Shown: positions 1 to 64,000, numbered from the stretch's first letter. The stretch is DNA of 64,000 nucleotides from Halopseudomonas xinjiangensis (GCF_900104945.1 NZ_LT629736.1:2046001-2110000), one strand, 5' to 3'. Translations and numbers: made by a program. Notes: generated by a model not told the origin, from the sequence alone.

Positions 1-934
1 GTGCCAGGTCACGCAAGGTGGCATCCATGCCGGCTCCGGCCCATTCGGTACCGTGGCGGTCGAGCAGCATATAGGCATCGTGCTCGGCACCGATCTTGCG
101 CCAGATACGCTCGCCGATCAGCTCGGCCATGTGCTTGCCGGTAGCCCGGCGCAGTACCCAGCCGAGCACTTCGGTGTGTACCGTGCGGTAGCGGAAGTAG
201 CGACCGTGTTCATCAGCCGGGCCGATGCTTGGCAGGTAGCTGTACAGATCGCGGTGCCCGGCGTAGTCCACCGGAGCGGGCCTCATGCCGGCGGCCAGGG
301 CGTACTTGACCACGTCCGATTCGGCATTGGCGTAGATCTCGCTGTAGTCGATGTCCGCCGTCATGTTCAGCAGCTGCTGCAGCGTGGCGCCCTTCCAGCC
401 GCTCTCGGCCAGCTCCGGCAGGTAATCGGTGATCTGCGCCCCGGCGTTGAGCACGCCCTCTTCGATCAGCTGCGTAGCCAGGATGCCGGCGAAGGATTTG
501 GTCATCGACCACATGATGTGCGGATGATCGTCGGGCATGCCTTCGTGGTAGGCCTCGTAAACGATTTTGCCGTCCTTGAGAATGATGGTTGCATCGGCAT
601 AGGTCTTGTTCAGGTACTCGGCGAAGGTCATTTCGCCCTCGGGGCCCTGAAAGCGCATGCCTCCAATCGCTTCGCTCAGATCCTCATCGCGAGGCAACTC
701 GGCCACGCCGCCATTGCCGCGCGGAATCGCCCGGGTCGGCAGCAGTTCGCGCATATGGTGGAAAGCCCAGCGAATCTGCGGGTATTGGGTGAGGAAGGTC
801 GCTGCGGTCACCTGCTTGTCCGCGGGCGGCGGGAAGCCCTGCATCAAGCGCAACTGATCGAGACGTACCGACTCCGGCGGAGGCAGCGACGGCTGGGCCT
901 GGGCCTGCGTGGCGGTGAGCGTAGGGCGGGGCAT
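1..934 (-). CDS. Serine hydrolase, beta-lactamase/class C family (3' end cut by window)
   Basis: Reading leftwards from an ATG at 932-934 with a GAGG ribosome site about 9 bases upstream, an uninterrupted frame runs off the window edge (about 311 residues visible). It carries the class C/esterase signature SMTK (Ser143-x-x-Lys146), in the context MWSMTKSFAG, and a downstream YRT near residues 249-251 where the family has its Tyr-x-Asn/Ser element. Proteins of this family (beta-lactamase, PF00144) are esterases, peptidases or beta-lactamases that form an acyl-serine. No signal peptide is evident, so a cytoplasmic esterase is more likely than a drug-resistance beta-lactamase (inference). The substrate cannot be told. 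The C-terminal KTG-like box lies outside the window. Confidence 0.85.
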   Translation of the reverse strand, partial: MPRPTLTATQAQAQPSLPPPESVRLDQLRLMQGFPPPADKQVTAATFLTQYPQIRWAFHHMRELLPTRAIPRGNGGVAELPRDEDLSEAIGGMRFQGPEGEMTFAEYLNKTYADATIILKDGKIVYEAYHEGMPDDHPHIMWSMTKSFAGILATQLIEEGVLNAGAQITDYLPELAESGWKGATLQQLLNMTADIDYSEIYANAESDVVKYALAAGMRPAPVDYAGHRDLYSYLPSIGPADEHGRYFRYRTVHTEVLGWVLRRATGKHMAELIGERIWRKIGAEHDAYMLLDRHGTEWAGAGMDATLRDLA

Positions 935-1467
935 CGGCGATCCTCGTTGGCGTTGTTTGGCTCCCAGCGTAGCTGCGCTGCCAGTGCCGGCCAAGGTCAG
1001 ATCGGCCAAAAGCGAAGACGCGAACGCCAAGCCGGGATCGGTGATTGCACACCATAACCGCACGGGATACGAAATACTGCGGTTCGCCTGGCAGTAGTCG
1101 TCGGCCGCAGTGGCGCGGTGATGGTCAGGATGGTGCTCGAAGACTGCGGGAGAGTCGGAAATCGCGCTCAACGCGCGCGAAGCGCCGGCGATTCTCGACC
1201 AGGGCAGGCATTTCGATTTGCTGTTCGCTGACCTGACCGTGCAGGCGGCATGAACGGAATCATGCTGGCGCGCGAGGTGCGCAAGCGCAAGCCAGGGATG
1301 AAAGTCCTGCTCACCACAGGCTATGCTGAGAGCTCGCTCGAGCGAACCGACCTGGGCGGCTCGGAGTTCGACGTCATTCCCAAACCGTACATGCCGGGCG
1401 ACCTGGCCAGGAAGGTGCGCATGGTTCTGGTCGGACCAACCGGCGTCAGCTAATCAACGGAGCAACC
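935..1467. other. Intergenic region with decayed DNA
   Basis: Between the serine hydrolase and the ROK kinase no intact gene is seen. The right part (from about 1085) holds the receiver-domain remnant listed separately. The left 150 bases presumably contain the promoter of the serine hydrolase, but I found no convincing hexamer pair. Confidence 0.5.
1085..1453 (+). pseudogene. Decayed response-regulator receiver domain
   Basis: The open stretch at 1250-1453 encodes the second half of a CheY-like receiver: [16 protein letters not shown], then LLTTGYAES and VIPKPY, that is the beta4/alpha4 region and the conserved Lys-Pro. The first half is present just upstream but in other frames: 1161-1252 reads NAREAPAILDQG then [11 protein letters not shown] (with the phospho-acceptor Asp in FADLT), and about 1110-1150 reads VRMVLEDC. 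At least two single-base shifts separate the pieces, one near 1240, where a base is missing before GGMNG. This looks like the C-terminal receiver of a lost hybrid histidine kinase, no longer translatable as one protein. It lies directly upstream of the ROK kinase gene. Confidence 0.7.
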
Positions 1468-2175
1468 ATGCCCGCAGGAATTCTCGCGATCGATATTGGT
1501 GGTACGTCAGTGAAGGCGGCGGTGCTGGACAACTCCGGCACGCCGCAGTGCGAGAGAGTCCGCGTCCCGACGCCACGCCCCTGCCCACCGGAAATCATGC
1601 TCGAGCTGGTCAGCGGCCTCGTAACCCCCCTTCCCGCCTATGACCGCATAGCGGTCGGGTTCCCCGGTGCTGTGCGCGACGGACGCGTGCTGACCGCAGC
1701 GAACCTGGGCAATGCGCCCTGGGTCGACTTCCCGCTCGAACAACAGATCTTCGAGCTTCTAGGCTGCCCCACCCATCTGCTCAACGACGCCGACATGCAG
1801 GGCTTCGCTCTGATCGATGGGGTGGGACTGGAACTGGTGATCACGCTTGGCACCGGCTTCGGCACGGCCTGGTTCCGGCACGGCGAATTGATGCCGCACC
1901 TGGAAATAGCCCACCATCCTATTCGCAGCAACCTCACCTATGATCAATATCTGGGTACGGATGCCCTGACACGCATCGGCAAGACCCGCTGGAACCAGCG
2001 GCTCGAATACGCGCTGGAAGTGCTGGACCGCATGCTGCGGCCTGATCGGGTGATTCTGGCGGGCGGCAATGCCCGGCTGGTGGACATCGCATTATCCGAA
2101 CGGATGGTCATCAAACCGGACGCCACCGGTATCAGCGGCGGCGCGGCGTTGTGGCGCAGTACACAGTCGGACTGA
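1468..2175 (+). CDS. ROK-family sugar kinase (polyphosphate-glucokinase-like)
   Basis: A 235-residue protein with the ASKHA phosphate-1 motif DIGGTSVK (residues 9-16), the sugar-binding/catalytic stretch LLNDADMQG (candidate base Asp107) and the phosphate-2 loop LGTGFGT (127-133), followed by ILAGGNARL near the C terminus. These elements define the ROK family, which phosphorylates glucose or related sugars using ATP or polyphosphate. It is shorter than typical ROK kinases (about 300 residues) and lacks the CxCGxxGC zinc site, matching the compact PPGK-like subgroup; use of polyphosphate is therefore only possible. The ATG has GGAG at an 8-base spacing. Only 8 bases separate its stop from the convergent catalase stop. 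Confidence 0.8.
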   Translation: MPAGILAIDIGGTSVKAAVLDNSGTPQCERVRVPTPRPCPPEIMLELVSGLVTPLPAYDRIAVGFPGAVRDGRVLTAANLGNAPWVDFPLEQQIFELLGCPTHLLNDADMQGFALIDGVGLELVITLGTGFGTAWFRHGELMPHLEIAHHPIRSNLTYDQYLGTDALTRIGKTRWNQRLEYALEVLDRMLRPDRVILAGGNARLVDIALSERMVIKPDATGISGGAALWRSTQSD

Positions 2176-2183
2176 GTCTCCGA

Positions 2184-3725
2184 TCAGCGCTGGTTGGCCA
2201 GGTTCTCGTTGGGCGCTGCACGCCCCTTCAGCGGCGGGAGCCGCTTGGCCTTGTCCAGATCGATGCCGGCGCCTTCAGCGACACGACGACCGTACTCCTC
2301 GTCGCAGTGCCAGAAGTGCCAAATCATACGCAGCTGGATGTCTTCCGGACATTGCTTCATGTCCTCGACCAGGTTAGCAATCAGATCCTCACGTTCCCAG
2401 TCTTCGAAGGTCCGGTAACGTTCACCCGTCTGACGGTAGTCGGCTTCGGATTTGGTCGTCTGGTAACGTCCAAGACGGCCTTCGACCCACGGCTGGTACT
2501 CGGTGCCTGGATACGCGGACTCTTCCAATCCGTTTTGCGAGCTGGGCTCGTAGTTCACGTGCGGGTTTTCACCGCCGCGGTCGACGTAGTGCGCCATCGC
2601 GCCATCGCGCTGGTTGGTCGCTGTCGGGCACTTGGGAGCATTGATCGGCAGCTGCAGATAATTGGCGCCGACGCGGTAACGTTGGGTGTCGGAATACGAT
2701 AGCGTGCGTCCCTGGAGCATCTTGTCGTCGGAGAAGTCGATACCGTCGACCAATACGCCGGTACCGAAGGCCGACTGCTCGGTTTCGGCATGGAAGTTGT
2801 CCGGGTTGCGGTCGAGGACCAACCGGCCGACCGGCAATAGCGGGAACTGATCTTCCGGCCAGCGCTTGGTGTCGTCCAGCGGATCGAAGTCGAGCTCGGG
2901 ATGCTCGCCATCGGCCATGACCTGCACGCACATTTCCCACTCCGGGTAATCGCCGCGCTCGATAGCGTCATACAGATCGCGCGTCGCGTGCCCGACATCC
3001 TTCGCCTGGATCTCTGCGGCCTGCGCCGAGGTGAGGTTCTTCACACCCTGCTTGGGCTCGAAGGAGAACTTGCAGAGCACGGCCTGACCATCCGGGTTGA
3101 CCAGCTTGTAAGTGTTTACACTGGAGCCCTCCATGTGCCGGTAATCGGCCGGGATGCCCCAGGGACTTTTGACCCAGGTGACCATGTGCAGCGATTCAGG
3201 ATGATGCTGGACAAAGTCATAGAAGCGCCACGCTTCCTGACGGTTGGAGATCGGGTCCGGCTTGAACGCATGGATCATGTCCGGAAACTTGATGGCATCA
3301 CGGATGAAGAAAATCTTCAGGTTGTTGCCGACGAGATCCCAGTTGCCTTCCACGGTGTAGAACTTGATGGCGAAGCCGCGCGGATCCCGGGCTGTCTCCG
3401 GTGATTCCTTGCCGCCGATGACGGTAGAAAAACGCAGGAACACGGGGGTCTTGCTGCCGGCTTCGGTGAGCACCTTGGCGCGTGTATATTTCGTCGCCGG
3501 CTCGTCGCCGATCTTCCCGTAAGCCTCGAACCAGCCATGCGCGGCGGTTCCTCGGGCATGCACCACGCGTTCCGGAATGCGCTCTCTATCGAAATGGGTG
3601 ATTTTCTCGATGAACTGATAGTTTTCCAGCGTTGCCGGTCCTCGTTCACCGACACTGCGCAAACTCTGGTTATCGTGGACCGGGTGGCCCTGGCGATTGG
3701 TGAGGCTGTGCTGCTTGTCTGTCAT
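2184..3725 (-). CDS. Monofunctional heme catalase
   Basis: A 513-residue clade-type small-subunit catalase that dismutates hydrogen peroxide. Visible landmarks are the active-site loop [12 protein letters not shown] with distal His56, the distal Asn134 in DLVGNN, the NADPH/heme region [13 protein letters not shown], and the proximal heme ligand Tyr344 in [14 protein letters not shown]. No secretion signal is present (N terminus [13 protein letters not shown]), so it is a cytoplasmic KatA-type enzyme rather than an exported KatB. I chose the ATG at 3723-3725 because it has GGAGAG 7 bases upstream and the homologous region starts there; an in-frame extension to 3878 exists but would overlap the adjacent cyclase gene. 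Which Pseudomonas kat paralogue this is cannot be settled from sequence alone. Confidence 0.95.
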
Positions 3726-3801
3726 GGGTACTCTCCAGGCTGCTCGGTGCACCCCTTTGGAGACGTTACCAGCGAGACAGTTCGCCGGGTTCGACGAATG
3801 G

Positions 3802-5388
3802 CTAACCCTCCCCGTCGGCATAGAAGCGATAGCAATTGCGCCCTGCGCGCTTTGCCTGGTACATCGCCTCGTCAGCATGACTCAACAGAGTTTCCGGCGT
3901 GTGGGCATCCTCGCCAAGCGTGGCGATGCCCAGGCTGGCGCCGACCTGCGCCGAACGATCGGCGTCCAAGGGTATGGGCAGATTGACCAGCTCGAGGAAG
4001 CGCGACAGGATGCGTTCCAGCGACTCACGCCGGACCGGTCCGTTGAGCAGCACGACGAATTCGTCGCCGCCAAGCCGCGCGACGAAATCATCTTCGCGTA
4101 CCAGCTCAGCCCACAGCCGCGCGACGTGCTGCAGGATGCGGTCACCCATGGCGTGACCGAAGGTGTCGTTGGCCTGCTTGAAACGATCCAGGTCAAGCAT
4201 GATCAGCACTGGGCGCTGTGCCGGATCAAGCTCCAACTCGCGGGCCGCCTGCTCCAGGCGTCGTGACAGGCCGCGGCGATTGCCGAGGCCGGTAAGCGCG
4301 TCGGTCAGTGCCATCTGCTCCGCGGCCTGGGTAGCCAGATGTCTGTCCGTCACGTCGTTCGCCACACCCTGATAACGGTCTCGCCCATAAACGTTGAACA
4401 GCATCGCTATCCAGCGCGGGTGCGCCGCACTACCGAGCCGCACCTCGAGTTGCTGGGCGGGCCGATCTCCCTCGCAGGCAACTAGCACCGCGTCGATGTC
4501 ATCCATTGGCAACTCGCACAGATCGCAAAGTCGCAGCGTGCCGGCCGACAGATCGGTCGCAGCGTCCAGCCCGAACATACGCTTGAAAGCCGGATTCGCC
4601 GAAAACACCCGACCGCTTCCGTCGACCTCAAAAATACCGGTTTCAACATTGTCAAAAATGGTACGAAAACGACGTTCCTCGATCTCGCGCTGAACTCGGA
4701 GCTCCCGCTCCCCGCGCAGCGACGAAACCAGCCGGTCAATCATGGCGTTGACGCTCATGACCAGCCGCCCGAGCTCGTCGCGTTCGTTACCAGGCGGAAT
4801 GCTGAGCTTTTCTCCGCTTTCGCCATCGAGGTGGCGTAGCCGCCGCGAGACATCCCTGATTGGTCGCGTCACCAGCCGCACGATGACCCAGACCACCGCA
4901 GCGCCGATCCCGATCAGCTGTAGCGTGAGCAGGATGGCAATGAACAGCGATGCCTCGAACACTGACCGGCGGATCTGCTCGACGTTGGGCGTGAGAACGA
5001 TCCGGCACACTTCCTCGTCGTCGACGAAGGGAGAAACGACAGACCGCTCCAACGCGACTGCCCGCCGCCGGTCGCTATCACCCATTTCCAGGAGGACCGA
5101 GCCGGCCTGCACGATCTGAACCCGGCCGACGATGCCGTTGCTGAGCAAGCCGCTGGCGACCTCCGCAGCCAGATCGCGGTTATCCAGGAAACAGGCGATC
5201 TGCACCGTACGCTCGACAGTGTCCAGCAATTCTTCCAGGCGATGGTGCTGCTCGTTGCGCTCGCGCCGTTCGCTGATCAGCATTGCGCCGATCAATGACA
5301 CCGCACCGAGCAAGCCCACCGCAACCAGCGTCAGCGCTGCGCTACGCAGGGCCAGCCGGGTGCGGAACAGGCGAGCGAATGATTTCAC
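3802..5388 (-). CDS. Membrane diguanylate cyclase (HAMP-PAS-GGDEF)
   Basis: A 528-residue inner-membrane enzyme making c-di-GMP from two GTP. In order: a transmembrane helix (about 15-37), a periplasmic sensor of about 110 residues, a second helix (about 148-171), a HAMP linker (to about 225), a PAS domain (about 240-350) and a GGDEF domain (about 358-528). The active-site loop is GGDEF at 440-444, and an inhibitory I-site RxxD (Arg431-Asp434) sits exactly five residues before it, so feedback inhibition by c-di-GMP is expected. No EAL domain is present. The start overlaps the stop of the PstS-like gene by four bases (ATGA), so the two are translationally coupled; the small periplasmic protein is a candidate ligand or regulator of the sensor domain. 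Confidence 0.93.
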
Positions 5389-5819
5389 TGTGGCGGCCGG
5401 TCAGGGAACGCCAGTACCACCACCATATCCTCGGGTACGTTCGCTCTGTCGATAAAACCGATCGCGCCGGGATTGCGACGCAGGTAAGCGAGCATTTCCG
5501 CCTCCTCGGCAATCTGCAAGGGTGGCGAGGCCTGACCGGAGAACACCAGACGGGCCCAGTACGAGTTAATTTCGGCAAGGTCCTTGTTGACCAACTGGCG
5601 ATAGAAGCGCTCTCTGAGCGGCCCAAGGTCCACAGGCAACGCCGCGACGCCGGAAGGCAGCTTACGATAGCGTCCCATGAAAATGTTGATCAGATCGCTG
5701 CGGCTCAACTGGGTGATCTTCGCACTCGGGTGAGCAACCGCCACCAGTTCGGCTCGAAGCGATGCGGGCGTTGACAGTGACAGGATCAGCAGGGCGAGTA
5801 GAAGCGGATATCTCTTCAT
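5385..5819 (-). CDS. Short PstS-like periplasmic substrate-binding protein
   Basis: A 144-residue protein with a clear Sec signal peptide (hydrophobic core LLLALLILSLS, cleavage near residue 23). The mature part resembles the phosphate-binding-protein (PstS-like) family: VAVAHPSAKI, then a LSRSDLINIFMGRYRKLPSG segment and a terminal NPGAIGFIDRANVP. It is about half the length of a true PstS and lacks transporter genes nearby. It is the middle gene of a three-gene unit, 8 bases after the barrel protein and overlapping the GGDEF gene by four bases. The context suggests a periplasmic signal input to the cyclase rather than solute import (inference). Confidence 0.82.
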   Translation of the reverse strand: MKRYPLLLALLILSLSTPASLRAELVAVAHPSAKITQLSRSDLINIFMGRYRKLPSGVAALPVDLGPLRERFYRQLVNKDLAEINSYWARLVFSGQASPPLQIAEEAEMLAYLRRNPGAIGFIDRANVPEDMVVVLAFPDRPPQ

Positions 5820-5827
5820 ATGGCCCC

Positions 5828-7015
5828 CTAGAAGACAAAGTCGAGAGCGAGACTGAACACTGCCGTGTCCTGGTCCCAGTCAGGCTGTACATGGCGCCAC
5901 ATGAGCCCCACCTGATCGACATTGATGAAGTCCACCTGACCCTTGAGCGCAATGTTTCGAGCCACGTCGTAACGCCCACCCAGAGAAAGGGTCTGCTGGG
6001 TGAGACCTGCCTTCTCATTCGAAGGGATACCAAACTCGCTCAGCGCAAAGCCCCGGGTACGAGCGCCCGAAAGCGACACGAAAGGCGTTACCGGCTCGAG
6101 GCGGTAGCCTGCAGTAATGAACGCAGTAGTAAGGTCTATTTCGTCACCGGATCGGTTGAGCTGACCAAGCATCGCCTGGATCTGCAACGGTCCGCGGTCA
6201 TAGGCAACCCCAAGCGAACTCATCTGGATGGTGGTGGGCGAGACCGCATCGCGTAGCCCTTCGGCCAGCCGCGGCTGAAAGAACGCAAGCAGATCGAGCT
6301 GATTCAGGAATTCATCAGGCGCCTCAAGACGGTAATCGATTTCACCCAGACCGAGCTGCCAGCGCCAGCGGCCGACTTCGTAATTGATGTGGCCGCCATA
6401 AACGCGGCTACCGGTTGCGTCGAGTACAACGCCGGCGAGATCGGAATTCACCTTCTCGTCCGCCAGCCCTGCGTACAGCTTGCCCCAAAGCAGCCCGTCC
6501 CCAAGCGGGCGGCGCAGCACGATATCGCCCCCGTCGATATGCGACAGGTGCCGCGTACCGTAATAATCCACCGGTGGCCGCACCCAGAGATACGAGTAAC
6601 CGACATCGCGCGAGTCGGCGAGCATGTAGCTATCCAGGGCTACCCGGCCCAGACGCAGCGTCACCGCCGGATCCGGGTTATAGCGCAGAAACGCCCAGGT
6701 CAGCTTGGGCTCGTAGCTACCGTTATGATCATAGCGCGACACGCCCTGCACCATCGCGTCGAGCGTTTCGGTCAGGTCGGCGCGCAGCTGCAAGCCGAAG
6801 CGGCTATCGACATCACCATCCCAGTCACCGGCGGTGCCGTCCTGCTGGCTGATGTCACGAATGAACTCGGCATTGGAATCGGTGCTTCGCGCCACGCCTA
6901 GCGTGCCGAAACCATTGACGGCCAGTTTGCCGTTGAGCAGTTCGATTGCGTTGGCGCCGCCGGGGGTGAGTAAAAGCAGCGACAGCCCCAAGTGCAGGAG
7001 CCTGGATATCGACAT
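5828..7015 (-). CDS. Outer-membrane beta-barrel (porin-like) protein
   Basis: A 395-residue protein with an N-terminal signal peptide (LLHLGLSLLLLTPGGANA) and alternating hydrophobic/polar strands typical of a Gram-negative porin, ending in an aromatic residue (LALDFVF, terminal Phe as recognised by BamA). Early text LNGKLAVNGFGTLGVARSTD is a typical first strand. No specific substrate family is recognised. It is the first gene of the operon with the PstS-like protein and the diguanylate cyclase, suggesting that the three work as an outer membrane-periplasm-inner membrane unit. Confidence 0.8.
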   Translation of the reverse strand: MSISRLLHLGLSLLLLTPGGANAIELLNGKLAVNGFGTLGVARSTDSNAEFIRDISQQDGTAGDWDGDVDSRFGLQLRADLTETLDAMVQGVSRYDHNGSYEPKLTWAFLRYNPDPAVTLRLGRVALDSYMLADSRDVGYSYLWVRPPVDYYGTRHLSHIDGGDIVLRRPLGDGLLWGKLYAGLADEKVNSDLAGVVLDATGSRVYGGHINYEVGRWRWQLGLGEIDYRLEAPDEFLNQLDLLAFFQPRLAEGLRDAVSPTTIQMSSLGVAYDRGPLQIQAMLGQLNRSGDEIDLTTAFITAGYRLEPVTPFVSLSGARTRGFALSEFGIPSNEKAGLTQQTLSLGGRYDVARNIALKGQVDFINVDQVGLMWRHVQPDWDQDTAVFSLALDFVF

Positions 7016-7355
7016 GAATGGGTCTCTATTGGTGTTGACGACTTTGTTGTTATTCGACGACGAGCCTTGGGGGGGCCCGGGACCGAACCGGAGTGGATTC
7101 GCAGGTCCGGTCGCACACGTGTGGCCTAATTTAAAGCAAATTCAAGGTAGCTGCCATCGGCAGAACGTGCCATGCGTGTGGCGGCAACGCCCCTCGCCGG
7201 GCGGCGTTTTGTGATGCGGGGCCTTCCAACAGACATATCGGCAGGAAACGCCGGGGCTTTAACAACGATTCGCTCGGCGACAGCCCCGCTTCGCTTTGTT
7301 CAATCCCACTGATGTGACTTATGCTTGCGACATCATCTATCGGAAAAAAAAATAA
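7016..7355. other. Divergent intergenic/promoter region
   Basis: This 340-base gap separates the minus-strand barrel/cyclase operon from the plus-strand hybrid kinase, so it should hold promoters for both. A weak sigma70-like pair for the kinase is TTGTTC at 7296-7301 and TATGCT at 7320-7325 (18-base spacer). An 8-base A run sits just before the kinase ATG. No gene or strong operator dyad was seen. Confidence 0.35.
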
Positions 7356-10322
7356 ATGACGAGCGCCGACTCAAACGCCTCCAACCACCCGCGCCCCTCT
7401 TCATTCCTGCGCGGTGGAGGCGATACGGGCGAACTCATTCGTCGACATGACTGGTCGGCTACCCCTCTTGGCCCGCTGGAATCCTGGCCGCAGAGCCTGC
7501 GGACGGTCACCAGCATGTTGTTGCTTTCGCCGGTGCCGATGGTCCTCTTGTGGGGTCGTGAAGGTGTGATGATCTATAACGACCCTTATTCCCGCTTCGC
7601 CGGTGCGCGTCATCCTCAACTGCTCGGCTGCGATGTTCGCCAGGGCTGGCCCGAGGTTGCCGAGTTCAACGATCACGTCATGCGTGCGGGTCTGGCAGGC
7701 GAAACGCTCACCTACCACGATCAGGAATTCACCCTGCTGCGCCACGGACGACCCGAGCAAGTGTGGGTGAATCTGGATTACTCTCCGGTGCTCGACGAAA
7801 GCGGAGCGCCGGCGGGGGTCATCGCGGTAGTGGTCGAAACCAGCAAAAGCGTACGCGCGAAAAATCGCCTGCAGGCTGAGCGAACGCGGCTGGCGCGACT
7901 TTTCGAGCAGGCGCCGAGCCTGATGGCCATGCTAGAGGGGCCGGAGCATATCTATCAAATGGCCAACCCGGCCTACCGGCAACTTGTCGGCGAGCGGCCG
8001 CTGCTGGGCCTGCCGGTGCGCGAGGCCTTGCCTGAACTGGTTCGCCAGGGCTTCATTGAATTGCTCGACAAGGTCTACCGCACCGGCGAAGCCTACGCCA
8101 GCACCTCGGCCGTAGAGCTCCGCCGGGGTCTGAACGAAAACGAAGAAAAGCGCTTCGTGGATTTCGTCTTTCAACCGATCACTGATGGCGACAACAAGGT
8201 CAGCGGCATATTCATCACCGGTTACGACGTCACCGAGCGCGCCCAGGCCGAAGACCGTGCACGATTTCTCGACAGCCTGGGCAAGGCTACGTCGACTCGC
8301 TCCGATTCCGACTCGGTGCTGGACATCACCACAGCGATGCTTGGCGCCTATCTCGGCGTCGCGGTGTGTGCTTACGCCGATATGGACGCGGACGAGGACG
8401 GCTTCAATATTCGCGGAAACTGGTCTAAGCCTGGCGCGTCGGGGATCATTGGCCATCATCACCTTGCCGATTTTGGCCAGCTCGCGGTCGCCAATCTGAG
8501 TGCCGGTCGCCCGCTGATTCTGCACGACACCCGCCAGCAGTTACCTGCCAACGAAGCCGAGACGTTTCTGGCACTAGGGCTCGCCGCCACCATATGCCTG
8601 CCGCTGGTCAAGGGAGGCCGCTTGACCGCCTTGATGGCAGTACATCACGACCAGCCACGCAACTGGACCAGCGACGAAATAGCGCTGATGACAGAGGTTA
8701 CCGACCGGTCCTGGGCACATATCGAGCGAGTCCGGGCGGAGGCCGAGGTACGCCTGGCCGAGCAGCGCTTCCGTGAAGCGCTAGAAGTCGAGGTGGCAGA
8801 GCGGACCGCTGCGCTGGCGCAAAGCCAGGCGCATATCCGCGCGGTATCCGAAACCACGCATATGTACCAAGGGTTGATAGCGCCCACTGGCAGGCTGCTA
8901 TACATGAACGCCACCGCACTTGCCGGCATCGGTGCCAGCGCGGAAGACGTAACCGGCATGCTTTTCTGGGAGACGCCCTGGTTCAGCGGTACGCCAGGGG
9001 CGCCTGAGCAGCTTCGCGAAGCCGTCGAGCGGGTCGCCGCGGGCAGCCCGGTTGCGCTGGATATCACAGTGAATCTGCCAACCGGCGTTCGTTCGTTCGA
9101 CTTTGCCATGCGGCCGGTACGTAACGAAAATGGCGACGTCGTGGCGATCGTGCCTGAAGCGGTGGAGGTCACTGCTCGCAAACAGGCCGAGCAGGCTTTG
9201 CAACAGGCGCAAAAGATGGAGGCGCTGGGCAACCTGACCGGCGGTATCGCTCATGACTTCAACAACCTGCTGATGGCGATCCAGGGCAGTCTGGAGCTGC
9301 TCGGCAAACGCATGCCGGACGATCCCGCGCTGGTGCGGCTGGTAAATAATGCTCGGGCGGGCGTCGAACGCGGCGCAGCCTTGACCTCGCGCATGCTCAG
9401 CTTCGCTCGTAAACAGGAACTTCGCTCCGAGCAGGTCGATCTGCGCTCGCTGGTCATCGGTATGACCGAACTGCTGGAGCGGTCGCTCGGCGCAATGGTG
9501 ACCATCGAGACCAGCTTTGCAGACCGCTTGCCGTTCGTGGAGACCGATCCCAACCAGCTCGAAGCAGCCCTGCTCAACCTGGCGTTGAATGCACGGGACG
9601 CGATGGGCGGCAAAGGGCATATCCACATCGAGGCGGCCGAGGCCGTGTTACAGGAGCCAGACCAGGGCCTGCCCGCTGGTCGCTATGTACGTCTCGATGT
9701 GCGGGACGAGGGTGAAGGCATGGACGCGCCGACACTCAAGCGCGCCACCGAGCCCTTCTTCACCACCAAGGGCGTCGGCAAGGGCACCGGCCTCGGATTG
9801 TCGATGGTGCATGGCTTCGCCGAGCAATCCCGAGGAAAGCTGCTGCTTAGCAGTCAGCCGGGCAAAGGGACGGTAGCGTCAGTCTGGCTGCCGGCGCTGA
9901 ACATCGAGGCCGAATATCGCCCCCGTCCGGTGAAGGCTGCCGAGCCGACTCCCCAGATGCCTCCCCTCACGGTGTTGACTGTCGACGACGATCACCTGGT
10001 GCTGATGAACACGGCGGACATGCTGCGTGAATACGATCATCAGGTACTCATGGCACGCTCCGCCCGCGAAGCGCTGGTTCTGCTCAAGCACATACGGGTC
10101 GATCTGGTGATAACCGACCATGCCATGCCGCAAATGACCGGCTCCCAACTGATCGCCGAAATCCAGCAAGACTACCCGGCGATAGCCATCATTCTCGCCT
10201 CGGGCTACGCCGAGCTGCCCGCCGGACTCGATCCGGGGCTGACGCGGCTTGCCAAACCCTTCACCCAGGCTGATCTGGCACGCGCCATCTGGCGGGCGAC
10301 ACAACCCTCTCAACCGCACTGA
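7356..10322 (+). CDS. Soluble hybrid sensor histidine kinase (PAS-PAS-GAF-PAS-HisKA-HATPase-REC)
   Basis: A 988-residue cytoplasmic hybrid kinase without membrane segments. I read PAS-like domains at about 40-170 and 185-310 (joined by coiled linkers such as VRAKNRLQAERTRLARLFEQ), a GAF domain at about 325-470, another PAS at about 500-615, HisKA with GGIAHDFNNLL (phospho-His633), an HATPase with NLALNARDAM and GKGTGLGLSMVHGF, and a C-terminal receiver whose acceptor is Asp921 (VITDHAMP). Such proteins commonly serve as light, oxygen or redox sensors; the PAS domains show no LOV-type GRNCRFLQ motif, so a flavin light sensor is not supported. No output regulator lies beside it. The upstream Shine-Dalgarno is weak (GGA followed by an A run). 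Confidence 0.9.
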   Translation: MTSADSNASNHPRPSSFLRGGGDTGELIRRHDWSATPLGPLESWPQSLRTVTSMLLLSPVPMVLLWGREGVMIYNDPYSRFAGARHPQLLGCDVRQGWPEVAEFNDHVMRAGLAGETLTYHDQEFTLLRHGRPEQVWVNLDYSPVLDESGAPAGVIAVVVETSKSVRAKNRLQAERTRLARLFEQAPSLMAMLEGPEHIYQMANPAYRQLVGERPLLGLPVREALPELVRQGFIELLDKVYRTGEAYASTSAVELRRGLNENEEKRFVDFVFQPITDGDNKVSGIFITGYDVTERAQAEDRARFLDSLGKATSTRSDSDSVLDITTAMLGAYLGVAVCAYADMDADEDGFNIRGNWSKPGASGIIGHHHLADFGQLAVANLSAGRPLILHDTRQQLPANEAETFLALGLAATICLPLVKGGRLTALMAVHHDQPRNWTSDEIALMTEVTDRSWAHIERVRAEAEVRLAEQRFREALEVEVAERTAALAQSQAHIRAVSETTHMYQGLIAPTGRLLYMNATALAGIGASAEDVTGMLFWETPWFSGTPGAPEQLREAVERVAAGSPVALDITVNLPTGVRSFDFAMRPVRNENGDVVAIVPEAVEVTARKQAEQALQQAQKMEALGNLTGGIAHDFNNLLMAIQGSLELLGKRMPDDPALVRLVNNARAGVERGAALTSRMLSFARKQELRSEQVDLRSLVIGMTELLERSLGAMVTIETSFADRLPFVETDPNQLEAALLNLALNARDAMGGKGHIHIEAAEAVLQEPDQGLPAGRYVRLDVRDEGEGMDAPTLKRATEPFFTTKGVGKGTGLGLSMVHGFAEQSRGKLLLSSQPGKGTVASVWLPALNIEAEYRPRPVKAAEPTPQMPPLTVLTVDDDHLVLMNTADMLREYDHQVLMARSAREALVLLKHIRVDLVITDHAMPQMTGSQLIAEIQQDYPAIAIILASGYAELPAGLDPGLTRLAKPFTQADLARAIWRATQPSQPH

Positions 10323-10403
10323 TCCCAACGAAACCTGCCTTGGCGCACCGGGTGTACTCAGGCAGTGGTGGCGCTTCTCGATGAGCTGATTCGCTCTGAA
10401 GGA

Positions 10404-10437
10404 ACCGTATCGCAACCGGCGACAGGTGCGATACGGT
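10404..10437. terminator. Bidirectional hairpin between convergent genes
   Basis: A perfect 11-base inverted repeat, ACCGTATCGCA at 10404-10414 and TGCGATACGGT at 10427-10437, with a 12-base loop, lies in the 123-base gap between the stops of the hybrid kinase and the secreted hydrolase. Neither side has a strong T run, so it is a stem-loop that may stabilise both 3' ends rather than a textbook intrinsic terminator. Confidence 0.6.
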
Positions 10438-10445
10438 CCAGGCGT

Positions 10446-12671
10446 TTAGCGGAACGACTCCTGTCTTGCGCAGCCTTCAAGGGTAACGGTCACCGGTCCG
10501 TCGGTATCGACATCAAGCTGTACGTCGCAACCGACCTTTGCCCGATCGATATGTACGGTCATCGTCGCCAGGTTGCGAGCCGTGATGCTCAGTCGGTTTG
10601 CGGCAGGCCGCAGCGGAGCCGTACCCCACGTCTTGTACTGGCTGGTATAGAGCATGGGTCCGAGCGCGCCCCCTTCCAGCACACCCAAGCCGCTGCGAGT
10701 CGCGCTGGCCGCTGGATCACCAAGACCGAAGCCATGCGAGATGACATCGACCTTCGCTCGCCCGGTCTGAGCATAGGGATCCCGTACGGTCATCTCGGAC
10801 AGCCAGTACGCGTGGTCCCCGACCACCCCCACGTTGGCAAAATCCATCGCCGGATTGACGACGTAGCTCACGTGATGCGGGTTGCGATCGACCGTAGCGT
10901 CGCCAAGAAACTCCGCCGACGGGCCGTACTCATCGTTGACCGCGAGCAACAGGTGATCCGATGTCGCAAACGTGTCGAAGCGGTAGCGATAGCCCAGTGC
11001 GTCGAAGCGTTGCGCCTGTGCGGTAGTGCCGGACAACGGCACCAGTTCGTCAGCGGAACCTATCCACATCATGTAGGGAATATTGCGGACGCTCTCCAAC
11101 TGATCATAGGTGCTGCTTTCCTGCCCACCGGTGCTCTCCAACGGCGGTGCCCAGATACCTATCGACGGTGGCCCGACGACAGTGTGCGCCTTGGCGAACA
11201 AGTCGGGGAAGCGTGTTGTGAAACGGTAGGTGGCATAACCGCCCATGGAATAACCGGTGATGTTGGTCATCGCAGGATTCAGAGGGTAGTGTCGCGCTAC
11301 GTCGGCCCAGACTTCGAACGTATCGGCGCCAGCATGCTCCACGTACCATCCATCCGGACCACGCCCGGCCGGCGTCATGACAATGTGGCCCTGGCCACGC
11401 TCGCCAAGCTGCGATTGGTGCTTGTTGCCCGAGTACTGGTTGTAGTTCTGGCCCAGTGAGTGCAGCAGTAAGGTCAGCCCGTAGCCACTTTCCGGCTCCG
11501 CTCCGACCGGCACATACACGGAATAGGGCTGGAGCTGCCCAAGCAGGCTGCCGACGCACCCGGTCGCTTCACCGCATTCGCTCGTCCAGTCAGCGCCCTG
11601 CCGGGTCTCCGAATGGCTGGCAAGGATTCGGTTCATCGCTCCGTGCTGGGGCACGCCTTTGGGCTGGCCGTGAAGGTTATCGGTGATGCCGCGCTTGAGC
11701 TTGGCGAAGTCGACCTGCACGAAGAGATCGCTCAGGTCGCCAGCGCTCAGCGCCTCGGCCTGTTTCCCGTCCCGCCAGTTGCCGGTTTCCTCGAAGCGGA
11801 AGGCAGCATTGAAGAAGGCCGCAGGCCTGGTAAGCAACCCCTTGCCGCCCGGTGTGGTCATTCCCGCAGTTTCCGCAGGAAGCGTATAGCGACCCGTCAG
11901 CGCGTTCCACAACCCGGCACCGCCAGCGAGTCGCACCACGCGCTCGCCCGGGTCCCAGGCCGACGCCGGAATGCGCACCTCTACCTGGCGACGCTCGGTG
12001 TCGACATTAACCAGCGGCGCGGGCGACAAGGCCTGGCCAGTCGCGGCGTTGATCAGCTCGGCTTGCGCACCATGCCAGGTCAAAAACAGCTCAGCGGGGG
12101 CGCTCACATTGGCACCGTGGGGAAATTCGACCGGCGTCGCTGACTCGCCAATAGCAAGGGTTACGCCCACTTTCTGGGGCGCAAGAAGCGTATTCAAGGT
12201 AAAGCGGAACACCGTGTCCTGGCCGTGCTTTTTGACCCTGAGTTCGACCAGATCCGCCGCATTACCCGCATAGTCTGGATGAGTCGGATAGCTGTAGCTG
12301 CCATTGCTGGAGGGATCGCGGGCCCCGGCGGTGGCGTCGGGGACGGTACCGTTGGCGCCGGTGTCATCATAGAGATAGTCCTGATACAGGAACTCACCTC
12401 GACGATAGGCGCTTGCACCGGAGATCAGGATTGGTTCGGCCTTCCATATGACCGTGTTTTCCAGTTGCGGCGCGCGTGGCGGCTTTTCATAAAGAATGTC
12501 GGGGCCTGGTCTGGGAGCTGGTCCGCTATATAAAGATTGCGCGGAATAATCGGCAGCCCCGGCGTGCTGGGCAAGTACGAGCGCGCCGAGCAGACCGAGC
12601 GAGCGGCGCAGCGGCGTGCCGCACAGGGAACGGTGGCCGCCGGGCCGGGCATTGGCTTTGGTAGGCTTCAT
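10446..12671 (-). CDS. Secreted alpha/beta-hydrolase with DOMON-like N-terminal module
   Basis: A 741-residue exported protein. Residues 1-40 form a long signal peptide (basic start, then LGLLGALVLAQHAGA). The N-terminal half (about 60-270) has the beta-rich look of a glucodextranase C-terminal/DOMON-like carbohydrate-binding module (LVELRVKKHGQDTVFRFTLN). The second half is an esterase/peptidase of the alpha/beta-hydrolase fold: nucleophile Ser475 in NITGYSMGGYATYRF, a downstream MWIGSADELVPL acid segment, and a candidate His in TFATSDHLLL. This family is annotated in other bacteria as prolyl-oligopeptidase-like or PHB-depolymerase-like esterase; the substrate is unknown. It is a single gene, with a promoter expected in the 261 bases before the dehalogenase-like gene. 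Confidence 0.78.
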   Translation of the reverse strand: MKPTKANARPGGHRSLCGTPLRRSLGLLGALVLAQHAGAADYSAQSLYSGPAPRPGPDILYEKPPRAPQLENTVIWKAEPILISGASAYRRGEFLYQDYLYDDTGANGTVPDATAGARDPSSNGSYSYPTHPDYAGNAADLVELRVKKHGQDTVFRFTLNTLLAPQKVGVTLAIGESATPVEFPHGANVSAPAELFLTWHGAQAELINAATGQALSPAPLVNVDTERRQVEVRIPASAWDPGERVVRLAGGAGLWNALTGRYTLPAETAGMTTPGGKGLLTRPAAFFNAAFRFEETGNWRDGKQAEALSAGDLSDLFVQVDFAKLKRGITDNLHGQPKGVPQHGAMNRILASHSETRQGADWTSECGEATGCVGSLLGQLQPYSVYVPVGAEPESGYGLTLLLHSLGQNYNQYSGNKHQSQLGERGQGHIVMTPAGRGPDGWYVEHAGADTFEVWADVARHYPLNPAMTNITGYSMGGYATYRFTTRFPDLFAKAHTVVGPPSIGIWAPPLESTGGQESSTYDQLESVRNIPYMMWIGSADELVPLSGTTAQAQRFDALGYRYRFDTFATSDHLLLAVNDEYGPSAEFLGDATVDRNPHHVSYVVNPAMDFANVGVVGDHAYWLSEMTVRDPYAQTGRAKVDVISHGFGLGDPAASATRSGLGVLEGGALGPMLYTSQYKTWGTAPLRPAANRLSITARNLATMTVHIDRAKVGCDVQLDVDTDGPVTVTLEGCARQESFR

Positions 12672-12932
12672 GGTATCTCCGGTTTTTTATTGGTCTTTTT
12701 GGGGCGCAGCCAAACGCGTGGAGGTGCCGGTTCGGCCACGCATGTTGGAGAAAGCGAAACTGCAAGCCGTTCCCACCGCCCGCCGCAGATATATCGCTTG
12801 ATTCATTTGATTGATGCGATGGAATACACCGAACTGATCCCCCGCACCGAAGCCAGCGATGCTATTGCGTTGAACACCCGCGTCCGCGCCGAGTCCACAT
12901 AAACAGCCCAACAAACCAAGGGGAGTACAGCA

Positions 12933-13766
12933 ATGCACAGCCAAACCGCGACCGTTCACGGGATAACCATGCGTTGGCTCGAGCAGGGCGAAGGCCTGCC
13001 GGTCGTGCTCCTGCACGGCATTCCGACCTCCCCTGCCCTCTGGCGCCATGTCATGCCCAAACTGGAAGGCGTGCGCTGCCTGGCCTTCGAAATGGTTGGC
13101 TATGGTGACTCGATCCCTGCCGGAGCCGGGCAGGATCTGTCGATATCCCATCAGGCCGAGTATCTCGCTCAGTGGATGGATCACCTGGGCATCGAACGCG
13201 CGGTGCTGGTCGGACATGACCTTGGCGGCGGCGTGGCGCAGATTGCCGCCGTCCGCCGTCCCGAGTTGTGCGCTGGCCTGCTGTTGACCAACGCGATCGG
13301 TTACGACTCCTGGCCGATACCCAGCGTCAAGGCCCTGAATGCTGGGGGGCCACTCATAAGCCATCTCCCTGGCGCCGCAGGTAAGCAGATCCTGCGAGTG
13401 TTGATGCATCGCGGCCATGACAACAAGGACATGGCTTCAGAGGCCCTGGAAGAGCACTGGCAGCCGTATGCCAGGCATGGCGGTGCCGCCAGCCTGATCC
13501 GACAGATCGAGGCACTCGATGTGCATGACACTCTGGCGATCCAGGACGCCCTTCCCGGCCTGGCGATTCCGGCGCGGATCGTCTGGGGTGCAGCCGACCC
13601 GTTCCAGAAAATCGAGTACGGCGAGCGCTTCGCCCGCGATCTCTCCGCGCCACTGCATCGTATCGAAGGCGGTCTGCATTTCACCCCGGAGGATCACCCG
13701 GGGATACTCGCGGAACAGATCCTGCGGCTGGTAGATGAAGTGCGCCACGCGGCAGCCCCGCTTTGA
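12933..13766 (+). CDS. Alpha/beta hydrolase, haloalkane-dehalogenase/epoxide-hydrolase type
   Basis: A 277-residue cytoplasmic hydrolase. The nucleophile elbow is GHDLGG with an aspartate (Asp96), the hallmark of haloalkane dehalogenases, fluoroacetate dehalogenases and epoxide hydrolases, instead of serine. The oxyanion segment HGIPTSP (28-34) and the conserved FEMVGYGDS strand are present, the acid region is WGAADPF, and the base His is expected in GGLHFTPEDHP. The ATG has AAGGGGAG 8 bases upstream. Dehalogenase versus epoxide hydrolase cannot be decided without aligning the halide-binding Trp/Asn pair. Its next neighbour downstream is the DUF1615 lipoprotein. Confidence 0.85.
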   Translation: MHSQTATVHGITMRWLEQGEGLPVVLLHGIPTSPALWRHVMPKLEGVRCLAFEMVGYGDSIPAGAGQDLSISHQAEYLAQWMDHLGIERAVLVGHDLGGGVAQIAAVRRPELCAGLLLTNAIGYDSWPIPSVKALNAGGPLISHLPGAAGKQILRVLMHRGHDNKDMASEALEEHWQPYARHGGAASLIRQIEALDVHDTLAIQDALPGLAIPARIVWGAADPFQKIEYGERFARDLSAPLHRIEGGLHFTPEDHPGILAEQILRLVDEVRHAAAPL

Positions 13767-13820
13767 CCACCCAGCCTGCCGGCACGTCCGCTTCAACGTC
13801 GACTGAAAGCCGAGAAAAAT

Positions 13821-14966
13821 ATGCTTGATATGTATTGGCCGCCGCGCCACACAGCCAGCCGGAGCACCCTTCGCAAAGGCCGCCTGTTTCATGGAATCTG
13901 GCTGGGACTGGTACTGCTCACTGTCGGCTGCAGCACACAGCCGATGCAAGACCCTGCGTACAAGCCGGACGAAGTCCGCGCCAGGATAGCCCGCCTGATC
14001 CCCGCCGAGATCCCGGACCGCCAGGGCTGGGCAGCGGATATCTACACTGCATTCTCGACGCTGGACATAGAGCCAACCACCCGAAACATCTGTTCGGTGC
14101 TGGCGGTAACCCAGCAGGAGTCGACCTTCCAGGTGGCACCGCCGGTGCCCGGCCTGGCGAAGATCGCTCGCGCCGAGATAGACAGGCGAGCTTCCCGGTT
14201 GTACGTACCCAAGTTCGTCGTGAACGCTGCGCTGAACATCGAGTCGCCGACCGGCAAAACCTATTCGCAGCGGCTCGCCACGGTGCGCACCGAGAAAGAA
14301 CTCAACGCTATCTTCGATGACTTCATCGGCATGGTGCCCCTCGGCAGGCAGTTGTTCGGCGGGCTGAACCCGGTGCAGACCGGCGGCCCGATGCAGGTCA
14401 GCATCCCGTTCGCCGAGTCCTATCGCAGCAAGTATCCGTACGCGATCGACGAGTCGGTGCGCGAAGAGGTCTTCAGCCGCCGCGGCGGCATGTTCTTCGG
14501 CATTGCGCATCTGCTCGATTACCCGGTCAGTTACGATCGCCCCGTGTTCCGTTATGCCGATTTCAACGCCGGCTGGTATGCCAGCCGCAACGCTGCGTTT
14601 CAACATGCCGTCACGCATGCGACCGGCATCAAGCTGGCACTCGATGGCGATCTGATACGCCATGGCACCACCGAGCCGGGCGCGACCGAACGGGCGGTGC
14701 GTTCGATCGCCACGCAACTGGGCATGAGCGACCGAGCCATCCGCCGCGATCTGGAACGTGGCGATTCCCTGGATTTCGAAAAGACTCGCCTGTACGAACG
14801 CTTGTACGAATACGCCGATAAGGCAGAAGGCAAGCCGCTAGCGCGCGCGATGATCCCTGGCATCAAGCTTGAAAGCCCGAAGATCACCCGCGACCTGACC
14901 ACCGCCTGGTTCGCCAATCGGGTGGATGAACGCCGCAAGCGCTGCGAAGCGCGTGCTGGCGGTTGA
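13821..14966 (+). CDS. DUF1615 lipoprotein
   Basis: A 381-residue protein with a type II signal peptide: a long basic N terminus, hydrophobic WLGLVLLTV and lipobox VGC (lipidated Cys near residue 37). The mature protein carries the features of DUF1615: ICSVLAVTQQESTFQ, a muramidase-like segment with a glutamate (QQES), GGPMQVSIPFAES, and FRYADFNAGWYASRNAAFQ. The arrangement resembles lytic transglycosylase folds, so a role in cell-wall turnover is a reasonable guess but unproven. The ATG at 13821 is weakly supported; a second in-frame ATG lies three codons later. It is followed after 69 bases by the oxidase operon, with which it may or may not be co-transcribed. Confidence 0.85.
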   Translation: MLDMYWPPRHTASRSTLRKGRLFHGIWLGLVLLTVGCSTQPMQDPAYKPDEVRARIARLIPAEIPDRQGWAADIYTAFSTLDIEPTTRNICSVLAVTQQESTFQVAPPVPGLAKIARAEIDRRASRLYVPKFVVNAALNIESPTGKTYSQRLATVRTEKELNAIFDDFIGMVPLGRQLFGGLNPVQTGGPMQVSIPFAESYRSKYPYAIDESVREEVFSRRGGMFFGIAHLLDYPVSYDRPVFRYADFNAGWYASRNAAFQHAVTHATGIKLALDGDLIRHGTTEPGATERAVRSIATQLGMSDRAIRRDLERGDSLDFEKTRLYERLYEYADKAEGKPLARAMIPGIKLESPKITRDLTTAWFANRVDERRKRCEARAGG

Positions 14967-15035
14967 ACATCATTTCAACTTTCGGACCGAGGCGCTGTCG
15001 AACGGCGAACGTGAAGCGAGCCGGAAGCCGTAGAT

Positions 15036-16034
15036 GTGACAAAAGGATGCCGTAGCACCCTTCGATTCTCAGCACTCGTTCTGACGACCCTGGTGCTGGG
15101 TGCGTGTGACGGACGTCAGTCCGCGCTGCACCCCGCAGGGCGCGGTGCCGAGGATATTGCCGAGCTGTTCTGGTGGATGTGCATCGGCGGCATGCTGATA
15201 TGGGTGGCAGTCCTTGCTCTGGCCTATTACGTCACCAAGGCGCGACCCGAAGCGCACAGCGAAACCTCTGCACGCTGGTTGATCCTCGGCGGCGGCGTTG
15301 CGTTTCCCATCGTGGTGCTCACTATCCTGTTGATGTATGGGCTGGCGATGATGCCGGGCCTGCGCTCTGCCGCCGACGCCGACCTGCGCATCGCCGTTGC
15401 AGGTGAGCAATGGTGGTGGCGGGTGCGCTATCAGCCGGAGGGTTCAGAGGCGATAGAGCTGGCCAATGAAATCCGGCTACCGGTCGGCAGCAAGGTGGTG
15501 TTCGAGCTGAGTAGTCCCGACGTGATCCACTCGTTCTGGATTCCATCACTGGGCGGGAAGATGGACATGATCCCCGGTCGGGTCAACGAGCTGGTGCTGG
15601 AGCCAACCCGGACCGGCGTGTTCCGCGGCGTCTGTGCAGAATATTGCGGCAGCTCGCATGCGCTGATGGAATTCGAAGCCGTAGTCATGCCGGTGGAGGA
15701 GTTCGATGCCTGGCTCGCCGCGCAAGCTCAGCCAGCCCAGCCACCGCGGACCGAGAATGGCCGCAAGGGCGAGGCAGCGTTCGAGCGCAACGGCTGCGGC
15801 GCCTGCCACAGTATCCGCGGCACCGACGCCGACGGCATGCTTGGACCAGACCTCACTCATGTGGGAAGTCGACTGTCGCTGGCCGCGGGCACGCTCGGCG
15901 TGGACGTAGCCGACTTTGAACGCTGGATAGCCCAGACCCACCGAATCAAGCCGGACGCGCACATGCCGGCATTCGACATGCTGCCCGAAGCCGAACTGCG
16001 CAACATGGCGCACTATTTGAGCGAGCTGAAATGA
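15036..16034 (+). CDS. coxB: Cytochrome c oxidase subunit II with fused cytochrome c (caa3 type)
   Basis: A 332-residue membrane-anchored subunit that receives electrons at CuA. It begins with a lipoprotein signal (lipobox LGAC, Cys24), has two transmembrane helices (about 45-66 and 83-106), then the cupredoxin domain with WWWRVRY and the CuA site Cys200-x3-Cys204-x3-His208-x2-Met211. A C-terminal class I cytochrome c domain follows with heme motif CGACH (254-258) and a likely Met ligand in HMPAF. This fusion defines caa3-type oxidases. The GTG at 15036 is the only suitable start I see; an ATG two bases earlier is followed at once by a stop. The stop overlaps the subunit I gene start by four bases. 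Confidence 0.95.
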   Translation: MTKGCRSTLRFSALVLTTLVLGACDGRQSALHPAGRGAEDIAELFWWMCIGGMLIWVAVLALAYYVTKARPEAHSETSARWLILGGGVAFPIVVLTILLMYGLAMMPGLRSAADADLRIAVAGEQWWWRVRYQPEGSEAIELANEIRLPVGSKVVFELSSPDVIHSFWIPSLGGKMDMIPGRVNELVLEPTRTGVFRGVCAEYCGSSHALMEFEAVVMPVEEFDAWLAAQAQPAQPPRTENGRKGEAAFERNGCGACHSIRGTDADGMLGPDLTHVGSRLSLAAGTLGVDVADFERWIAQTHRIKPDAHMPAFDMLPEAELRNMAHYLSELK

Positions 16035-18559
16035 GCGATCGCATCGAAGCCCTGCCTCCATACGACCCGGCGCGCGCCCGGGCTCAGGCGGCCCGACTGG
16101 CCGAAACCTGGAAAACGCCGACCGGCTGGCGCTACTGGTCTGCCGTGAATAATACTGAGGTCGGCCTCTGGTACACCGGTGTCGCCTTCATATTCTTCTT
16201 GTTCGCCGGGGTGCTCGCGCTGTTGATGCGCACCCAACTTGCTGTCCCCGATAACGACCTGCTGTCCGCGCAGACGTACAATCAGATGTTCACGCTGCAT
16301 GGCTCAGTAATGATGTTTCTCTTCGGCGTGCCGATCTTCGAGGCGTTCTCGATCCTGGTCCTCCCGCAGATGCTCGGGGCACGCGATCTGCCCTTCCCGC
16401 GGCTATCGGCGTTCGGCTTCTGGTGTTTCCTGATTGGCGGCGTGTTCGTTTGTGGCTCGATCTTTTTCGGCGTGGCGCCGGATGGCGGCTGGTTCATGTA
16501 TCCGCCATTGACGACCAAATACTCGGAAGGTCTCGGCCCCGACATATGGCTGCTGGGCCTGTCGTTCATCGAGGTGGCGTCCATTGCCGCGGCCGTCGAG
16601 CTGATCGTCGGTGTGCTCAAGACGCGCCCGCCGGGCATGCGCATCAACCTGATTCCGCTGTATTCCTGGTACATCCTCGTCGTCGCCGCGATGATTCTGT
16701 TCGCCTTCCCGCCGTTGATCGCGGGAGATCTGCTGTTCGAGATGGAGCGCGCCTTCGACTGGCCGTTTTTCGACGAGACCCGCGGCGGGGACCCGCTCCT
16801 GTGGCAGCACCTGTTCTGGATCTTTGGCCATCCCGAGGTGTACATCATCTTCCTTCCGGCGGTCGCGCTGGTAGCGATGATCGTGCCTACCGCGGCGCAG
16901 CGGCCGATCGTTGGCTATGGCTGGATCGTACTGGCTGCCGTCGGCACCGGGTTCATCAGTTTCGGGCTTTGGGTGCACCATATGTTCACCACGGGGATGC
17001 CGGCCATTTCGCTGGCGTTTTTCTCGGCTGCGTCCGAGGCCGTGGCCATCCCTACTGGCGTTCAGATCTTCTGTTTCCTGGCGACAGCGCTGGCCGGGCG
17101 CTTCGTCAGCTCGGTGCCGATGCTGTTCGTCTCCGGCGCGCTGGCGATATTCGTTCTCGGCGGTCTGACTGGCGTCATGGTTGCGCTGGCACCCTTCGAT
17201 TTCCAGGCGCATGACACGTACTTCATCGTCGCCCACCTGCATTACGTACTCATCGGTGGCGTGCTGTTTCCAGTAGTCGCCGGCATGTACTACTTCTACC
17301 CGCTGATCAGCGACAAGCTGCTCTCCGATCGGCTCGGGCGGATCGGCTTCTGGCTGATGTTCATCGGCTTCAACGTGGGCTTTCTGCCGATGCACTTCAC
17401 CGGCTTGCTGGGCATGCCACGACGCGTCTATACCTACGGCGCCGACCAGGGCTTCGATGTGCTGAACATGGTTTCTACCGTCGGTGCCTACATACTCGCG
17501 GCCGGGGTGGCATTTATCGTGTGGGACGTGATCAGGCCGAAAGGCAAGCAGCCGTACAGCCCGCGCAACCCGTGGAATGCCGGCACGCTCGAGTGGCTGG
17601 CTGAAGTCCCCGGAATGCCATGGGGCGCTCGTTCGATTCCGATCATTCGCAGCCGTTATCCGCTGTGGGACCAGCCGAACCTCATGCGCGAAGTCGACGA
17701 GGGTCGCTACTATCTGCCCGACGCTGAGGAAGGCAAGCGTGAAACCCTGATCACCAGCATCATCGACGCCGTCCCGATTCAGTGTCTGCGCGTGCCGGGG
17801 CCGACCTTCAAGGCGATCTGGGCAGCGATATTCACCGGCGGACTGTTCATCTTCGCAACCTATCACTGGTACGTTGCCGCGCTGATCAGCGGCGCGCTGG
17901 CGCTATGCACCATCCTTCTCTGGTTGTGGACCGACACCGCTGTCATCCACGAGAAGGACAGCAAGAACGTCGGCCTGGGCGTCACCCTGCCGGTCTACGC
18001 ATCCGGGCCACAATCGGTCGGCTGGTGGGCGATGTTTATCACGATGATCGGCGACATGAGTGCGTTCGCCAGCCTGGTGTTCGGCTATTTCTTCTTCTGG
18101 ACCAGCCATGGCGATTTCCCGCCAGCGGACGGGCCCGATCCCGGCACCGTCTGGCTGTTGGCGGGCCTTGCGCTGATCCTGGCGTCCTGGTCGCTGACGC
18201 TGCTCAGCCGCCGGCTCAACCGGACCGATCATCCAATCGGGTTCTACCTGAGCCTGGGGGTCGCCGCCCTGTGCACCGTGGCCGGTGCGGCGGCGCTGTG
18301 GGCCGGCCCGCACTTCGCCGGGCTTGACCCGACCCGGGATGTGTATCCGGCCACCGTCTGGGTATTGATTCTGTGGTGCCTGCTGCACCTTGGGGTTGGC
18401 CTGATCATGCAGCTGTACTGCCTCGCTCGCCGCCTGGCCGGACGCATGACCGCCCGGCATGACATCGATATCCAGAACGTCGGCCTGTATTGGCACTTCA
18501 TGGCAATCACCGTGGGCGTGACCGTTGCGGTCATCGCCGGCTTCCCGGAGGTAGCATGA
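16031..18559 (+). CDS. ctaD: Fused cytochrome c oxidase subunit I + III
   Basis: An 842-residue polytopic protein joining the catalytic heme-copper subunit I to subunit III. Subunit I elements: FTLHGSVMMFLFGVP with a heme ligand His, GHPEVYIIFLP with the CuB His and cross-linked Tyr, HHMFTTGMP, and HDTYFIVAHLHYVL carrying heme ligands. After about residue 600 the sequence becomes a subunit III-like five- to six-helix module (VGWWAMFITMIGDMSAF; later LHLGVGLIMQLYCLARR). Such I+III fusions occur in caa3 oxidases. It reduces O2 to water and pumps protons in the inner membrane. Four-base overlaps on both sides (ATGA) link it to coxB and the small downstream membrane gene. Confidence 0.95.
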   Translation: MSDRIEALPPYDPARARAQAARLAETWKTPTGWRYWSAVNNTEVGLWYTGVAFIFFLFAGVLALLMRTQLAVPDNDLLSAQTYNQMFTLHGSVMMFLFGVPIFEAFSILVLPQMLGARDLPFPRLSAFGFWCFLIGGVFVCGSIFFGVAPDGGWFMYPPLTTKYSEGLGPDIWLLGLSFIEVASIAAAVELIVGVLKTRPPGMRINLIPLYSWYILVVAAMILFAFPPLIAGDLLFEMERAFDWPFFDETRGGDPLLWQHLFWIFGHPEVYIIFLPAVALVAMIVPTAAQRPIVGYGWIVLAAVGTGFISFGLWVHHMFTTGMPAISLAFFSAASEAVAIPTGVQIFCFLATALAGRFVSSVPMLFVSGALAIFVLGGLTGVMVALAPFDFQAHDTYFIVAHLHYVLIGGVLFPVVAGMYYFYPLISDKLLSDRLGRIGFWLMFIGFNVGFLPMHFTGLLGMPRRVYTYGADQGFDVLNMVSTVGAYILAAGVAFIVWDVIRPKGKQPYSPRNPWNAGTLEWLAEVPGMPWGARSIPIIRSRYPLWDQPNLMREVDEGRYYLPDAEEGKRETLITSIIDAVPIQCLRVPGPTFKAIWAAIFTGGLFIFATYHWYVAALISGALALCTILLWLWTDTAVIHEKDSKNVGLGVTLPVYASGPQSVGWWAMFITMIGDMSAFASLVFGYFFFWTSHGDFPPADGPDPGTVWLLAGLALILASWSLTLLSRRLNRTDHPIGFYLSLGVAALCTVAGAAALWAGPHFAGLDPTRDVYPATVWVLILWCLLHLGVGLIMQLYCLARRLAGRMTARHDIDIQNVGLYWHFMAITVGVTVAVIAGFPEVA

Positions 18560-18966
18560 CCGACCAGACCAATCTTCCAGCGGAGGATGTTCCCGAAGCG
18601 CCACCCGAGTCGCGTGAATCGCTATGGCTGATCACATTCGGACCTGGGATCTGGGCGCTGCACTTCGTGCTCTCCTACGTCACGGCCGCTATCTGGTGCG
18701 CAAAAATCGGACGCGCAGGCATGCTCGGCGACGTGCGGCTGATCATTGCCGGCTACACGGTCGTGGCTCTGATCGGCATCGCCCTCACCGGCCTGCGCGG
18801 CTGGAAATTGCACAGTTTTGGCACCGCTACCGCTCCGCATGACTTCGATACCCCCGAAGACCGGCACCGCTTCCTGGGCTTCGCCACGCTGTTGCTGTGC
18901 GGGCTGAGCTTCGTCTCGACCATCTTCGTCATGCTCTGTGTGGTATTCATAAGGAGCTGCGCGTGA
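18556..18966 (+). CDS. Small oxidase-associated membrane protein
   Basis: A 136-residue protein with three predicted transmembrane segments (about 24-48, 61-83 and 112-134) and a short acidic N terminus. It starts at the ATG overlapping the ctaD stop and overlaps the CtaG start by GTGA, so it is embedded in the oxidase operon. The position is where a subunit IV gene is often found, but I do not recognise a subunit IV signature; it may be an accessory or assembly protein. An in-frame upstream extension inside ctaD was rejected because of the coupled ATG. Confidence 0.8.
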   Translation: MTDQTNLPAEDVPEAPPESRESLWLITFGPGIWALHFVLSYVTAAIWCAKIGRAGMLGDVRLIIAGYTVVALIGIALTGLRGWKLHSFGTATAPHDFDTPEDRHRFLGFATLLLCGLSFVSTIFVMLCVVFIRSCA

Positions 18967-19598
18967 CAGGCCGTGCTGTGATCGGACTGGCTGGCCTGGG
19001 CGTGCTCGCGTTGTGCTGGCTCGGGCCGTTGCCGGAACTGGCAAACCAGTCGTTTTCCGCGCACATGCTTATGCACGTGCTGGTCATCGCCCTGGCCGCA
19101 CCGTTGATAGCAGTAGGGCTCGCTGCGACCGGCTTCGATATCGGCAGCCGTATACCCTGGCTGGGTTCGCCGGTACTGGCCTCGCTGATCGAGCTGGTCG
19201 TGGTCTGGGCCTGGCACACGCCGCGCCTGCATCACCTGGCACGCATGCACGACAGCTTGATGGTGGCAGAACAGCTCAGTTATCTGCTGGTTGGGCTGCT
19301 GATCTGGCTATCGGCGTTCGGTGGCCCGAAGCAGGACAGCACGCGAATAGCTGCTGGCGTAGCCGGTCTGCTGCTGACCTCGATGCACATGACCCTGCTC
19401 GGGGTGCTGCTGGCCACCGCCGACCGGGCGCTGTTCGCGCACACTGCATCTCCCTGGTTCGGCTTGAGTGTGTTGCAGGATCAGCAGACTGGCGGTGTGA
19501 TCATGCTGGTGTTCGGTGGTGTCGCCTATCTCGTCGGGGCGCTCTACCTGCTCACCCGTTTGCTGAAGGATGAAGGCCATGCTACGCAGCTTCCTTGA
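18963..19598 (+). CDS. ctaG: Cytochrome c oxidase assembly factor, caa3_CtaG family
   Basis: A 211-residue multi-helix membrane protein starting at a GTG that overlaps the previous stop. Diagnostic features of the caa3_CtaG family are the histidine-rich AHMLMHVLVIALAAPL, VVWAWHTPRLH, and LLTSMHMTLLGVLLA segments, likely copper ligands for metallating the oxidase. It is distinct from Cox11-type CtaG. The gene is part of the coxB-ctaD operon and its 3' end overlaps the triheme cytochrome gene by about 20 bases. Confidence 0.9.
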   Translation: MTGRAVIGLAGLGVLALCWLGPLPELANQSFSAHMLMHVLVIALAAPLIAVGLAATGFDIGSRIPWLGSPVLASLIELVVVWAWHTPRLHHLARMHDSLMVAEQLSYLLVGLLIWLSAFGGPKQDSTRIAAGVAGLLLTSMHMTLLGVLLATADRALFAHTASPWFGLSVLQDQQTGGVIMLVFGGVAYLVGALYLLTRLLKDEGHATQLP

Positions 19599-20778
19599 GC
19601 GCTTCTTCGACTGGCTCGGAGGCAGTCTGTTCAGGCGGCTGGCGCTCGGCGTTGCGCTGGTATTACTGATGCTGGGAGCTGGTGCGTTGGCACTGACTTC
19701 TGCCGGACTGGTCTCGATCAGCGCCAGCTCAGGGCACTGGCCGGTCACCAGCTGGTTTCTGCATTACAGCATGCGTCGCGCGGTTTCGACCCAGTCGCTG
19801 GGCATCGAGGTGCCCGAGAATCTGGCCGACCCGGCGTTGATCTTCAAAGGTGCGGGTCATTTCGAAACTGGCTGCCTGGTCTGCCACGGCGCGCCGGGAC
19901 GCGGGCAATCGCTGATCGCTCAGCAGATGACCCCCGAGCCACCGTATCTTCCTTCGCGGATCAGCCGCTGGGAGCCACAGGAGCTGTTCTGGATAGTCCG
20001 GCATGGTATCAAGTTCACCGCCATGCCCGCCTGGCCCGCACTGAAACGCGATGACGAGGTATGGGCGGTTGTCGCGTTTCTGCAACAACTGCCGGAGATG
20101 TCGCCCGAACGCTATCGGCAACTGGCCTTCGGCGAACGAGCCGAGAACCCTGCGGCGGTCGCCCCAGAACACCTGCGTTCCCTGTCCGATCCCCTTGGCC
20201 CGGTGCTGGCAGACTGCGCGCGCTGCCATGGCCCTGACGGCGGAGGTCGGGCCACGGGCGCCTTCCCGATCCTCGCCGGGCAGAACCAGGCGTACCTGCT
20301 GGCCAGCCTGAAAGCCTACGCCAGCGGCAGCCGCGCCAGTGGCGTGATGCAACCCATAGCAGCCGGGCTGGACGATGAAGTGCTCGGACAGCTGGCCGAG
20401 TATTATGCCCAGCTACCTCCGGTCACCAGTCGCGACGAGGCACAACCTGACCTGGAAGCCGTCGCCCGCGGCAGCGAACTTGCTGCGATCGGTGCCAAGG
20501 AACAAAAGGTGCCATCGTGCATTCATTGCCATGGCCCGTCGGAGGCACAGCGCAATCGAATGTACCCGGTTTTGGCTGGTCAGTATCCGGACTACCTTGC
20601 ATTGCAGTTGCAGTTGTTCGCAGCGGGCGAGCGCGGCGGTACCGAGTACGCTGAAATCATGCATAGCGCCGCGCAGCGCCTGACGCCCGATCAGATGCGT
20701 GACCTTGCTCAATTCTACGCTTCGCTCGAACGTGCGAACCGGCCCGAGCAAGGCAACAACGACGCGCAGGAGCCCTGA
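19579..20778 (+). CDS. Membrane-anchored triheme cytochrome c
   Basis: A 399-residue protein with a transmembrane anchor (about 20-48) and three class I cytochrome c domains facing the periplasm: CLVCH (99-103), CARCH (213-217) and CIHCH (314-318), with Met ligands likely in TAMPAW and later segments. The second and third domains resemble the tandem c4-type arrangement (FPILAGQNQAYL and YPVLAGQYPDYL). It probably feeds electrons to the CuA/heme c subunit. I prefer the ATG at 19579 (AAGGA 8 bases upstream); an alternative ATG at 19570 has no spacing for a ribosome site. Confidence 0.88.
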   Translation: MLRSFLERFFDWLGGSLFRRLALGVALVLLMLGAGALALTSAGLVSISASSGHWPVTSWFLHYSMRRAVSTQSLGIEVPENLADPALIFKGAGHFETGCLVCHGAPGRGQSLIAQQMTPEPPYLPSRISRWEPQELFWIVRHGIKFTAMPAWPALKRDDEVWAVVAFLQQLPEMSPERYRQLAFGERAENPAAVAPEHLRSLSDPLGPVLADCARCHGPDGGGRATGAFPILAGQNQAYLLASLKAYASGSRASGVMQPIAAGLDDEVLGQLAEYYAQLPPVTSRDEAQPDLEAVARGSELAAIGAKEQKVPSCIHCHGPSEAQRNRMYPVLAGQYPDYLALQLQLFAAGERGGTEYAEIMHSAAQRLTPDQMRDLAQFYASLERANRPEQGNNDAQEP

Positions 20779-20783
20779 CCACC

Positions 20784-21379
20784 GTGGTCGAAATCATCGT
20801 CGATATCGTCGCCAGCACCGGTTACATCGGGGTGTTTCTGCTGATGTTCGTCGAGAATAGTTTTCCGCCCCTCCCGTCGGAGCTGATCACGCCGCCGGCG
20901 GACTTCTCTGCCGCCAAGGGTGAATGGAATTTCTTCGGGGTCGTTGCGGCCGGCACGGCCGGCTTGATCGTTGGGGCGCTTCCCTGATACTACGCCGGAG
21001 CGCGTCTGGGCAAAGCTCGATTGATGCATTCGCCGAGCACCACGGCTACTGGTTGACCATGTGTCCGGCGGATACCGAAAAGGCCAACGACTGTTTCAGC
21101 CGCCACGGCAAGGCTGCCGTATGCTTTGGCCGGCTGCTCCCGACCATTCGCGCACTCATCTCAGTGCCGGCGGGCCTCGCCCGGATGCCAATGGTTGGCT
21201 TCATAGCCTATTCGACGGTCGGCTCGCTGCAGTGGACCGCCCTGCTCGCGCTCGGGGGCTACGTCCTTGAGGCGCAGTATGAAAAGGTCACCGATTATCT
21301 CGACCCGATATCCGTAGCCGTAATAGCTCTTATCGTCATCACCTACATCTACCGGCTGGTTCGTCTGAAGCGGCGTTAA
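20784..21379 (+). pseudogene. Broken DedA-family membrane protein gene
   Basis: From a GTG at 20784 the frame reads a typical DedA N terminus (IGVFLLMFVENSFPPLPSEL, then GVVAAGTAGLIVGALP) and then hits TGA at 20985-20987 where the family has TGG (GALPWYYAG). The same frame continues YYAGARLGKAR, after which one base is missing near 21022 and the rest of the protein continues in another frame: DAFAEHHGYW, RHGKAAVCFGRLLPTIRALI, ending LVRLKRR. So there is one nonsense change plus one frameshift within 40 bases. It lies 5 bases after the triheme cytochrome gene. A double sequencing error is possible but less likely. Confidence 0.82.
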
Positions 21380-21414
21380 CGGAGTGACGTCCATATAGGC
21401 ATTGGCGCGCTCGT

Positions 21415-22236
21415 TCATACCATCTCCAGAGAGTGCTTGCGGGTAGGTGGTGGATAGGCAGCGTCGATCAGCGCCAGATCGCCCTCGTCGAGCCGGATCC
21501 GGTCGGCCGCAGCATTCTGCCGCAAGTGCTCCAGGTTCACGGCCTTGGGAATGGTAATGACACCCGGATGGCGCAGTGCCCAGGCCAGGGCCACCTGAGC
21601 AGAGGTCGCAGCGTGTCGCTCGGCTATCTGTTGTAACGCCACCTCGTGCAGCAGCAACCCACCCTGCCCGATCGGACAGTAAGCCATGAGCGGCATAGTG
21701 TTGCGCGCTTGCCAGGGGAGCAGGTCATACTCGATACCGCGTGCCTCCGGGTTGTAGAGCACCTGATTGGTGGCGCATTCCGGCTCATCGAGCTCTTCGA
21801 AATCGGCGACGTCGAAGTTCGACACGCCCCAGCGGCGAATCTTGCCTTGCTCGCGCAGCCGCTCGAAGCCTTCCACCGTCTCGCTTAGAGGGTACTGGCC
21901 GCGCCAGTGCAGCAGATAGAGATCGATGGTGTCCGTGCCCAGGCGGCGCAGGCTTCGCTCGCACGCGGCCTGGACCCCATCGACACTCGCGTTGTGCGGA
22001 TAGACCTTGCTGACCAGATAGACCTCGTCCCGCCGGCCGCGAATCGCTTCGCCGACCACCTCTTCGGCGCCACCCTCGGCATACATCTCAGCGGTATCGA
22101 TCAGCGTCATGCCGAGGCCCAGGCCTTCACGCAGAGCTCTGACCTCGGCCTGACGCTGTGCCGGTTTTTCGCCCATGTACCAGGTGCCCTGGCCTATGCG
22201 AGGTACGCTTGCCCCGCCCAGTTCGATCGTCTGCAT
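21415..22236 (-). CDS. Aldo/keto reductase
   Basis: A 273-residue NADPH-dependent oxidoreductase of the AKR (beta/alpha)8 fold. The catalytic tetrad is visible: Asp47 and Tyr52 in LIDTAEMYAEGG, Lys77 in VSKVYPHN and His110 in LYLLHWRG. The C-terminal cofactor region IPKAVNLEHLRQN is present. It resembles the bacterial diketogulonate/methylglyoxal reductase subgroup; the physiological carbonyl substrate is not clear. It is transcribed in the same direction as the threonine dehydratase, 66 bases downstream of it, so co-transcription is possible. Confidence 0.9.
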   Translation of the reverse strand: MQTIELGGASVPRIGQGTWYMGEKPAQRQAEVRALREGLGLGMTLIDTAEMYAEGGAEEVVGEAIRGRRDEVYLVSKVYPHNASVDGVQAACERSLRRLGTDTIDLYLLHWRGQYPLSETVEGFERLREQGKIRRWGVSNFDVADFEELDEPECATNQVLYNPEARGIEYDLLPWQARNTMPLMAYCPIGQGGLLLHEVALQQIAERHAATSAQVALAWALRHPGVITIPKAVNLEHLRQNAAADRIRLDEGDLALIDAAYPPPTRKHSLEMV

Positions 22237-22302
22237 GACTGTGTTCCGCCGCTTGGATGCTGATGTGACAGCCTGCTGACCGCCGCGGTTCAGTCTGCCT
22301 GC

Positions 22303-23385
22303 TCAGCCCAGGGCCTGACGCAGCCCGGCCCGCTCGACAATGTCAGGCAGCCTGTCGAAGTCGAAGTTGGCTCCGGAGTTGATCGCTGCCAGCACCGCCC
22401 CCTTGCACTGCGTGCGCTGCACATAGCGTTTCAGCCCCGCTACGGCCAATGCGCCGGACGGCTCCACGAGCGATCGGGTGTCCTCGAATATGTCGCGAAT
22501 CGCCTCGCATATCTCCGCGGTATCGACGGTAATGACGTCATCGACCAGGTGGCGGCACAGTTCGAAGTTGTGCTTGCCGATTTGCGCAACGGCGACCCCA
22601 TCGGCAAAGCGGCCCACGCGAGGCAGGACGACGCGTTCGCCCGCGGCGAGAGCGGCTTGCAGGCAATTCGAATCGTCCGGCTCGACGCCGGCGATCTGTA
22701 CCTCCGGTCGCAGATGCTTCAGGTACGCCGCCACACCGGCGATGAGGCTGCCGCCACCTACCGGAACGAACACCGCGTCGAGGCGTCCAGGTTGCTGGCG
22801 CAGCAACTCCATGCCTACCGTGCCCTGCCCGGCAATCACATCGGGGTCATCGTAAGGCGGGATGAACTCCAGCTGCTGCTCCGTAGCCAGCAACAGCGCA
22901 TGGGCCAGGGCATCGGAAAACGCCTCGCCATGCAGAATGACCTGGGCCCCGCGAGCGCGTACAGCTTCTACCTTGATCCGCGCCGTCGTAAGCGGCATGA
23001 CGATCTGCGCCCGTATCCCGAGGCGCTGCGCCGCCAGCGCCAGCCCCTGCGCATGATTGCCTGCAGACGCCGCGATCACGCCACGGTTACGGACAGCCGC
23101 ATCCAGCCGAACGACACGGTTGTACGCGCCGCGGATCTTGAAGGAATACACCGGCTGCAGATCCTCGCGTTTGAGGAGGATCTGGTTGCCGAGGCGGGAG
23201 GACAGTCGCGCGGCGGGCTGAAGCGGCGTTTCAATGGCGACATCGTAGACCGGCGCAGCGAGGATACGGGTCACGTAGTCCTTGATCAGCTCATCGCGTG
23301 GAAGCGATGATGCCGACGGTGTCGCCTTCGCTCGGGTGGGAGGTCGGTCGGGTTCGTCGACCGTATCAACTGCTGGGGCTTGCAT
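22303..23385 (-). CDS. Threonine dehydratase, catalytic domain only
   Basis: A 360-residue fold-type II PLP enzyme that deaminates threonine (and perhaps serine) to 2-oxobutyrate. Signatures: Lys83 Schiff base in SFKIRGAYN, the phosphate-binding ASAGNHAQG, and the glycine loop PVGGGSLIAG. Biosynthetic IlvA is about 500 residues with two C-terminal ACT-like domains; here the protein ends right after the catalytic domain (AAINSGANFDFDRLPDI), so it lacks the classical isoleucine-feedback site. The start at 23383-23385 has AGGAGAG upstream; a longer frame from 23430 would begin inside the attenuator. Expression is probably set by the leader peptide and hairpin described separately. Confidence 0.88.
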   Translation of the reverse strand: MQAPAVDTVDEPDRPPTRAKATPSASSLPRDELIKDYVTRILAAPVYDVAIETPLQPAARLSSRLGNQILLKREDLQPVYSFKIRGAYNRVVRLDAAVRNRGVIAASAGNHAQGLALAAQRLGIRAQIVMPLTTARIKVEAVRARGAQVILHGEAFSDALAHALLLATEQQLEFIPPYDDPDVIAGQGTVGMELLRQQPGRLDAVFVPVGGGSLIAGVAAYLKHLRPEVQIAGVEPDDSNCLQAALAAGERVVLPRVGRFADGVAVAQIGKHNFELCRHLVDDVITVDTAEICEAIRDIFEDTRSLVEPSGALAVAGLKRYVQRTQCKGAVLAAINSGANFDFDRLPDIVERAGLRQALG

Positions 23386-23434
23386 GTTCGGCTCTCCTGG
23401 CTCTGTTGTTCTGCCTGGAAGACGAAGCATGAAA

Positions 23435-23478
23435 AAACCCGCCTTCCAGGCGGGTTTGGGGACGTAGGCTAACCCGCC
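23435..23478 (-). promoter_or_regulatory. Transcription attenuator with competing antiterminator
   Basis: On the minus strand the leader RNA contains three segments: GGCGGGTT (complement of 23471-23478), AAACCCGCC (complement of 23449-23457) and GGCGGGTTT followed by further T (complement of 23435-23443). Segment 2 can pair with segment 3 to form a 9-base stem, 5-base loop and T run, a standard intrinsic terminator, or with segment 1 to form an 8-base antiterminator. Segment 1 is the last codons and stop of the leader ORF, so ribosome position would decide between the folds. The start of the threonine dehydratase is about 50 bases downstream. Confidence 0.85.
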
Positions 23479-23534
23479 AAAGCTCGAATGGCGGTCATAA
23501 TCATCGATGCGTGTAACGATGCCGGATTAGTCAT
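23469..23534 (-). CDS. Leader peptide of the threonine dehydratase attenuator
   Basis: A 21-codon open frame beginning at the ATG on 23532-23534 with AAGG about 9 bases upstream. It encodes MTNPASLHAS followed by MIMTAIRALAG. It contains two Thr, two Ile and two Leu codons, and its end overlaps the antiterminator segment, as expected of a cis-acting leader rather than a functional protein. Stalling at the Ile/Thr codons (ATT, ACC, ATT) would free segment 2 for antitermination; reading to the stop would favour the terminator. A shorter version starting at either of two internal ATG codons is also possible. Too short for ordinary gene prediction. Confidence 0.7.
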   Translation of the reverse strand: MTNPASLHASMIMTAIRALAG

Positions 23535-23541
23535 ACGTCCG

Positions 23542-23571
23542 ACCTTACGGCCGTGCGCATCGGCGCGTCAA
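23542..23571 (-). promoter_or_regulatory. Possible sigma70 promoter for the leader/dehydratase transcript
   Basis: Minus-strand TTGACG (complement of 23566-23571) and TAAGGT (complement of 23542-23547) are separated by 18 bases. The inferred start would lie almost at the leader ATG and the -10 box overlaps the leader's ribosome site, so either the leader is read from a very short 5' end or the real promoter lies further upstream, inside the divergent gene. Weak support. Confidence 0.3.
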
Positions 23572-23596
23572 GCATGACGTCACACAGGAGTGGTCC

Positions 23597-24244
23597 ATGA
23601 ACAATGCCGATCCGGAACAGCTGGCCCAGCAGGTGCGGCATCGCTCATTGCGGGTAAGAATCATGCTTTTTCCGGAGGTCGAGATCCTCGACTTCGCCGG
23701 GCCCTATGAAGTGTTTTCCGTTGCGTCGCGCGTGGCACAGCGTGACGGGTTGCTGCCTCACCCCGCTTTCGTGGTCGAAGCCGTGTCGGGCAGCAGATCG
23801 ACTGTCAGCGCCCGGCATGGCCTCGGCATGGTGCCGGACGTCGACTTCGACGATGCCGCGGCGGCCGATGTCTTGATCGTGCCGGGCGGAGTGGTCGCTC
23901 AGCCATTGAACGATCCCGCCTCACTCGGCTGGTTGCAGCGGGCCTGCAGCGAAGCGGGCATTGTCGCCTCGGTGTGTACCGGCGCCTTCCTGCTGGCGCG
24001 AATCGGCCTGCTGACCAACCAGCGGGTGACGACCCACTGGGAAGACATTCCCGGCCTGCGGTCGGCCTATCCCGAGCTGGACGTGGTGGAGTCCGTCCCC
24101 TTCGTCGACCTGGGCAATCTACTCACCTCGGCAGGCATCTCCGCCGGCATCGACATGAGCCTGCATCTGGTCGGTCGGATCCTCGGGCCGAAGGCGGCCA
24201 AGGCCACCGCACGGCAAATGCAGTATGCGTGGGAGGACAGCTAG
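23597..24244 (+). CDS. DJ-1/PfpI-family protein (isonitrile-hydratase-like)
   Basis: A 215-residue protein of the class I glutamine-amidotransferase-like DJ-1/PfpI superfamily. The nucleophile elbow is SVCTGAFLLA with Cys127, preceded by LIVPGGVV; the N-terminal strand LFPEVEILDFAGPYEVF carries the conserved acidic residue. The TTHWEDIPGL segment is shared with isonitrile hydratase InhA and with the amidase domain of GlpR/CdhR-type AraC regulators, but no HTH domain follows here. The function is therefore an open hydratase/chaperone-like assignment. It is divergent from the threonine dehydratase leader and is followed after 1 base by the MFS permease gene. Confidence 0.85.
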   Translation: MNNADPEQLAQQVRHRSLRVRIMLFPEVEILDFAGPYEVFSVASRVAQRDGLLPHPAFVVEAVSGSRSTVSARHGLGMVPDVDFDDAAAADVLIVPGGVVAQPLNDPASLGWLQRACSEAGIVASVCTGAFLLARIGLLTNQRVTTHWEDIPGLRSAYPELDVVESVPFVDLGNLLTSAGISAGIDMSLHLVGRILGPKAAKATARQMQYAWEDS

Positions 24245-24245
24245 C

Positions 24246-25445
24246 ATGCCGGGCCCTGCACAATCTGCCGTCGAGGGGCACGGGCCCACACGAGTGATCC
24301 TCGCGGGGATCTGCGCCCTGATCCTGACCGTCGGGCTTGCTCGCTTCGCCTACACCCCTCTGCTGCCGGTCATGCGCGATGGGGCCGGGCTCAGCGACCT
24401 CGCTGGCGGCTGGCTGGCGACGTTCAATTACCTGGGCTATATCACCGGCGCCTTGATCGCAGCGACCACCAGCAGCCTGCAACGCAAGTTCGTGATGTAT
24501 CGCATCGGGCTGGTGTTGGGGGTGCTGACCACTGCGGCTATGGGTCTGACCGATAACGTGTACTGGTGGACCCTTTGGCGTTACCTCGCCGGGTTGTCGA
24601 GCACGGCTGGGCTGCTGCTGGCATCCGGACTGGCACTCAATTGGCTGATCCGCCATCAGTACAAACCGGAGCTGGGTGTGCACTTCGCCGGGCTGGGCAT
24701 CGGTATCGCCGTTTCCGGCGTCGCTGTCGGCCTGATGATCGGGCGGCTCGACTGGGCGGAGCAATGGCTGGGGCTGGGCTTGCTGGGCCTGGTGTTCGCC
24801 GTCCCGGCCTGGCTATGGCTGCCCGCGCCAGCTCCGGTGACTACCGACCAGCAGCAAGGCATCCCCATGGACCCGGTTCCTGACCGACGCTGGATGCGGC
24901 TGTTCATCGCGGCCTATTTCTGCGCAGGCGCCGGCTATGTGGTGAGCGCTACCTTCATCGTGGCCATTGTCGAACGGCTGCCGATCTTTTCCGGCTGGGG
25001 AAGCTGGATGTGGGTTCTGGTCGGCCTCGCCGCAGCGCCCTCGACCTTTCTCTGGGACCGTATCGCCACTCTCACAGGCGGGCTTCGCGCATTGATGCTG
25101 GCATACGCCCTGCAGATCGTGTCGATCGTGTTGCCGGCGGTGAGCGAAGGCAGCGCAGCCAACCTGCTCGCTGCAGTGCTGTACGGCAACACTTTCGTTG
25201 GCATCGTCAGCCTGACCCTGTCGATCATCGGTCGACGTTTTCCGGCCAATCCAGCCAAGGCCATGGCTCGACTGACGATCAGCTACGGGATCGCTCAGAT
25301 CGTCGTCCCGGCCATCGCCGGATATATCGCCAGCGCGACAGGGAGCTACCACGGCGCCCTGTGGTTGGCGGCAGCGATGATGGTTCTCGGGATCGGGGCG
25401 CTGATGGCTGCCCAGCGTAGAGAGAATGCGCTTCAAAGGCATTAG
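24246..25445 (+). CDS. MFS transporter, YbfB/YjiJ family
   Basis: A 399-residue integral membrane protein with about 12 hydrophobic segments. The first reads GICALILTVGLARFAYTPLLPVM, typical of the YbfB/YjiJ subfamily of major facilitator permeases (the LARFAYTPLLP run is characteristic); a central cytoplasmic loop is near residues 190-215. The substrate is unknown. The ATG at 24246 is preceded by GAGGA; it follows the DJ-1 gene by one base, so the pair is probably one operon (a hydrolase-like enzyme plus an exporter). The 3' end overlaps the stop of the convergent AraC gene. Confidence 0.88.
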   Translation: MPGPAQSAVEGHGPTRVILAGICALILTVGLARFAYTPLLPVMRDGAGLSDLAGGWLATFNYLGYITGALIAATTSSLQRKFVMYRIGLVLGVLTTAAMGLTDNVYWWTLWRYLAGLSSTAGLLLASGLALNWLIRHQYKPELGVHFAGLGIGIAVSGVAVGLMIGRLDWAEQWLGLGLLGLVFAVPAWLWLPAPAPVTTDQQQGIPMDPVPDRRWMRLFIAAYFCAGAGYVVSATFIVAIVERLPIFSGWGSWMWVLVGLAAAPSTFLWDRIATLTGGLRALMLAYALQIVSIVLPAVSEGSAANLLAAVLYGNTFVGIVSLTLSIIGRRFPANPAKAMARLTISYGIAQIVVPAIAGYIASATGSYHGALWLAAAMMVLGIGALMAAQRRENALQRH

Positions 25446-26473
25446 CCCGGCCTGGTTGTGACCTGCTGGCGGAACTGTCGCGGCGTCACACCCAACCAGC
25501 GGCGAAAGGTGCGGCTGAAGTTGCTGGTGTCCTGATAACCGAGCCGTTCGGCGATCGACTCGATGCTGTGACTGGTCTGGCTGAGCAACCAGCACGCCTG
25601 ATCGCTGCGCACCTCGTCCAGCAGCGACTGATACCGCACCCCTTCGGCCTGCAGATGCCTGATCAGCGTGCGCGGCGCCATGTGTTCGGCGCACGCCATC
25701 TCTTCCAGCGCAGGGAACCGCCGACCGCACTCGAGCAGCCGGCGTTTTATCCGCTCGCTCAGCGTGCCGCCGCGTGCCAGCCGCTCCAATTGATTGTCGC
25801 AGTCTCGCAGCGCCTGTCGGTGAGCCTCAACGTCGGCAGCCAGACACGGCGTGTTCAGGTAGCCCTCGGGAAGCACGATGCGCAGACAGGGACTGGCGAA
25901 GCGGACGTGGACGGCTACTGATGAGAAAGCCTCTGACCAGTCCGGCTGCGCCAACGGCCATTCCAGCGTGATCAGATCCCGTGGGGGCTGGCCAGTGATG
26001 GTTTCCAGCAGACGCAAAATGGCAGTAGTGAAGTGGCCGAGCAGATAGACCCGCGTCTCGGCGCTGATCAGGTATTCGTTAAGAATCAGGCTGGGCCGGG
26101 TAGAGGTATCGACACGAAACGCAGCCAGGTCCTGGCGCAGGGCCGCATAACGCTCGATCGTGGTGAAGGCGCCGCCCACATCGACCGCGCTGATCGCCGC
26201 GTACCCGGCGGCTCCGTGGGCGGAGACATCCGTGTGCCGACCGACATCGAAGCCCAGCCAGGGGCAGGCACTGAGTTGGACTGCGTGAACGATCAGACGC
26301 TGAATCTGCTCGGCACTCAAAAAGCTGTTGTCGTGATGCAGTGAATGCCAGTCCAGTCGCGTGTCAGCAATAGCCTGAGCCTCGCTGAAGCCACGCCGCC
26401 GCAGCTCGGCGCACACCAGCCGCGCATACACAGGATGAATGGACGGGCTCAGCCATCTCGGTTCGGGCAACAT
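25442..26473 (-). CDS. AraC-family regulator, probably of the adjacent alkane genes
   Basis: A 343-residue regulator with an N-terminal ligand domain of the Arabinose_bd (PF12625) type (about 20-210) and a C-terminal double HTH (about 240-338): RTLIRHLQAEGVRYQ and IAERLGYQDTSNFSRTFRRWLG. The start at 26471-26473 has GAGGTGA upstream; a 19-codon extension lacks support. It diverges from alkB with only about 130 bases between starts, and its architecture matches AlkR/OruR-type activators, so activation of alkB in response to alkanes is a fair inference. The gap shows no clear dyad operator that I can identify. Confidence 0.85.
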   Translation of the reverse strand: MLPEPRWLSPSIHPVYARLVCAELRRRGFSEAQAIADTRLDWHSLHHDNSFLSAEQIQRLIVHAVQLSACPWLGFDVGRHTDVSAHGAAGYAAISAVDVGGAFTTIERYAALRQDLAAFRVDTSTRPSLILNEYLISAETRVYLLGHFTTAILRLLETITGQPPRDLITLEWPLAQPDWSEAFSSVAVHVRFASPCLRIVLPEGYLNTPCLAADVEAHRQALRDCDNQLERLARGGTLSERIKRRLLECGRRFPALEEMACAEHMAPRTLIRHLQAEGVRYQSLLDEVRSDQACWLLSQTSHSIESIAERLGYQDTSNFSRTFRRWLGVTPRQFRQQVTTRPG

Positions 26474-26600
26474 CGACTCACCTCGAGACACTTTCGCTGG
26501 CACATTATGACGATTATCTGCCCGTTGCAACGGTAGCTGCGCTGGCTACGCCGGCGCATCATCGGCTCGACGATGCCAAAAACAACAAAAGGGGTCGGCT

Positions 26601-27785
26601 ATGACTACCACTGCGTCACCCATGCCTGAAGCGACCTACGTCGATCGCAAGCGCTATCTATGGCTGTTCTCACTACTGGTACCGATGACGGCCCTCACCG
26701 GCCCCCTGCTGTACATGTTCGTATCGCCAAAGATCCTCTGGCTGTGGTTACCCACGGTGTTCAGCTACGTAGTCATTCCTGTGCTGGACTTCATCATTGG
26801 TGAAGATCTGAGCAATCCTCCCGAAGAGGCAGTGCCCGCGCTCGAGGCCGATTCCTACTACCGATACGTTACCTATGCCCTGGTGCCCGTGCTGTGGGCA
26901 AGCTTCCTTGTGAGCGTGTATTTCCTCGGGACGCATGAGCTGCCCTGGTACGGCGTGCTCGCGGTGATCATGTCCGCCGGCGGCACCCTGGGCTACGGAC
27001 TGAATCTGGGACACGAGCTGGGCCACAAGAAAAGCGGGCTGGAGCGCTGGCTGGCCAAGATCACCCTGGCGCTGGGCTTCTACGGTCATTTTTTCGTCGA
27101 ACACAACCGCGGTCACCACCGCGATGTGGCGACGCCGGCAGACCCCGCCTCGGCGCGCATGGGCGAAAGCATCTACCGGTTCGTCTTCCGCGAGCTTCCG
27201 GGAGCCTTCTTTCGCGCGTGGGATCTGGAGGCCGAGCGCATGGAGCGCTGCGGCAAGTCGGTCTGGAGCCTGGATAACGAGGTAATCCAGCCGGCGTTGA
27301 TAAGCATCGCTCTGTACGCTGCTCTGATCGCCATCTTCGGGCTGGAAATGCTCCCGATTCTTCTGCTGATCGCCTTCTGGGGCGCGTTTCAGCTGACACA
27401 AGCCAATTACATCGAGCACTACGGCCTGCTACGCAAGCAATTGGCCAACGGCCGGTTCGAGCGTTGCCAGCCCCACCACTCGTGGAACAGCAACCACCTA
27501 TTCTCCAACTGGGCGCTGTTTCATCTGCAACGGCACTCTGATCACCATGCGCACCCTACCCGCCGCTACCAGTCCTTGCGCGATTTCCCCGATCTGCCGC
27601 GGCTACCCAACGGCTACTTCGGCATGTATCTGCTGGCCTATGTACCGCCGCTCTGGTTTCACGTCATGGATAAACGTTTGCTCGATGCGGTGGGTCGCGA
27701 CCCATCGAGGATCAATTTCGAGCAGGCCAAGCGCCGCAAACTAATGCGTCGTTACCGGTTGGATGACACCTCAGCAGAGGCCTGA
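26601..27785 (+). CDS. alkB: Alkane 1-monooxygenase
   Basis: A 394-residue membrane di-iron hydroxylase that oxidises the terminal carbon of medium-chain n-alkanes, using electrons from rubredoxin. All diagnostic boxes are present: HELGH (138-142), EHNRGHH (167-173), NYIEHYGL (269-276) and LQRHSDHHAHP (309-319). Six transmembrane helices are expected (first at about 20-60). The length fits AlkB. The ATG has AGGGG upstream. It is followed after 2 bases by rubredoxin and sits opposite an AraC-type regulator. No rubredoxin reductase, alkM-like second copy or outer-membrane AlkL is in the window. Confidence 0.97.
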   Translation: MTTTASPMPEATYVDRKRYLWLFSLLVPMTALTGPLLYMFVSPKILWLWLPTVFSYVVIPVLDFIIGEDLSNPPEEAVPALEADSYYRYVTYALVPVLWASFLVSVYFLGTHELPWYGVLAVIMSAGGTLGYGLNLGHELGHKKSGLERWLAKITLALGFYGHFFVEHNRGHHRDVATPADPASARMGESIYRFVFRELPGAFFRAWDLEAERMERCGKSVWSLDNEVIQPALISIALYAALIAIFGLEMLPILLLIAFWGAFQLTQANYIEHYGLLRKQLANGRFERCQPHHSWNSNHLFSNWALFHLQRHSDHHAHPTRRYQSLRDFPDLPRLPNGYFGMYLLAYVPPLWFHVMDKRLLDAVGRDPSRINFEQAKRRKLMRRYRLDDTSAEA

Positions 27786-27787
27786 GC

Positions 27788-27952
27788 ATGAGTCGCTATC
27801 GATGTCCGGAATGCGGGTATCAGTACGACGAGGCCGAAGGTGACTCCTTTCTTGGCTACCCGCCTGGGACAGCATGGGAAGCCTTGCCTGAAGACTTCGT
27901 CTGCCCGGATTGCGCGGTGACTAGTAAGGAGGGGTTCGAGCTTCCAGGGTAG
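27788..27952 (+). CDS. Rubredoxin
   Basis: A 54-residue iron protein, too short for many gene finders. The iron is held by two Cys pairs, Cys6-x2-Cys9 (CPECGY) and Cys39-x2-Cys42 (CPDCAV), with the conserved aromatic core YDEAEGD and GTAWEALPEDF between them. It transfers electrons from rubredoxin reductase to AlkB. It starts 2 bases after the alkB stop, so the two are co-transcribed. The second motif is CPDCAV (AlkG1/AlkG2 types have CPDCG), and whether it complements alkane oxidation cannot be told by reading. Confidence 0.95.
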   Translation: MSRYRCPECGYQYDEAEGDSFLGYPPGTAWEALPEDFVCPDCAVTSKEGFELPG

Positions 27953-28009
27953 CGTCATCCGCGTGTGCAACGGGCTGATCGAGCGCCTGCCCGTCGCCCA
28001 AGGCCTCGC

Positions 28010-29050
28010 TTAGACGGCTCGCGGCACCGGCGTCCGGCGGCGCGGGTAGAGATTTTCCGCAGAGAAGAACAGATCGACCAGTCTTGACCGATGGCGTAAC
28101 CAGATGACACCCAGGCAGGCGGCGAACACCATCAGCAGATACAGCGGGAACACGTACAAGGGATTGAAGCCAGCGAAGCGCTCCAGCAGCAAGGGAAATG
28201 CAATACCCACCGGTACGTGGACCATGTACAACACCAGCGAGTTGCGGCCCAGATAGGCGAGGCTCGGAGCTACCGACCACCGCTGCGCATGGATCGCCAG
28301 ATTGATCATCATCGGAATCGCCGCAGCAGTGATGATGCAATACGTCAGATTATGTTTGGCGATCGGGGCCAGCCCCAAGGCTACCGCCAGCAGACACAGA
28401 CCAATGACTCCCAGCCCCATCCAGGTGAGCTGAATGCGGTGCGCAGCGATCCACCGCGGACAATCGGAAGTACGGTTGGCAAAAGCACCGGCCATGAAGA
28501 ACATGAACAGCGCTGTAAAATATCCGTAATCGAAGGCGTAGCCGATCAGATACAGCGTGACGGAGAAGAGTGCAGCCACCAGCAGACCGCTCTTGAACAG
28601 AAAAAAGCCGACAGCGTAATAGATTGCCAGGTAGTGCAAGAACCACAGGTGATGCCAGGGGTCATGGACCAGCGCACTGAACAGGTCGATTTCGGACGGC
28701 AGGCCGAGCAAGGCTTCCCGCGCCTGGTACAGCAGATAGAGGATCAGGGTCCAGATCACGAAGGGATAAATCAGATTGTTCAGCTTGCCCCGGGCATAGC
28801 GGCCGAGGCCCTTGTCGATCGAACCGGCAAGCAACATTCCCGACAGGAAAAACAGCACGGGCATACGTATCGGCGCGATCAGCTCGCTGACCTCCTTCAG
28901 GAACGCGAAGGTTTCCGGGTACTTTTCGTACATGTACACCACGCAGTGGTGCACGACGACAAGCGATATCGCAAGACCACGCAGCATATCCATCCAGCGC
29001 AGTCGCGAATCCTGGTCTGCCTTCCCGGCAAAAGTCATCTCCTTGTCCAT
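28010..29050 (-). CDS. Acyltransferase-3 family membrane protein
   Basis: A 346-residue integral membrane protein with about ten helices. The early segment RWMDMLRGLAISLVVVHH and the MPVLFFLSGMLLAG motif, followed by HLWFLHYLAIYY, are hallmarks of the Acyl_transf_3 family, which O-acylates glycans, lipids or osmoregulated glucans. The start at 29048-29050 has GAAGGA 8 bases upstream; longer alternatives begin at 29092. It is convergent with rubredoxin and has no glycosyltransferase next to it, so its acceptor is unknown; the ATP-grasp/flippase pair and the polysaccharide operon at 44-51 kb are possible clients (speculative). Confidence 0.88.
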   Translation of the reverse strand: MDKEMTFAGKADQDSRLRWMDMLRGLAISLVVVHHCVVYMYEKYPETFAFLKEVSELIAPIRMPVLFFLSGMLLAGSIDKGLGRYARGKLNNLIYPFVIWTLILYLLYQAREALLGLPSEIDLFSALVHDPWHHLWFLHYLAIYYAVGFFLFKSGLLVAALFSVTLYLIGYAFDYGYFTALFMFFMAGAFANRTSDCPRWIAAHRIQLTWMGLGVIGLCLLAVALGLAPIAKHNLTYCIITAAAIPMMINLAIHAQRWSVAPSLAYLGRNSLVLYMVHVPVGIAFPLLLERFAGFNPLYVFPLYLLMVFAACLGVIWLRHRSRLVDLFFSAENLYPRRRTPVPRAV

Positions 29051-29358
29051 TACGCGCATCCTTCGATGAGTTTCTGACCCTGCGATCGACACCCGGCCTT
29101 TCTGCGGCGTTCCGACCGTTTATCGCGCCAAAACCGCTGAACCCTATGCTGCATGAGCTAGAGCCGTCGTGCCTTGGTGAATGGGCCTAGCTAAGCGACC
29201 AGTGGCAAAGTTGCAATCGACTAAACGGAACGGCACAACGGTGCTTTCCTGCGCGGCCAAGGGCACCATCGGCTCATCCTTTGCTAGTCTTCAGCGCAAC
29301 AAACCGGCCAGCGATCGTCTAGTATCCCGCCGTACCGTCAACGACCAGAGATCATTCC
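29051..29358. other. Divergent intergenic region
   Basis: These 308 bases separate the acyltransferase and the IMPase-family gene, so they should hold two promoters. I see a possible -10 element TAGTAT near 29321 but no matching -35, and no gene, dyad or repeat of note. Confidence 0.3.
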
Positions 29359-30189
29359 ATGACATCATCTCCTCTCGACCCCAAGGCCATCGACATCGAC
29401 CTGGCGCCGCGTTACGACTTCGCCCGACGCATTGCCCTGAGCGCCGCCGAGCGTGCCATGGCCTATTACAACGGCCGGCGCGACTTGACGGTGGAAATCA
29501 AGAACGAGGATGAACAGGACGTGGTCAGCGTGGCGGACCGCGAACTCGAGGCGTTCATTCGCGCAGAGCTCGAACGTGAATTTCCCGAGGATGGATTTCT
29601 CGGGGAGGAAAGCGGACAGGCCAATCTCTCGGCACGTTGCGTCTGGGTGATTGATCCTATCGACGGCACCGCCTGCTTCGTCAACGGACTGCATAACTGG
29701 TGCGTATCGGTCGGCATGATGCTCGACGGCAAACCCTGTCTTGGCGCCATTGCCGACCCGAACCATTCCGAGCTGTTCCATGGTTGCATCGGTCGCGGCG
29801 CCTGGGTCAACGATACGCCGCTTAAAATCAGTCAGGCCGAACATGTGCGCGAGGGTCTGACCGGGACGGGTACCTTCCATCCAACCGGCAAGCAGTACTT
29901 CATGCCGTTCCTGCAGCAGTTGCTGGACGAAGGCGGCATGTTCATCCGCAACGGTTCCGGTGCTCTGATGACAGCCTACGTCGCAGCCGGACGGCTGATC
30001 GGATACTACGAGACGCAACTCAAGAGCTGGGATTGCCTGGCCGCGCTGGTATTGATCGACGAAGCCGGTGGCCGGCGAAACGATTTCTTCCGAGGAAACG
30101 GGCTGACCGAAGGCAACCCGTTTCTCGTAGCTGGTCCACATGTTTACGACCAGTTAGCAACGATGGTCGGCCCTTCCTTGGATGGCTGA
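29359..30189 (+). CDS. Inositol-monophosphatase-family phosphatase
   Basis: A 276-residue Mg-dependent, Li-sensitive-type phosphatase. Metal and catalytic motifs are in order: GEES (82-85), DPIDGT (99-104) and SWDCLAA (223-229). The DPIDGTACFVNG form and the WVNDTPLKIS segment are shared with histidinol-phosphate phosphatase HisN and with CysQ/SuhB relatives; which phosphate ester is hydrolysed is unclear. No his genes are nearby. It is followed by the convergent regulator with a pseudokinase domain. Confidence 0.9.
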   Translation: MTSSPLDPKAIDIDLAPRYDFARRIALSAAERAMAYYNGRRDLTVEIKNEDEQDVVSVADRELEAFIRAELEREFPEDGFLGEESGQANLSARCVWVIDPIDGTACFVNGLHNWCVSVGMMLDGKPCLGAIADPNHSELFHGCIGRGAWVNDTPLKISQAEHVREGLTGTGTFHPTGKQYFMPFLQQLLDEGGMFIRNGSGALMTAYVAAGRLIGYYETQLKSWDCLAALVLIDEAGGRRNDFFRGNGLTEGNPFLVAGPHVYDQLATMVGPSLDG

Positions 30190-30217
30190 AGGCCACACCC
30201 GGACAAGACCTAGCCGT

Positions 30218-31240
30218 TCAAACCCTTGACCACCGAGATAGCCTGATCGGCAAACCAAGCATGCGCTGCCAGCCGGAAGCGGCGTCTTCATCAGGGATCG
30301 CCAGCCAGTCGGCCACCGAAGCCGGTCGCTTCGCAGGGTCGGGGTAGGTCGCTGACTCAATGAGCAACTGATACCGCTGATCGCCTACGTCCGTTCGCCA
30401 GTCGCCCAACAGCGGCCTGCCGATATCCGCGCAACACAGCTGATAAAGGATGACCCCTAGTGCGTAGATGTCGCTGCGCTCAGTGCCGACCTGCCCCCGA
30501 TAGAGCTCCGGTGCCCGATATGGATCGTGCAATGAAACGCTCCCGGGCGAAACGTCAACTGGTCGGCGCGCCAGCAGTACCAGACGTCCGTCTGCATACA
30601 GGTGCAGGTCGAGCCGAGAGATGGCGTTATAACCGAGGCCGCTGGAATGTCGGCGTGCAACGCTCTCGGCAAATTGGTGAAACGCCTCCAACCTCTTTTG
30701 CAGATTCACGCCCTGAAGCAGATCGCTCATGACTGGCTTGGCCTGCTCCAGCTTTGCCGCCGGCGAACGGTCCGTTATGGCAAGCTCGGCGACCAATGGC
30801 CCGGCGACGCGGATCGGCAGTACATCAAGGGCGGAGCAGCCCACGGGCGCGGCAGTTCCGGACGGAGCGAGCGGCGCATGGTTGGCCGTCGAGAATTCGG
30901 CGCTATCGAAACGCACCGGACCATTGAAGCGATATCCCACGCCGGGAATCGTGACGATCAATTTCGCGTCGCGATCCAGCGCCTTGCGCAGCTTGGTCAT
31001 TGCGTTGGGCAAAACGTTTTTCACCGTCACCCGGCCGTCCCAGGCTTCACGCAGCAGCTCCTCATGCGAGACCACACGGTCGACGTGTTGCAGTAGTACA
31101 TGCAGCAGGCGAAGCGGACGCCGCTCCAGCGAGATGGTCTCGCCAAGGACCGATAGCTCCAGGGTTTCTGGACAGAACTCGGCGCATCCGAAGTAGTAGC
31201 GCGACGGGGTGCGGCGGTAAGACTGAGAGAGTGTGTACAT
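30218..31240 (-). CDS. Winged-helix regulator fused to a degenerate protein-kinase domain
   Basis: A 340-residue protein. Residues 16-106 are an OmpR/CadC-type winged helix (ISLERRPLRLLHVLLQH, then LPNAMTKLRKALD and IPGVGYRF). From about 180 the sequence resembles the C-lobe of a Ser/Thr kinase: alpha-E AFHQFAESVARRH, the APE-like YRAPELYRG (241-249), SDIYALGVILYQL (256-268), and the terminal DPAKRP with Arg305. The N-lobe (Gly loop, VAIK) is missing, the HRD position reads as YNAISRLDL and DFG is replaced (LLARR), so catalysis is not expected. There is no transmembrane helix. It is divergent from the ATP-grasp/flippase genes and 225 bases away, suggesting it may control them. Confidence 0.8.
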   Translation of the reverse strand: MYTLSQSYRRTPSRYYFGCAEFCPETLELSVLGETISLERRPLRLLHVLLQHVDRVVSHEELLREAWDGRVTVKNVLPNAMTKLRKALDRDAKLIVTIPGVGYRFNGPVRFDSAEFSTANHAPLAPSGTAAPVGCSALDVLPIRVAGPLVAELAITDRSPAAKLEQAKPVMSDLLQGVNLQKRLEAFHQFAESVARRHSSGLGYNAISRLDLHLYADGRLVLLARRPVDVSPGSVSLHDPYRAPELYRGQVGTERSDIYALGVILYQLCCADIGRPLLGDWRTDVGDQRYQLLIESATYPDPAKRPASVADWLAIPDEDAASGWQRMLGLPIRLSRWSRV

Positions 31241-31465
31241 GGCTGACTTCCCTGTTCAGATGGGGCTTGGCGTCCGTTTCGAAGCTTCGTCATTTCAGAG
31301 GGCCATTAGTTCGACGTGAGCATTCCGTTAGCGACGAACGGTTCCCCTCCGTTAGCGATCCGTTAGATGTCAGACGCAACGATACACACGGCGTTACAGT
31401 CTGAACCGCAACTAGGTAGCCGCCTGTCGTCTGCCTGATTCACACCTATAAAAACGGAGCGCAAC

Positions 31466-32485
31466 ATGGCATTGAAAAGCCTTGTAGTCGGCCAGCAGGA
31501 AGCTCAGCCCCTCCTCCCTTCCGCGCCTGACCTGATCAACGATTTACGTGAAGCCGCCATGTATCAGTGGCAGTACTTCCGCATTCACCGCAGGTTCTGC
31601 AATTTCGAAAACCCGCGTGCATTCTCGGAAAAGATCTTTCACCGGATGCGCTACCCGTTACCGGAGTTTTCCCGCCTGGCCGACAAGGTGCTGGTGCGTG
31701 ACTACATCCGCGACACCATTGGTGATCAATACAACGTCCCCATGTATGCCGTGGTCGACGAAGTGCGCCCCGAACATTTCGCCATGCTGCCTGATGCTTT
31801 CGTTATCAAGGCCAACCATAGCTGTGGGTCGCTGCGGATCATTCCGGATAAGTCCGTCTGCGATGTGGTGGAGCTGTCGAAGACCGCCAACGAGTGGCTC
31901 AAGGTGGATTTCTCCCAGTACAACCACGAGAAACACTACCACGACATCCGGCCGCGCATCCTGTTCGAGAAAGCGCTGCTGGTAAGCGGAAAACCGGCTC
32001 CAGACTACAAGATTCACGTATTCAACGACGCCAACGGACGCAGCTTCAGTTTCCTTCAGGTGATCGATGGCCGCTTCGGCGTAACGACCCAGAACCTGTA
32101 CTCGACCGATTGGCTGGTGATGCCGTTCCGCATCGGCGGGCGTTTGCCCGGCAGCCTCAACCCGGAGATCACTGCTCCGCCGGAAGAACTGCCTGAGATG
32201 GTCAGGATTGCAAAAGGCCTGGCTCGGCCGTTCGGCTATTGCCGTGTAGACATGTATGTCTTCGAAGGGCAGATATACATCGGCGAGCTGACGCTTACCC
32301 CCGGCGCTGGCGGTTGCCGGTTCACGCCAGAGCAATGGGACTGGACGCTTGGCTCGCTGTTCCGTTGGCCCGAGGTGCCCTTGACCGCGCCTGCCCGAAA
32401 CGCAGCAGAACCCGCCCACTCACCTGTGCAGACCACTGAATGCTCCTGTGGTCGGGACGAGCCCAAACGCGCCAACGTAGCATGA
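31466..32485 (+). CDS. TupA-like ATP-grasp protein
   Basis: A 339-residue cytoplasmic protein of the TupA-like ATP-grasp family (PF14305), which in cell-envelope loci joins amino-acid or peptide-like groups to glycans (teichuronopeptide synthesis is the founding example). Landmarks: PRAFSEKIFHRMR, LADKVLVRDYIRDTIG, the nucleotide-binding AFVIKANHSCGS, and the ATP-grasp acidic end YCRVDMYVFEG then IGELTLTPGAGG. The RBS GGAG precedes the ATG. Its stop overlaps the flippase ATG by four bases. No glycosyltransferase accompanies the pair, which is unusual for such a locus. Confidence 0.88.
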   Translation: MALKSLVVGQQEAQPLLPSAPDLINDLREAAMYQWQYFRIHRRFCNFENPRAFSEKIFHRMRYPLPEFSRLADKVLVRDYIRDTIGDQYNVPMYAVVDEVRPEHFAMLPDAFVIKANHSCGSLRIIPDKSVCDVVELSKTANEWLKVDFSQYNHEKHYHDIRPRILFEKALLVSGKPAPDYKIHVFNDANGRSFSFLQVIDGRFGVTTQNLYSTDWLVMPFRIGGRLPGSLNPEITAPPEELPEMVRIAKGLARPFGYCRVDMYVFEGQIYIGELTLTPGAGGCRFTPEQWDWTLGSLFRWPEVPLTAPARNAAEPAHSPVQTTECSCGRDEPKRANVA

Positions 32486-33777
32486 TCGGCGCGGCAGTCA
32501 TGCGCAGCTCTCTGGCCAGCCTCGGCGGCCGTTCCTTTCGGCACGTCGCGGTGCTGGCGGGAGGGACCGCAACCGCGCAAATCATCACGCTCGCGGCGAC
32601 GCCGCTCATCACCAGGATGTTTGGCCCCCAAGCCTACGGCGCCGCAGGAAGCTTCCTGGCGCTGGTTTCCATGTTGGTTCCCATCGCCGCGTTGTGCTAC
32701 CCACTGGCGATCGTGCTTCCCCGCGACGATCGGGATGCCCAACGCCTCAGCGTCCTGTCATTGGGCATTGCCCTGGCGTTGGCACTGCTTACCCTGGCCT
32801 GTGTCTGGCTGGGTCAGCCGTTGCTCGAGCGCACCGGCATGACCGCTTCCTGGTTGCTGCTTCTGCCGGGTTTCATGCTGCTGGGGTGCCTGCGCCAGGT
32901 GCTCGAACAATGGGCTCATCGTCTGGGCCGCTTCCCGATTTCCGCGCGGGTATCAATCGCTCAGTCGGTCACTGCCAACGGCGGCAAGATCGCTGGTGGC
33001 CTGGCCCTGCCTTTCTCGGCCACGCTGATAGGTATGACCCTACTTGCAGAACTGGTCGCCTGCACCTTGTATCTGGCGTCACTGCGCCGCGTAATAGCGC
33101 AGGCGGTCAATCAGCGAAACGAGCCGGCGACACCCATGCGGCAACTCGTCTCGCAGCATAAGGATTTTCCGTTCTACCGCGCCCCACAGATTCTGGTCAG
33201 CAGCTTCTCCCTTGGATTACCGGTACTCATCCTCGGCGCCTGGTATGGGGCTGCCGCAGCCGGCTTCTACGTCCTGGCTCGCGTGGTGGTAACCGCCCCA
33301 GTGACGCTGATCGGCAAGGCGATCACCGATGTGCTGACCCCTCGGCTGGCCGAGGCTGCTCGACGTGACCAGCCTTTGCGACCATTACTGCGCAAGGCGA
33401 TGCTTGCGCTGCTTCCAGCTGCTGCGCCGCCGATGCTCGCGGTCATCATTGCAGGGCCCGTTCTTTTCGAATGGCTGTTCGGCAATGAGTGGCGTGAGGC
33501 CGGCGAGCAGGCTCGCTGGCTTGCGCTGTGGTTCTATGTGACGCTGCTGACCATGCCGTGCCTCGCGGCGCTCCCGGTTCTGCGCTTGCAACGCTTTCAT
33601 CTGCAACTGACCTGCTGGAGCGCTGCGCTACGGCTGTCGCTATTGTTGGGTTGCGCAATGGCCGGAGCCGATGTGCTGGTCACTGTCGCCGCCTATTCCA
33701 TCTCCGGGGCACTGATCAATCTGCTGCTTATCAGCAAAGTATTGCCCGCCTCCGCTTCGGCCACGCGCCCGGAGTAA
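32482..33777 (+). CDS. Polysaccharide flippase-like (MOP/MATE superfamily) membrane protein
   Basis: A 431-residue protein with about 12-14 hydrophobic helices. The N-terminal VAVLAGGTATAQIITLAATPLITRMFGPQAYG segment is typical of Wzx-type flippases/oligosaccharide exporters, and the FPFYRAPQILVSSFSLGLPVLIL central repeat fits the family. It would translocate a lipid-linked oligosaccharide from cytoplasm to periplasm. I chose the ATG at 32482 (ATGA overlap with the upstream stop) over an in-frame alternative at 32440. It is followed after 133 bases by a LamB-type porin gene. Confidence 0.88.
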   Translation: MIGAAVMRSSLASLGGRSFRHVAVLAGGTATAQIITLAATPLITRMFGPQAYGAAGSFLALVSMLVPIAALCYPLAIVLPRDDRDAQRLSVLSLGIALALALLTLACVWLGQPLLERTGMTASWLLLLPGFMLLGCLRQVLEQWAHRLGRFPISARVSIAQSVTANGGKIAGGLALPFSATLIGMTLLAELVACTLYLASLRRVIAQAVNQRNEPATPMRQLVSQHKDFPFYRAPQILVSSFSLGLPVLILGAWYGAAAAGFYVLARVVVTAPVTLIGKAITDVLTPRLAEAARRDQPLRPLLRKAMLALLPAAAPPMLAVIIAGPVLFEWLFGNEWREAGEQARWLALWFYVTLLTMPCLAALPVLRLQRFHLQLTCWSAALRLSLLLGCAMAGADVLVTVAAYSISGALINLLLISKVLPASASATRPE

Positions 33778-33910
33778 TCGACGAGGCGCCAATCTCTTGC
33801 GTGGACTACCTTTATGGTGCGTTGACCGTTCACGGACCGGGGCCTGTCGTCGCCTCGAGGCGGTATGAACCTTCGCTCGCATATCACGCTGGCATATGAA
33901 AGGAGGCTAA

Positions 33911-35131
<1,221 letters not shown>

Positions 35132-35158
35132 GCCTGAACCAGACGACACGCGCATAAA

Positions 35159-35186
35159 AAGCCTGCCGGCGCAGGCCGGCAGGCTT
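35159..35186. terminator. Intrinsic terminator hairpin
   Basis: AAGCCTGCCGGC (35159-35170) and its exact complement at 35175-35186 form a 12-base stem with a 4-base loop. A run of T follows on the minus strand (the bases before 35159 are AAAA), so it terminates minus-strand transcripts best, that is the mepA/curlin remnant side, while also lying just beyond the LamB-type porin gene. Confidence 0.82.
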
Positions 35187-35199
35187 GGTCGGAACTTCT

Positions 35200-35466
35200 T
35201 TATTGCGTGATCGTAGCTACGTTCGCGCTGCCGGTCTGAGTAACCACTGCATCGTTGTAGTTGCCCGACTGACCGACCGCGGCAACCTGGCCGTAACCCG
35301 CTTGGTGGACGTCGGGCAGAACATCCTTTTCCAGCCAGGCTGCTAGATGGTGGCATCGTTGAAGTAATCTCGCTGCACCACTAGCGCATCGTTGTTCCAA
35401 TTGCTCTGGCAGACCTTCAAAGCGTTGCCCGCTGCGGCCTCGACACCGCTTTGCGAGATTGCGAGC
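35200..35466 (-). pseudogene. csgA: Decayed curlin (CsgA/CsgB-like) gene fragment
   Basis: Minus-strand reading shows curlin-type repeats (Q-x-G-x-x-N-x-A) in two frames. The first, from 35466 to about 35347, encodes AISQSGVEAAAGNALK, then SNWNNDALVVQ and DYFNDATI followed by a stop. The second, ending at the TAA at 35200-35202, encodes QAGYGQVAAVGQSG and NYNDAVVTQTG then NVATITQ. A frameshift separates them. The protein lacks a signal peptide and N terminus, and no csgDEFG genes are nearby. It therefore looks like the tail of a formerly functional curli subunit gene, now placed just after the MepA stop and before the terminator. Confidence 0.68.
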
Positions 35467-35468
35467 CG

Positions 35469-36308
35469 TCAAGGAGCGTCGAGAACCGCAGCACAGGCAG
35501 CCGGTAACGTCCGGCTCGGACGCGACTCCAACGCTGTGCGAGGTGTTGGGGTCAGGTTCGCGCAACCTTCACCAGCCGGTGGTTCGGGCTGGTCGACGCA
35601 GGCCATCGAGCCTGGCGGACAGCGCAGCCGGACATGCAGATGCTCGTCGTGGGCCGACCACGGGCGAATCCGGCGCAGCCAGGACCGGTCTTCCCATTCG
35701 CGCTCACACAGGTCACGTTTGATTGCCGCATCGACGAATATGCGCGAGACGCGAGCGTCATCGGCAGCCATGCGGATCATCTCTGCGTGCGTATCGGTCC
35801 AGCGCTGCCGGTCGATCTCCCCGGTTTCGGGGTCGACCACGATTGGCTGCTCAAGCCCTTCTCGTTCGCTGCGCTTGAGCTGTGGCAAGTCGAGGCGAAA
35901 CCAGATATCCACGTCCAGGCCGCTCTGGTGGCTGACGTGTCCGTACGACATCGGACCGCCGCGAGGCTGCGCCATGTCGCCGATCAACATCGGGCCATGG
36001 CCTGCGGCGGCGAAACGCTCGCCAAGCGTTTGAACATAGTCGAGCAGCTCGGGGTGACCGTAGTGCCTGTTTCGCTGAAGATCGACCGCCTGGTAGCCGT
36101 CTCCTTCCGGCGGGAGCTGCATGGCTCCGATAATGCAGGCCCCGCCGTGATGGCCGATTATCTGGGGCTCGCCTTCGAGTGGCTCGGCCACTGTGGACCA
36201 GTCAGGCGTTGCGGACGCCCGCTCTGGCCATACCATGAACAGCAGCGCCACGGTGAGCAGTGACAGAAGCGCCAGAGCGGCACGAATCGGGTTCAACGTA
36301 TGACGCAT
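35469..36308 (-). CDS. mepA: Penicillin-insensitive murein endopeptidase
   Basis: A 279-residue periplasmic LAS-type zinc metallopeptidase that cleaves DD-crosslinks in peptidoglycan. It has a signal peptide (about 8-32) and the metal site His127-x6-Asp134 (HQSGLDVDIW) with the downstream HDEHLHV (His223, His225). GHVSHQSGLDVD and RIRPWSAHDEHLHVRL are family signatures; cysteines that form structural disulfides in MepA are present (Cys58, Cys201, Cys230). The start has GAGGA upstream. It ends 3 bases before the curlin remnant, and the secreted hydrolase gene lies 21 bases upstream, suggesting one transcript. Confidence 0.93.
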   Translation of the reverse strand: MRHTLNPIRAALALLSLLTVALLFMVWPERASATPDWSTVAEPLEGEPQIIGHHGGACIIGAMQLPPEGDGYQAVDLQRNRHYGHPELLDYVQTLGERFAAAGHGPMLIGDMAQPRGGPMSYGHVSHQSGLDVDIWFRLDLPQLKRSEREGLEQPIVVDPETGEIDRQRWTDTHAEMIRMAADDARVSRIFVDAAIKRDLCEREWEDRSWLRRIRPWSAHDEHLHVRLRCPPGSMACVDQPEPPAGEGCANLTPTPRTALESRPSRTLPAACAAVLDAP

Positions 36309-36329
36309 GCTTCGTTCCTCGGATACCGA

Positions 36330-37403
36330 TCAATCACGACGCTGGCGAGCCAGCCACTCCAGGCCGGGGCGATACAGCATGTCGTGCTCGCCTTCGAACA
36401 GAACCAGCTCCGCCGGTCCGGATTTGAGATGCAGGAGGACGTCGGCGTCGGCTTGCTCGAAGCCAACGAGTCCGCCGTCGTTGACGTGTCGCGAGCGCAG
36501 CGACTCGGGAATTTGCCGTTTCGAGCGCAACTGATCGAATAGCGCCGGATCGATGGCATCACCCTTTTCGGCCAGATCACTGAATGCACGCAGGGCATAG
36601 TCAGGCGGTACCGTTTCGTCGTCGATCCCGTGGGCAATAAGGATCGGCACATCGCCAGCCACCTTCGACATGTGGGTGCTTGGGCTGCGCTTGCGGCACT
36701 CTTCCTTCGCAGCCTCGTCCGCCGTCGGCTTGCCACCGCAGGCTCCTTCGATCTCGCCAGCGTACTTTTCCCCACGCTGGGCGTTCCACTCGTACCAGTC
36801 GACCAGATCGTAGACCGGGACCCAGATCGACGTGCCGGCGAACACGTCAGGGTTCAGGCGCGCCAGGTGCAGCGCATTCATCGCGCCACCGGAATAACCC
36901 ATTAGATAGATTCGCGACTCGTCGACGTTGGCATTTTCACGGGCGTAGCGCAGCGCATCCTGCATGTCCGAAAGGACCAGCTGCGACGCGGTGGTTTGCG
37001 GATCGCCATCATTGGCGCCACGGAAGTTCGGATGCATGAACACCCAGTCGTTGGCCTTGGCGAACTCCGCGATTGGGATGTCGATGTTTTGCAGGTAACC
37101 GGTACTCCAGCTGTGCAATACCACCAACAACGGCTTGGCCTGCTCGGAGCCGGAATCGAAATACAGGGCCTTTTGCGGAGAAGCACCAGCCGAAGATGGA
37201 ATCTCGATGTCCTCGATTTCCGGGACGGCGTCGCGCCAGCTTTCTCGATCCGCGCCGACGAAGCCGCCGGGATAATTGGTGACGCGAAGATAATCGCTGG
37301 GGTGTTCGAGCTCGCCGGCACCGTCTTGCGCCACTGCCTGCGCAGCGCAAAGCGCAGCGGCAGCCAGCCACGCCGATGCATGAAAAATGCTGAATCGTTT
37401 CAT
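36330..37403 (-). CDS. Secreted alpha/beta hydrolase (S9/prolyl-oligopeptidase-like)
   Basis: A 357-residue exported hydrolase with a signal peptide (AWLAAAALCAAQAVAQ). The catalytic triad is readable: Ser171 in MGYSGGAMNA, Asp261/262 in HGIDDETVPP and His340 in FEGEHDML. PLLVVLHSWSTGY marks the oxyanion region. The peptidase family S9 call is by fold; it could equally be an esterase. The gene lies upstream of mepA in the same orientation (21-base gap). Confidence 0.83.
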   Translation of the reverse strand: MKRFSIFHASAWLAAAALCAAQAVAQDGAGELEHPSDYLRVTNYPGGFVGADRESWRDAVPEIEDIEIPSSAGASPQKALYFDSGSEQAKPLLVVLHSWSTGYLQNIDIPIAEFAKANDWVFMHPNFRGANDGDPQTTASQLVLSDMQDALRYARENANVDESRIYLMGYSGGAMNALHLARLNPDVFAGTSIWVPVYDLVDWYEWNAQRGEKYAGEIEGACGGKPTADEAAKEECRKRSPSTHMSKVAGDVPILIAHGIDDETVPPDYALRAFSDLAEKGDAIDPALFDQLRSKRQIPESLRSRHVNDGGLVGFEQADADVLLHLKSGPAELVLFEGEHDMLYRPGLEWLARQRRD

Positions 37404-37624
37404 GGTCGTCTCCGAGGTCGAAGCGCTCCTTGCCGTGGTGCCTGACGGATGCGCGCCAGGCCGCTAATGTTGCGACTATGGGCGACGCCGCGGGTTCCTC
37501 ACTTTCCGGTGATTGAACGCTTGCCATACCACTGGGCCATTCAGCCGGTAAATGGCGGTTGTGAGCCTGGCACCGCCGTGCCACCGTTGACCGTACCTTT
37601 CGCAGGACCAACGAGGACTTCTCG

Positions 37625-38770
37625 ATGAACGAAGAACACATCCGCCAAGGTCTCGAACTACGTTCGCTGATCACCTCCGAGGGAAAACTGGAGCTATCGC
37701 TCGTCGAGGTGGACGTGCCATCGCCCCGCCCCGACCAGGTGGTCATCGAAGTCCGCGCCACACCGATCAACCCGTCGGACCTCGGATTGCTGACCGGTCC
37801 AGCCGACCTCTCCAGCGCTCGCTTCGGCGGCTCGGCTGAGCGACCGACTGTTACCGCAGAGGTGGCCGATTCCCGGCTGGATGGGCTCAAGGCGAGGCTC
37901 GACCAGTCGATGCCGGTGGGTAACGAAGGCGCTGGCGTGGTGGTCGCGGCAGGCAGCGACGCTCAACATCTGATGGGCAAAACCGTCGCCGTGCTCGGCG
38001 GCTCCATGTACGCTCAGTATCGCGTCATTCGCGCGTCGGAATGTCTCGTGCTACCCGAGGGAGCCGACCCGGCGGATGGCGCGTCGTGCTTCGTCAATCC
38101 CATGACTGCGTTGAGCATGGTCGAAAACATGCGACTCGATGGCCACAGCGCGCTGGTACATACCGCCGCTGCGTCCAACCTCGGACAGATGCTGAACCGA
38201 ATCTGCCTCGCCGACGGGGTCGGGCTGGTGAACATAGTACGCAGCCAGGAGCAGGCCGAGATCCTGCGCAAGATTGGCGCCGAGTTTGTCTGCGACAGCA
38301 CCAGTGCGTCTTTCGAGTCGGAGCTGACCGACGCCATCCATGCTACCGGCGCAACGCTGGCGTTCGATGCGATTGGCGGCGGCAAGCTACCATCGCAAAT
38401 TCTGGCCAGCATGGAAGTCGCGGCCAATCGTAGCGCGACCGCCTATAGCCGCTATGGCTCCGCCACTCACAAACAGGTGTACCTGTACGGTAATCTCGAT
38501 ACCCGCCCGACCGAGCTGCACCGTACCTTCGGGATGGCCTGGGGCGTGGGCGGATGGTTGTTGACCAGCTTCCTGCAGCGTGCCGGTGGAGACGTCGCGC
38601 AACGGATGAAGCAGCGAATCGCTGCTGAGCTGAACACGACCTTCAAGAGCCATTACACCGCCGAAATCGGGCTTGCCGATGCACTGAAGGAAGAAACTCT
38701 GCGGGCCTACACACGGCGAGCCACAGGCGAAAAATATCTGATCAACCCGGCACGCGGTCATTCCGACTGA
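37625..38770 (+). CDS. Medium-chain dehydrogenase/reductase (quinone-oxidoreductase-like)
   Basis: A 381-residue zinc-independent MDR protein. It has the N-terminal GroES-like fold (INPSDLGLLTGP; VGNEGAGVVVAAG) and a Rossmann domain, although the usual nucleotide-binding GxGxxG is replaced by TAAASNLGQM, a variant seen in the NAD(P)H:quinone oxidoreductase group. No structural-zinc Cys cluster is present. The C-terminal YTRRATGEKYLINPA is consistent. The ATG has GAGGA 9 bases upstream. The substrate is unknown. Confidence 0.82.
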   Translation: MNEEHIRQGLELRSLITSEGKLELSLVEVDVPSPRPDQVVIEVRATPINPSDLGLLTGPADLSSARFGGSAERPTVTAEVADSRLDGLKARLDQSMPVGNEGAGVVVAAGSDAQHLMGKTVAVLGGSMYAQYRVIRASECLVLPEGADPADGASCFVNPMTALSMVENMRLDGHSALVHTAAASNLGQMLNRICLADGVGLVNIVRSQEQAEILRKIGAEFVCDSTSASFESELTDAIHATGATLAFDAIGGGKLPSQILASMEVAANRSATAYSRYGSATHKQVYLYGNLDTRPTELHRTFGMAWGVGGWLLTSFLQRAGGDVAQRMKQRIAAELNTTFKSHYTAEIGLADALKEETLRAYTRRATGEKYLINPARGHSD

Positions 38771-38863
38771 GCCGATCGTGTTTTCGATACGACGCGGTGA
38801 CGTCCGGGCGTGGGTGCGGTCTGACAGAGCAGCCCTGCAACCCGAACCCAAGCGAGATAAGCA

Positions 38864-40810
38864 TTGACGCAACAGCTTTCGACTCCAACTCTGCAAACCA
38901 TCCTGGCCGGTCCGGTACTGCGCCGTATCGCCCCGGACCGCTTGCTCATCTGGCTGGTGACGTCGCGGCCCGTTGAGTTGTCGCTGCGGCTGTATTCATC
39001 CGGGATCGATAGCCAGCATCTCAGCTGTGACTCAGCCACGTCGCGCAGCGTTCCGGTGGGCAGGCAGGCTTTCGTCCAGTTGCTGGACTTCGTTCCGACC
39101 GCGCCCCTGCCAGTCGATACCCTGATTGGCTACGACCTGGTCTGGAGCGAGAATTCGGCCGAATGCACCCTGGTAGAGGCGCTGCCCTATCTATGTCATG
39201 ACGGCCAGCCTCGCCCCAGCTTCGTCATCGCTTCGCACAATCGTCGTCTGCTGCACGGTTCCTGCCGCAAACCTCATTTCGATGCGGCCGATGGGCTGGT
39301 CCGCGCAGATAGCTGGCTGGCAGAACGCATTGAGGATGCGGCCCAGCGACCGTCCTGGCTGCTGATGAGCGGTGACCAGATCTATGCGGACGATGTCGCC
39401 GGGCCCATGCTCGTAGCGATTCACCGCCTCATCGAGCGTCTGGGCCTGTTCGGCGAAACCCTCGACGGTGCCACCGTCGGCGACAGCGACGAGCTGTACC
39501 GCGACGTCAATACCTATTATCGACGCGAAGAACTGCTGCCCGACATGCAGCCCAACGCGGCGCTGCGCGAGCGCTTCTTCGGCGGCGTGAAGAAGCCAGT
39601 CTTCACCACAGCACATGCGCACAACCATCTGATCACGTTCTCCGAGATCATCGCCATGTATCTACTGGTCTGGTCACCGGAGTGCTGGGCACTGGTCGAC
39701 GATGAGCCGCCCGCTCTGGATGCCGACTGGCAGGATACCTACCAGCGTGAACAGCGCATCCTCGCCGAGTTCGTCGCAGGCCTGCCGCAGGCAGCCCGTC
39801 TGATGGCGCATCTGCCGAGTCTGATGATCTTCGACGATCACGATATAACCGATGACTGGAATCTGACCGCCGAGTGGGAGCAAACCGCGTACGGACATCC
39901 ATTCTCCCGCCGCATCATCGGCAACGCCCTGCTCGGCTATCTGCTATGCCAGGGCTGGGGTAACGCGCCTGGCGCGATTGCTGGACCCATGGCTGCGCTT
40001 GCCGACCTGCTCGGCAGCGGCGAAGCCGATCCTGACGACAAGCTCGATGCACACCTGCATAACGGCTGCATCGATCAGGTGCTGGCGTTCCACCGCTGGA
40101 GTTATGAGCTGCCTGGAGAGCCTGCAATCCTGGTGCTGGATACCCGTACCCGCCGCTGGCGCAGCGAGGATCGCCCCGGGCGTCCGTCGGGTCTGATGGA
40201 TTGGGAATCGCTCACCGATATGCAGCAGAAGCTGCTCGATCGCAAAAGCGTGGTGATTGTGTCCTCTGCCCCCATGTTCGGCGTGAAGCTGATCGAGGCA
40301 GTTCAGAAGCTCTTCACGCTAACCGGCAATCCACTATTGGTCGACGCAGAGAACTGGATGGCGCACCGGGGCGCAGCCCAGGTCATGCTGAACATCTTCC
40401 GCCACACACGCACGCCCGCCAACTACGTGATTCTGTCCGGCGATGTGCATTACTCGTTCGTATACGAGGTTCGCATCCGCCAACGTTCGCGCGGACCGCA
40501 TATCTGGCAGATCACCAGCAGCGGCCTGAAGAACAGCTTTCCCCGCTCCTTGCTCGACTGGTTCGATCGACTCAACCGCTGGCTCTATTCGCCGCGCTCG
40601 CCGCTCAACTGGCTCACCAAGCGCCGCGCGATGCAAGTCACCCCACGCGCTCCGGATCAGGCGAGCGCCGGCGAGCGACTCTGGAATGGCAGCGGCATCG
40701 GCCTGGTTTGCCTGGATGGTGAGGGCCGGCCGGTAGAGATCATCCAGCTCGATACCAGCGGCATTGATGTCCGCTTCCCCCCAGCTCCCAAAGCTGACGA
40801 ACGCGCCTGA
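38864..40810 (+). CDS. PhoD-like metallophosphatase (alkaline phosphatase D family)
   Basis: A 648-residue protein of the PhoD family without an obvious signal peptide or Tat motif, so possibly cytoplasmic. Metal- and phosphate-binding segments appear in order: LLHGSCRKPHFDAADG, LMSGDQIYADD, LMIFDDHDITDDWN and ILSGDVHYS. Such enzymes hydrolyse phosphodiesters/monoesters using Fe/Ca. The coding region starts with TTG at 38864; no nearby ATG fits, and the ribosome site is weak. The following region carries a short peptide gene and the membrane hybrid kinase. Confidence 0.85.
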   Translation: MTQQLSTPTLQTILAGPVLRRIAPDRLLIWLVTSRPVELSLRLYSSGIDSQHLSCDSATSRSVPVGRQAFVQLLDFVPTAPLPVDTLIGYDLVWSENSAECTLVEALPYLCHDGQPRPSFVIASHNRRLLHGSCRKPHFDAADGLVRADSWLAERIEDAAQRPSWLLMSGDQIYADDVAGPMLVAIHRLIERLGLFGETLDGATVGDSDELYRDVNTYYRREELLPDMQPNAALRERFFGGVKKPVFTTAHAHNHLITFSEIIAMYLLVWSPECWALVDDEPPALDADWQDTYQREQRILAEFVAGLPQAARLMAHLPSLMIFDDHDITDDWNLTAEWEQTAYGHPFSRRIIGNALLGYLLCQGWGNAPGAIAGPMAALADLLGSGEADPDDKLDAHLHNGCIDQVLAFHRWSYELPGEPAILVLDTRTRRWRSEDRPGRPSGLMDWESLTDMQQKLLDRKSVVIVSSAPMFGVKLIEAVQKLFTLTGNPLLVDAENWMAHRGAAQVMLNIFRHTRTPANYVILSGDVHYSFVYEVRIRQRSRGPHIWQITSSGLKNSFPRSLLDWFDRLNRWLYSPRSPLNWLTKRRAMQVTPRAPDQASAGERLWNGSGIGLVCLDGEGRPVEIIQLDTSGIDVRFPPAPKADERA

Positions 40811-40893
40811 GTCGGCGGCATCAAGAGGGGAGTGCTTCTGGCGAGCAATTGGGTAATATGGTTGTACACGGACAAGAACAAGGAACCACTGCC

Positions 40894-40992
40894 ATGCGGC
40901 AGTATCGACGCGGCCCTCACAGCAATCCGCAGTTACCTCACCTTCCCGCTCACGCGTCCGTTGCCCAGTTGATCGTCGGCAGGCCGGCGTGA
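40894..40992 (+). CDS. Possible 32-residue peptide coupled to the hybrid kinase
   Basis: A short frame with AAGGA 9 bases before its ATG encodes MRQYRRGPHSNPQ and then HLPAHASVAQLIVGRPA. Its TGA overlaps the GTG start of the kinase by four bases (GTGA), the arrangement used for translational coupling. It could be a leader that supplies ribosomes to the kinase start, which itself has no good ribosome site. It may also be fortuitous. Confidence 0.35.
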   Translation: MRQYRRGPHSNPQLPHLPAHASVAQLIVGRPA

Positions 40993-43900
40993 GTCAATCA
41001 TCAGGTTCCAGCCGGCGGATCGTCCCCCTTCGCCGGAGGTTGCTGGCAATCGCACTGGCCGGCATCCTGCCGCTGGCAACCATAGCCGGCATCGGCTTAT
41101 GGCGATTGGTAAATTACGAAGAAGCCCAGGTCGAGCTGCGCAACCTGGACATCACGCGCCTTGCCGCTACCGCAATCGAAACGGAAGTCGGCCGGTCGCT
41201 GGACGTTCTTGAAGCGCTATCGCTCGCCCCTGCGCTAGCCGAGGACGATCTGGAGCCCTTCGGCAGGCTTGTTCAGCGCGTATTACCACTGGTGCCTGAT
41301 TGGCATTCGCTGCTGATTGCCAACGTCGACGGCGAGGTGCTCCACCGCATCACGGTCGAGGGGATAGAACCGGGCGGCGCCATTGCCGACTGGGCCAGTT
41401 TCAGCTCGGTCATCGCTACCGAAAGGCGGCAGGCCGGCAATATCGCTCAAGGCCCTGAGGGTACCTGGGGTGTACCGCTGCGTGTCCCGGTCGTTCGAGA
41501 CGGAACCACAGAATATGTGTTGACCGCCGTACTCAAGCCCTCGGCGATTCTCAAGGTGGTGAGCACTCGCGCGCTACCCGAGGGAGCAGTGATGACCGTG
41601 CTCGATCGGAACGGCCGGCGCATCGCCAGGACCAGCCAGCATGAACAAACCCTGGGGCAGCCCGCCTCGCCGACTCTGGTTGACATGTTGGCGGAACGGC
41701 CCGAGGCAGAAGGTACCGGCCGCACCACGACCATCGAAGGTATGAATGCCTACACCTCGTTCGTCCGGCTGCAGCGAGAAGCCGGCTGGACGGTAGCTGT
41801 CGGCATGCCGACGGCAGCAGTCCAAGCCTCCGCAGCGCGGGCGTTCAGTATTTATGGTGGCGGGCTGACGCTCTCGCTGCTGCTGGCCATCGTCGCCGCC
41901 TTGATTGCCAGCCGCCGTATCAGCACGCCCATGACCGAATTGCGTCAGGCCGCTCTGGCCATAGGTACCAGTGAAATGCCGGTTGCGCCGAAGACCGATA
42001 TCGAAGAGATCAGCGAGGTCGGGCACGCTCTGGAAGCCTCCGGGCGGGCCCGACTGGAAAGCGAAGCGGAGCGCAGCCGTACCCTGCTTCGCCTCAGGCA
42101 GGCGCAGCAGGAACTGACGCTGCAAGTGACAGGACTCGAGCGGCTTCACGGCCTGAGCAACAGACTGATCGAACTCCCCGATTTGTCAGCACAACTGACC
42201 GCCATCGTCGACCTGCTCTGTGAGCTCCAGGATACCGATCATGCACTGATACTGTCGCGCCAGGGCTCCGGTCCGCTGCGCATCGTCGCCGCTGGCGGCT
42301 TCAGTTCGGACAACGTGGCGCAGCTGAACAGGTCCGACAGTTTGAAAGGCGACGTTGGCGCCCGGTTGCTGCGTGGCGGGCAGATATCGCTGGAAGACGG
42401 GATATGCGATCTGGACGGCTTCCGCTCGCTGCACAGCACACCGTTTCGAAGCAGCGACGGCTCGGTTTCCGGCGCGATCGTGCTACTGCAAATGCATCCT
42501 CACGAACCCAGCGCTCTGGATCGTCACCTCGCCGATCTGTGCGCAGGCCTGGCAGCAGTGTTGATTGACCGCGCTCACATGCAGACCCGCGCAGGCGAGT
42601 CGCAAAGAACCCTGCAAGTAGCCCTTGAATCGTCCTCAGTGCCCTTCTGTGTTCTGGCTCCAGACCGCGGTGATGATGGCCAGGTGCGCGACTTCTGCTG
42701 GGAATTCATCAACCCCCAGGGGGCCCGGGCTTTTCAGCGCTCGGTCGAGGAGCTCATCGGCTCGCCGCTCAGTCAGGTGCTCACCGGCTGGCAGGCGCGC
42801 CGGACCTTCGCCGAGTTGTTGCGCGTGGTCAATGATGGCGAGTCCAGAGATGTCGAGCTCGCCGCGGCGGAGCATCGGCAAGAGCGCTGGGTGCATATCA
42901 TTGCGACGCCATTCGAAGGCCGCGTGGCCGTCTGGTTTGCGGATATCACCGAACGCAAGCGACAGGAATCGCTGTTACGGCAGGCAGATCGACGCAAGGA
43001 TGAATTCCTCGCTACGCTGGCCCACGAACTCCGAAATCCGCTTGCGCCCATCCGAATGGCAGCAAGCCTGTTCGGCTCGCCGCGTGCTACCGAAGCACAG
43101 AAGCAGCGCAGCCAGCACATCATCGAGCGTCAGGTGGCACACATGGCTCTGCTGCTTGACGATCTGTTCGATATATCCAGGATCACGCTGGGGAAACTGA
43201 CGCTGCGAAAGCAACCGACCGATCTTCGTGACGTGGCTCGCGCGGCGCTGGAGACCGCTCGCCCGAAGCTTGAACTCCGGCGCCACGAGATGTCTCTCGA
43301 CCTTGCGGAATATCCGGTACCGGTCGAGGCGGACCCGATGCGTCTGGAGCAGATCATCACCAACCTGTTGACCAATGCGGCGAAATTCACCCCGGAAGCA
43401 GGCCGGGTTTGCGTTCAGGTGTTGATCGCTGATGGTCAGGCGGTAGTCAGCGTGACGGATAACGGCTTGGGTCTGGAGGCGGAGCAGATTCCGACGATTT
43501 TCGAAAAGTTCGCCCAGATCCCGATCCAGGGCGGCGCTGTCAGCGCCGGGCTGGGGATCGGCCTGGCGCTTGCGCGCGAGCTGGCGCGACTGCATGGAGG
43601 CGAAGTGCAGGCCTTCAGTCAGGGGCTTGGGCTCGGCTCCGAATTTCGTGTCAGGTTGCCACTGGGCAACGCCTCGACCGCAACAGACGGCTCCACGCAA
43701 CCCACGACTGCCAAACTGACCCGCCAGCGCCGGGTGCTGGTTGCCGACGACAATCCGGACATTGCCGGGACGGTCGCCGATATCCTGCGGCTCAACGGCC
43801 ATGAGGTCATCGTGGCGCATGATGGGACCGAGGCACTGACAGCGTTCGAGCGCGAGCTACCCGACGCGGCCGTATTGGATATCGGCATGCCGGGAATGCG

Positions 43901-44081
43901 CGGAGATGAGCTGGCCAGGACCATTCGGGCCCGTGCAGGCGGCGACCGCGTCCTGTTGATCGCCATGACCGGCTGGGGCCAGCCGACCGACAAACAGAAC
44001 GCACTGGACGCCGGCTTCAACGTACATCTGACCAAACCGGTCGATGCCCGCAGCCTGCTTGAGCTGGTTGGCGCCGACTAG
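40989..44081 (+). CDS. Membrane hybrid sensor histidine kinase (sensor-HAMP-GAF-PAS-HisKA-HATPase-REC)
   Basis: A 1030-residue inner-membrane kinase. Two transmembrane helices (about 18-37 and 285-308) flank a periplasmic dCache-like sensor; then a HAMP region, GAF (about 375-530), PAS (about 540-655), HisKA with TLAHELRNPL (phospho-His679), HATPase with NLLTNAAKF and GLGIGLALARELARL, and a receiver with acceptor Asp964 (VLDIGMP). The GTG at 40989 is inferred from coupling to the small peptide. No cognate output regulator lies beside it. It precedes the polysaccharide operon in convergent orientation. Confidence 0.9.
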   Translation: MSQSSGSSRRIVPLRRRLLAIALAGILPLATIAGIGLWRLVNYEEAQVELRNLDITRLAATAIETEVGRSLDVLEALSLAPALAEDDLEPFGRLVQRVLPLVPDWHSLLIANVDGEVLHRITVEGIEPGGAIADWASFSSVIATERRQAGNIAQGPEGTWGVPLRVPVVRDGTTEYVLTAVLKPSAILKVVSTRALPEGAVMTVLDRNGRRIARTSQHEQTLGQPASPTLVDMLAERPEAEGTGRTTTIEGMNAYTSFVRLQREAGWTVAVGMPTAAVQASAARAFSIYGGGLTLSLLLAIVAALIASRRISTPMTELRQAALAIGTSEMPVAPKTDIEEISEVGHALEASGRARLESEAERSRTLLRLRQAQQELTLQVTGLERLHGLSNRLIELPDLSAQLTAIVDLLCELQDTDHALILSRQGSGPLRIVAAGGFSSDNVAQLNRSDSLKGDVGARLLRGGQISLEDGICDLDGFRSLHSTPFRSSDGSVSGAIVLLQMHPHEPSALDRHLADLCAGLAAVLIDRAHMQTRAGESQRTLQVALESSSVPFCVLAPDRGDDGQVRDFCWEFINPQGARAFQRSVEELIGSPLSQVLTGWQARRTFAELLRVVNDGESRDVELAAAEHRQERWVHIIATPFEGRVAVWFADITERKRQESLLRQADRRKDEFLATLAHELRNPLAPIRMAASLFGSPRATEAQKQRSQHIIERQVAHMALLLDDLFDISRITLGKLTLRKQPTDLRDVARAALETARPKLELRRHEMSLDLAEYPVPVEADPMRLEQIITNLLTNAAKFTPEAGRVCVQVLIADGQAVVSVTDNGLGLEAEQIPTIFEKFAQIPIQGGAVSAGLGIGLALARELARLHGGEVQAFSQGLGLGSEFRVRLPLGNASTATDGSTQPTTAKLTRQRRVLVADDNPDIAGTVADILRLNGHEVIVAHDGTEALTAFERELPDAAVLDIGMPGMRGDELARTIRARAGGDRVLLIAMTGWGQPTDKQNALDAGFNVHLTKPVDARSLLELVGAD

Positions 44082-44132
44082 CCGCAGTCGGCCGCCAGCC
44101 CTAACTGCTCAGGTACCGGCTGATGAAGCCGG

Positions 44133-45119
44133 TCACGGACCCGCTGGCGGGTCGCGGAAAATCGATTCGGCCGGTTTGTTCTGCACGGTGAAGTCGGTGT
44201 CGTTCTCTCCGCCCGCGTCCGGGTTGGTATACCAGCACCAGATCCCCATGCCTTCGATACCCGGGCGGTCCAACACGGTCTTCCATTTCTCGAGAATGGT
44301 CTTCTGCAACTCGAGGTCAACCGGCAACTCCACTTCCTCGGGACTCTTCCACGGTGCCGCGAGCACATCATCAGCCGACCGCAAACCTACCTCGGCCACC
44401 CATACGGGCTTCTGATGGCGTTCGCCCAGCAGCACCAGCCGGTCGGCTGCCTCGCGCATCTGCGTATCGCGCTGCATCGGCTCGCTGGGCAGCGCCGGAT
44501 AGAGGCTGCTGCCGACCACGTCGAACACGCCCCAGTGCGGAAACTCTTCGGCTCGTTGCAAGCTATCGGTTACGTACAACACCTTGCCGGAGTACACCTC
44601 GCGCACCGCAGCGACCAGACCAGGCCATTTGCCGGATTGCTCGAGATTACGCAGTTCCGTTCCGACCACCAGCGCCGGTACCTGCTCCTGCTCGGCGACC
44701 CTTGCCAATGGCAGGACCGCTTCGCGGTAGGCGTCGAACCAGGCGTCCGGATCGGTTGGCTGCGCATCGCCAGCCCAGCGGTCGGGTATCCACAGGTGAA
44801 TCTTCAATACCGGCACCAGGCCCACCTGCTTCATCTGTCTCAGGCCCGCCTGGATCATTTCCGGACTGCTGTCGCTGCCAATGACCGGATCGTTGGAGTC
44901 TGTCTGGGCCTGCCAGGTGAACGCCACCAGCAATGCGCGATCAGCCCCGCTGTCGGCCAATTGTTGCAATGAACGCTTGGCCTCCTCGCTGTCCCAACCG
45001 GCATCTCCAGCGACTTTGACATTGGCGCCAATCCAGAACTCCGGTTGTTGCGTGCACCCGACAAGGGGCAACAGCAACACTGCCAGAAACATCAGGGTTC
45101 TCTTTGCCATACCCGCCAT
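44133..45119 (-). CDS. GH113-like glycosidase lipoprotein
   Basis: A 328-residue protein with lipoprotein signal (LAVLLLPLVGC) and an (beta/alpha)8-barrel of the glycoside-hydrolase 113 type: FWIGANVKVAGDAGWDSEEA, a conserved acid in VVGTELRNLEQSG, and VWVAEVGLRSADD, with the second candidate catalytic Glu in AEVG. GH113 enzymes are beta-mannanases or related. I chose the ATG at 45117-45119 (AAGGAG four bases upstream). It is the last gene of the polysaccharide operon and overlaps the upstream membrane gene by 28 bases. It likely trims or matures the polymer in the periplasm (inference). Confidence 0.8.
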   Translation of the reverse strand: MAGMAKRTLMFLAVLLLPLVGCTQQPEFWIGANVKVAGDAGWDSEEAKRSLQQLADSGADRALLVAFTWQAQTDSNDPVIGSDSSPEMIQAGLRQMKQVGLVPVLKIHLWIPDRWAGDAQPTDPDAWFDAYREAVLPLARVAEQEQVPALVVGTELRNLEQSGKWPGLVAAVREVYSGKVLYVTDSLQRAEEFPHWGVFDVVGSSLYPALPSEPMQRDTQMREAADRLVLLGERHQKPVWVAEVGLRSADDVLAAPWKSPEEVELPVDLELQKTILEKWKTVLDRPGIEGMGIWCWYTNPDAGGENDTDFTVQNKPAESIFRDPPAGP

Positions 45120-46606
45120 ACCTCTCCTTCGAATACCAATTGATAACCCGGCATGCCGCTTTCCCATAGCTGCGGGAACCGTTGCGAAATGCTGTCCTGA
45201 GCGCCTTCCAGCGAACCCGGCCGTGCGACCACGAGCTGCGCCGGCATGCCGCCGCGTGTCGAAAGCGCCAGCTTGAAGCGGTCGTCGAACGGCAGTATCA
45301 GCTGCTCGGCGTCGCGTCGTGCGGCAATGACCCGGTATGCCGCCTGGTCATCGATTAATGTCGGCAGACGCACATCAGCCAGCCATGCGCCGAGACGAAT
45401 GTCTTCGCTCGCGCGCTGCTCCAGCGGAGTGCGGAATGCTGTGGACCACTGCTGCACCTCCGGGAGCGGATCACGCAATAGCACCAGCCAACCGAGCGGT
45501 ATCGCCAGCAATAGCAGCACCGTCGCAGGAATCCGTTGCCAGGGCAGCAACGTGCGCAATCCAAGCGCTGCCGGCACCAGCAACAGCGAGAGAAAATCCA
45601 GCGCCTGGGTAGCGAACCAGGCCAGCGTCGCCATGGCGCCAGCGCAGACCAGCGTACCGGCCACGGCCAGGGTGCCGGCCCAACCACGCTGAAGACTCCA
45701 GAAAGCCAGAAGCAGCGACGGGAACGACAGCGCGCCTGTCACGACCAGCCACAGCAGCGGCTGCCACCACTGCCCGCCAAACTCGAGCAACCAGGGGAGA
45801 TACGGCGCATCGGCGTAACCGCCACGGAAAGCTGAATCAGCACGGGTAATAAACATCAGACTGTCGCCGAAGAACAGCCAGTTCATGTACATCCAGCCAA
45901 GCAGAGCAAACAGAAATGGCAGATAACATATGAGATAGAACGCCAGAGGCGCACGCTGAAGGATGGTGCGCGGCGCAACCAGGGCTAGCCAGGGCAGCAT
46001 GGCAAGCGCGATGAAGGACACCCGCTCGTCAATGAAGAACAACAGGCACAACCAGCCGGCAAACCGCAGATAGGCGCGCGGTTCCGGATCCCCGCGAAAG
46101 CTGCGCAGCGTGCGAAACAGGCCGTATACCGCGAGCGTTCCGAGTCCGAGATTGTGCCCGGAAGTGGCCACCCACAGAAAATACGGATGGCAGACCAGCA
46201 ACACCGTCCACAGCCAGCCCCAGAGCGCGCCATGGTCCCGCGTGATGTCGCGCCAGGCCAGCGACGCGAACAGGGTCATCGCACCGATATCCAGCAGGTA
46301 CGGCACCAGCACCCCAGGCAAGCCGGGCATCCAGCTGAACAAGAGACCCAGATAGACCGACATCTGCGTCGACAGGAACCCGGCAAACTCCAGACGCAGG
46401 CCTGCCGCGTCGCGCATCACCAGTAGCTTGGCGTAGCGCGCCAGTGCATCGCTGCTCATGTAGCCGTTGGCGAGCAGGTGGTAACACAGGGCGGCCAGCG
46501 CAAGCAGTACGACGATGAGTACCGGAGCGCTATGACGGCGGCGCCGCCGGGATCTACTCCCGGAGCGCGGCCTTGCGTTCGGCCGGTACGTACTTGCTAA
46601 TGCCAT
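45092..46606 (-). CDS. Multi-pass membrane protein, PMT/GT39-like glycosyltransferase candidate
   Basis: A 504-residue protein with about 10-12 hydrophobic segments (from residue 28 onward) and a soluble C-terminal part (about 395-504). The early exposed segment GYMSSDALARYAKLL and the absence of a GT2 domain suggest an undecaprenyl-phosphate-sugar-dependent transferase (GT-C fold) rather than a synthase. No sugar specificity can be inferred. The start overlaps the GT2 gene by 53 bases and its stop overlaps the GH113-like gene, so all belong to one operon. The Arg-rich N terminus (SRSRRRRRHS) is unusual. Confidence 0.72.
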   Translation of the reverse strand: MALASTYRPNARPRSGSRSRRRRRHSAPVLIVVLLALAALCYHLLANGYMSSDALARYAKLLVMRDAAGLRLEFAGFLSTQMSVYLGLLFSWMPGLPGVLVPYLLDIGAMTLFASLAWRDITRDHGALWGWLWTVLLVCHPYFLWVATSGHNLGLGTLAVYGLFRTLRSFRGDPEPRAYLRFAGWLCLLFFIDERVSFIALAMLPWLALVAPRTILQRAPLAFYLICYLPFLFALLGWMYMNWLFFGDSLMFITRADSAFRGGYADAPYLPWLLEFGGQWWQPLLWLVVTGALSFPSLLLAFWSLQRGWAGTLAVAGTLVCAGAMATLAWFATQALDFLSLLLVPAALGLRTLLPWQRIPATVLLLLAIPLGWLVLLRDPLPEVQQWSTAFRTPLEQRASEDIRLGAWLADVRLPTLIDDQAAYRVIAARRDAEQLILPFDDRFKLALSTRGGMPAQLVVARPGSLEGAQDSISQRFPQLWESGMPGYQLVFEGEVWRVWQREP

Positions 46607-48467
46607 GATTGGTCTTTTCCCAGTAGAACGGTCTGCTGATCAATTGCCAGAGGCCCTTGTATGCGGCAAATGACTGCAACAGCCAATACAGCGGAACGGT
46701 GAGCGCGTAAGGTGCCAGCTTGAAATAGTCGCGTTTGAAGCCTGCGACCAAGGTCATGTAGATGAAGAAGCCGTTGGCCAACAGCAGATTGAGCAGACTC
46801 AGATACACCAGCGCCGGTGGAAACAGGAAGTCGAAGGCGCGGGTCCCGGCTGCCAGCCAGAGGGCATAGATCAGCCAGAGCAAAGGCGCTGCCAGTGCGG
46901 TCAGCACACCACCGCCAATGAAGAACTGGAACCCCCAGAAGCCCCGAAAGCCGGTCGAGCGATACAGATGCACCGGATCGCGCATGTGTACCAGCCAGGT
47001 CTGCATGTAGCCCTTGAACCAGCGCGAACGCTGCCGGATCCAGTTGGGAATGCTCACGTTGGCTTCTTCGAAGGTAGTCGAATTGACCACGCTTACCCGA
47101 TAACCCTGCTGGACCAGACGCACTCCGAGATCGGCGTCTTCGGTAACGTTGTAAGGGTCCCAGGCATAAACGCTGCGTAGCGCCTGAATACGGAAGTGAT
47201 TGGATGTGCCGCCGAGCGGAATCGGAATGCGCAGGTACTCGAGTGCCGGCAGGTAGAAGTCGAACCAGAGCGTGTACTCCAGCGTGAACATCCGCGTCAG
47301 CCAGTTTTCATCGGCGTTGTAGTAATTCAGCCGTGCCTGCACGCATACCACCTCGGGTGCCGACTTGGCAAAAGCCGCCACCACGCGCTTGAGCTGACCC
47401 GGCTCGGGCTTGTCTTCGGCATCGTAGATGGTCACGAACTGGCCGCGGGCGAAACGCAGGGCGTAGTTGCAGGCCTTCGGCTTGGTACGCGGCGATGATG
47501 GCGGGACACGGATGATCTCGAAGATCGCTTCGAGCCCCAAACGTTTGGCCGCCTCGATGGTTTCCCGGTCGTCCGATTCGAGCACCAGCTTGATATCCAG
47601 CTTGGAGGCCGGATAGTCGAGCTTGCGCAACGCATTGGCGAGTATCGGCAGAATCTCCGGCTCGCGGTACATGGGCACCAGAACCGTATAGACCGGAAGA
47701 TCTTCCTCGCGCAGGCTGGCAACGTCGTCCTCGGTGACCTTGATGTCGATCCGCCGTCTCGATCCGTACCATACCAGCACCAGCTTCAACGCAAAGGTGG
47801 CGAGAAAGCCCAGCGTAATCAACACGTTCAGCCCGATCAGCGCATTGACAGGAGACAAGGCCAGCGCCACCAGAAGCACGGTGAGCAGCCCATACAGGGT
47901 AAGCAACTGCGGGCGAGTGATTACTTCACGCGCCGAATGCTCCGGCGCGCGGTCCGCCAGTAACGTCAGCGCGTCGTGAGTCAGACGGAAATCCGAGTCG
48001 AGCTGAAGGCTCCAGAGAATGTCGAACTTCGATGTACCGACAAACAGCACCTCTGGTCCGAAGGTGCGCCTCGCCCAGGTGAACGTCTCGGGGCCAGGGT
48101 CGGCCACTGCCAGCACCAGACGGTTATTCTCATAGCGCCAGGGAATGACCTGTCGCTCAGCACAGGCGGAAAAAAGATCGGGGTTGAGCGGCGCTTCCGG
48201 CGGATTCTCCACCAGATCGACGAAATCAAGCCCGAAGTGCTCGGATAGCGCCTGGTACAACCGCAGGGCGGTCATCCAGCGATGCGCGAGTACGATCTCG
48301 CCGAGGCGCGAGCGCCAGCGCTTTTGCAGTGACAATGCGGTGTCGCGATGCTCCGGACGCAGCAAACCCTTCTCGACCAGCATCTCACCGAGACGCTCGC
48401 GATCGGCGAGCGGGTTGGGTTGCCGTCCGTATGCGACGGCGGTACCGGTCATACCACTTTGCTGCAT
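46554..48467 (-). CDS. Processive GT2 synthase with N-terminal MshEN domain
   Basis: A 637-residue inner-membrane glycosyltransferase. Residues about 25-160 are an MshEN/GSPII_E_N domain, with tandem RLGEMLVEKGLL (25-36) and RLGEIVL (54-60) motifs like the c-di-GMP-binding repeats of MshE-type ATPases. TM helices at about 188-235 lead to a GT2 domain with LESDD, YDAEDKPEPG (348-357), TEDADLG (442-448) and QRSRW (479-483), the QxxRW of processive synthases; further helices follow. The architecture resembles NfrB and BcsA-like enzymes, but with MshEN instead of PilZ. It sits one base after the barrel gene's stop, in the operon with the BcsB-like gene. Confidence 0.88.
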   Translation of the reverse strand: MQQSGMTGTAVAYGRQPNPLADRERLGEMLVEKGLLRPEHRDTALSLQKRWRSRLGEIVLAHRWMTALRLYQALSEHFGLDFVDLVENPPEAPLNPDLFSACAERQVIPWRYENNRLVLAVADPGPETFTWARRTFGPEVLFVGTSKFDILWSLQLDSDFRLTHDALTLLADRAPEHSAREVITRPQLLTLYGLLTVLLVALALSPVNALIGLNVLITLGFLATFALKLVLVWYGSRRRIDIKVTEDDVASLREEDLPVYTVLVPMYREPEILPILANALRKLDYPASKLDIKLVLESDDRETIEAAKRLGLEAIFEIIRVPPSSPRTKPKACNYALRFARGQFVTIYDAEDKPEPGQLKRVVAAFAKSAPEVVCVQARLNYYNADENWLTRMFTLEYTLWFDFYLPALEYLRIPIPLGGTSNHFRIQALRSVYAWDPYNVTEDADLGVRLVQQGYRVSVVNSTTFEEANVSIPNWIRQRSRWFKGYMQTWLVHMRDPVHLYRSTGFRGFWGFQFFIGGGVLTALAAPLLWLIYALWLAAGTRAFDFLFPPALVYLSLLNLLLANGFFIYMTLVAGFKRDYFKLAPYALTVPLYWLLQSFAAYKGLWQLISRPFYWEKTNHGISKYVPAERKAALRE

Positions 48468-48468
48468 G

Positions 48469-49350
48469 TCAGAAGCGCCACCAGGCAGCTACGAAGGGGC
48501 CGTCCGCTCCGCCGGTATTGCGACCGAGTACCGGCTTGGTGTAACCCACCTGAAAATGTACATTGCCCGCACCGGGCGTGAACAACAGCGAAGCCTGTAG
48601 CTTGGTGAGGTCGTAATCGGTACTGTCGATGAACGCCAGGCGGTTGCGCTCTTCACCGTTACCCAAGCCTTCGATGACGTTCACCTCGCCCATCAACATC
48701 CAGTGCGGGTTCAACGCGATGCCGCTGGCAATGTCGAAGCGAAACTCATCGGCCGGATCGTCACTGCGCAGCCGAATCGCGGCCCCCGCGTCGATGTAAC
48801 CGTTGCGCCCACCGAGCACATAGCCACGTCCGACGCTATAGCGCAGCTCGAATGCATAATCGCCCAGGCCCAGCGCCGGCATCTCGTCGTCATCGTACGT
48901 CGGGATACTCACCAAGCCTTGCAGTGCGCCGACCCAGGTGTCGCCCGACCCTGGGTTCAAGCGGTAGCGCAAGGCAAGCTCCTGGTCACCGAAACCACGC
49001 GTGCTGCCGCTGAAGGTGTCGCTGTCGTAGCTCACATCGTTGTAATAGAAGTTGCCGATGGCAGTCAGGTCCGGGGTCAGTCCGTGCTCAATGTACAGGT
49101 TGATCTGGTCCTGGCGACTGTTGCCTCGATCGGGGAAGCGGGTCCTCTCGCTCGACGCGTCGAATGCGGTGGCATCTTCAGTGTGCGCCAGCTTCAGAAT
49201 CGTCAGGGTGCGCCCCTGTTCCTGTACCCAGGCGCCTGCCGAAACGGGCATGGCGACCCCAAACGAGAGCGCAGAAACAGCTGTCAGCAGGATGGCGCCC
49301 GGCGAAGGGACACGGCGCGCAGAGCGATGAAGCATCGAAGGTCGGTTCAT
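48469..49350 (-). CDS. Outer-membrane beta-barrel of the polysaccharide operon
   Basis: A 293-residue protein with a signal peptide (cleavage near residue 39 after SAGA) and amphipathic strands, ending in the aromatic AAWWRF expected for BamA recognition. It has no BcsC-type TPR scaffold or AlgE family features. The size fits a 12-14-strand pore; an export channel for the polymer is plausible from position between the BcsB-like protein and the synthase. Its ATG overlaps the BcsB-like stop by four bases. Confidence 0.78.
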   Translation of the reverse strand: MNRPSMLHRSARRVPSPGAILLTAVSALSFGVAMPVSAGAWVQEQGRTLTILKLAHTEDATAFDASSERTRFPDRGNSRQDQINLYIEHGLTPDLTAIGNFYYNDVSYDSDTFSGSTRGFGDQELALRYRLNPGSGDTWVGALQGLVSIPTYDDDEMPALGLGDYAFELRYSVGRGYVLGGRNGYIDAGAAIRLRSDDPADEFRFDIASGIALNPHWMLMGEVNVIEGLGNGEERNRLAFIDSTDYDLTKLQASLLFTPGAGNVHFQVGYTKPVLGRNTGGADGPFVAAWWRF

Positions 49351-51305
49351 AGTGAGTTCTTCCTCATTTTGCGGGCTACCAGCACGGCGATGATGGTCAG
49401 AAGCAACCAGGCGGCAGCGAATATCCAGCCGCGGTAACGGGCCAAGGTGTCGAGCCAGGTGGTTCGTTCAGGATAGGCGACACTGGCAACAGCGTCGTTT
49501 CGCGTATCGATGGCTACCAGCACGCCCCGGGAGTCGCCAAAAATCAGATCGCCTGTGGCACTTTCTGCGCCGGGCGGAAAGCCCGGCACACCTTCTGCAA
49601 CGGTTCTCAGCCAGAGACCGCGCTGGCTGCCACTGCGTACCAGACTGACCGTCTGGATGCCCGGCAGCTCGCCGGAGTCGAGCAACACCGAGCCGAACCG
49701 GTCCTGCACCTGAATTCGGCCATGGTCGAAGATGATCGGCGCGCTGAAGCCTTCGGGAGGTTGCGGACCAAGCCAGATGAACGGGCGGTCTGCCACCGGT
49801 GGCAGCGATACACTGCTGAACTCGGCGCCGCGCGGGTCTACGCCAAGACTGTTGCCGATGCTGCCGAGCACCCTGACCCAGGCCGACGGATCGCCGAAGG
49901 CATCCGCGGGCAGGTGCACGGAAAAGGCGCCGCCGACCCCGCGAGCGAACTCGGCCACGGTTTCGGGGGTGCGCTGCGACTCGACAGTTTCAAGCACCGA
50001 CGAATCGAGCAGCTGCGCGTAGCCGGAGCCCACTTCGGAATCGCAAGGCTGGTTGTCTTGGCCCTTGAGCACGATGCGCACCGGGTCCTTGGCGTACAGC
50101 CCGGCTTCATTCAGCGGCAGCGACAGCGAATGCCGCCCTCCCTCGCTGGGCAAGGATTGCAGTCCGCGAACCACGTTGTTCTGCAGGATATACAGCACCA
50201 GGGGTGCGTCGTCCGGGCTCGGGGGCACGACCATATCCAGACGTAACGCAGCCGGCGCGCGCCCGGTAGGGAGAATGTCCGTGCGAAAGGTCCATTCGGT
50301 CGGGTCACGGAAGACTCGCGCGCTGACATCCGCGCCCAGACGCTCCAGGGCGAAGCGCTCGGAGGACCCGCTTTCCAGAGGAGCACCGAGACTCTCGCCA
50401 TAGCCATCGTCCGCCAGCAGCAGCGCCCAAGGACCGGCAAGTGAATCGATGTGATAAGGCTCGACGATAGCCATCTGTTGTCTCGCCGACGCTTCGGCCG
50501 GCTCAATGAGCTGGATGTCGTTTTCCGCTTCGAGAAGAACACCTTGCTGGGCTAGCGCGTCGCGGGTGGAGATGACGATGTCCGCTTCCTCGCCCGGATC
50601 CGCGTGACTGACGGTGTGTCCGCGTGCTTGAAGCTCGCGGGTGAGCAGCCAGGCAGCACGAATCGCTTCGGCCCCGAGCCAGGGGTCCATCGCCAGGGAA
50701 ACACTATCGGGGAGCGTAGTGAGAAAGCTGCGAATGCTGGTACGGGGCTCGTCATCAAGCTCGTAGACGATGGCGGTTTCCGGAAGAACCCGGAAAAAGC
50801 GCTGGCGACCCGGCGCGCTGCAACTGTTGACCGTCGAGTACCAGTTGGCACTGACTTCTACCTCGACGAAGGGCCTGTTCAGGTCCGCTTCGCTCAGCGG
50901 CAATATGATCTGTGAACGGCGCAGCGAGCCACCCCCAGGCGCGTCGGGCAGCTCGCCGACATCGTCCATGGAGATCAATTCACGGGGCGTGCCGTTGACG
51001 GTAACTTGCAGCGTGGCCCCCGCCTCGGCAAGCATCGGAACCGCGTAACGAAGATCCAGGCGCGGATCGCCCAGTTCGGCGTCGAGCGGCAACGGCAGGC
51101 GAAAGCTGACGACATCTTCTGCGTGAAGCGGATGCAGCCCTTGGCCATGACCAATGTCGGCCAGGTTTCGCCAGGCGGTACTCAGCTCTTCGGAGGGCGC
51201 TTCGGCCTCCGATTGTTCATCTGCTGTCTGCGCATGAGTGAGCTGCGAAAGTAGAAGTGCGCAGCAATAGAACAACATCGGCATCCCGCCGAAACTGAAT
51301 CGCAT
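49347..51305 (-). CDS. BcsB-like periplasmic subunit, C-terminally membrane-anchored
   Basis: A 652-residue exported protein with signal peptide (MLFYCCALLLSQLTHAQ) and a C-terminal transmembrane helix (WIFAAAWLLLTIIAVLVARKM). The jelly-roll segments (TLQVTVNGTPRELISMDD; RPFVEVEVSANWYSTVNSCS) are those of the cellulose synthase regulatory subunit BcsB family, in which a periplasmic carbohydrate-binding scaffold docks on BcsA. It is first in the operon and followed by the barrel, synthase, GT-C-like and GH113-like genes. The ATG at 51303-51305 is chosen over a TTG at 51338. No good ribosome site is visible. Confidence 0.83.
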   Translation of the reverse strand: MRFSFGGMPMLFYCCALLLSQLTHAQTADEQSEAEAPSEELSTAWRNLADIGHGQGLHPLHAEDVVSFRLPLPLDAELGDPRLDLRYAVPMLAEAGATLQVTVNGTPRELISMDDVGELPDAPGGGSLRRSQIILPLSEADLNRPFVEVEVSANWYSTVNSCSAPGRQRFFRVLPETAIVYELDDEPRTSIRSFLTTLPDSVSLAMDPWLGAEAIRAAWLLTRELQARGHTVSHADPGEEADIVISTRDALAQQGVLLEAENDIQLIEPAEASARQQMAIVEPYHIDSLAGPWALLLADDGYGESLGAPLESGSSERFALERLGADVSARVFRDPTEWTFRTDILPTGRAPAALRLDMVVPPSPDDAPLVLYILQNNVVRGLQSLPSEGGRHSLSLPLNEAGLYAKDPVRIVLKGQDNQPCDSEVGSGYAQLLDSSVLETVESQRTPETVAEFARGVGGAFSVHLPADAFGDPSAWVRVLGSIGNSLGVDPRGAEFSSVSLPPVADRPFIWLGPQPPEGFSAPIIFDHGRIQVQDRFGSVLLDSGELPGIQTVSLVRSGSQRGLWLRTVAEGVPGFPPGAESATGDLIFGDSRGVLVAIDTRNDAVASVAYPERTTWLDTLARYRGWIFAAAWLLLTIIAVLVARKMRKNSL

Positions 51306-51492
51306 TGTTGAACGTGCCCTGGGTGGAAGCCCGTCCAATGGGCGTGTACTGGTTGAATCCGACCATGCCTTTAGGTGCTTCGTGCTGGCCTTTGTTCCGG
51401 AGAAACCGAAGCTTTTTGATGGCGAGATCGCGGCTAGCCGCTATCAACCGAGCCAGAGCGCTCGGAGGATTTTGCCCTGCGCGGGAAGACAG

Positions 51493-53379
51493 TCAGAGCC
51501 GTGCCCGATAGAACGCCAATTCCTCTTCCAGGACACGAATCTGGTTATGCGGCTGACGGAAACCGTGCCCTTCGCCCTCGAAGTTCAGGCAGCGAACCGG
51601 CACCCCGTTCTCCTCCAGCGCGGTGTACATCTGCTGTGTCTGTTCGGGAAGTACGACGGCGTCGTCCAGGCCCTGAAAGAAGATGACGGGCGTGCAAATG
51701 CGCTGGGCCCGCTGCAGTGGCGAACGCTCGACGTAGCGCTGGGGATCGCGCTGCGGATCGCCTATCAGCCAGTCGATATAATCCGCCTCGAACTTGTGCG
51801 TAACCGCCCGCAACTGTAACGGATCGCTGACCCCATACAGGCTCGCCCCGGCACGAAACAGGCTCCCTCCGGCAACAAGACTTGCCAGCGTGGTATACCC
51901 ACCAGCGCTCGATCCGCGAATGAACACGCGATCGGGATCGATCAGTTGCGCGCGGCTGAGGTGCTCGACCGCGTGCAGAACGTCTTCGACATCGACTATG
52001 CCCCAACTGTCCTGCAGGCGATTGCGGTAGGCCCGGCCGTAGCCGCTACTACCTCGGTAGTTCAGGTCGGCAACGGCGAAGCCGCGCTGTGTCCAGAACT
52101 GGATGCGTTGATCGAGCACGGCATAGGTAGCCGAGGTGGGTCCACCGTGAGTGAAGATCAGCAACGGTGGCGTCGAACCCTCTTCGCCTCGTACACGCGA
52201 TTGATGTGGCGCGTAGAAGAAACCGTGCGCGGTCTCGCCATCGCCGGATCGATAACGCAGCTGTTGCGGCCGGGCAATTTCCTCTTCGCCTAACGCGCTA
52301 TGGGTGCGGTGCAGCACGGTGACGTCATCGCTTTGCAGATCTACCCGCAGAATCGCCGCCGTGCAGTCAGGCGAACCCGCGACGCAAAACAGCCAGCGGC
52401 TGTTCGCGGCCAACGACCGGAAGCGGGTGTACTCGGGTGCCAGGTGGCGCTCTTCGGCGGAGTCGACGTGTCGGAAAGCGAGTTGCCCGTAGCCTGAATC
52501 GAGCCAGCTCAGCGCCAGCCATCCTTTAGCGAGCGCCATGACATGACGCGGGCCAAGCGTCCAGGGCGCCGGCGCATGATCACCCGGCTGGCTGGGGAGT
52601 CGGCGAAAGTCGCCGGCGGCGGTCACCAGCCAGGGCTGCCAATAGCCGTTACGGTCACACAGACACATGAGCGTGCCATCGGCATCGAAGAACGGCTGTT
52701 GGTAGGCTTCGTTCTGCCCGGTGCCAAAGGTCGTGGTCCGCTGCAACCCGCCGGCGGTATTCAGTCGCGCCCGACACAGACGAGTACGCGTCCATGGCAG
52801 GTTCGGCCGGTTCCATTCAATCCAGACGAGCTCGCGACCATTGTCGCTCACGGTAGGGCTATTGTAGAAATCCGACCCTTCAACCAGCACCTGACGGTGA
52901 CCGATCAGATCGATGGATACGATTCGATGCAGCACCTCGGCCGCTTCGCGCGTCTCCTCGACGGCAATGATTCGATTGCGGAGCGCGTCATACACCAGCC
53001 CTCCATAACGACTCCCAGGCCGGGCGGTCAATGGTTGAGCGCGTCGAGTCGCAGGGCAGAAGGAATGGATCTGCTGATCCGCTGCGCTGACGAAGGCGAA
53101 GGTATCGCCGCACAGGCACAGCGCACCACCACCGTACTCGTACACCCGACTGCGGACATTGATCTCGGGCGTAAGGCATTCGACACCGCTTCCCTCGGTC
53201 CACTGCATGACCACGCTGCGTCCGGTGGCGGGCAGCAACTCGATCCACAGCAAACGCGATTCATCGCAGCACAGATCGACATAATCACCGCCGCCGGCCA
53301 CTGCATGTTCGGCGGAAAAATCGCTATTCCAGAACCCGTAGGATTCGACGACTGCGGATGGCTTGGTAATGGCGTTCAT
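51493..53379 (-). CDS. Prolyl oligopeptidase family S9 peptidase
   Basis: A 628-residue cytoplasmic serine peptidase with an N-terminal beta-propeller (about 1-370; many WxP/LxxxRxN blades such as SRVYEYGGGALC) and a C-terminal hydrolase domain. The nucleophile is Ser491 in RGSSAGGYTTLAS; the acid is in FQGLDDAVVLP and the base in EGEGHGF. LLIFTHGGPTSATY precedes the catalytic domain. It may be an acylaminoacyl or dipeptidyl-type peptidase. The start has GAGGAG about 12 bases upstream. It is separate from the polysaccharide operon by about 190 bases and its own gap. Confidence 0.9.
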   Translation of the reverse strand: MNAITKPSAVVESYGFWNSDFSAEHAVAGGGDYVDLCCDESRLLWIELLPATGRSVVMQWTEGSGVECLTPEINVRSRVYEYGGGALCLCGDTFAFVSAADQQIHSFCPATRRAQPLTARPGSRYGGLVYDALRNRIIAVEETREAAEVLHRIVSIDLIGHRQVLVEGSDFYNSPTVSDNGRELVWIEWNRPNLPWTRTRLCRARLNTAGGLQRTTTFGTGQNEAYQQPFFDADGTLMCLCDRNGYWQPWLVTAAGDFRRLPSQPGDHAPAPWTLGPRHVMALAKGWLALSWLDSGYGQLAFRHVDSAEERHLAPEYTRFRSLAANSRWLFCVAGSPDCTAAILRVDLQSDDVTVLHRTHSALGEEEIARPQQLRYRSGDGETAHGFFYAPHQSRVRGEEGSTPPLLIFTHGGPTSATYAVLDQRIQFWTQRGFAVADLNYRGSSGYGRAYRNRLQDSWGIVDVEDVLHAVEHLSRAQLIDPDRVFIRGSSAGGYTTLASLVAGGSLFRAGASLYGVSDPLQLRAVTHKFEADYIDWLIGDPQRDPQRYVERSPLQRAQRICTPVIFFQGLDDAVVLPEQTQQMYTALEENGVPVRCLNFEGEGHGFRQPHNQIRVLEEELAFYRARL

Positions 53380-53623
53380 TGCGCGGATCTACTCCTCGGA
53401 ACAGGGCTTGGTACGTCGCGCTTCTCCGGCGCGCGACCAGTCTCAGCAGCATAGTGCAGAACCGTGCCGGCCGGCCCAGCTGCTGCCCGCGAATCGATTG
53501 CAGCTAGCTCTGGCCTGCGACGATTCGCCCCGAGCAGGTGGCGGGCCAGCGCTATGCCGATCGAACCGCAGGGGATACCATGGGGTCTTACGATTACCCG
53601 TAGCGGGAAAAAGAGGTAGCACC

Positions 53624-53905
53624 ATGAAGAGTCGTTATAGCTTAGTACTGGCATGTGCATTGGGCCTGGCTTCGGTCCCGGCCTTGGCCTGCACGCCGGA
53701 AGATGCATTGGCCAAAGCTGAAGAAGCCGCGGAAACCATCCATCGTCTGGCTGACGGTGATCCGGAAAAAGCGCTTGCCTTGCATGAAGAACTGCTGCGC
53801 CTGCAGGCACGCGATCCCACCAACGATCGCCACACCGCCTGCGAAGCCTACGAGCGTGTGATTCAGGAGCTTGAGCAGAAGCACGGCACAGAGTCCGCCA
53901 GCTGA
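53624..53905 (+). CDS. Small exported helical protein, function unknown
   Basis: A 93-residue protein with a signal peptide (LVLACALGLASVPALA) and a short, charged, mostly helical mature domain beginning CTPEDALAKAEEAAE and containing KALALHEELLRLQ. There are two cysteines, one at the mature N terminus after ALA (no canonical lipobox) and one in HTACEAYER, which may form a disulfide. It is a single gene between the S9 peptidase and pirin. I do not recognise the family. Confidence 0.7.
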   Translation: MKSRYSLVLACALGLASVPALACTPEDALAKAEEAAETIHRLADGDPEKALALHEELLRLQARDPTNDRHTACEAYERVIQELEQKHGTESAS

Positions 53906-53930
53906 TCCCATCGATTCATTCGATGTCTTT

Positions 53931-53967
53931 AGTGGGTTTTTTGCATTATCAAATCTCAAAACCCACT
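53931..53967. promoter_or_regulatory. Inverted repeat upstream of pirin
   Basis: AGTGGGTTTT (53931-53940) and AAAACCCACT (53958-53967) form a perfect 10-base inverted repeat with a 17-base spacer. It lies about 40 bases before the pirin ATG and after the small exported gene. It could terminate the upstream transcript (a T run is part of the left arm) or serve as an operator or cruciform for pirin. No known factor is matched. Confidence 0.4.
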
Positions 53968-54004
53968 CATACACTAGGCGCAATCTCTCTTGGAGGTGCG
54001 CAAC

Positions 54005-54874
54005 ATGTCTTCTCCCAACAAACGCGACGTCATCGAAACACTCAGTGGCCGCGCTGCGTCGGATGGCGACGGGGTAAAGCTGACCCGGATCTTTGGCGGA
54101 GTGCAGCCCGAACGTTTCGATCCCTTTCTCATGCTTGATGAATTCGGCTCGGATGAAGCAGCCGACTACGTCGGGGGATTTCCGTCGCATCCACATCGAG
54201 GTTTCGAAACCGTCACCTATATGCTCGACGGCCGGATGCTGCACGAAGATCACCTAGGCAACCGAGGCCTCCTGGAGCCAGGCGGTGTGCAGTGGATGAC
54301 TGCCGGACGCGGCATTATTCATTCGGAAATGCCGCAGCAGGACTCGGGACGGATGCGTGGGTTTCAGCTCTGGCTCAATCTGCCCGCTGATGAAAAGATG
54401 CAGCCGGCTGCCTACCGTGACCTGCAGCCCGGCGAGGTGCCCTTCGTCACCCTGGCAAGCGGCGGGAAGGTCAAGGTTATTGCCGGAAGTCCAACGCTTG
54501 AAGGTCGTACGCTGTCAGGTGCGGTAACCGGCAAGACCACCCGGCCGCTTTATCTCGACGTGCTGTTACAGCCGGGCGAGCGCCTGGATCTGCCGGTGGC
54601 CGATGAACTGAACGTGCTGCTGTACTGCTACGAAGGTGCCGTGCAGGTGGACGGAAACAAAAGCCAGACGCGCCTGCAGAAAGCGCAGCTCGGACGGCTT
54701 GGCAGCGGCGATGTCGTGCAATTGACTACCGGAGAAGAAGGATCGAAGTTTCTGGTTATCGCCGGCAAACCCTTGCGTGAACCCATCGTCCAGTACGGAC
54801 CTTTTGTGATGAACCGGCGCGAGGAAATCGAGCAGGCATTGAGCGATTTCCGGGAAGGACGCTTCGGCCAGTAA
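54005..54874 (+). CDS. Pirin-family bicupin protein
   Basis: A 289-residue iron-dependent bicupin. The metal ligands are in FPSHPHRGFETVTYML and the downstream IIHSEMP, matching the His-x-His ... His-x-Glu set of pirin. Pirins act as quercetinase-like dioxygenases or transcription co-regulators. The C-terminal cupin is present (GERLDLPVADELN). The ATG at 54005 has GGAGGTG 8 bases upstream. An IR lies upstream. The stop abuts the recR stop (convergent). Confidence 0.9.
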   Translation: MSSPNKRDVIETLSGRAASDGDGVKLTRIFGGVQPERFDPFLMLDEFGSDEAADYVGGFPSHPHRGFETVTYMLDGRMLHEDHLGNRGLLEPGGVQWMTAGRGIIHSEMPQQDSGRMRGFQLWLNLPADEKMQPAAYRDLQPGEVPFVTLASGGKVKVIAGSPTLEGRTLSGAVTGKTTRPLYLDVLLQPGERLDLPVADELNVLLYCYEGAVQVDGNKSQTRLQKAQLGRLGSGDVVQLTTGEEGSKFLVIAGKPLREPIVQYGPFVMNRREEIEQALSDFREGRFGQ

Positions 54875-55474
54875 TCAGAGTATCGGCGTGCGCCCTGCCA
54901 GTGCATGGGCCAGGGTGCCGCCGTCGATGAATTCCAGCTCCCCGCCGAGCGGCACGCCATGCGCGATGCGCGAGACCTTGATTCCGCGCGGCTTGAGCAG
55001 ATTGGCGATGTAATGTGCTGTCGCCTCCCCTTCCACCGTCGGGTTCGTCGCCAGGATCACCTCGGCGACCTCACGCCCGGTCAGACTGTCCAGAAGCGCA
55101 GGAATGCCGATCTCGTCGGGGCCCCGTCCGTCGATTGGCGACAGATGCCCCTTGAGCACGAAATACCGACCGCGGAATCCCCCCGCCTGCTCCACCGCCC
55201 AGACATCGGCGGGGCTCTGCAGGATGCAGATCACATTGTCGTCGCGCCGCGGATCCGAGCAGATGTTGCAGATATCCGTCTCGCTAAGCGTTCGACACCG
55301 CTGGCAATAGCCAACCCCGTCCATCGCCGATTCCAGCACCTGAGCTAGGTGCCTCGCCACGTCACGATCGCGCTCGAGCAGGTTGAGCGCCATGCGCTGC
55401 GCGGTCTTCGGCCCAACGCCGGGGAGACCTCGCAACGCATCGATCAACTGACGAATCAGCGGACTGAAGCTCAT
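54875..55474 (-). CDS. recR: Recombination protein RecR
   Basis: A 199-residue member of the RecFOR pathway that helps load RecA at gaps. It shows the helix-hairpin-helix ([16 protein letters not shown]), a Cys4 zinc finger ([16 protein letters not shown]), and a TOPRIM domain ([28 protein letters not shown] equivalent [14 protein letters not shown]). The C-terminal [18 protein letters not shown]-like segment is conserved. It is the third gene of the dnaX-ybaB-recR block, 10 bases after ybaB. Confidence 0.97.
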
Positions 55475-55484
55475 CTCGTTCAGC

Positions 55485-55811
55485 TCAGAACGGCATCTTG
55501 AAGCCGTCGGGCAAGTTCATGCCCGCGGTCAGACCAGACATCTTTTCCTTGCTGTTGGTTTCGATCTTGCGCACTGCATCGTTGACCGCGGCGGCAATCA
55601 GATCTTCCAGCACTTCCTTGTCTTCGCTCATCAGACTGTCGTCGATCGAGACCCGACGCACATCGTGCCGGCCGGTCATCAGCACGGAGACCAGACCCGC
55701 GCCTGACTGCCCTGTCACCTCCGCGTTGGCCAGCTCTTCCTGCATCTTCTGCATCTTTTCCTGCATCTGCTGTGCCTGCTTCATCAGGCCTGACATGCCA
55801 CCTTTCATCAT
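55485..55811 (-). CDS. ybaB: YbaB/EbfC nucleoid-associated protein
   Basis: A 108-residue DNA-binding protein of the YbaB/EbfC family, with the typical coiled-coil [18 protein letters not shown] and the [19 protein letters not shown] core, ending FKMPF. The start at 55809-55811 has GAGGA 7 bases upstream; an alternative six codons further upstream would overlap dnaX. Its position between dnaX and recR is the standard gammaproteobacterial order. Confidence 0.96.
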
Positions 55812-55825
55812 GATGCTGTCCTCAT

Positions 55826-57898
55826 TCAACTGGTTGATGCATCCAGGGGGCGGATGCTGTCGTCACAAATCTGTGCTGCAAATTCGTCGCGTAGCCGTTG
55901 TACCAGCGGGTCAGCCTGGATACTCGCCTCTGCTTCGCGCTGGCGAGCCACCCGCCGACGCGCAGCCGCCACGGCCGGCGTTTCCTGATCGGGCGCGGCG
56001 ATATCGACGTCGATATGCACTTCGCGCCCGAGATGCTCGGCCAGCGCACGTTCGATGCGCTGGCGGTGATTCTCGTTGTACAGCGCGCTATGACCCGGGT
56101 CCAACCGCAGACGCCAGGCGTCGCCCTGATTGTCGATCAGCTGACAATGGGCGGCAATGCTTTGCGTCAGTCCGCTCAGCACCAGGCGGGGAAACAAGTC
56201 CAGCCACTGCGCTGCCAGGCCGGTGGCGACCGGCAGGTCACTGACCTCGTCACCCTTGTCGATAACCGGGGCCTCCGGCTCGACCGCGCCTGCCACGTCC
56301 CATTCATTCAGATAGGCGCTCAGGTCCAGCGGTTCCTCTTCGTCATCATCCGGCCCCTCTGGGGCTTCGATGGGGGCGGTCTGCAACCACTCCTGCGGCG
56401 GTTCGTTTACCGGAGGTTTGACAGGGGTGCTGACATTCAACGGGCGATTGGACGTGCCCTTCGCGGGGGCAGCCGTTGCCGTTGCAGCGGGAGCAGGTTC
56501 CTCCGATGCCCGGGTGGGCTCCACAGGTGCTGTCGGCTTTCCCACAGGCTTCGGTGGAGCGGCTTGTCGCGTCTGCGGCTGAATGTCCCGCTGCGGCTCG
56601 CGCGAAGGCTGGTTCAGATTCTTGCGTAACTGTGCCAGGGCGCCATCGGCCGCCTGGGATGGTACGGACTCGGACGACACAGATGACACGGAAGACGGCG
56701 GCTCGCTCGCTGGCCGGGTCTCCTGGGGTTCAGCCTTGGCCTGGCTGAGCCCCACTGGCTTTCCCGAGCCGGGACTCGTCTGACCTACCGCTGGAAGCGC
56801 ACCCCCGTTGTCCGTCGCCGGGCGAAACGCGAGCATGCGCAGAAGTGCCATTTCGAAGCCACCGCGCGGATCCGGAGACAACGGCAGGTCCCGGCGGCCA
56901 TGCAGAGCCATCTGGTAGAACAACTGAACATCTTCGGCGCTGATTCGTCCTGCCAGATCGACTACCCGTTCACGATCGCCCTGGCTGTTATCCACACCAT
57001 CCGGCAACACCTGGGCGATAGCCAGTCGCTGCAAGGTAGAAATCAACTCGGCCAGAACACCGGCGAAATCCGCGCCCTGCTCCGCCAGCTCCCCCACCGC
57101 GGCAAGCAGGGCTCGGGCATCATGCACGGCGAGCGCCTCCAGCAAGCCGAACACCTGGCCATGATCGATGGTGCCGAGCATCGTCCGGACCTGACTGGCC
57201 TCGAGCGTACCGTTGCCGAAAGCGATAGCCTGGTCGGTCAGACTGAGACCGTCACGCATGGACCCGTCAGCAGCGCGGCCGAGCAACCAGAGCGATTCAT
57301 CGTCGAAGCGAATCGTCTCCTCGGTCAACACGTGACGAAGATGGTCGACTACCCGCTCCGGCGGCATGTTCTTCAGGGAAAACTGCAGGCAGCGAGACAG
57401 AATGGTCACCGGAAGCTTCTGCGGATCGGTGGTGGCGAGCAGAAACTTCACATGTTCCGGTGGCTCTTCCAGCGTTTTCAACAAGGCGTTGAAGCTATGG
57501 CTGGACAGCATGTGCACTTCGTCGATCAGGTAAACCTTGAAGCGACCCCGAGAGGGAGCGTATTGCACGTTATCCAGCAGCTCCCGAGTGTCTTCCACCT
57601 TGGTGCGACTGGCCGCGTCCACTTCGATCAGGTCGACGAAGCGCCCCTCATCGATTTCGCGACAGGCCGAACAGGTACCGCACGGCTCCGAGCTGATACC
57701 CACCTCGCAATTCAGGCATTTCGCCAGGATTCGCGCGATGGTGGTCTTGCCCACACCCCGCGTGCCAGTGAACAGGTAAGCGTGGTGGAGGCGATTATGG
57801 TCCAGTGCGTTGATGAGAGCCTGCAGGACATGGGTCTGCCCGACCATTTCACGAAACAGACGGGGACGCCATTTGCGGGCTAATACCTGATAACTCAT
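55826..57898 (-). CDS. dnaX: DNA polymerase III gamma/tau subunit
   Basis: A 690-residue clamp-loader ATPase. The AAA+ module has Walker [10 protein letters not shown], zinc-binding Cys in [19 protein letters not shown], Walker [11 protein letters not shown] and the arginine-finger SRC motif. From about 370 to 540 there is a Pro/Ala-rich linker, then the tau-specific C-terminal domain ([31 protein letters not shown]). No A-AAA-AAG type slippery heptamer is apparent between the ATPase and the linker. I chose the [10 protein letters not shown] start over one five codons upstream by homology to Pseudomonas proteins, since neither has a strong ribosome site. Confidence 0.96.
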
Positions 57899-57982
57899 CG
57901 GCGTGTTCTGCATTCCGGTCGGCTTTGGGGCAAGCGGCTACTGTAACCAAAGCCGTCCGACAATGCGAGATGCGCCAGGCGC

Positions 57983-59941
57983 TCAGTCCGGCCTGGCGCG
58001 AGCAAGCAGCGCCGGGTGACGTGTCCGCTCAATGAACTCGCGATAAGCGTTGGATTCACGAAAGGCCTCGGCCGCTTTTCGCGAGCCATAGATACTGATA
58101 TGCCCCGACTGGTCCAACCCGAAGGGCACATTTTCTGCCGTCACATCCGAGGGTACGCCGGCGACATGAAACATCGACTCCCGGCTGAAATACATGACGT
58201 TGGGGTATCTATCGGCAATCGCCTTGAGCTGCTCGTTGGCTGCCCGGACGGGGTCGTCCCGGGTCTTTTCGAACCGCGTGATGTCGAACTGACGGCCGAA
58301 CATCAGACTGCGTTCGTACATGTCCTTCACGCTGATGTCGTAGTTAGTCGGCGCGGCCATGAGCACGACCAACCCGGTGCGCTGAGCAGCCAATTCGATA
58401 GCCCGAACGACACCGGCCATCTGATCCTTGTCGTACACCGCGCCCCACTGGCCGGCGTAGATGACCAAGTCGTAACGTCCGATCTCATCCTCCAGGAAGC
58501 TACGATTGATCAAGCATTGTTCGTATCCGGGACCAGAGGTATAGCCAGTGAAATCGTCGGTCACGCTCGGGTAACACCAATTGCTGGACACCGCATTGAT
58601 GCGCAGTCCGTTCTCGCGGCCGAGATCATCCCAGAAGGGACCATAGTGGCCGGCGAAGGAATCACCGAAGAGCAGTGCATCGAGCTTGCCGTCACGCGCG
58701 CCGAGATGACAGGCAAGGCCATCCTCTCCAATTTCATTGTCTGGATTCGTCTCGACGTTATAGAAGCACCATCCATTTGATTTTCGCGGGAGCACCAGTT
58801 CGGCAGTGGCGTTGCGAAACTCTTCACTGAGGCGATTGGGATAGCCTTGCGATGCCATGGTAACGCTGGCCAGGGCACCTACAGCCAGCATTGAGCCGCC
58901 GATACGAACCAGCGGCCGCGGCTTTGGACGGGTCACCGATGGCCCCCTCTCTACCTGGGCAATGCTCTCGATATAGACGTAGGACAACCACCCGCAGAGA
59001 ACCGACGCGGCCATGCCGGCGATGACCCAGACGGGCTCCCGCTCAACACCGAAGTAGTAGATCCACACTGCAAATGGCCAGTGCCACAGATACACCGAGT
59101 AAGAGATCTTGCCGAGGAACTGCGAGGCGCGGTTGCCCGTAAGCAGCGATTCATGCCGCGCCGAGTAGATCACCATCATGGTTCCGACCACCGGGACCAG
59201 GGCCAGCCAGCCGGGCCAGACGCTGTTTGCCGTGAACGCCAGCACCGATAGGGCGATAAGTGCTATACCGCCGAGCTCCAGCCAGCGGCTGCCGTGTCGG
59301 CTGGCTGCAAACGGGAACAGAAATACCAGACCTCCCGCAAGCATCTCCCACATGCGAGTCGGCAGCAGGAAAAACGCAGACGTCGGCCAACGGGATGAGG
59401 CGTAGACCGACAGCGCCAGCGACGCCAACGCGACGCCAGCGAGGACCCAGCGGGTACGGCGCAGCGGCATCACGCGTTGCAGAATGAGGATCAGCAAGGG
59501 ATAAGCGAGGTAGAATTGCCACTCCACCGACAGCGACCAGGTATGCAACAGCCAGTTATCATGCGAGGCCTGCTCGAAGTAACCAGCCTCTTTCCAATAC
59601 ATCAGATTGGAGACGAAACCGAGGCTGCCAAGAACATGCTCGGATAGCTCGGCGTAATCTTTCGGCAGCAGCAATACCCAGCCGACGACCAGAAGACACA
59701 GACACAGGAAGGCGAGGGCCGGAATAATGCGACGGGCGCGGTCCTTGTAAAACTCGATCGCAGAAAAAGCATTCTTTTCCAGGCGACTGTAGATGATCGC
59801 GGTCATCAGGAAACCCGAGATGACAAAGAAAACATCTACCCCGACATACCCGCCTTGGGTACCGGCAACACCAAAATGGAAAAGCACGACCGCTATGACT
59901 GCAATGGCTCGCAAGCCATTGATATCTCCGCGAAAGCGCAT
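57983..59941 (-). CDS. OafA/YrhL-type acyltransferase with C-terminal SGNH domain
   Basis: A 652-residue membrane O-acyltransferase. The Acyl_transf_3 part (residues 1 to about 360, ten helices) starts RFRGDINGLRAIAVIAVVLFH and includes VDVFFVISGFLMTAII. It is followed by an SGNH hydrolase-like domain (GDSFAGHYG at about residue 427) with catalytic Asp/His expected near the C terminus (ENVPFGLDQSGHIS). It acetylates O-antigen or other glycans. It separates dnaX from the 4.5S RNA gene; in Pseudomonas these two are normally close neighbours, so this gene looks inserted. Confidence 0.92.
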   Translation of the reverse strand: MRFRGDINGLRAIAVIAVVLFHFGVAGTQGGYVGVDVFFVISGFLMTAIIYSRLEKNAFSAIEFYKDRARRIIPALAFLCLCLLVVGWVLLLPKDYAELSEHVLGSLGFVSNLMYWKEAGYFEQASHDNWLLHTWSLSVEWQFYLAYPLLILILQRVMPLRRTRWVLAGVALASLALSVYASSRWPTSAFFLLPTRMWEMLAGGLVFLFPFAASRHGSRWLELGGIALIALSVLAFTANSVWPGWLALVPVVGTMMVIYSARHESLLTGNRASQFLGKISYSVYLWHWPFAVWIYYFGVEREPVWVIAGMAASVLCGWLSYVYIESIAQVERGPSVTRPKPRPLVRIGGSMLAVGALASVTMASQGYPNRLSEEFRNATAELVLPRKSNGWCFYNVETNPDNEIGEDGLACHLGARDGKLDALLFGDSFAGHYGPFWDDLGRENGLRINAVSSNWCYPSVTDDFTGYTSGPGYEQCLINRSFLEDEIGRYDLVIYAGQWGAVYDKDQMAGVVRAIELAAQRTGLVVLMAAPTNYDISVKDMYERSLMFGRQFDITRFEKTRDDPVRAANEQLKAIADRYPNVMYFSRESMFHVAGVPSDVTAENVPFGLDQSGHISIYGSRKAAEAFRESNAYREFIERTRHPALLARARPD

Positions 59942-60288
59942 TCAAAAATCTCCCACAGGACAAGCTGTTCAGCGGACACTCGTGTCAGCCGATTCGTTCG
60001 TCGAGATTTCGTCCTGCGCTACGGTGGAGTTACAGCCATTTGAGTGAACCTTCGCTCGCGATGTCAGATTAATATGAACCCGTGGGGCTCATGCTTCAGA
60101 CCGCCTCTGGCGAGCTTCGTTCGACTTTCGTTGACTCAAACAGCATCTTCCGACGCTCTAGGGTGCTCATGAGGGGCTTGCGGCCAGGATCATGGATGTT
60201 GAACCGTAGCATTGGAACGAGCACATGGAGGCTATCAGCGAGGCGGTAGCGCAGGAACAAGCGAACGACAGGGGAAACCGAGGAATTG
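59942..60288. other. Region between acyltransferase and 4.5S RNA gene
   Basis: About 350 bases without an intact recognisable gene. A minus-strand frame at 60096-60326 partly overlaps the 4.5S RNA; its distal part (RFNIHDPGRKPLMS and ERRKMLFESTKVERS) reads like protein but has no plausible start of its own and could be the tail of a lost gene. The promoter for the acyltransferase should also lie here. No attachment-site duplication was seen by eye. Confidence 0.35.
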
Positions 60289-60401
60289 GGTGGCAGCCCT
60301 GCCAGCCACACCCCGGCACACGACAAAGCCGCTGCGGCTGCTCCCTTCCGGGCCTGACCGGGTTAACGGCGGATCGTTGCGAGGGGACCGACAGGGCCAC
60401 C
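60289..60401 (-). ncRNA. ffs: Signal recognition particle 4.5S RNA
   Basis: On the minus strand the RNA begins near GGTGGCCCTGTCGG (complement up to 60401) and ends near CAGGGCTGCCACCC (down to about 60288), forming the long terminal helix. In the middle is the universally conserved domain IV: GGTCAGGCCCGGAAGGGAGC followed by AGCC, matching E. coli 4.5S RNA GGUCAGGUCCGGAAGGAAGCAGC. Length (about 113 nt) is right. It binds Ffh for co-translational membrane targeting. A promoter-like pair lies 30-55 bases upstream, and the 5' leader is presumably removed by RNase P. Confidence 0.93.
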
Positions 60402-60429
60402 ATAACGCGCCTGATTGACAGGCCGCGCT

Positions 60430-60457
60430 ATTGTAGCGGCTTGACGCCAAGTTACAA
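60430..60457 (-). promoter_or_regulatory. Likely promoter of the 4.5S RNA
   Basis: Minus-strand TTGTAA (complement of 60452-60457) and TACAAT (complement of 60430-60435) with a 16-base spacer. The expected start lies about 22 bases before the mature RNA 5' end, consistent with a short precursor leader as in E. coli. Confidence 0.55.
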
Positions 60458-60542
60458 CCGGTAAATCGGCAGCCCGACGGCGGCGCCCCTCGGGGTCGGA
60501 TGCCTGGTGGTGTACACAGGCCCAAGGTGTCTTGATCAAAGC

Positions 60543-60707
60543 TTAGAGTTGTGGTCGCCGCCCGATGACGAAGGACACGACGAACATGACGAGAAAAACC
60601 AGGAACAGCAGCTTGGCTATTCCGGCGGCGGTGCCGACTATCCCACCGAACCCCAGCACTGCGGCGACGATGGCAATGACCAGAAAAGTGATGGCCCAGC
60701 TCAGCAT
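60543..60707 (-). CDS. DUF1328 (YtjA-type) small membrane protein
   Basis: A 54-residue peptide with two transmembrane helices: [22 protein letters not shown], a [10 protein letters not shown] turn, then [18 protein letters not shown]. These are the hallmarks of DUF1328/YtjA, a family widespread in Proteobacteria and often stress-induced. GAGG lies 5 bases before the ATG at 60705-60707. It is too short for routine ORF calling. It lies between the 4.5S RNA gene and the small exported protein in the same orientation. Confidence 0.93.
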
Positions 60708-60788
60708 TGCGACCTCCTCAATTCCATTTCGACATCTTCCGTCCAGACAAGGAAGCTATATGCCTTCCAGGTCGGCCCGCCGCGGCGC

Positions 60789-61037
60789 TCAGAACACCCA
60801 GCTTTGCCGATGGCGATTGGCTACCTGATCAGGGGTAAGGGTACCGTCGACACCCGAGGCTGGCAAACCCGCCGGCTGCAGATTGATGGAGTGAATCGTA
60901 CGGATGGTCACCGAGGTCTGCTCCTGTGCAACGGGCGCTGCGTCAACGCTTTGCCCTCCTTGCAGAACGATCGCTAGCGCCGCACCGGCGAAAAGTCCTT
61001 TGCCCATCATTGCAAGACCAAACAAACGGTGGCTCAT
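60789..61037 (-). CDS. Small exported protein, function unknown
   Basis: An 82-residue protein with a signal-peptide-like N terminus (MGKGLFAGAALAIVLQGG, likely cleaved after VDA at about 33) and a short polar mature region ending LTPDQVANRHRQSWVF. AGGAG lies 8 bases before the ATG. It is on the same strand as the DUF1328 gene, 81 bases upstream of it; the two may be co-expressed. I do not recognise a family. Confidence 0.62.
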   Translation of the reverse strand: MSHRLFGLAMMGKGLFAGAALAIVLQGGQSVDAAPVAQEQTSVTIRTIHSINLQPAGLPASGVDGTLTPDQVANRHRQSWVF

Positions 61038-61443
61038 CCTGAATCTCCTTAGCTACCGACCGATGTTTACAGTCGGCTGAATGTTGTACTGATTCGTGTG
61101 GATTACGATTTCGTCGCATCTCGAGCCTTGTGGGCTCTGCATGTCTGACCAGCAGTCAAAAACGAGACGTCTCATGTGTCGGTGCGGTCTTTTAGTCGCC
61201 CCCGCGGCCGCTCCTGACACCGGTCTTCAGCCCTCAAACCACTAGGCCCGACGCGCCTTTAGTCCTATACTCGCAACACCCGTGCCAAGTCGTAGGCGTA
61301 CTAATACCCCTGCATTTCAAGGGCTTGCGAGTGCCACTACACCGATGCCAGCATGCACTTTGCAAGGTGCGGCGCCGAGCGCCGTGCAACTTGCACGAAA
61401 CTGCGCTGACTAACGGGGATAACTTTTCGCTGGAGTGGGGTCG
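61038..61443. other. Divergent regulatory region upstream of algB
   Basis: 406 bases without a gene, containing the promoter of algB-kinB on the right and of the small exported gene on the left. A TATACT box is seen at 61266-61271 but without a -35 partner. The notable feature is an imperfect dyad at 61361-61395, annotated separately. Confidence 0.4.
61361..61395. promoter_or_regulatory. Imperfect dyad ahead of algB
   Basis: TGCAAGGTGCGGCGC (61361-61375) is nearly the reverse complement of GCGCCGTGCAACTTGCA (61379-61395), with a 3-base centre and a small bulge. It lies about 50-80 bases before the algB ATG and could be an operator or a 5' untranslated stem-loop. Its binding factor is unknown. 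Confidence 0.4.
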
Positions 61444-62790
61444 ATGGACGAAGCGGGAACAAAAAACGGACGGATTCTTCTGGTCGATGACGAGTCGGCG
61501 ATTTTGCGTACCTTTCGCTATTGTCTCGAAGATGAAGGATACGAGGTCGCGACGGCCAACAGCGCGGCGCAGGCAGAAGCCGTGCTGCAACAACAGGTGT
61601 TTGATCTCTGTTTCCTTGATCTGCGCCTCGGCGATGACAATGGTCTCGATGTGCTGGCGCAGATGCGCATCCAGGCGCCCTGGATGCGGGTCGTCATCGT
61701 AACCGCTCACTCCGCCGTGGATACGGCCGTGGACGCCATGCAGGCAGGCGCCATGGATTACCTGGTCAAACCCTGTACGCCTGATCAACTCCGCCTCGCC
61801 GCCTCCAAGCAACTGGAGGTTCGTCGACTGGCAGCTCGTTTGGAAGCGCTGGAAGGCGAGGTACGCAGGCCGCATGACGGCCTCGATTCGCGCAGCCCGT
61901 CGATGATGGGGGTTCTGGAAACGGCGCGTCAGGTGGCGGGCACCGACGCCAATGTCCTCATTCTCGGCGAGTCAGGTACCGGCAAGGGAGAGCTGGCCCG
62001 AGCCATTCACCGTTGGAGCAAGCGCGCCAAGAAAGAATGCGTGACGATCAACTGCCCCTCGCTCACCGGCGAGTTGATGGAAAGCGAGTTGTTCGGTCAT
62101 ACGCGCGGGGCTTTCACCGGAGCCAACGAGAGTACGCTGGGGCGGGTGAGCCAGGCCGATGGCGGCACGTTGTTTCTGGATGAGATCGGCGACTTCCCGA
62201 TGTCGTTGCAGCCCAAACTCCTGCGCTTCATCCAGGACAAGGAATACGAGCGGATTGGCGACCCCGTCACCCGTCATGCGAATGTCCGGATTCTCGCCGC
62301 CACGAACCTCGACCTCGCCGAAATGGTCAAGGCGGGTAAATTCCGCGAAGACCTGTTCTACCGGCTCAACGTGATCACGGTCAACCTGCCGCCTTTGCGC
62401 GAGCGGACCGAAGATATTCTCGACCTTGCGGATCGTTTCCTCGCTCACTTCGTCAAGGAGTATGGCCGCCCTGCCCGCGCCTTCTCGGCCGAAGCGCGCG
62501 ATGCCATGCTCAAGTATCACTGGCCCGGCAACATCCGAGAATTACGCAACGTCATCGAACGCGCCAGCATTATCTGCCCGCTCGAAAGCGTACAGATAAC
62601 TCATCTCGGTTTTGGCGAAGCGGCGCCGAGCAATTCTCCGAAGATCGGCGCAGAAATGAGCCTCCTGGAGCTGGAAAAAGCGCATATCGCTGCAGTCCTG
62701 GCCAATAGCGAAACGCTGGACCAGGCCGCACGCACCTTGGGAATTGACGCCTCCACGCTATATCGAAAGCGCAAGCAGCTCGGCTTATGA
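61444..62790 (+). CDS. algB: Sigma54-dependent-type response regulator AlgB
   Basis: A 448-residue NtrC-family regulator. The receiver (about 9-125) has acceptor Asp59 in CFLDLRLGDDNG and the conserved Lys in LVKPC; the AAA+ domain has Walker A GESGTGKGE, the sigma54-contact GAFTGA loop, and the R-finger region; the C-terminal Fis-type HTH ends TLDQAARTLGIDASTLYRKRKQ. The text is very close to P. aeruginosa AlgB (RTFRYCLEDEGY, WMRVVIVTAHSAVDTAVDAMQ). In that species AlgB activates algD and alters quorum and virulence outputs. The ATG at 61444 has GGAGTGGGG upstream. It is coupled (ATGA) to kinB. Confidence 0.97.
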   Translation: MDEAGTKNGRILLVDDESAILRTFRYCLEDEGYEVATANSAAQAEAVLQQQVFDLCFLDLRLGDDNGLDVLAQMRIQAPWMRVVIVTAHSAVDTAVDAMQAGAMDYLVKPCTPDQLRLAASKQLEVRRLAARLEALEGEVRRPHDGLDSRSPSMMGVLETARQVAGTDANVLILGESGTGKGELARAIHRWSKRAKKECVTINCPSLTGELMESELFGHTRGAFTGANESTLGRVSQADGGTLFLDEIGDFPMSLQPKLLRFIQDKEYERIGDPVTRHANVRILAATNLDLAEMVKAGKFREDLFYRLNVITVNLPPLRERTEDILDLADRFLAHFVKEYGRPARAFSAEARDAMLKYHWPGNIRELRNVIERASIICPLESVQITHLGFGEAAPSNSPKIGAEMSLLELEKAHIAAVLANSETLDQAARTLGIDASTLYRKRKQLGL

Positions 62791-64000
62791 ACCTCAGAAA
62801 CCGGCTATTCGTCAGCACCAGTGCCCTGTTGACGGTAGCCCTCCTCGGCCTGCTCCTTGGCATCTTCAGCGTACTTCAGCTGACGAAGACCCAGAGCCAA
62901 GTGATGTCGCGCAACATTAACCTGATCGACGCGACCATGGGCATGCGCAAGGAAATCGGTACGCAATTCGTACTCATCATCGGCGAGCGACTCGATCGGG
63001 AGGCACTCAACGCTTCCGATTACCGATTCCGTGGATGGCTGGTGCGCGCCCGCGCAGCGGCAATGACCGAAGAAGACGAGCGCGCGCTCGACGAGATCGA
63101 ACACGCGTATACGGTGTTCAGCGATGTGTTGAGCCGTCCCTATGATGTCCGTCGACAACTGCTGCATACCGATGAGCTCGGCGAAGCGCTGACGACAATG
63201 CGCGATCGCATCAACGACGTGCAGATGCATTATCTGTCCGAGGTCCAGGCGGCAGACGCCGAATCGCGCGAACGCGCCTGGCTCATGGCCGCGCTCCTGG
63301 GCCTGATCGGCATCGCCGTTCTACTGATCGGCTTCATCACCGCCCACAGCATCGCCCAGCGCTTCGGACGACCGATCGAAGCGCTCGCCCGAGCGGCCGA
63401 CCAGATAGGCCGAGGTGACTTCAAAGTGATCCTCCCGCTGTCACCTGTCGCCGAGCTCTCGGCGCTGAGCCGTCGTTTCGGCCTGATGGCCGAAGCATTG
63501 CGCGAATTCAAGAACAGCGATGTCGAGGCGTTGCAAGCTGAGCAGCGGCGCCTGCAGGCGGTACTCGACAGTATCAATGATGGGCTGTTGATCTTCGACC
63601 GGGAAGGCTGCCTCGAGCACTTCAATCCGGTAGCACAACGGCAACTCGGCTGGGATGAGGGCGCTATCGGGCTACGTCCGGGCGAGGTGCTTGCCCGGCC
63701 GGAGCTCGACGAGCAACTAACCCAGGTGCTCGTCCACGGGTCGTTGCAACAGGCTGTGGAGGACCTGGATATCGAGGCGAACGGTGAAAGCCGATTGCTT
63801 ACGTACAGCCTGACACCGGTCAGCAACGATGTAGACCGTATCGTCGGTGCGGTGATGGTGGTTCGCGACGTTACCGAAGACCGCGCCTTCGAGCGTGTCC
63901 GAAGCGAGTTCGTGTTGCGCGCATCGCATGAGCTGCGCACTCCGGTCACTGGCATGCATATGGCGTTCAGCCTGCTGCAGGAACAGCTTGCCTCGCTCGG
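62787..64000 (+). CDS. kinB: Sensor kinase KinB (3' end cut by window)
   Basis: The N-terminal 404 residues of KinB, starting at an ATG overlapping the algB stop. Two transmembrane helices (about 7-31 and 167-188) enclose a periplasmic four-helix sensor; a HAMP domain (about 189-241), a PAS (about 250-365, DSINDGLLIFDREGCLEHFN) and the dimerisation helix with ASHELRTP (phospho-His381) follow; the ATPase domain is outside the window. In P. aeruginosa KinB acts mainly as a phosphatase of AlgB and restrains alginate production. The frame runs into the window edge without a stop. Confidence 0.96.
   Translation, partial: MNLRNRLFVSTSALLTVALLGLLLGIFSVLQLTKTQSQVMSRNINLIDATMGMRKEIGTQFVLIIGERLDREALNASDYRFRGWLVRARAAAMTEEDERALDEIEHAYTVFSDVLSRPYDVRRQLLHTDELGEALTTMRDRINDVQMHYLSEVQAADAESRERAWLMAALLGLIGIAVLLIGFITAHSIAQRFGRPIEALARAADQIGRGDFKVILPLSPVAELSALSRRFGLMAEALREFKNSDVEALQAEQRRLQAVLDSINDGLLIFDREGCLEHFNPVAQRQLGWDEGAIGLRPGEVLARPELDEQLTQVLVHGSLQQAVEDLDIEANGESRLLTYSLTPVSNDVDRIVGAVMVVRDVTEDRAFERVRSEFVLRASHELRTPVTGMHMAFSLLQEQLASL

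Follow-up and report, generated by a model that had tools for sequence, protein, structure and literature searches.

Five tightly packed genes in Halopseudomonas xinjiangensis raise the question of whether they encode a new, c-di-GMP-gated exopolysaccharide system, as the initial annotation proposed, or belong to an operon type that has already been described. We examined this locus in a window of 64,000 nucleotides (NZ_LT629736.1:2046001-2110000), taken from a host genome that consists of one 3.54-Mb contig. This operon adds a further member to the Xag/Sfz type, here in Halopseudomonas. We consider it likely that its five genes (BcsB-like gene, xagA, xagB, xagC, and xagD) form a Xag-type operon for the synthase-dependent production of an exopolysaccharide, working as proposed below.

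Organization of the locus

All five open reading frames, annotated earlier as overlapping or near-abutting genes of the minus strand, are present, and the operon spans 44133-51338 on that strand (Table 1). Genes A and B overlap by 4 nt, genes B and C are spaced by 1 nt, genes C and D overlap by 53 nt, and genes D and E also overlap. The start first given for gene A, 51305, is an internal ATG, and a TTG start gives the longer gene. The probable start of gene E lies near 45119, where its relatives keep the start MAGMA. Promoter-like sites did not exceed chance and 11 terminator-like sites were observed for 6.5 expected; neither was used as evidence. No plasmid carrying the locus was found in the plasmid search. 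A hybrid sensor kinase gene converges on the operon and ends 51 nt from the stop of gene E, and two small RNAs lie elsewhere in the window.

Table 1. Positions of the operon genes and of other features, counted from the first nucleotide of the window.
Feature	Position	Strand	Description
Gene A	49347-51338	-	BcsB-like periplasmic, membrane-anchored scaffold (predicted fold); TTG start; Kato CDS9/Sfz1
Gene B	48469-49350	-	XagA-like predicted outer-membrane barrel
Gene C	46554-48467	-	XagB: N-terminal MshEN and processive GT2 synthase with membrane helices
MshEN c-di-GMP double motif, 53 residues	48237-48395	-	Residues 25-77 of gene C
Gene D	45092-46606	-	XagC, multi-pass membrane protein of predicted GT-C fold
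Gene E	44133-45167	-	XagD, GH113 lipoprotein, predicted endo-beta-1,4-mannanase
Hybrid sensor kinase	40989-44081	+	dCache-like, PAS, HisKA, HATPase, receiver
sRNA P9	23434-23504	-	Pseudomonas sRNA
SRP RNA	60297-60393	-	Small SRP RNA

Identification of the five proteins

The GT2 part of gene C matches PF13632 with 82.6 bits and its MshEN part matches NF053729 with 46.9 bits (cut-off 38). The protein has the D-x-D-like, TED, and QxxRW motifs of processive GT2 enzymes, and among its relatives TED is present in 77/78 sequences and QxxRW in 78/78. Gene E matches GH113 (PF22612) with 106 bits, above the cut-off, and has a lipobox. GH113 is a beta-mannanase family. Compared with the GH113 beta-mannanases of the PDB, gene E gives 2.4e-16 with both catalytic Glu aligned, the second of which is marked by 5yli, whose sequence differs from that of 5ylh at the aligned Glu. 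Both residues are kept in 33 of 34 relatives. The MshEN-GT2 synthase and the glycosidase lipoprotein of the initial annotation were therefore correctly recognized.

The protein of gene A gave no Pfam or PDB match by itself. Its AlphaFold2 model (pLDDT 76), obtained like that of gene D with alignments of relatives as input, has the BcsB fold, with a Foldseek value of 1.9e-23 against E. coli BcsB and a VIA Z of 17.4 over 531 residues (rmsd 5.7). A gene A profile matches PDB BcsB chains at 3e-6, and several orthologues exceed the Pfam BcsB cut-off, the window protein lying below it. Fold and profile bear out the BcsB-like scaffold that had been proposed. Rows for CBM27, which is mannan-binding, were obtained for the second jelly roll of gene A; as they were of mid-Z and common to many jelly rolls, they were not used. 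Gene A occurs in only 7 of the 37 genomes of the genus that were searched, that of the window included, so the operon is accessory in Halopseudomonas. Sampled 31-mers of these carriers all matched named loci of Halopseudomonas xinjiangensis, Pseudomonas profundi, P. saliphila, and a Pseudomonas MAG; with the Pseudomonas sRNA P9 in the window, this places it in Halopseudomonas, a marine-type relative of Pseudomonas, or very near to it.

Gene B gave no Pfam or family match. In most Xanthomonas loci, the gene ahead of xagB is 44-54% identical to it, and the identity reaches 63% in Xanthomonas sp. AmX2 (L029). Its earlier description as an outer-membrane barrel stands as a prediction: the N-terminus is signal-like, and the C-terminal Phe, found in 51/52 relatives, is typical of outer-membrane barrels and fits this assignment. 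Gene D also lacks a Pfam or sequence-family match. Its predicted structure (AlphaFold2 pLDDT 87) has the GT-C fold and matches ArnT first (Z 20.6 over 393 residues, Foldseek 6e-5), then PMT and OST, with rows at Z 16-21, in agreement with the multi-pass GT-C-like protein annotated initially. The first periplasmic loop carries an acidic residue, a candidate for the catalytic one expected there in GT-C glycosyltransferases, which is an Asp at SSDALARYAK in the window and Asp or Glu in many relatives. The segment with this residue is kept in Halopseudomonas and in early-branching Xanthomonas, and is missing from the XagC of core Xanthomonas (L011, L012, L015, L016, and L024), which is possibly an inactive GT-C protein.

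Relationship to the xag and sfz clusters

Gene C is 69-73% identical over its full length to XagB of most Xanthomonas loci, and XagD is 52-59% identical between the window and Xanthomonas. Based on gene content, gene order, and published work, we infer that the Xanthomonas loci fetched here are xagABCD. This EPS operon contributes to biofilm formation in Xanthomonas, as an rpfG mutant, whose biofilm is elevated, forms less of it when xagA or xagB is deleted (PMC3609779). The polysaccharide that xag directs is described as uncharacterised, and c-di-GMP, acting through Clp, derepresses the operon (PMC3528676). In iron-oxidising stalk formers, xagB, xagC, and xagD come after a BcsB-like gene, an arrangement described in 2015 (PMC4643136) and renamed sfz1-sfz4 in 2021 as the candidate cluster for the iron-oxyhydroxide stalk of iron oxidisers (PMC8250860).

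The gene order is A-(B)-C-D-E in the window and A-C-D-E in L041 and L042. The latter, a Mariprofundaceae contig, continues as A-C-D-E-B-CotH, which is the order of sfz1-sfz6, and its first five genes also match in length. This synteny, together with the profiles, suggests that sfz3 encodes a GT-C protein and sfz4 a GH113 enzyme, and that sfz5 is probably a XagA-like barrel; these assignments were not found stated in the accessible parts of the stalk-cluster literature.

The set thus corresponds to the described xagABCD plus a BcsB-like gene (PMC4643136, PMC8250860, PMC3609779, PMC3528676), and the claim of a novel system finds no support. A match to a described operon had been named beforehand as the finding that would speak against novelty, and such a match was found, to the Xag/Sfz type, which the initial annotation had not considered. 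A new, undescribed c-di-GMP exopolysaccharide system would suit the lack of a Pfam family for genes A, B, and D, the lack of canonical Bcs in the host, and the fact that our literature search found no paper naming both XagB and MshEN. Nevertheless, the strong one-to-one homology and synteny with the published xagABCD, BcsB-like/xagBCD, and sfz clusters refute this reading, which we regard as highly improbable. A place in the Nfr (NfrBA-YbcH) glycan system, with the synthase rearranged, is likewise highly improbable. MshEN and GT2 are fused in both, and BLASTP gives about 29% identity for MshEN and about 22% for GT2, but the domain order is reversed, NfrB having GT2 then MshEN and XagB having MshEN then GT2. 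Furthermore, gene A does not match YbcH, no NfrA-like TPR-barrel gene is present, and gene C reaches 27.5 bits against an NfrB cut-off of 1170. Membership was rejected after these tests with E. coli NfrB and YbcH. A canonical cellulose operon was likewise rejected, as BcsA and BcsB were found nowhere in the whole host genome. XagB scores 43 bits with the CelA model, far under its cut-off of 699, and the statement that the system is not canonical cellulose was thus accurate.

Distribution and variation of the loci

A gene C homologue at 1e-100 was found in 44 of 398 genomes (an even sample of the phylum). In the XagB tree, the window groups with Halopseudomonas (97/97) inside a clade with Xanthomonas and Pseudoxanthomonas (100/100). 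The core A-C-D recurs across Halopseudomonas, betaproteobacteria, Zetaproteobacteria, alphaproteobacteria, and Bacteroidota, and carriers of the core with A include Thiobacillus, Gallionella, and Mariprofundaceae. As synteny is conserved across phyla, chance is ruled out. Gammaproteobacteria, Zetaproteobacteria, and some other groups have a GH113 hydrolase, whose place is taken in Bacteroidota by a divergent GH5 that is closest to endoglucanases. In Bacteroidota, the BcsB-like gene is also immediately preceded by a histidine kinase gene (L053, 3151-5678, and the corresponding parts of other loci).

A local BcsB-like gene is missing from most xag loci of Xanthomonas, which indicates that gene A is not universally needed. 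In many Xanthomonas, xagABCD is followed on its own strand, after about 3 kb, by a canonical bcsA (PilZ) and bcsB (L015, 14711-17880; also L011, L012, L014, L019-L021, and others); in L015 this neighbour was confirmed as a cellulose operon by Pfam BcsB and PilZ. The xag system of Xanthomonas might borrow the BcsB of this operon. A BcsB-like gene hidden in the xag loci themselves was also considered and rejected, as the only BcsB that the profile picked up was that of the cellulose operon next to them. Downstream of xag in Xanthomonas sp. AmX2 (L029, 13400-16955), a wecB-like epimerase gene is followed by a BcsB-like gene of about 720 aa, whose product outscores true BcsB against the gene A profile. 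It was rejected as a translocated gene A because it follows pncB and the wecB-like gene and lies in a different locus; it may be part of a further glycan locus of the BcsB type.

Several other variations were observed. Some alphaproteobacteria have a response-regulator-GGDEF gene directly after XagC (L040, 6300-7277; L043, 11379-12338; L045, 11277-12329; L046, 3153-4050); these genes were rejected as dedicated cyclases, as none of the three sequences examined has an intact GGDEF motif. In Xanthomonas arboricola CFBP 7645 (L051, 7785-9901), xagB is split into two overlapping frames, likely by a frameshift or an assembly error. In X. phaseoli pv. phaseoli ATCC 49119 (L018, 5688-8001), the distance between the xagA-like gene and xagB exceeds that of other Xanthomonas by about 1.2 kb, which suggests an insertion.

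Possible c-di-GMP gating and predicted product

The MshEN motif comprises two 24-residue repeats, RLG...G...L...L...Q, whose contact residues are known (PMC5013675). The window protein keeps 11 of the 14 key (ligand-contact) positions; it has Arg41 in place of Leu25, Arg63 in place of Gly47, and His77 in place of Gln61. The first Arg of the motif is usually Leu in Xanthomonas XagB, and in the Bacteroidota synthases the RLG motif is gone. NfrB, a proven c-di-GMP binder (PMC8669469), has a first repeat that deviates from the strict motif; a relaxed version is passed by NfrB with 10/11 and 11/11 and by the window with 10 and 9 of 11. Of the c-di-GMP-gated synthase initially claimed, the MshEN domain stands, and gating of XagB through it is only plausible: with three differing positions and the loss of the motif in Bacteroidota, it may be absent. 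In the stalk-cluster paper, the N-terminus of XagB/Sfz2 was taken as a secretion ATPase-like domain (PMC8250860). Reading it as MshEN, and not as a secretion ATPase remnant, makes c-di-GMP binding directly testable.

Hydrolases within such operons usually cut the polymer made by the same operon, as BcsZ, AlgL, and PslG do. In a 2022 survey, the secreted Xanthomonas GH113s AAM39996.1 and AJZ27962.1 cut mannan, glucomannan, and galactomannan in an endo mode (PMC9032380). These two enzymes are probably XagD, as each of the four Xanthomonas genomes searched has a single GH113, which is the xag-locus gene. As an independent strand, the beta-1,4-mannanase ManA is implicated in the dispersal of the xag-promoted Xanthomonas biofilm, and the sfz cluster has a phosphomannose isomerase next to it. 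The host genome has a GDP-mannose supply, a common trait that weighs little. The GH113 link, ManA, the isomerase, and the habit of operon hydrolases together point to a beta-1,4-linked hexan, mannan or glucomannan, as the most likely product. The hydrolase gene does not prove the product, and in Bacteroidota the GH5 speaks for a glucan, so that the polymer of that phylum may differ or be non-mannan.

Two alternatives bear on these proposals. The synthase could be active with a MshEN-derived domain that no longer binds c-di-GMP, which would then act on transcription alone, as via Clp in Xanthomonas. The altered key positions, the complete loss of the motif in Bacteroidota, and the demonstrated derepression of xagA through Clp (PMC3528676) argue for this, whereas the 11 positions that are kept, the score of the NCBIfam c-di-GMP motif model above its cut-off, and the binding by NfrB despite its own departure argue against it; we consider it the less probable course, though one to be taken seriously. 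With regard to the polymer, XagB could be a cellulose-like (beta-1,4-glucan) synthase variant that uses UDP-glucose, the hydrolase trimming glucan or glucomannan. BcsA is among the solved structures closest to the GT2 synthase, the partner gene A has the BcsB fold, the GH5 of Bacteroidota is closest to endoglucanases, and the published Xanthomonas GH113s cut glucomannan too (PMC9032380). However, the proteobacterial hydrolase belongs to a family of mannanases of which Xanthomonas members have been characterised, XagB is far from the CelA cut-off, and a distinct bcsA-bcsB operon lies next to xag in Xanthomonas. We regard a glucan synthase as somewhat unlikely. The most complete form of the mannan proposal is offered just as tentatively: Xag would be a beta-1,4-mannan/glucomannan system with synthase-dependent export through a GT2 machine resembling BcsA/BcsB, fed by GDP-mannose, gated by c-di-GMP through MshEN, decorated by the GT-C protein, and trimmed by its own endo-beta-mannanase, and the same polymer would form the basis of Xanthomonas biofilms and of the organic matrix in the twisted stalks of iron oxidisers.

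Proposed working and significance

The gene identifications agree with the logic of synthase-dependent export put forward initially, with an export path that would run as follows. For the Xag-type operon, XagB would polymerise a nucleotide sugar in the cytoplasm and thread the chain through its own membrane channel, probably stimulated by c-di-GMP via its N-terminal MshEN domain. The BcsB-fold protein A would take up the chain in the periplasm, and XagA would serve as the outer-membrane exit. XagC may add a sugar from a polyprenyl-phosphate donor or may be a structural partner. The lipoprotein XagD, as an endo-beta-1,4-mannanase, would trim or release the polymer, as BcsZ does for cellulose.

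The GT-C fold predicted for XagC, the probable identity of Sfz5 as a XagA-like barrel, and the reach of the A-C-D core into Bacteroidota are new here, as is the synthesis of the BcsB fold, the GT-C fold, the MshEN assessment, and the GH113-mannanase link. Joining xagD to characterised GH113 beta-mannanases yields a concrete prediction of a beta-1,4-mannan or glucomannan for all carriers, and Halopseudomonas provides an environmental host with the five genes together in a single operon.

Comparison with known systems

The operon shares with Bcs cellulose synthase a working principle of processive GT2, BcsB fold, hydrolase, and outer-membrane exit. In contrast to Bcs, it has neither PilZ nor the BcsC TPR porin, and GH113 replaces GH8. 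With NfrBA-YbcH, the N4 glycan receptor of E. coli, it shares a GT2 synthase with a MshEN domain. The sfz stalk cluster exhibits the BcsB-like protein, the MshEN(T2SSE_N)-GT2 synthase, the membrane protein, and the hydrolase in the same order as the window, but its barrel follows the hydrolase and precedes a CotH protein, and the identities are 22-60%. xagABCD of Xanthomonas differs in that gene A is missing from most loci and that the core Xanthomonas XagC, which is devoid of the first-loop segment, is only 31-38% identical; barrel, MshEN-GT2, GT-C-like protein, and GH113 are otherwise found as B-C-D-E in the same order and orientation as in Halopseudomonas.
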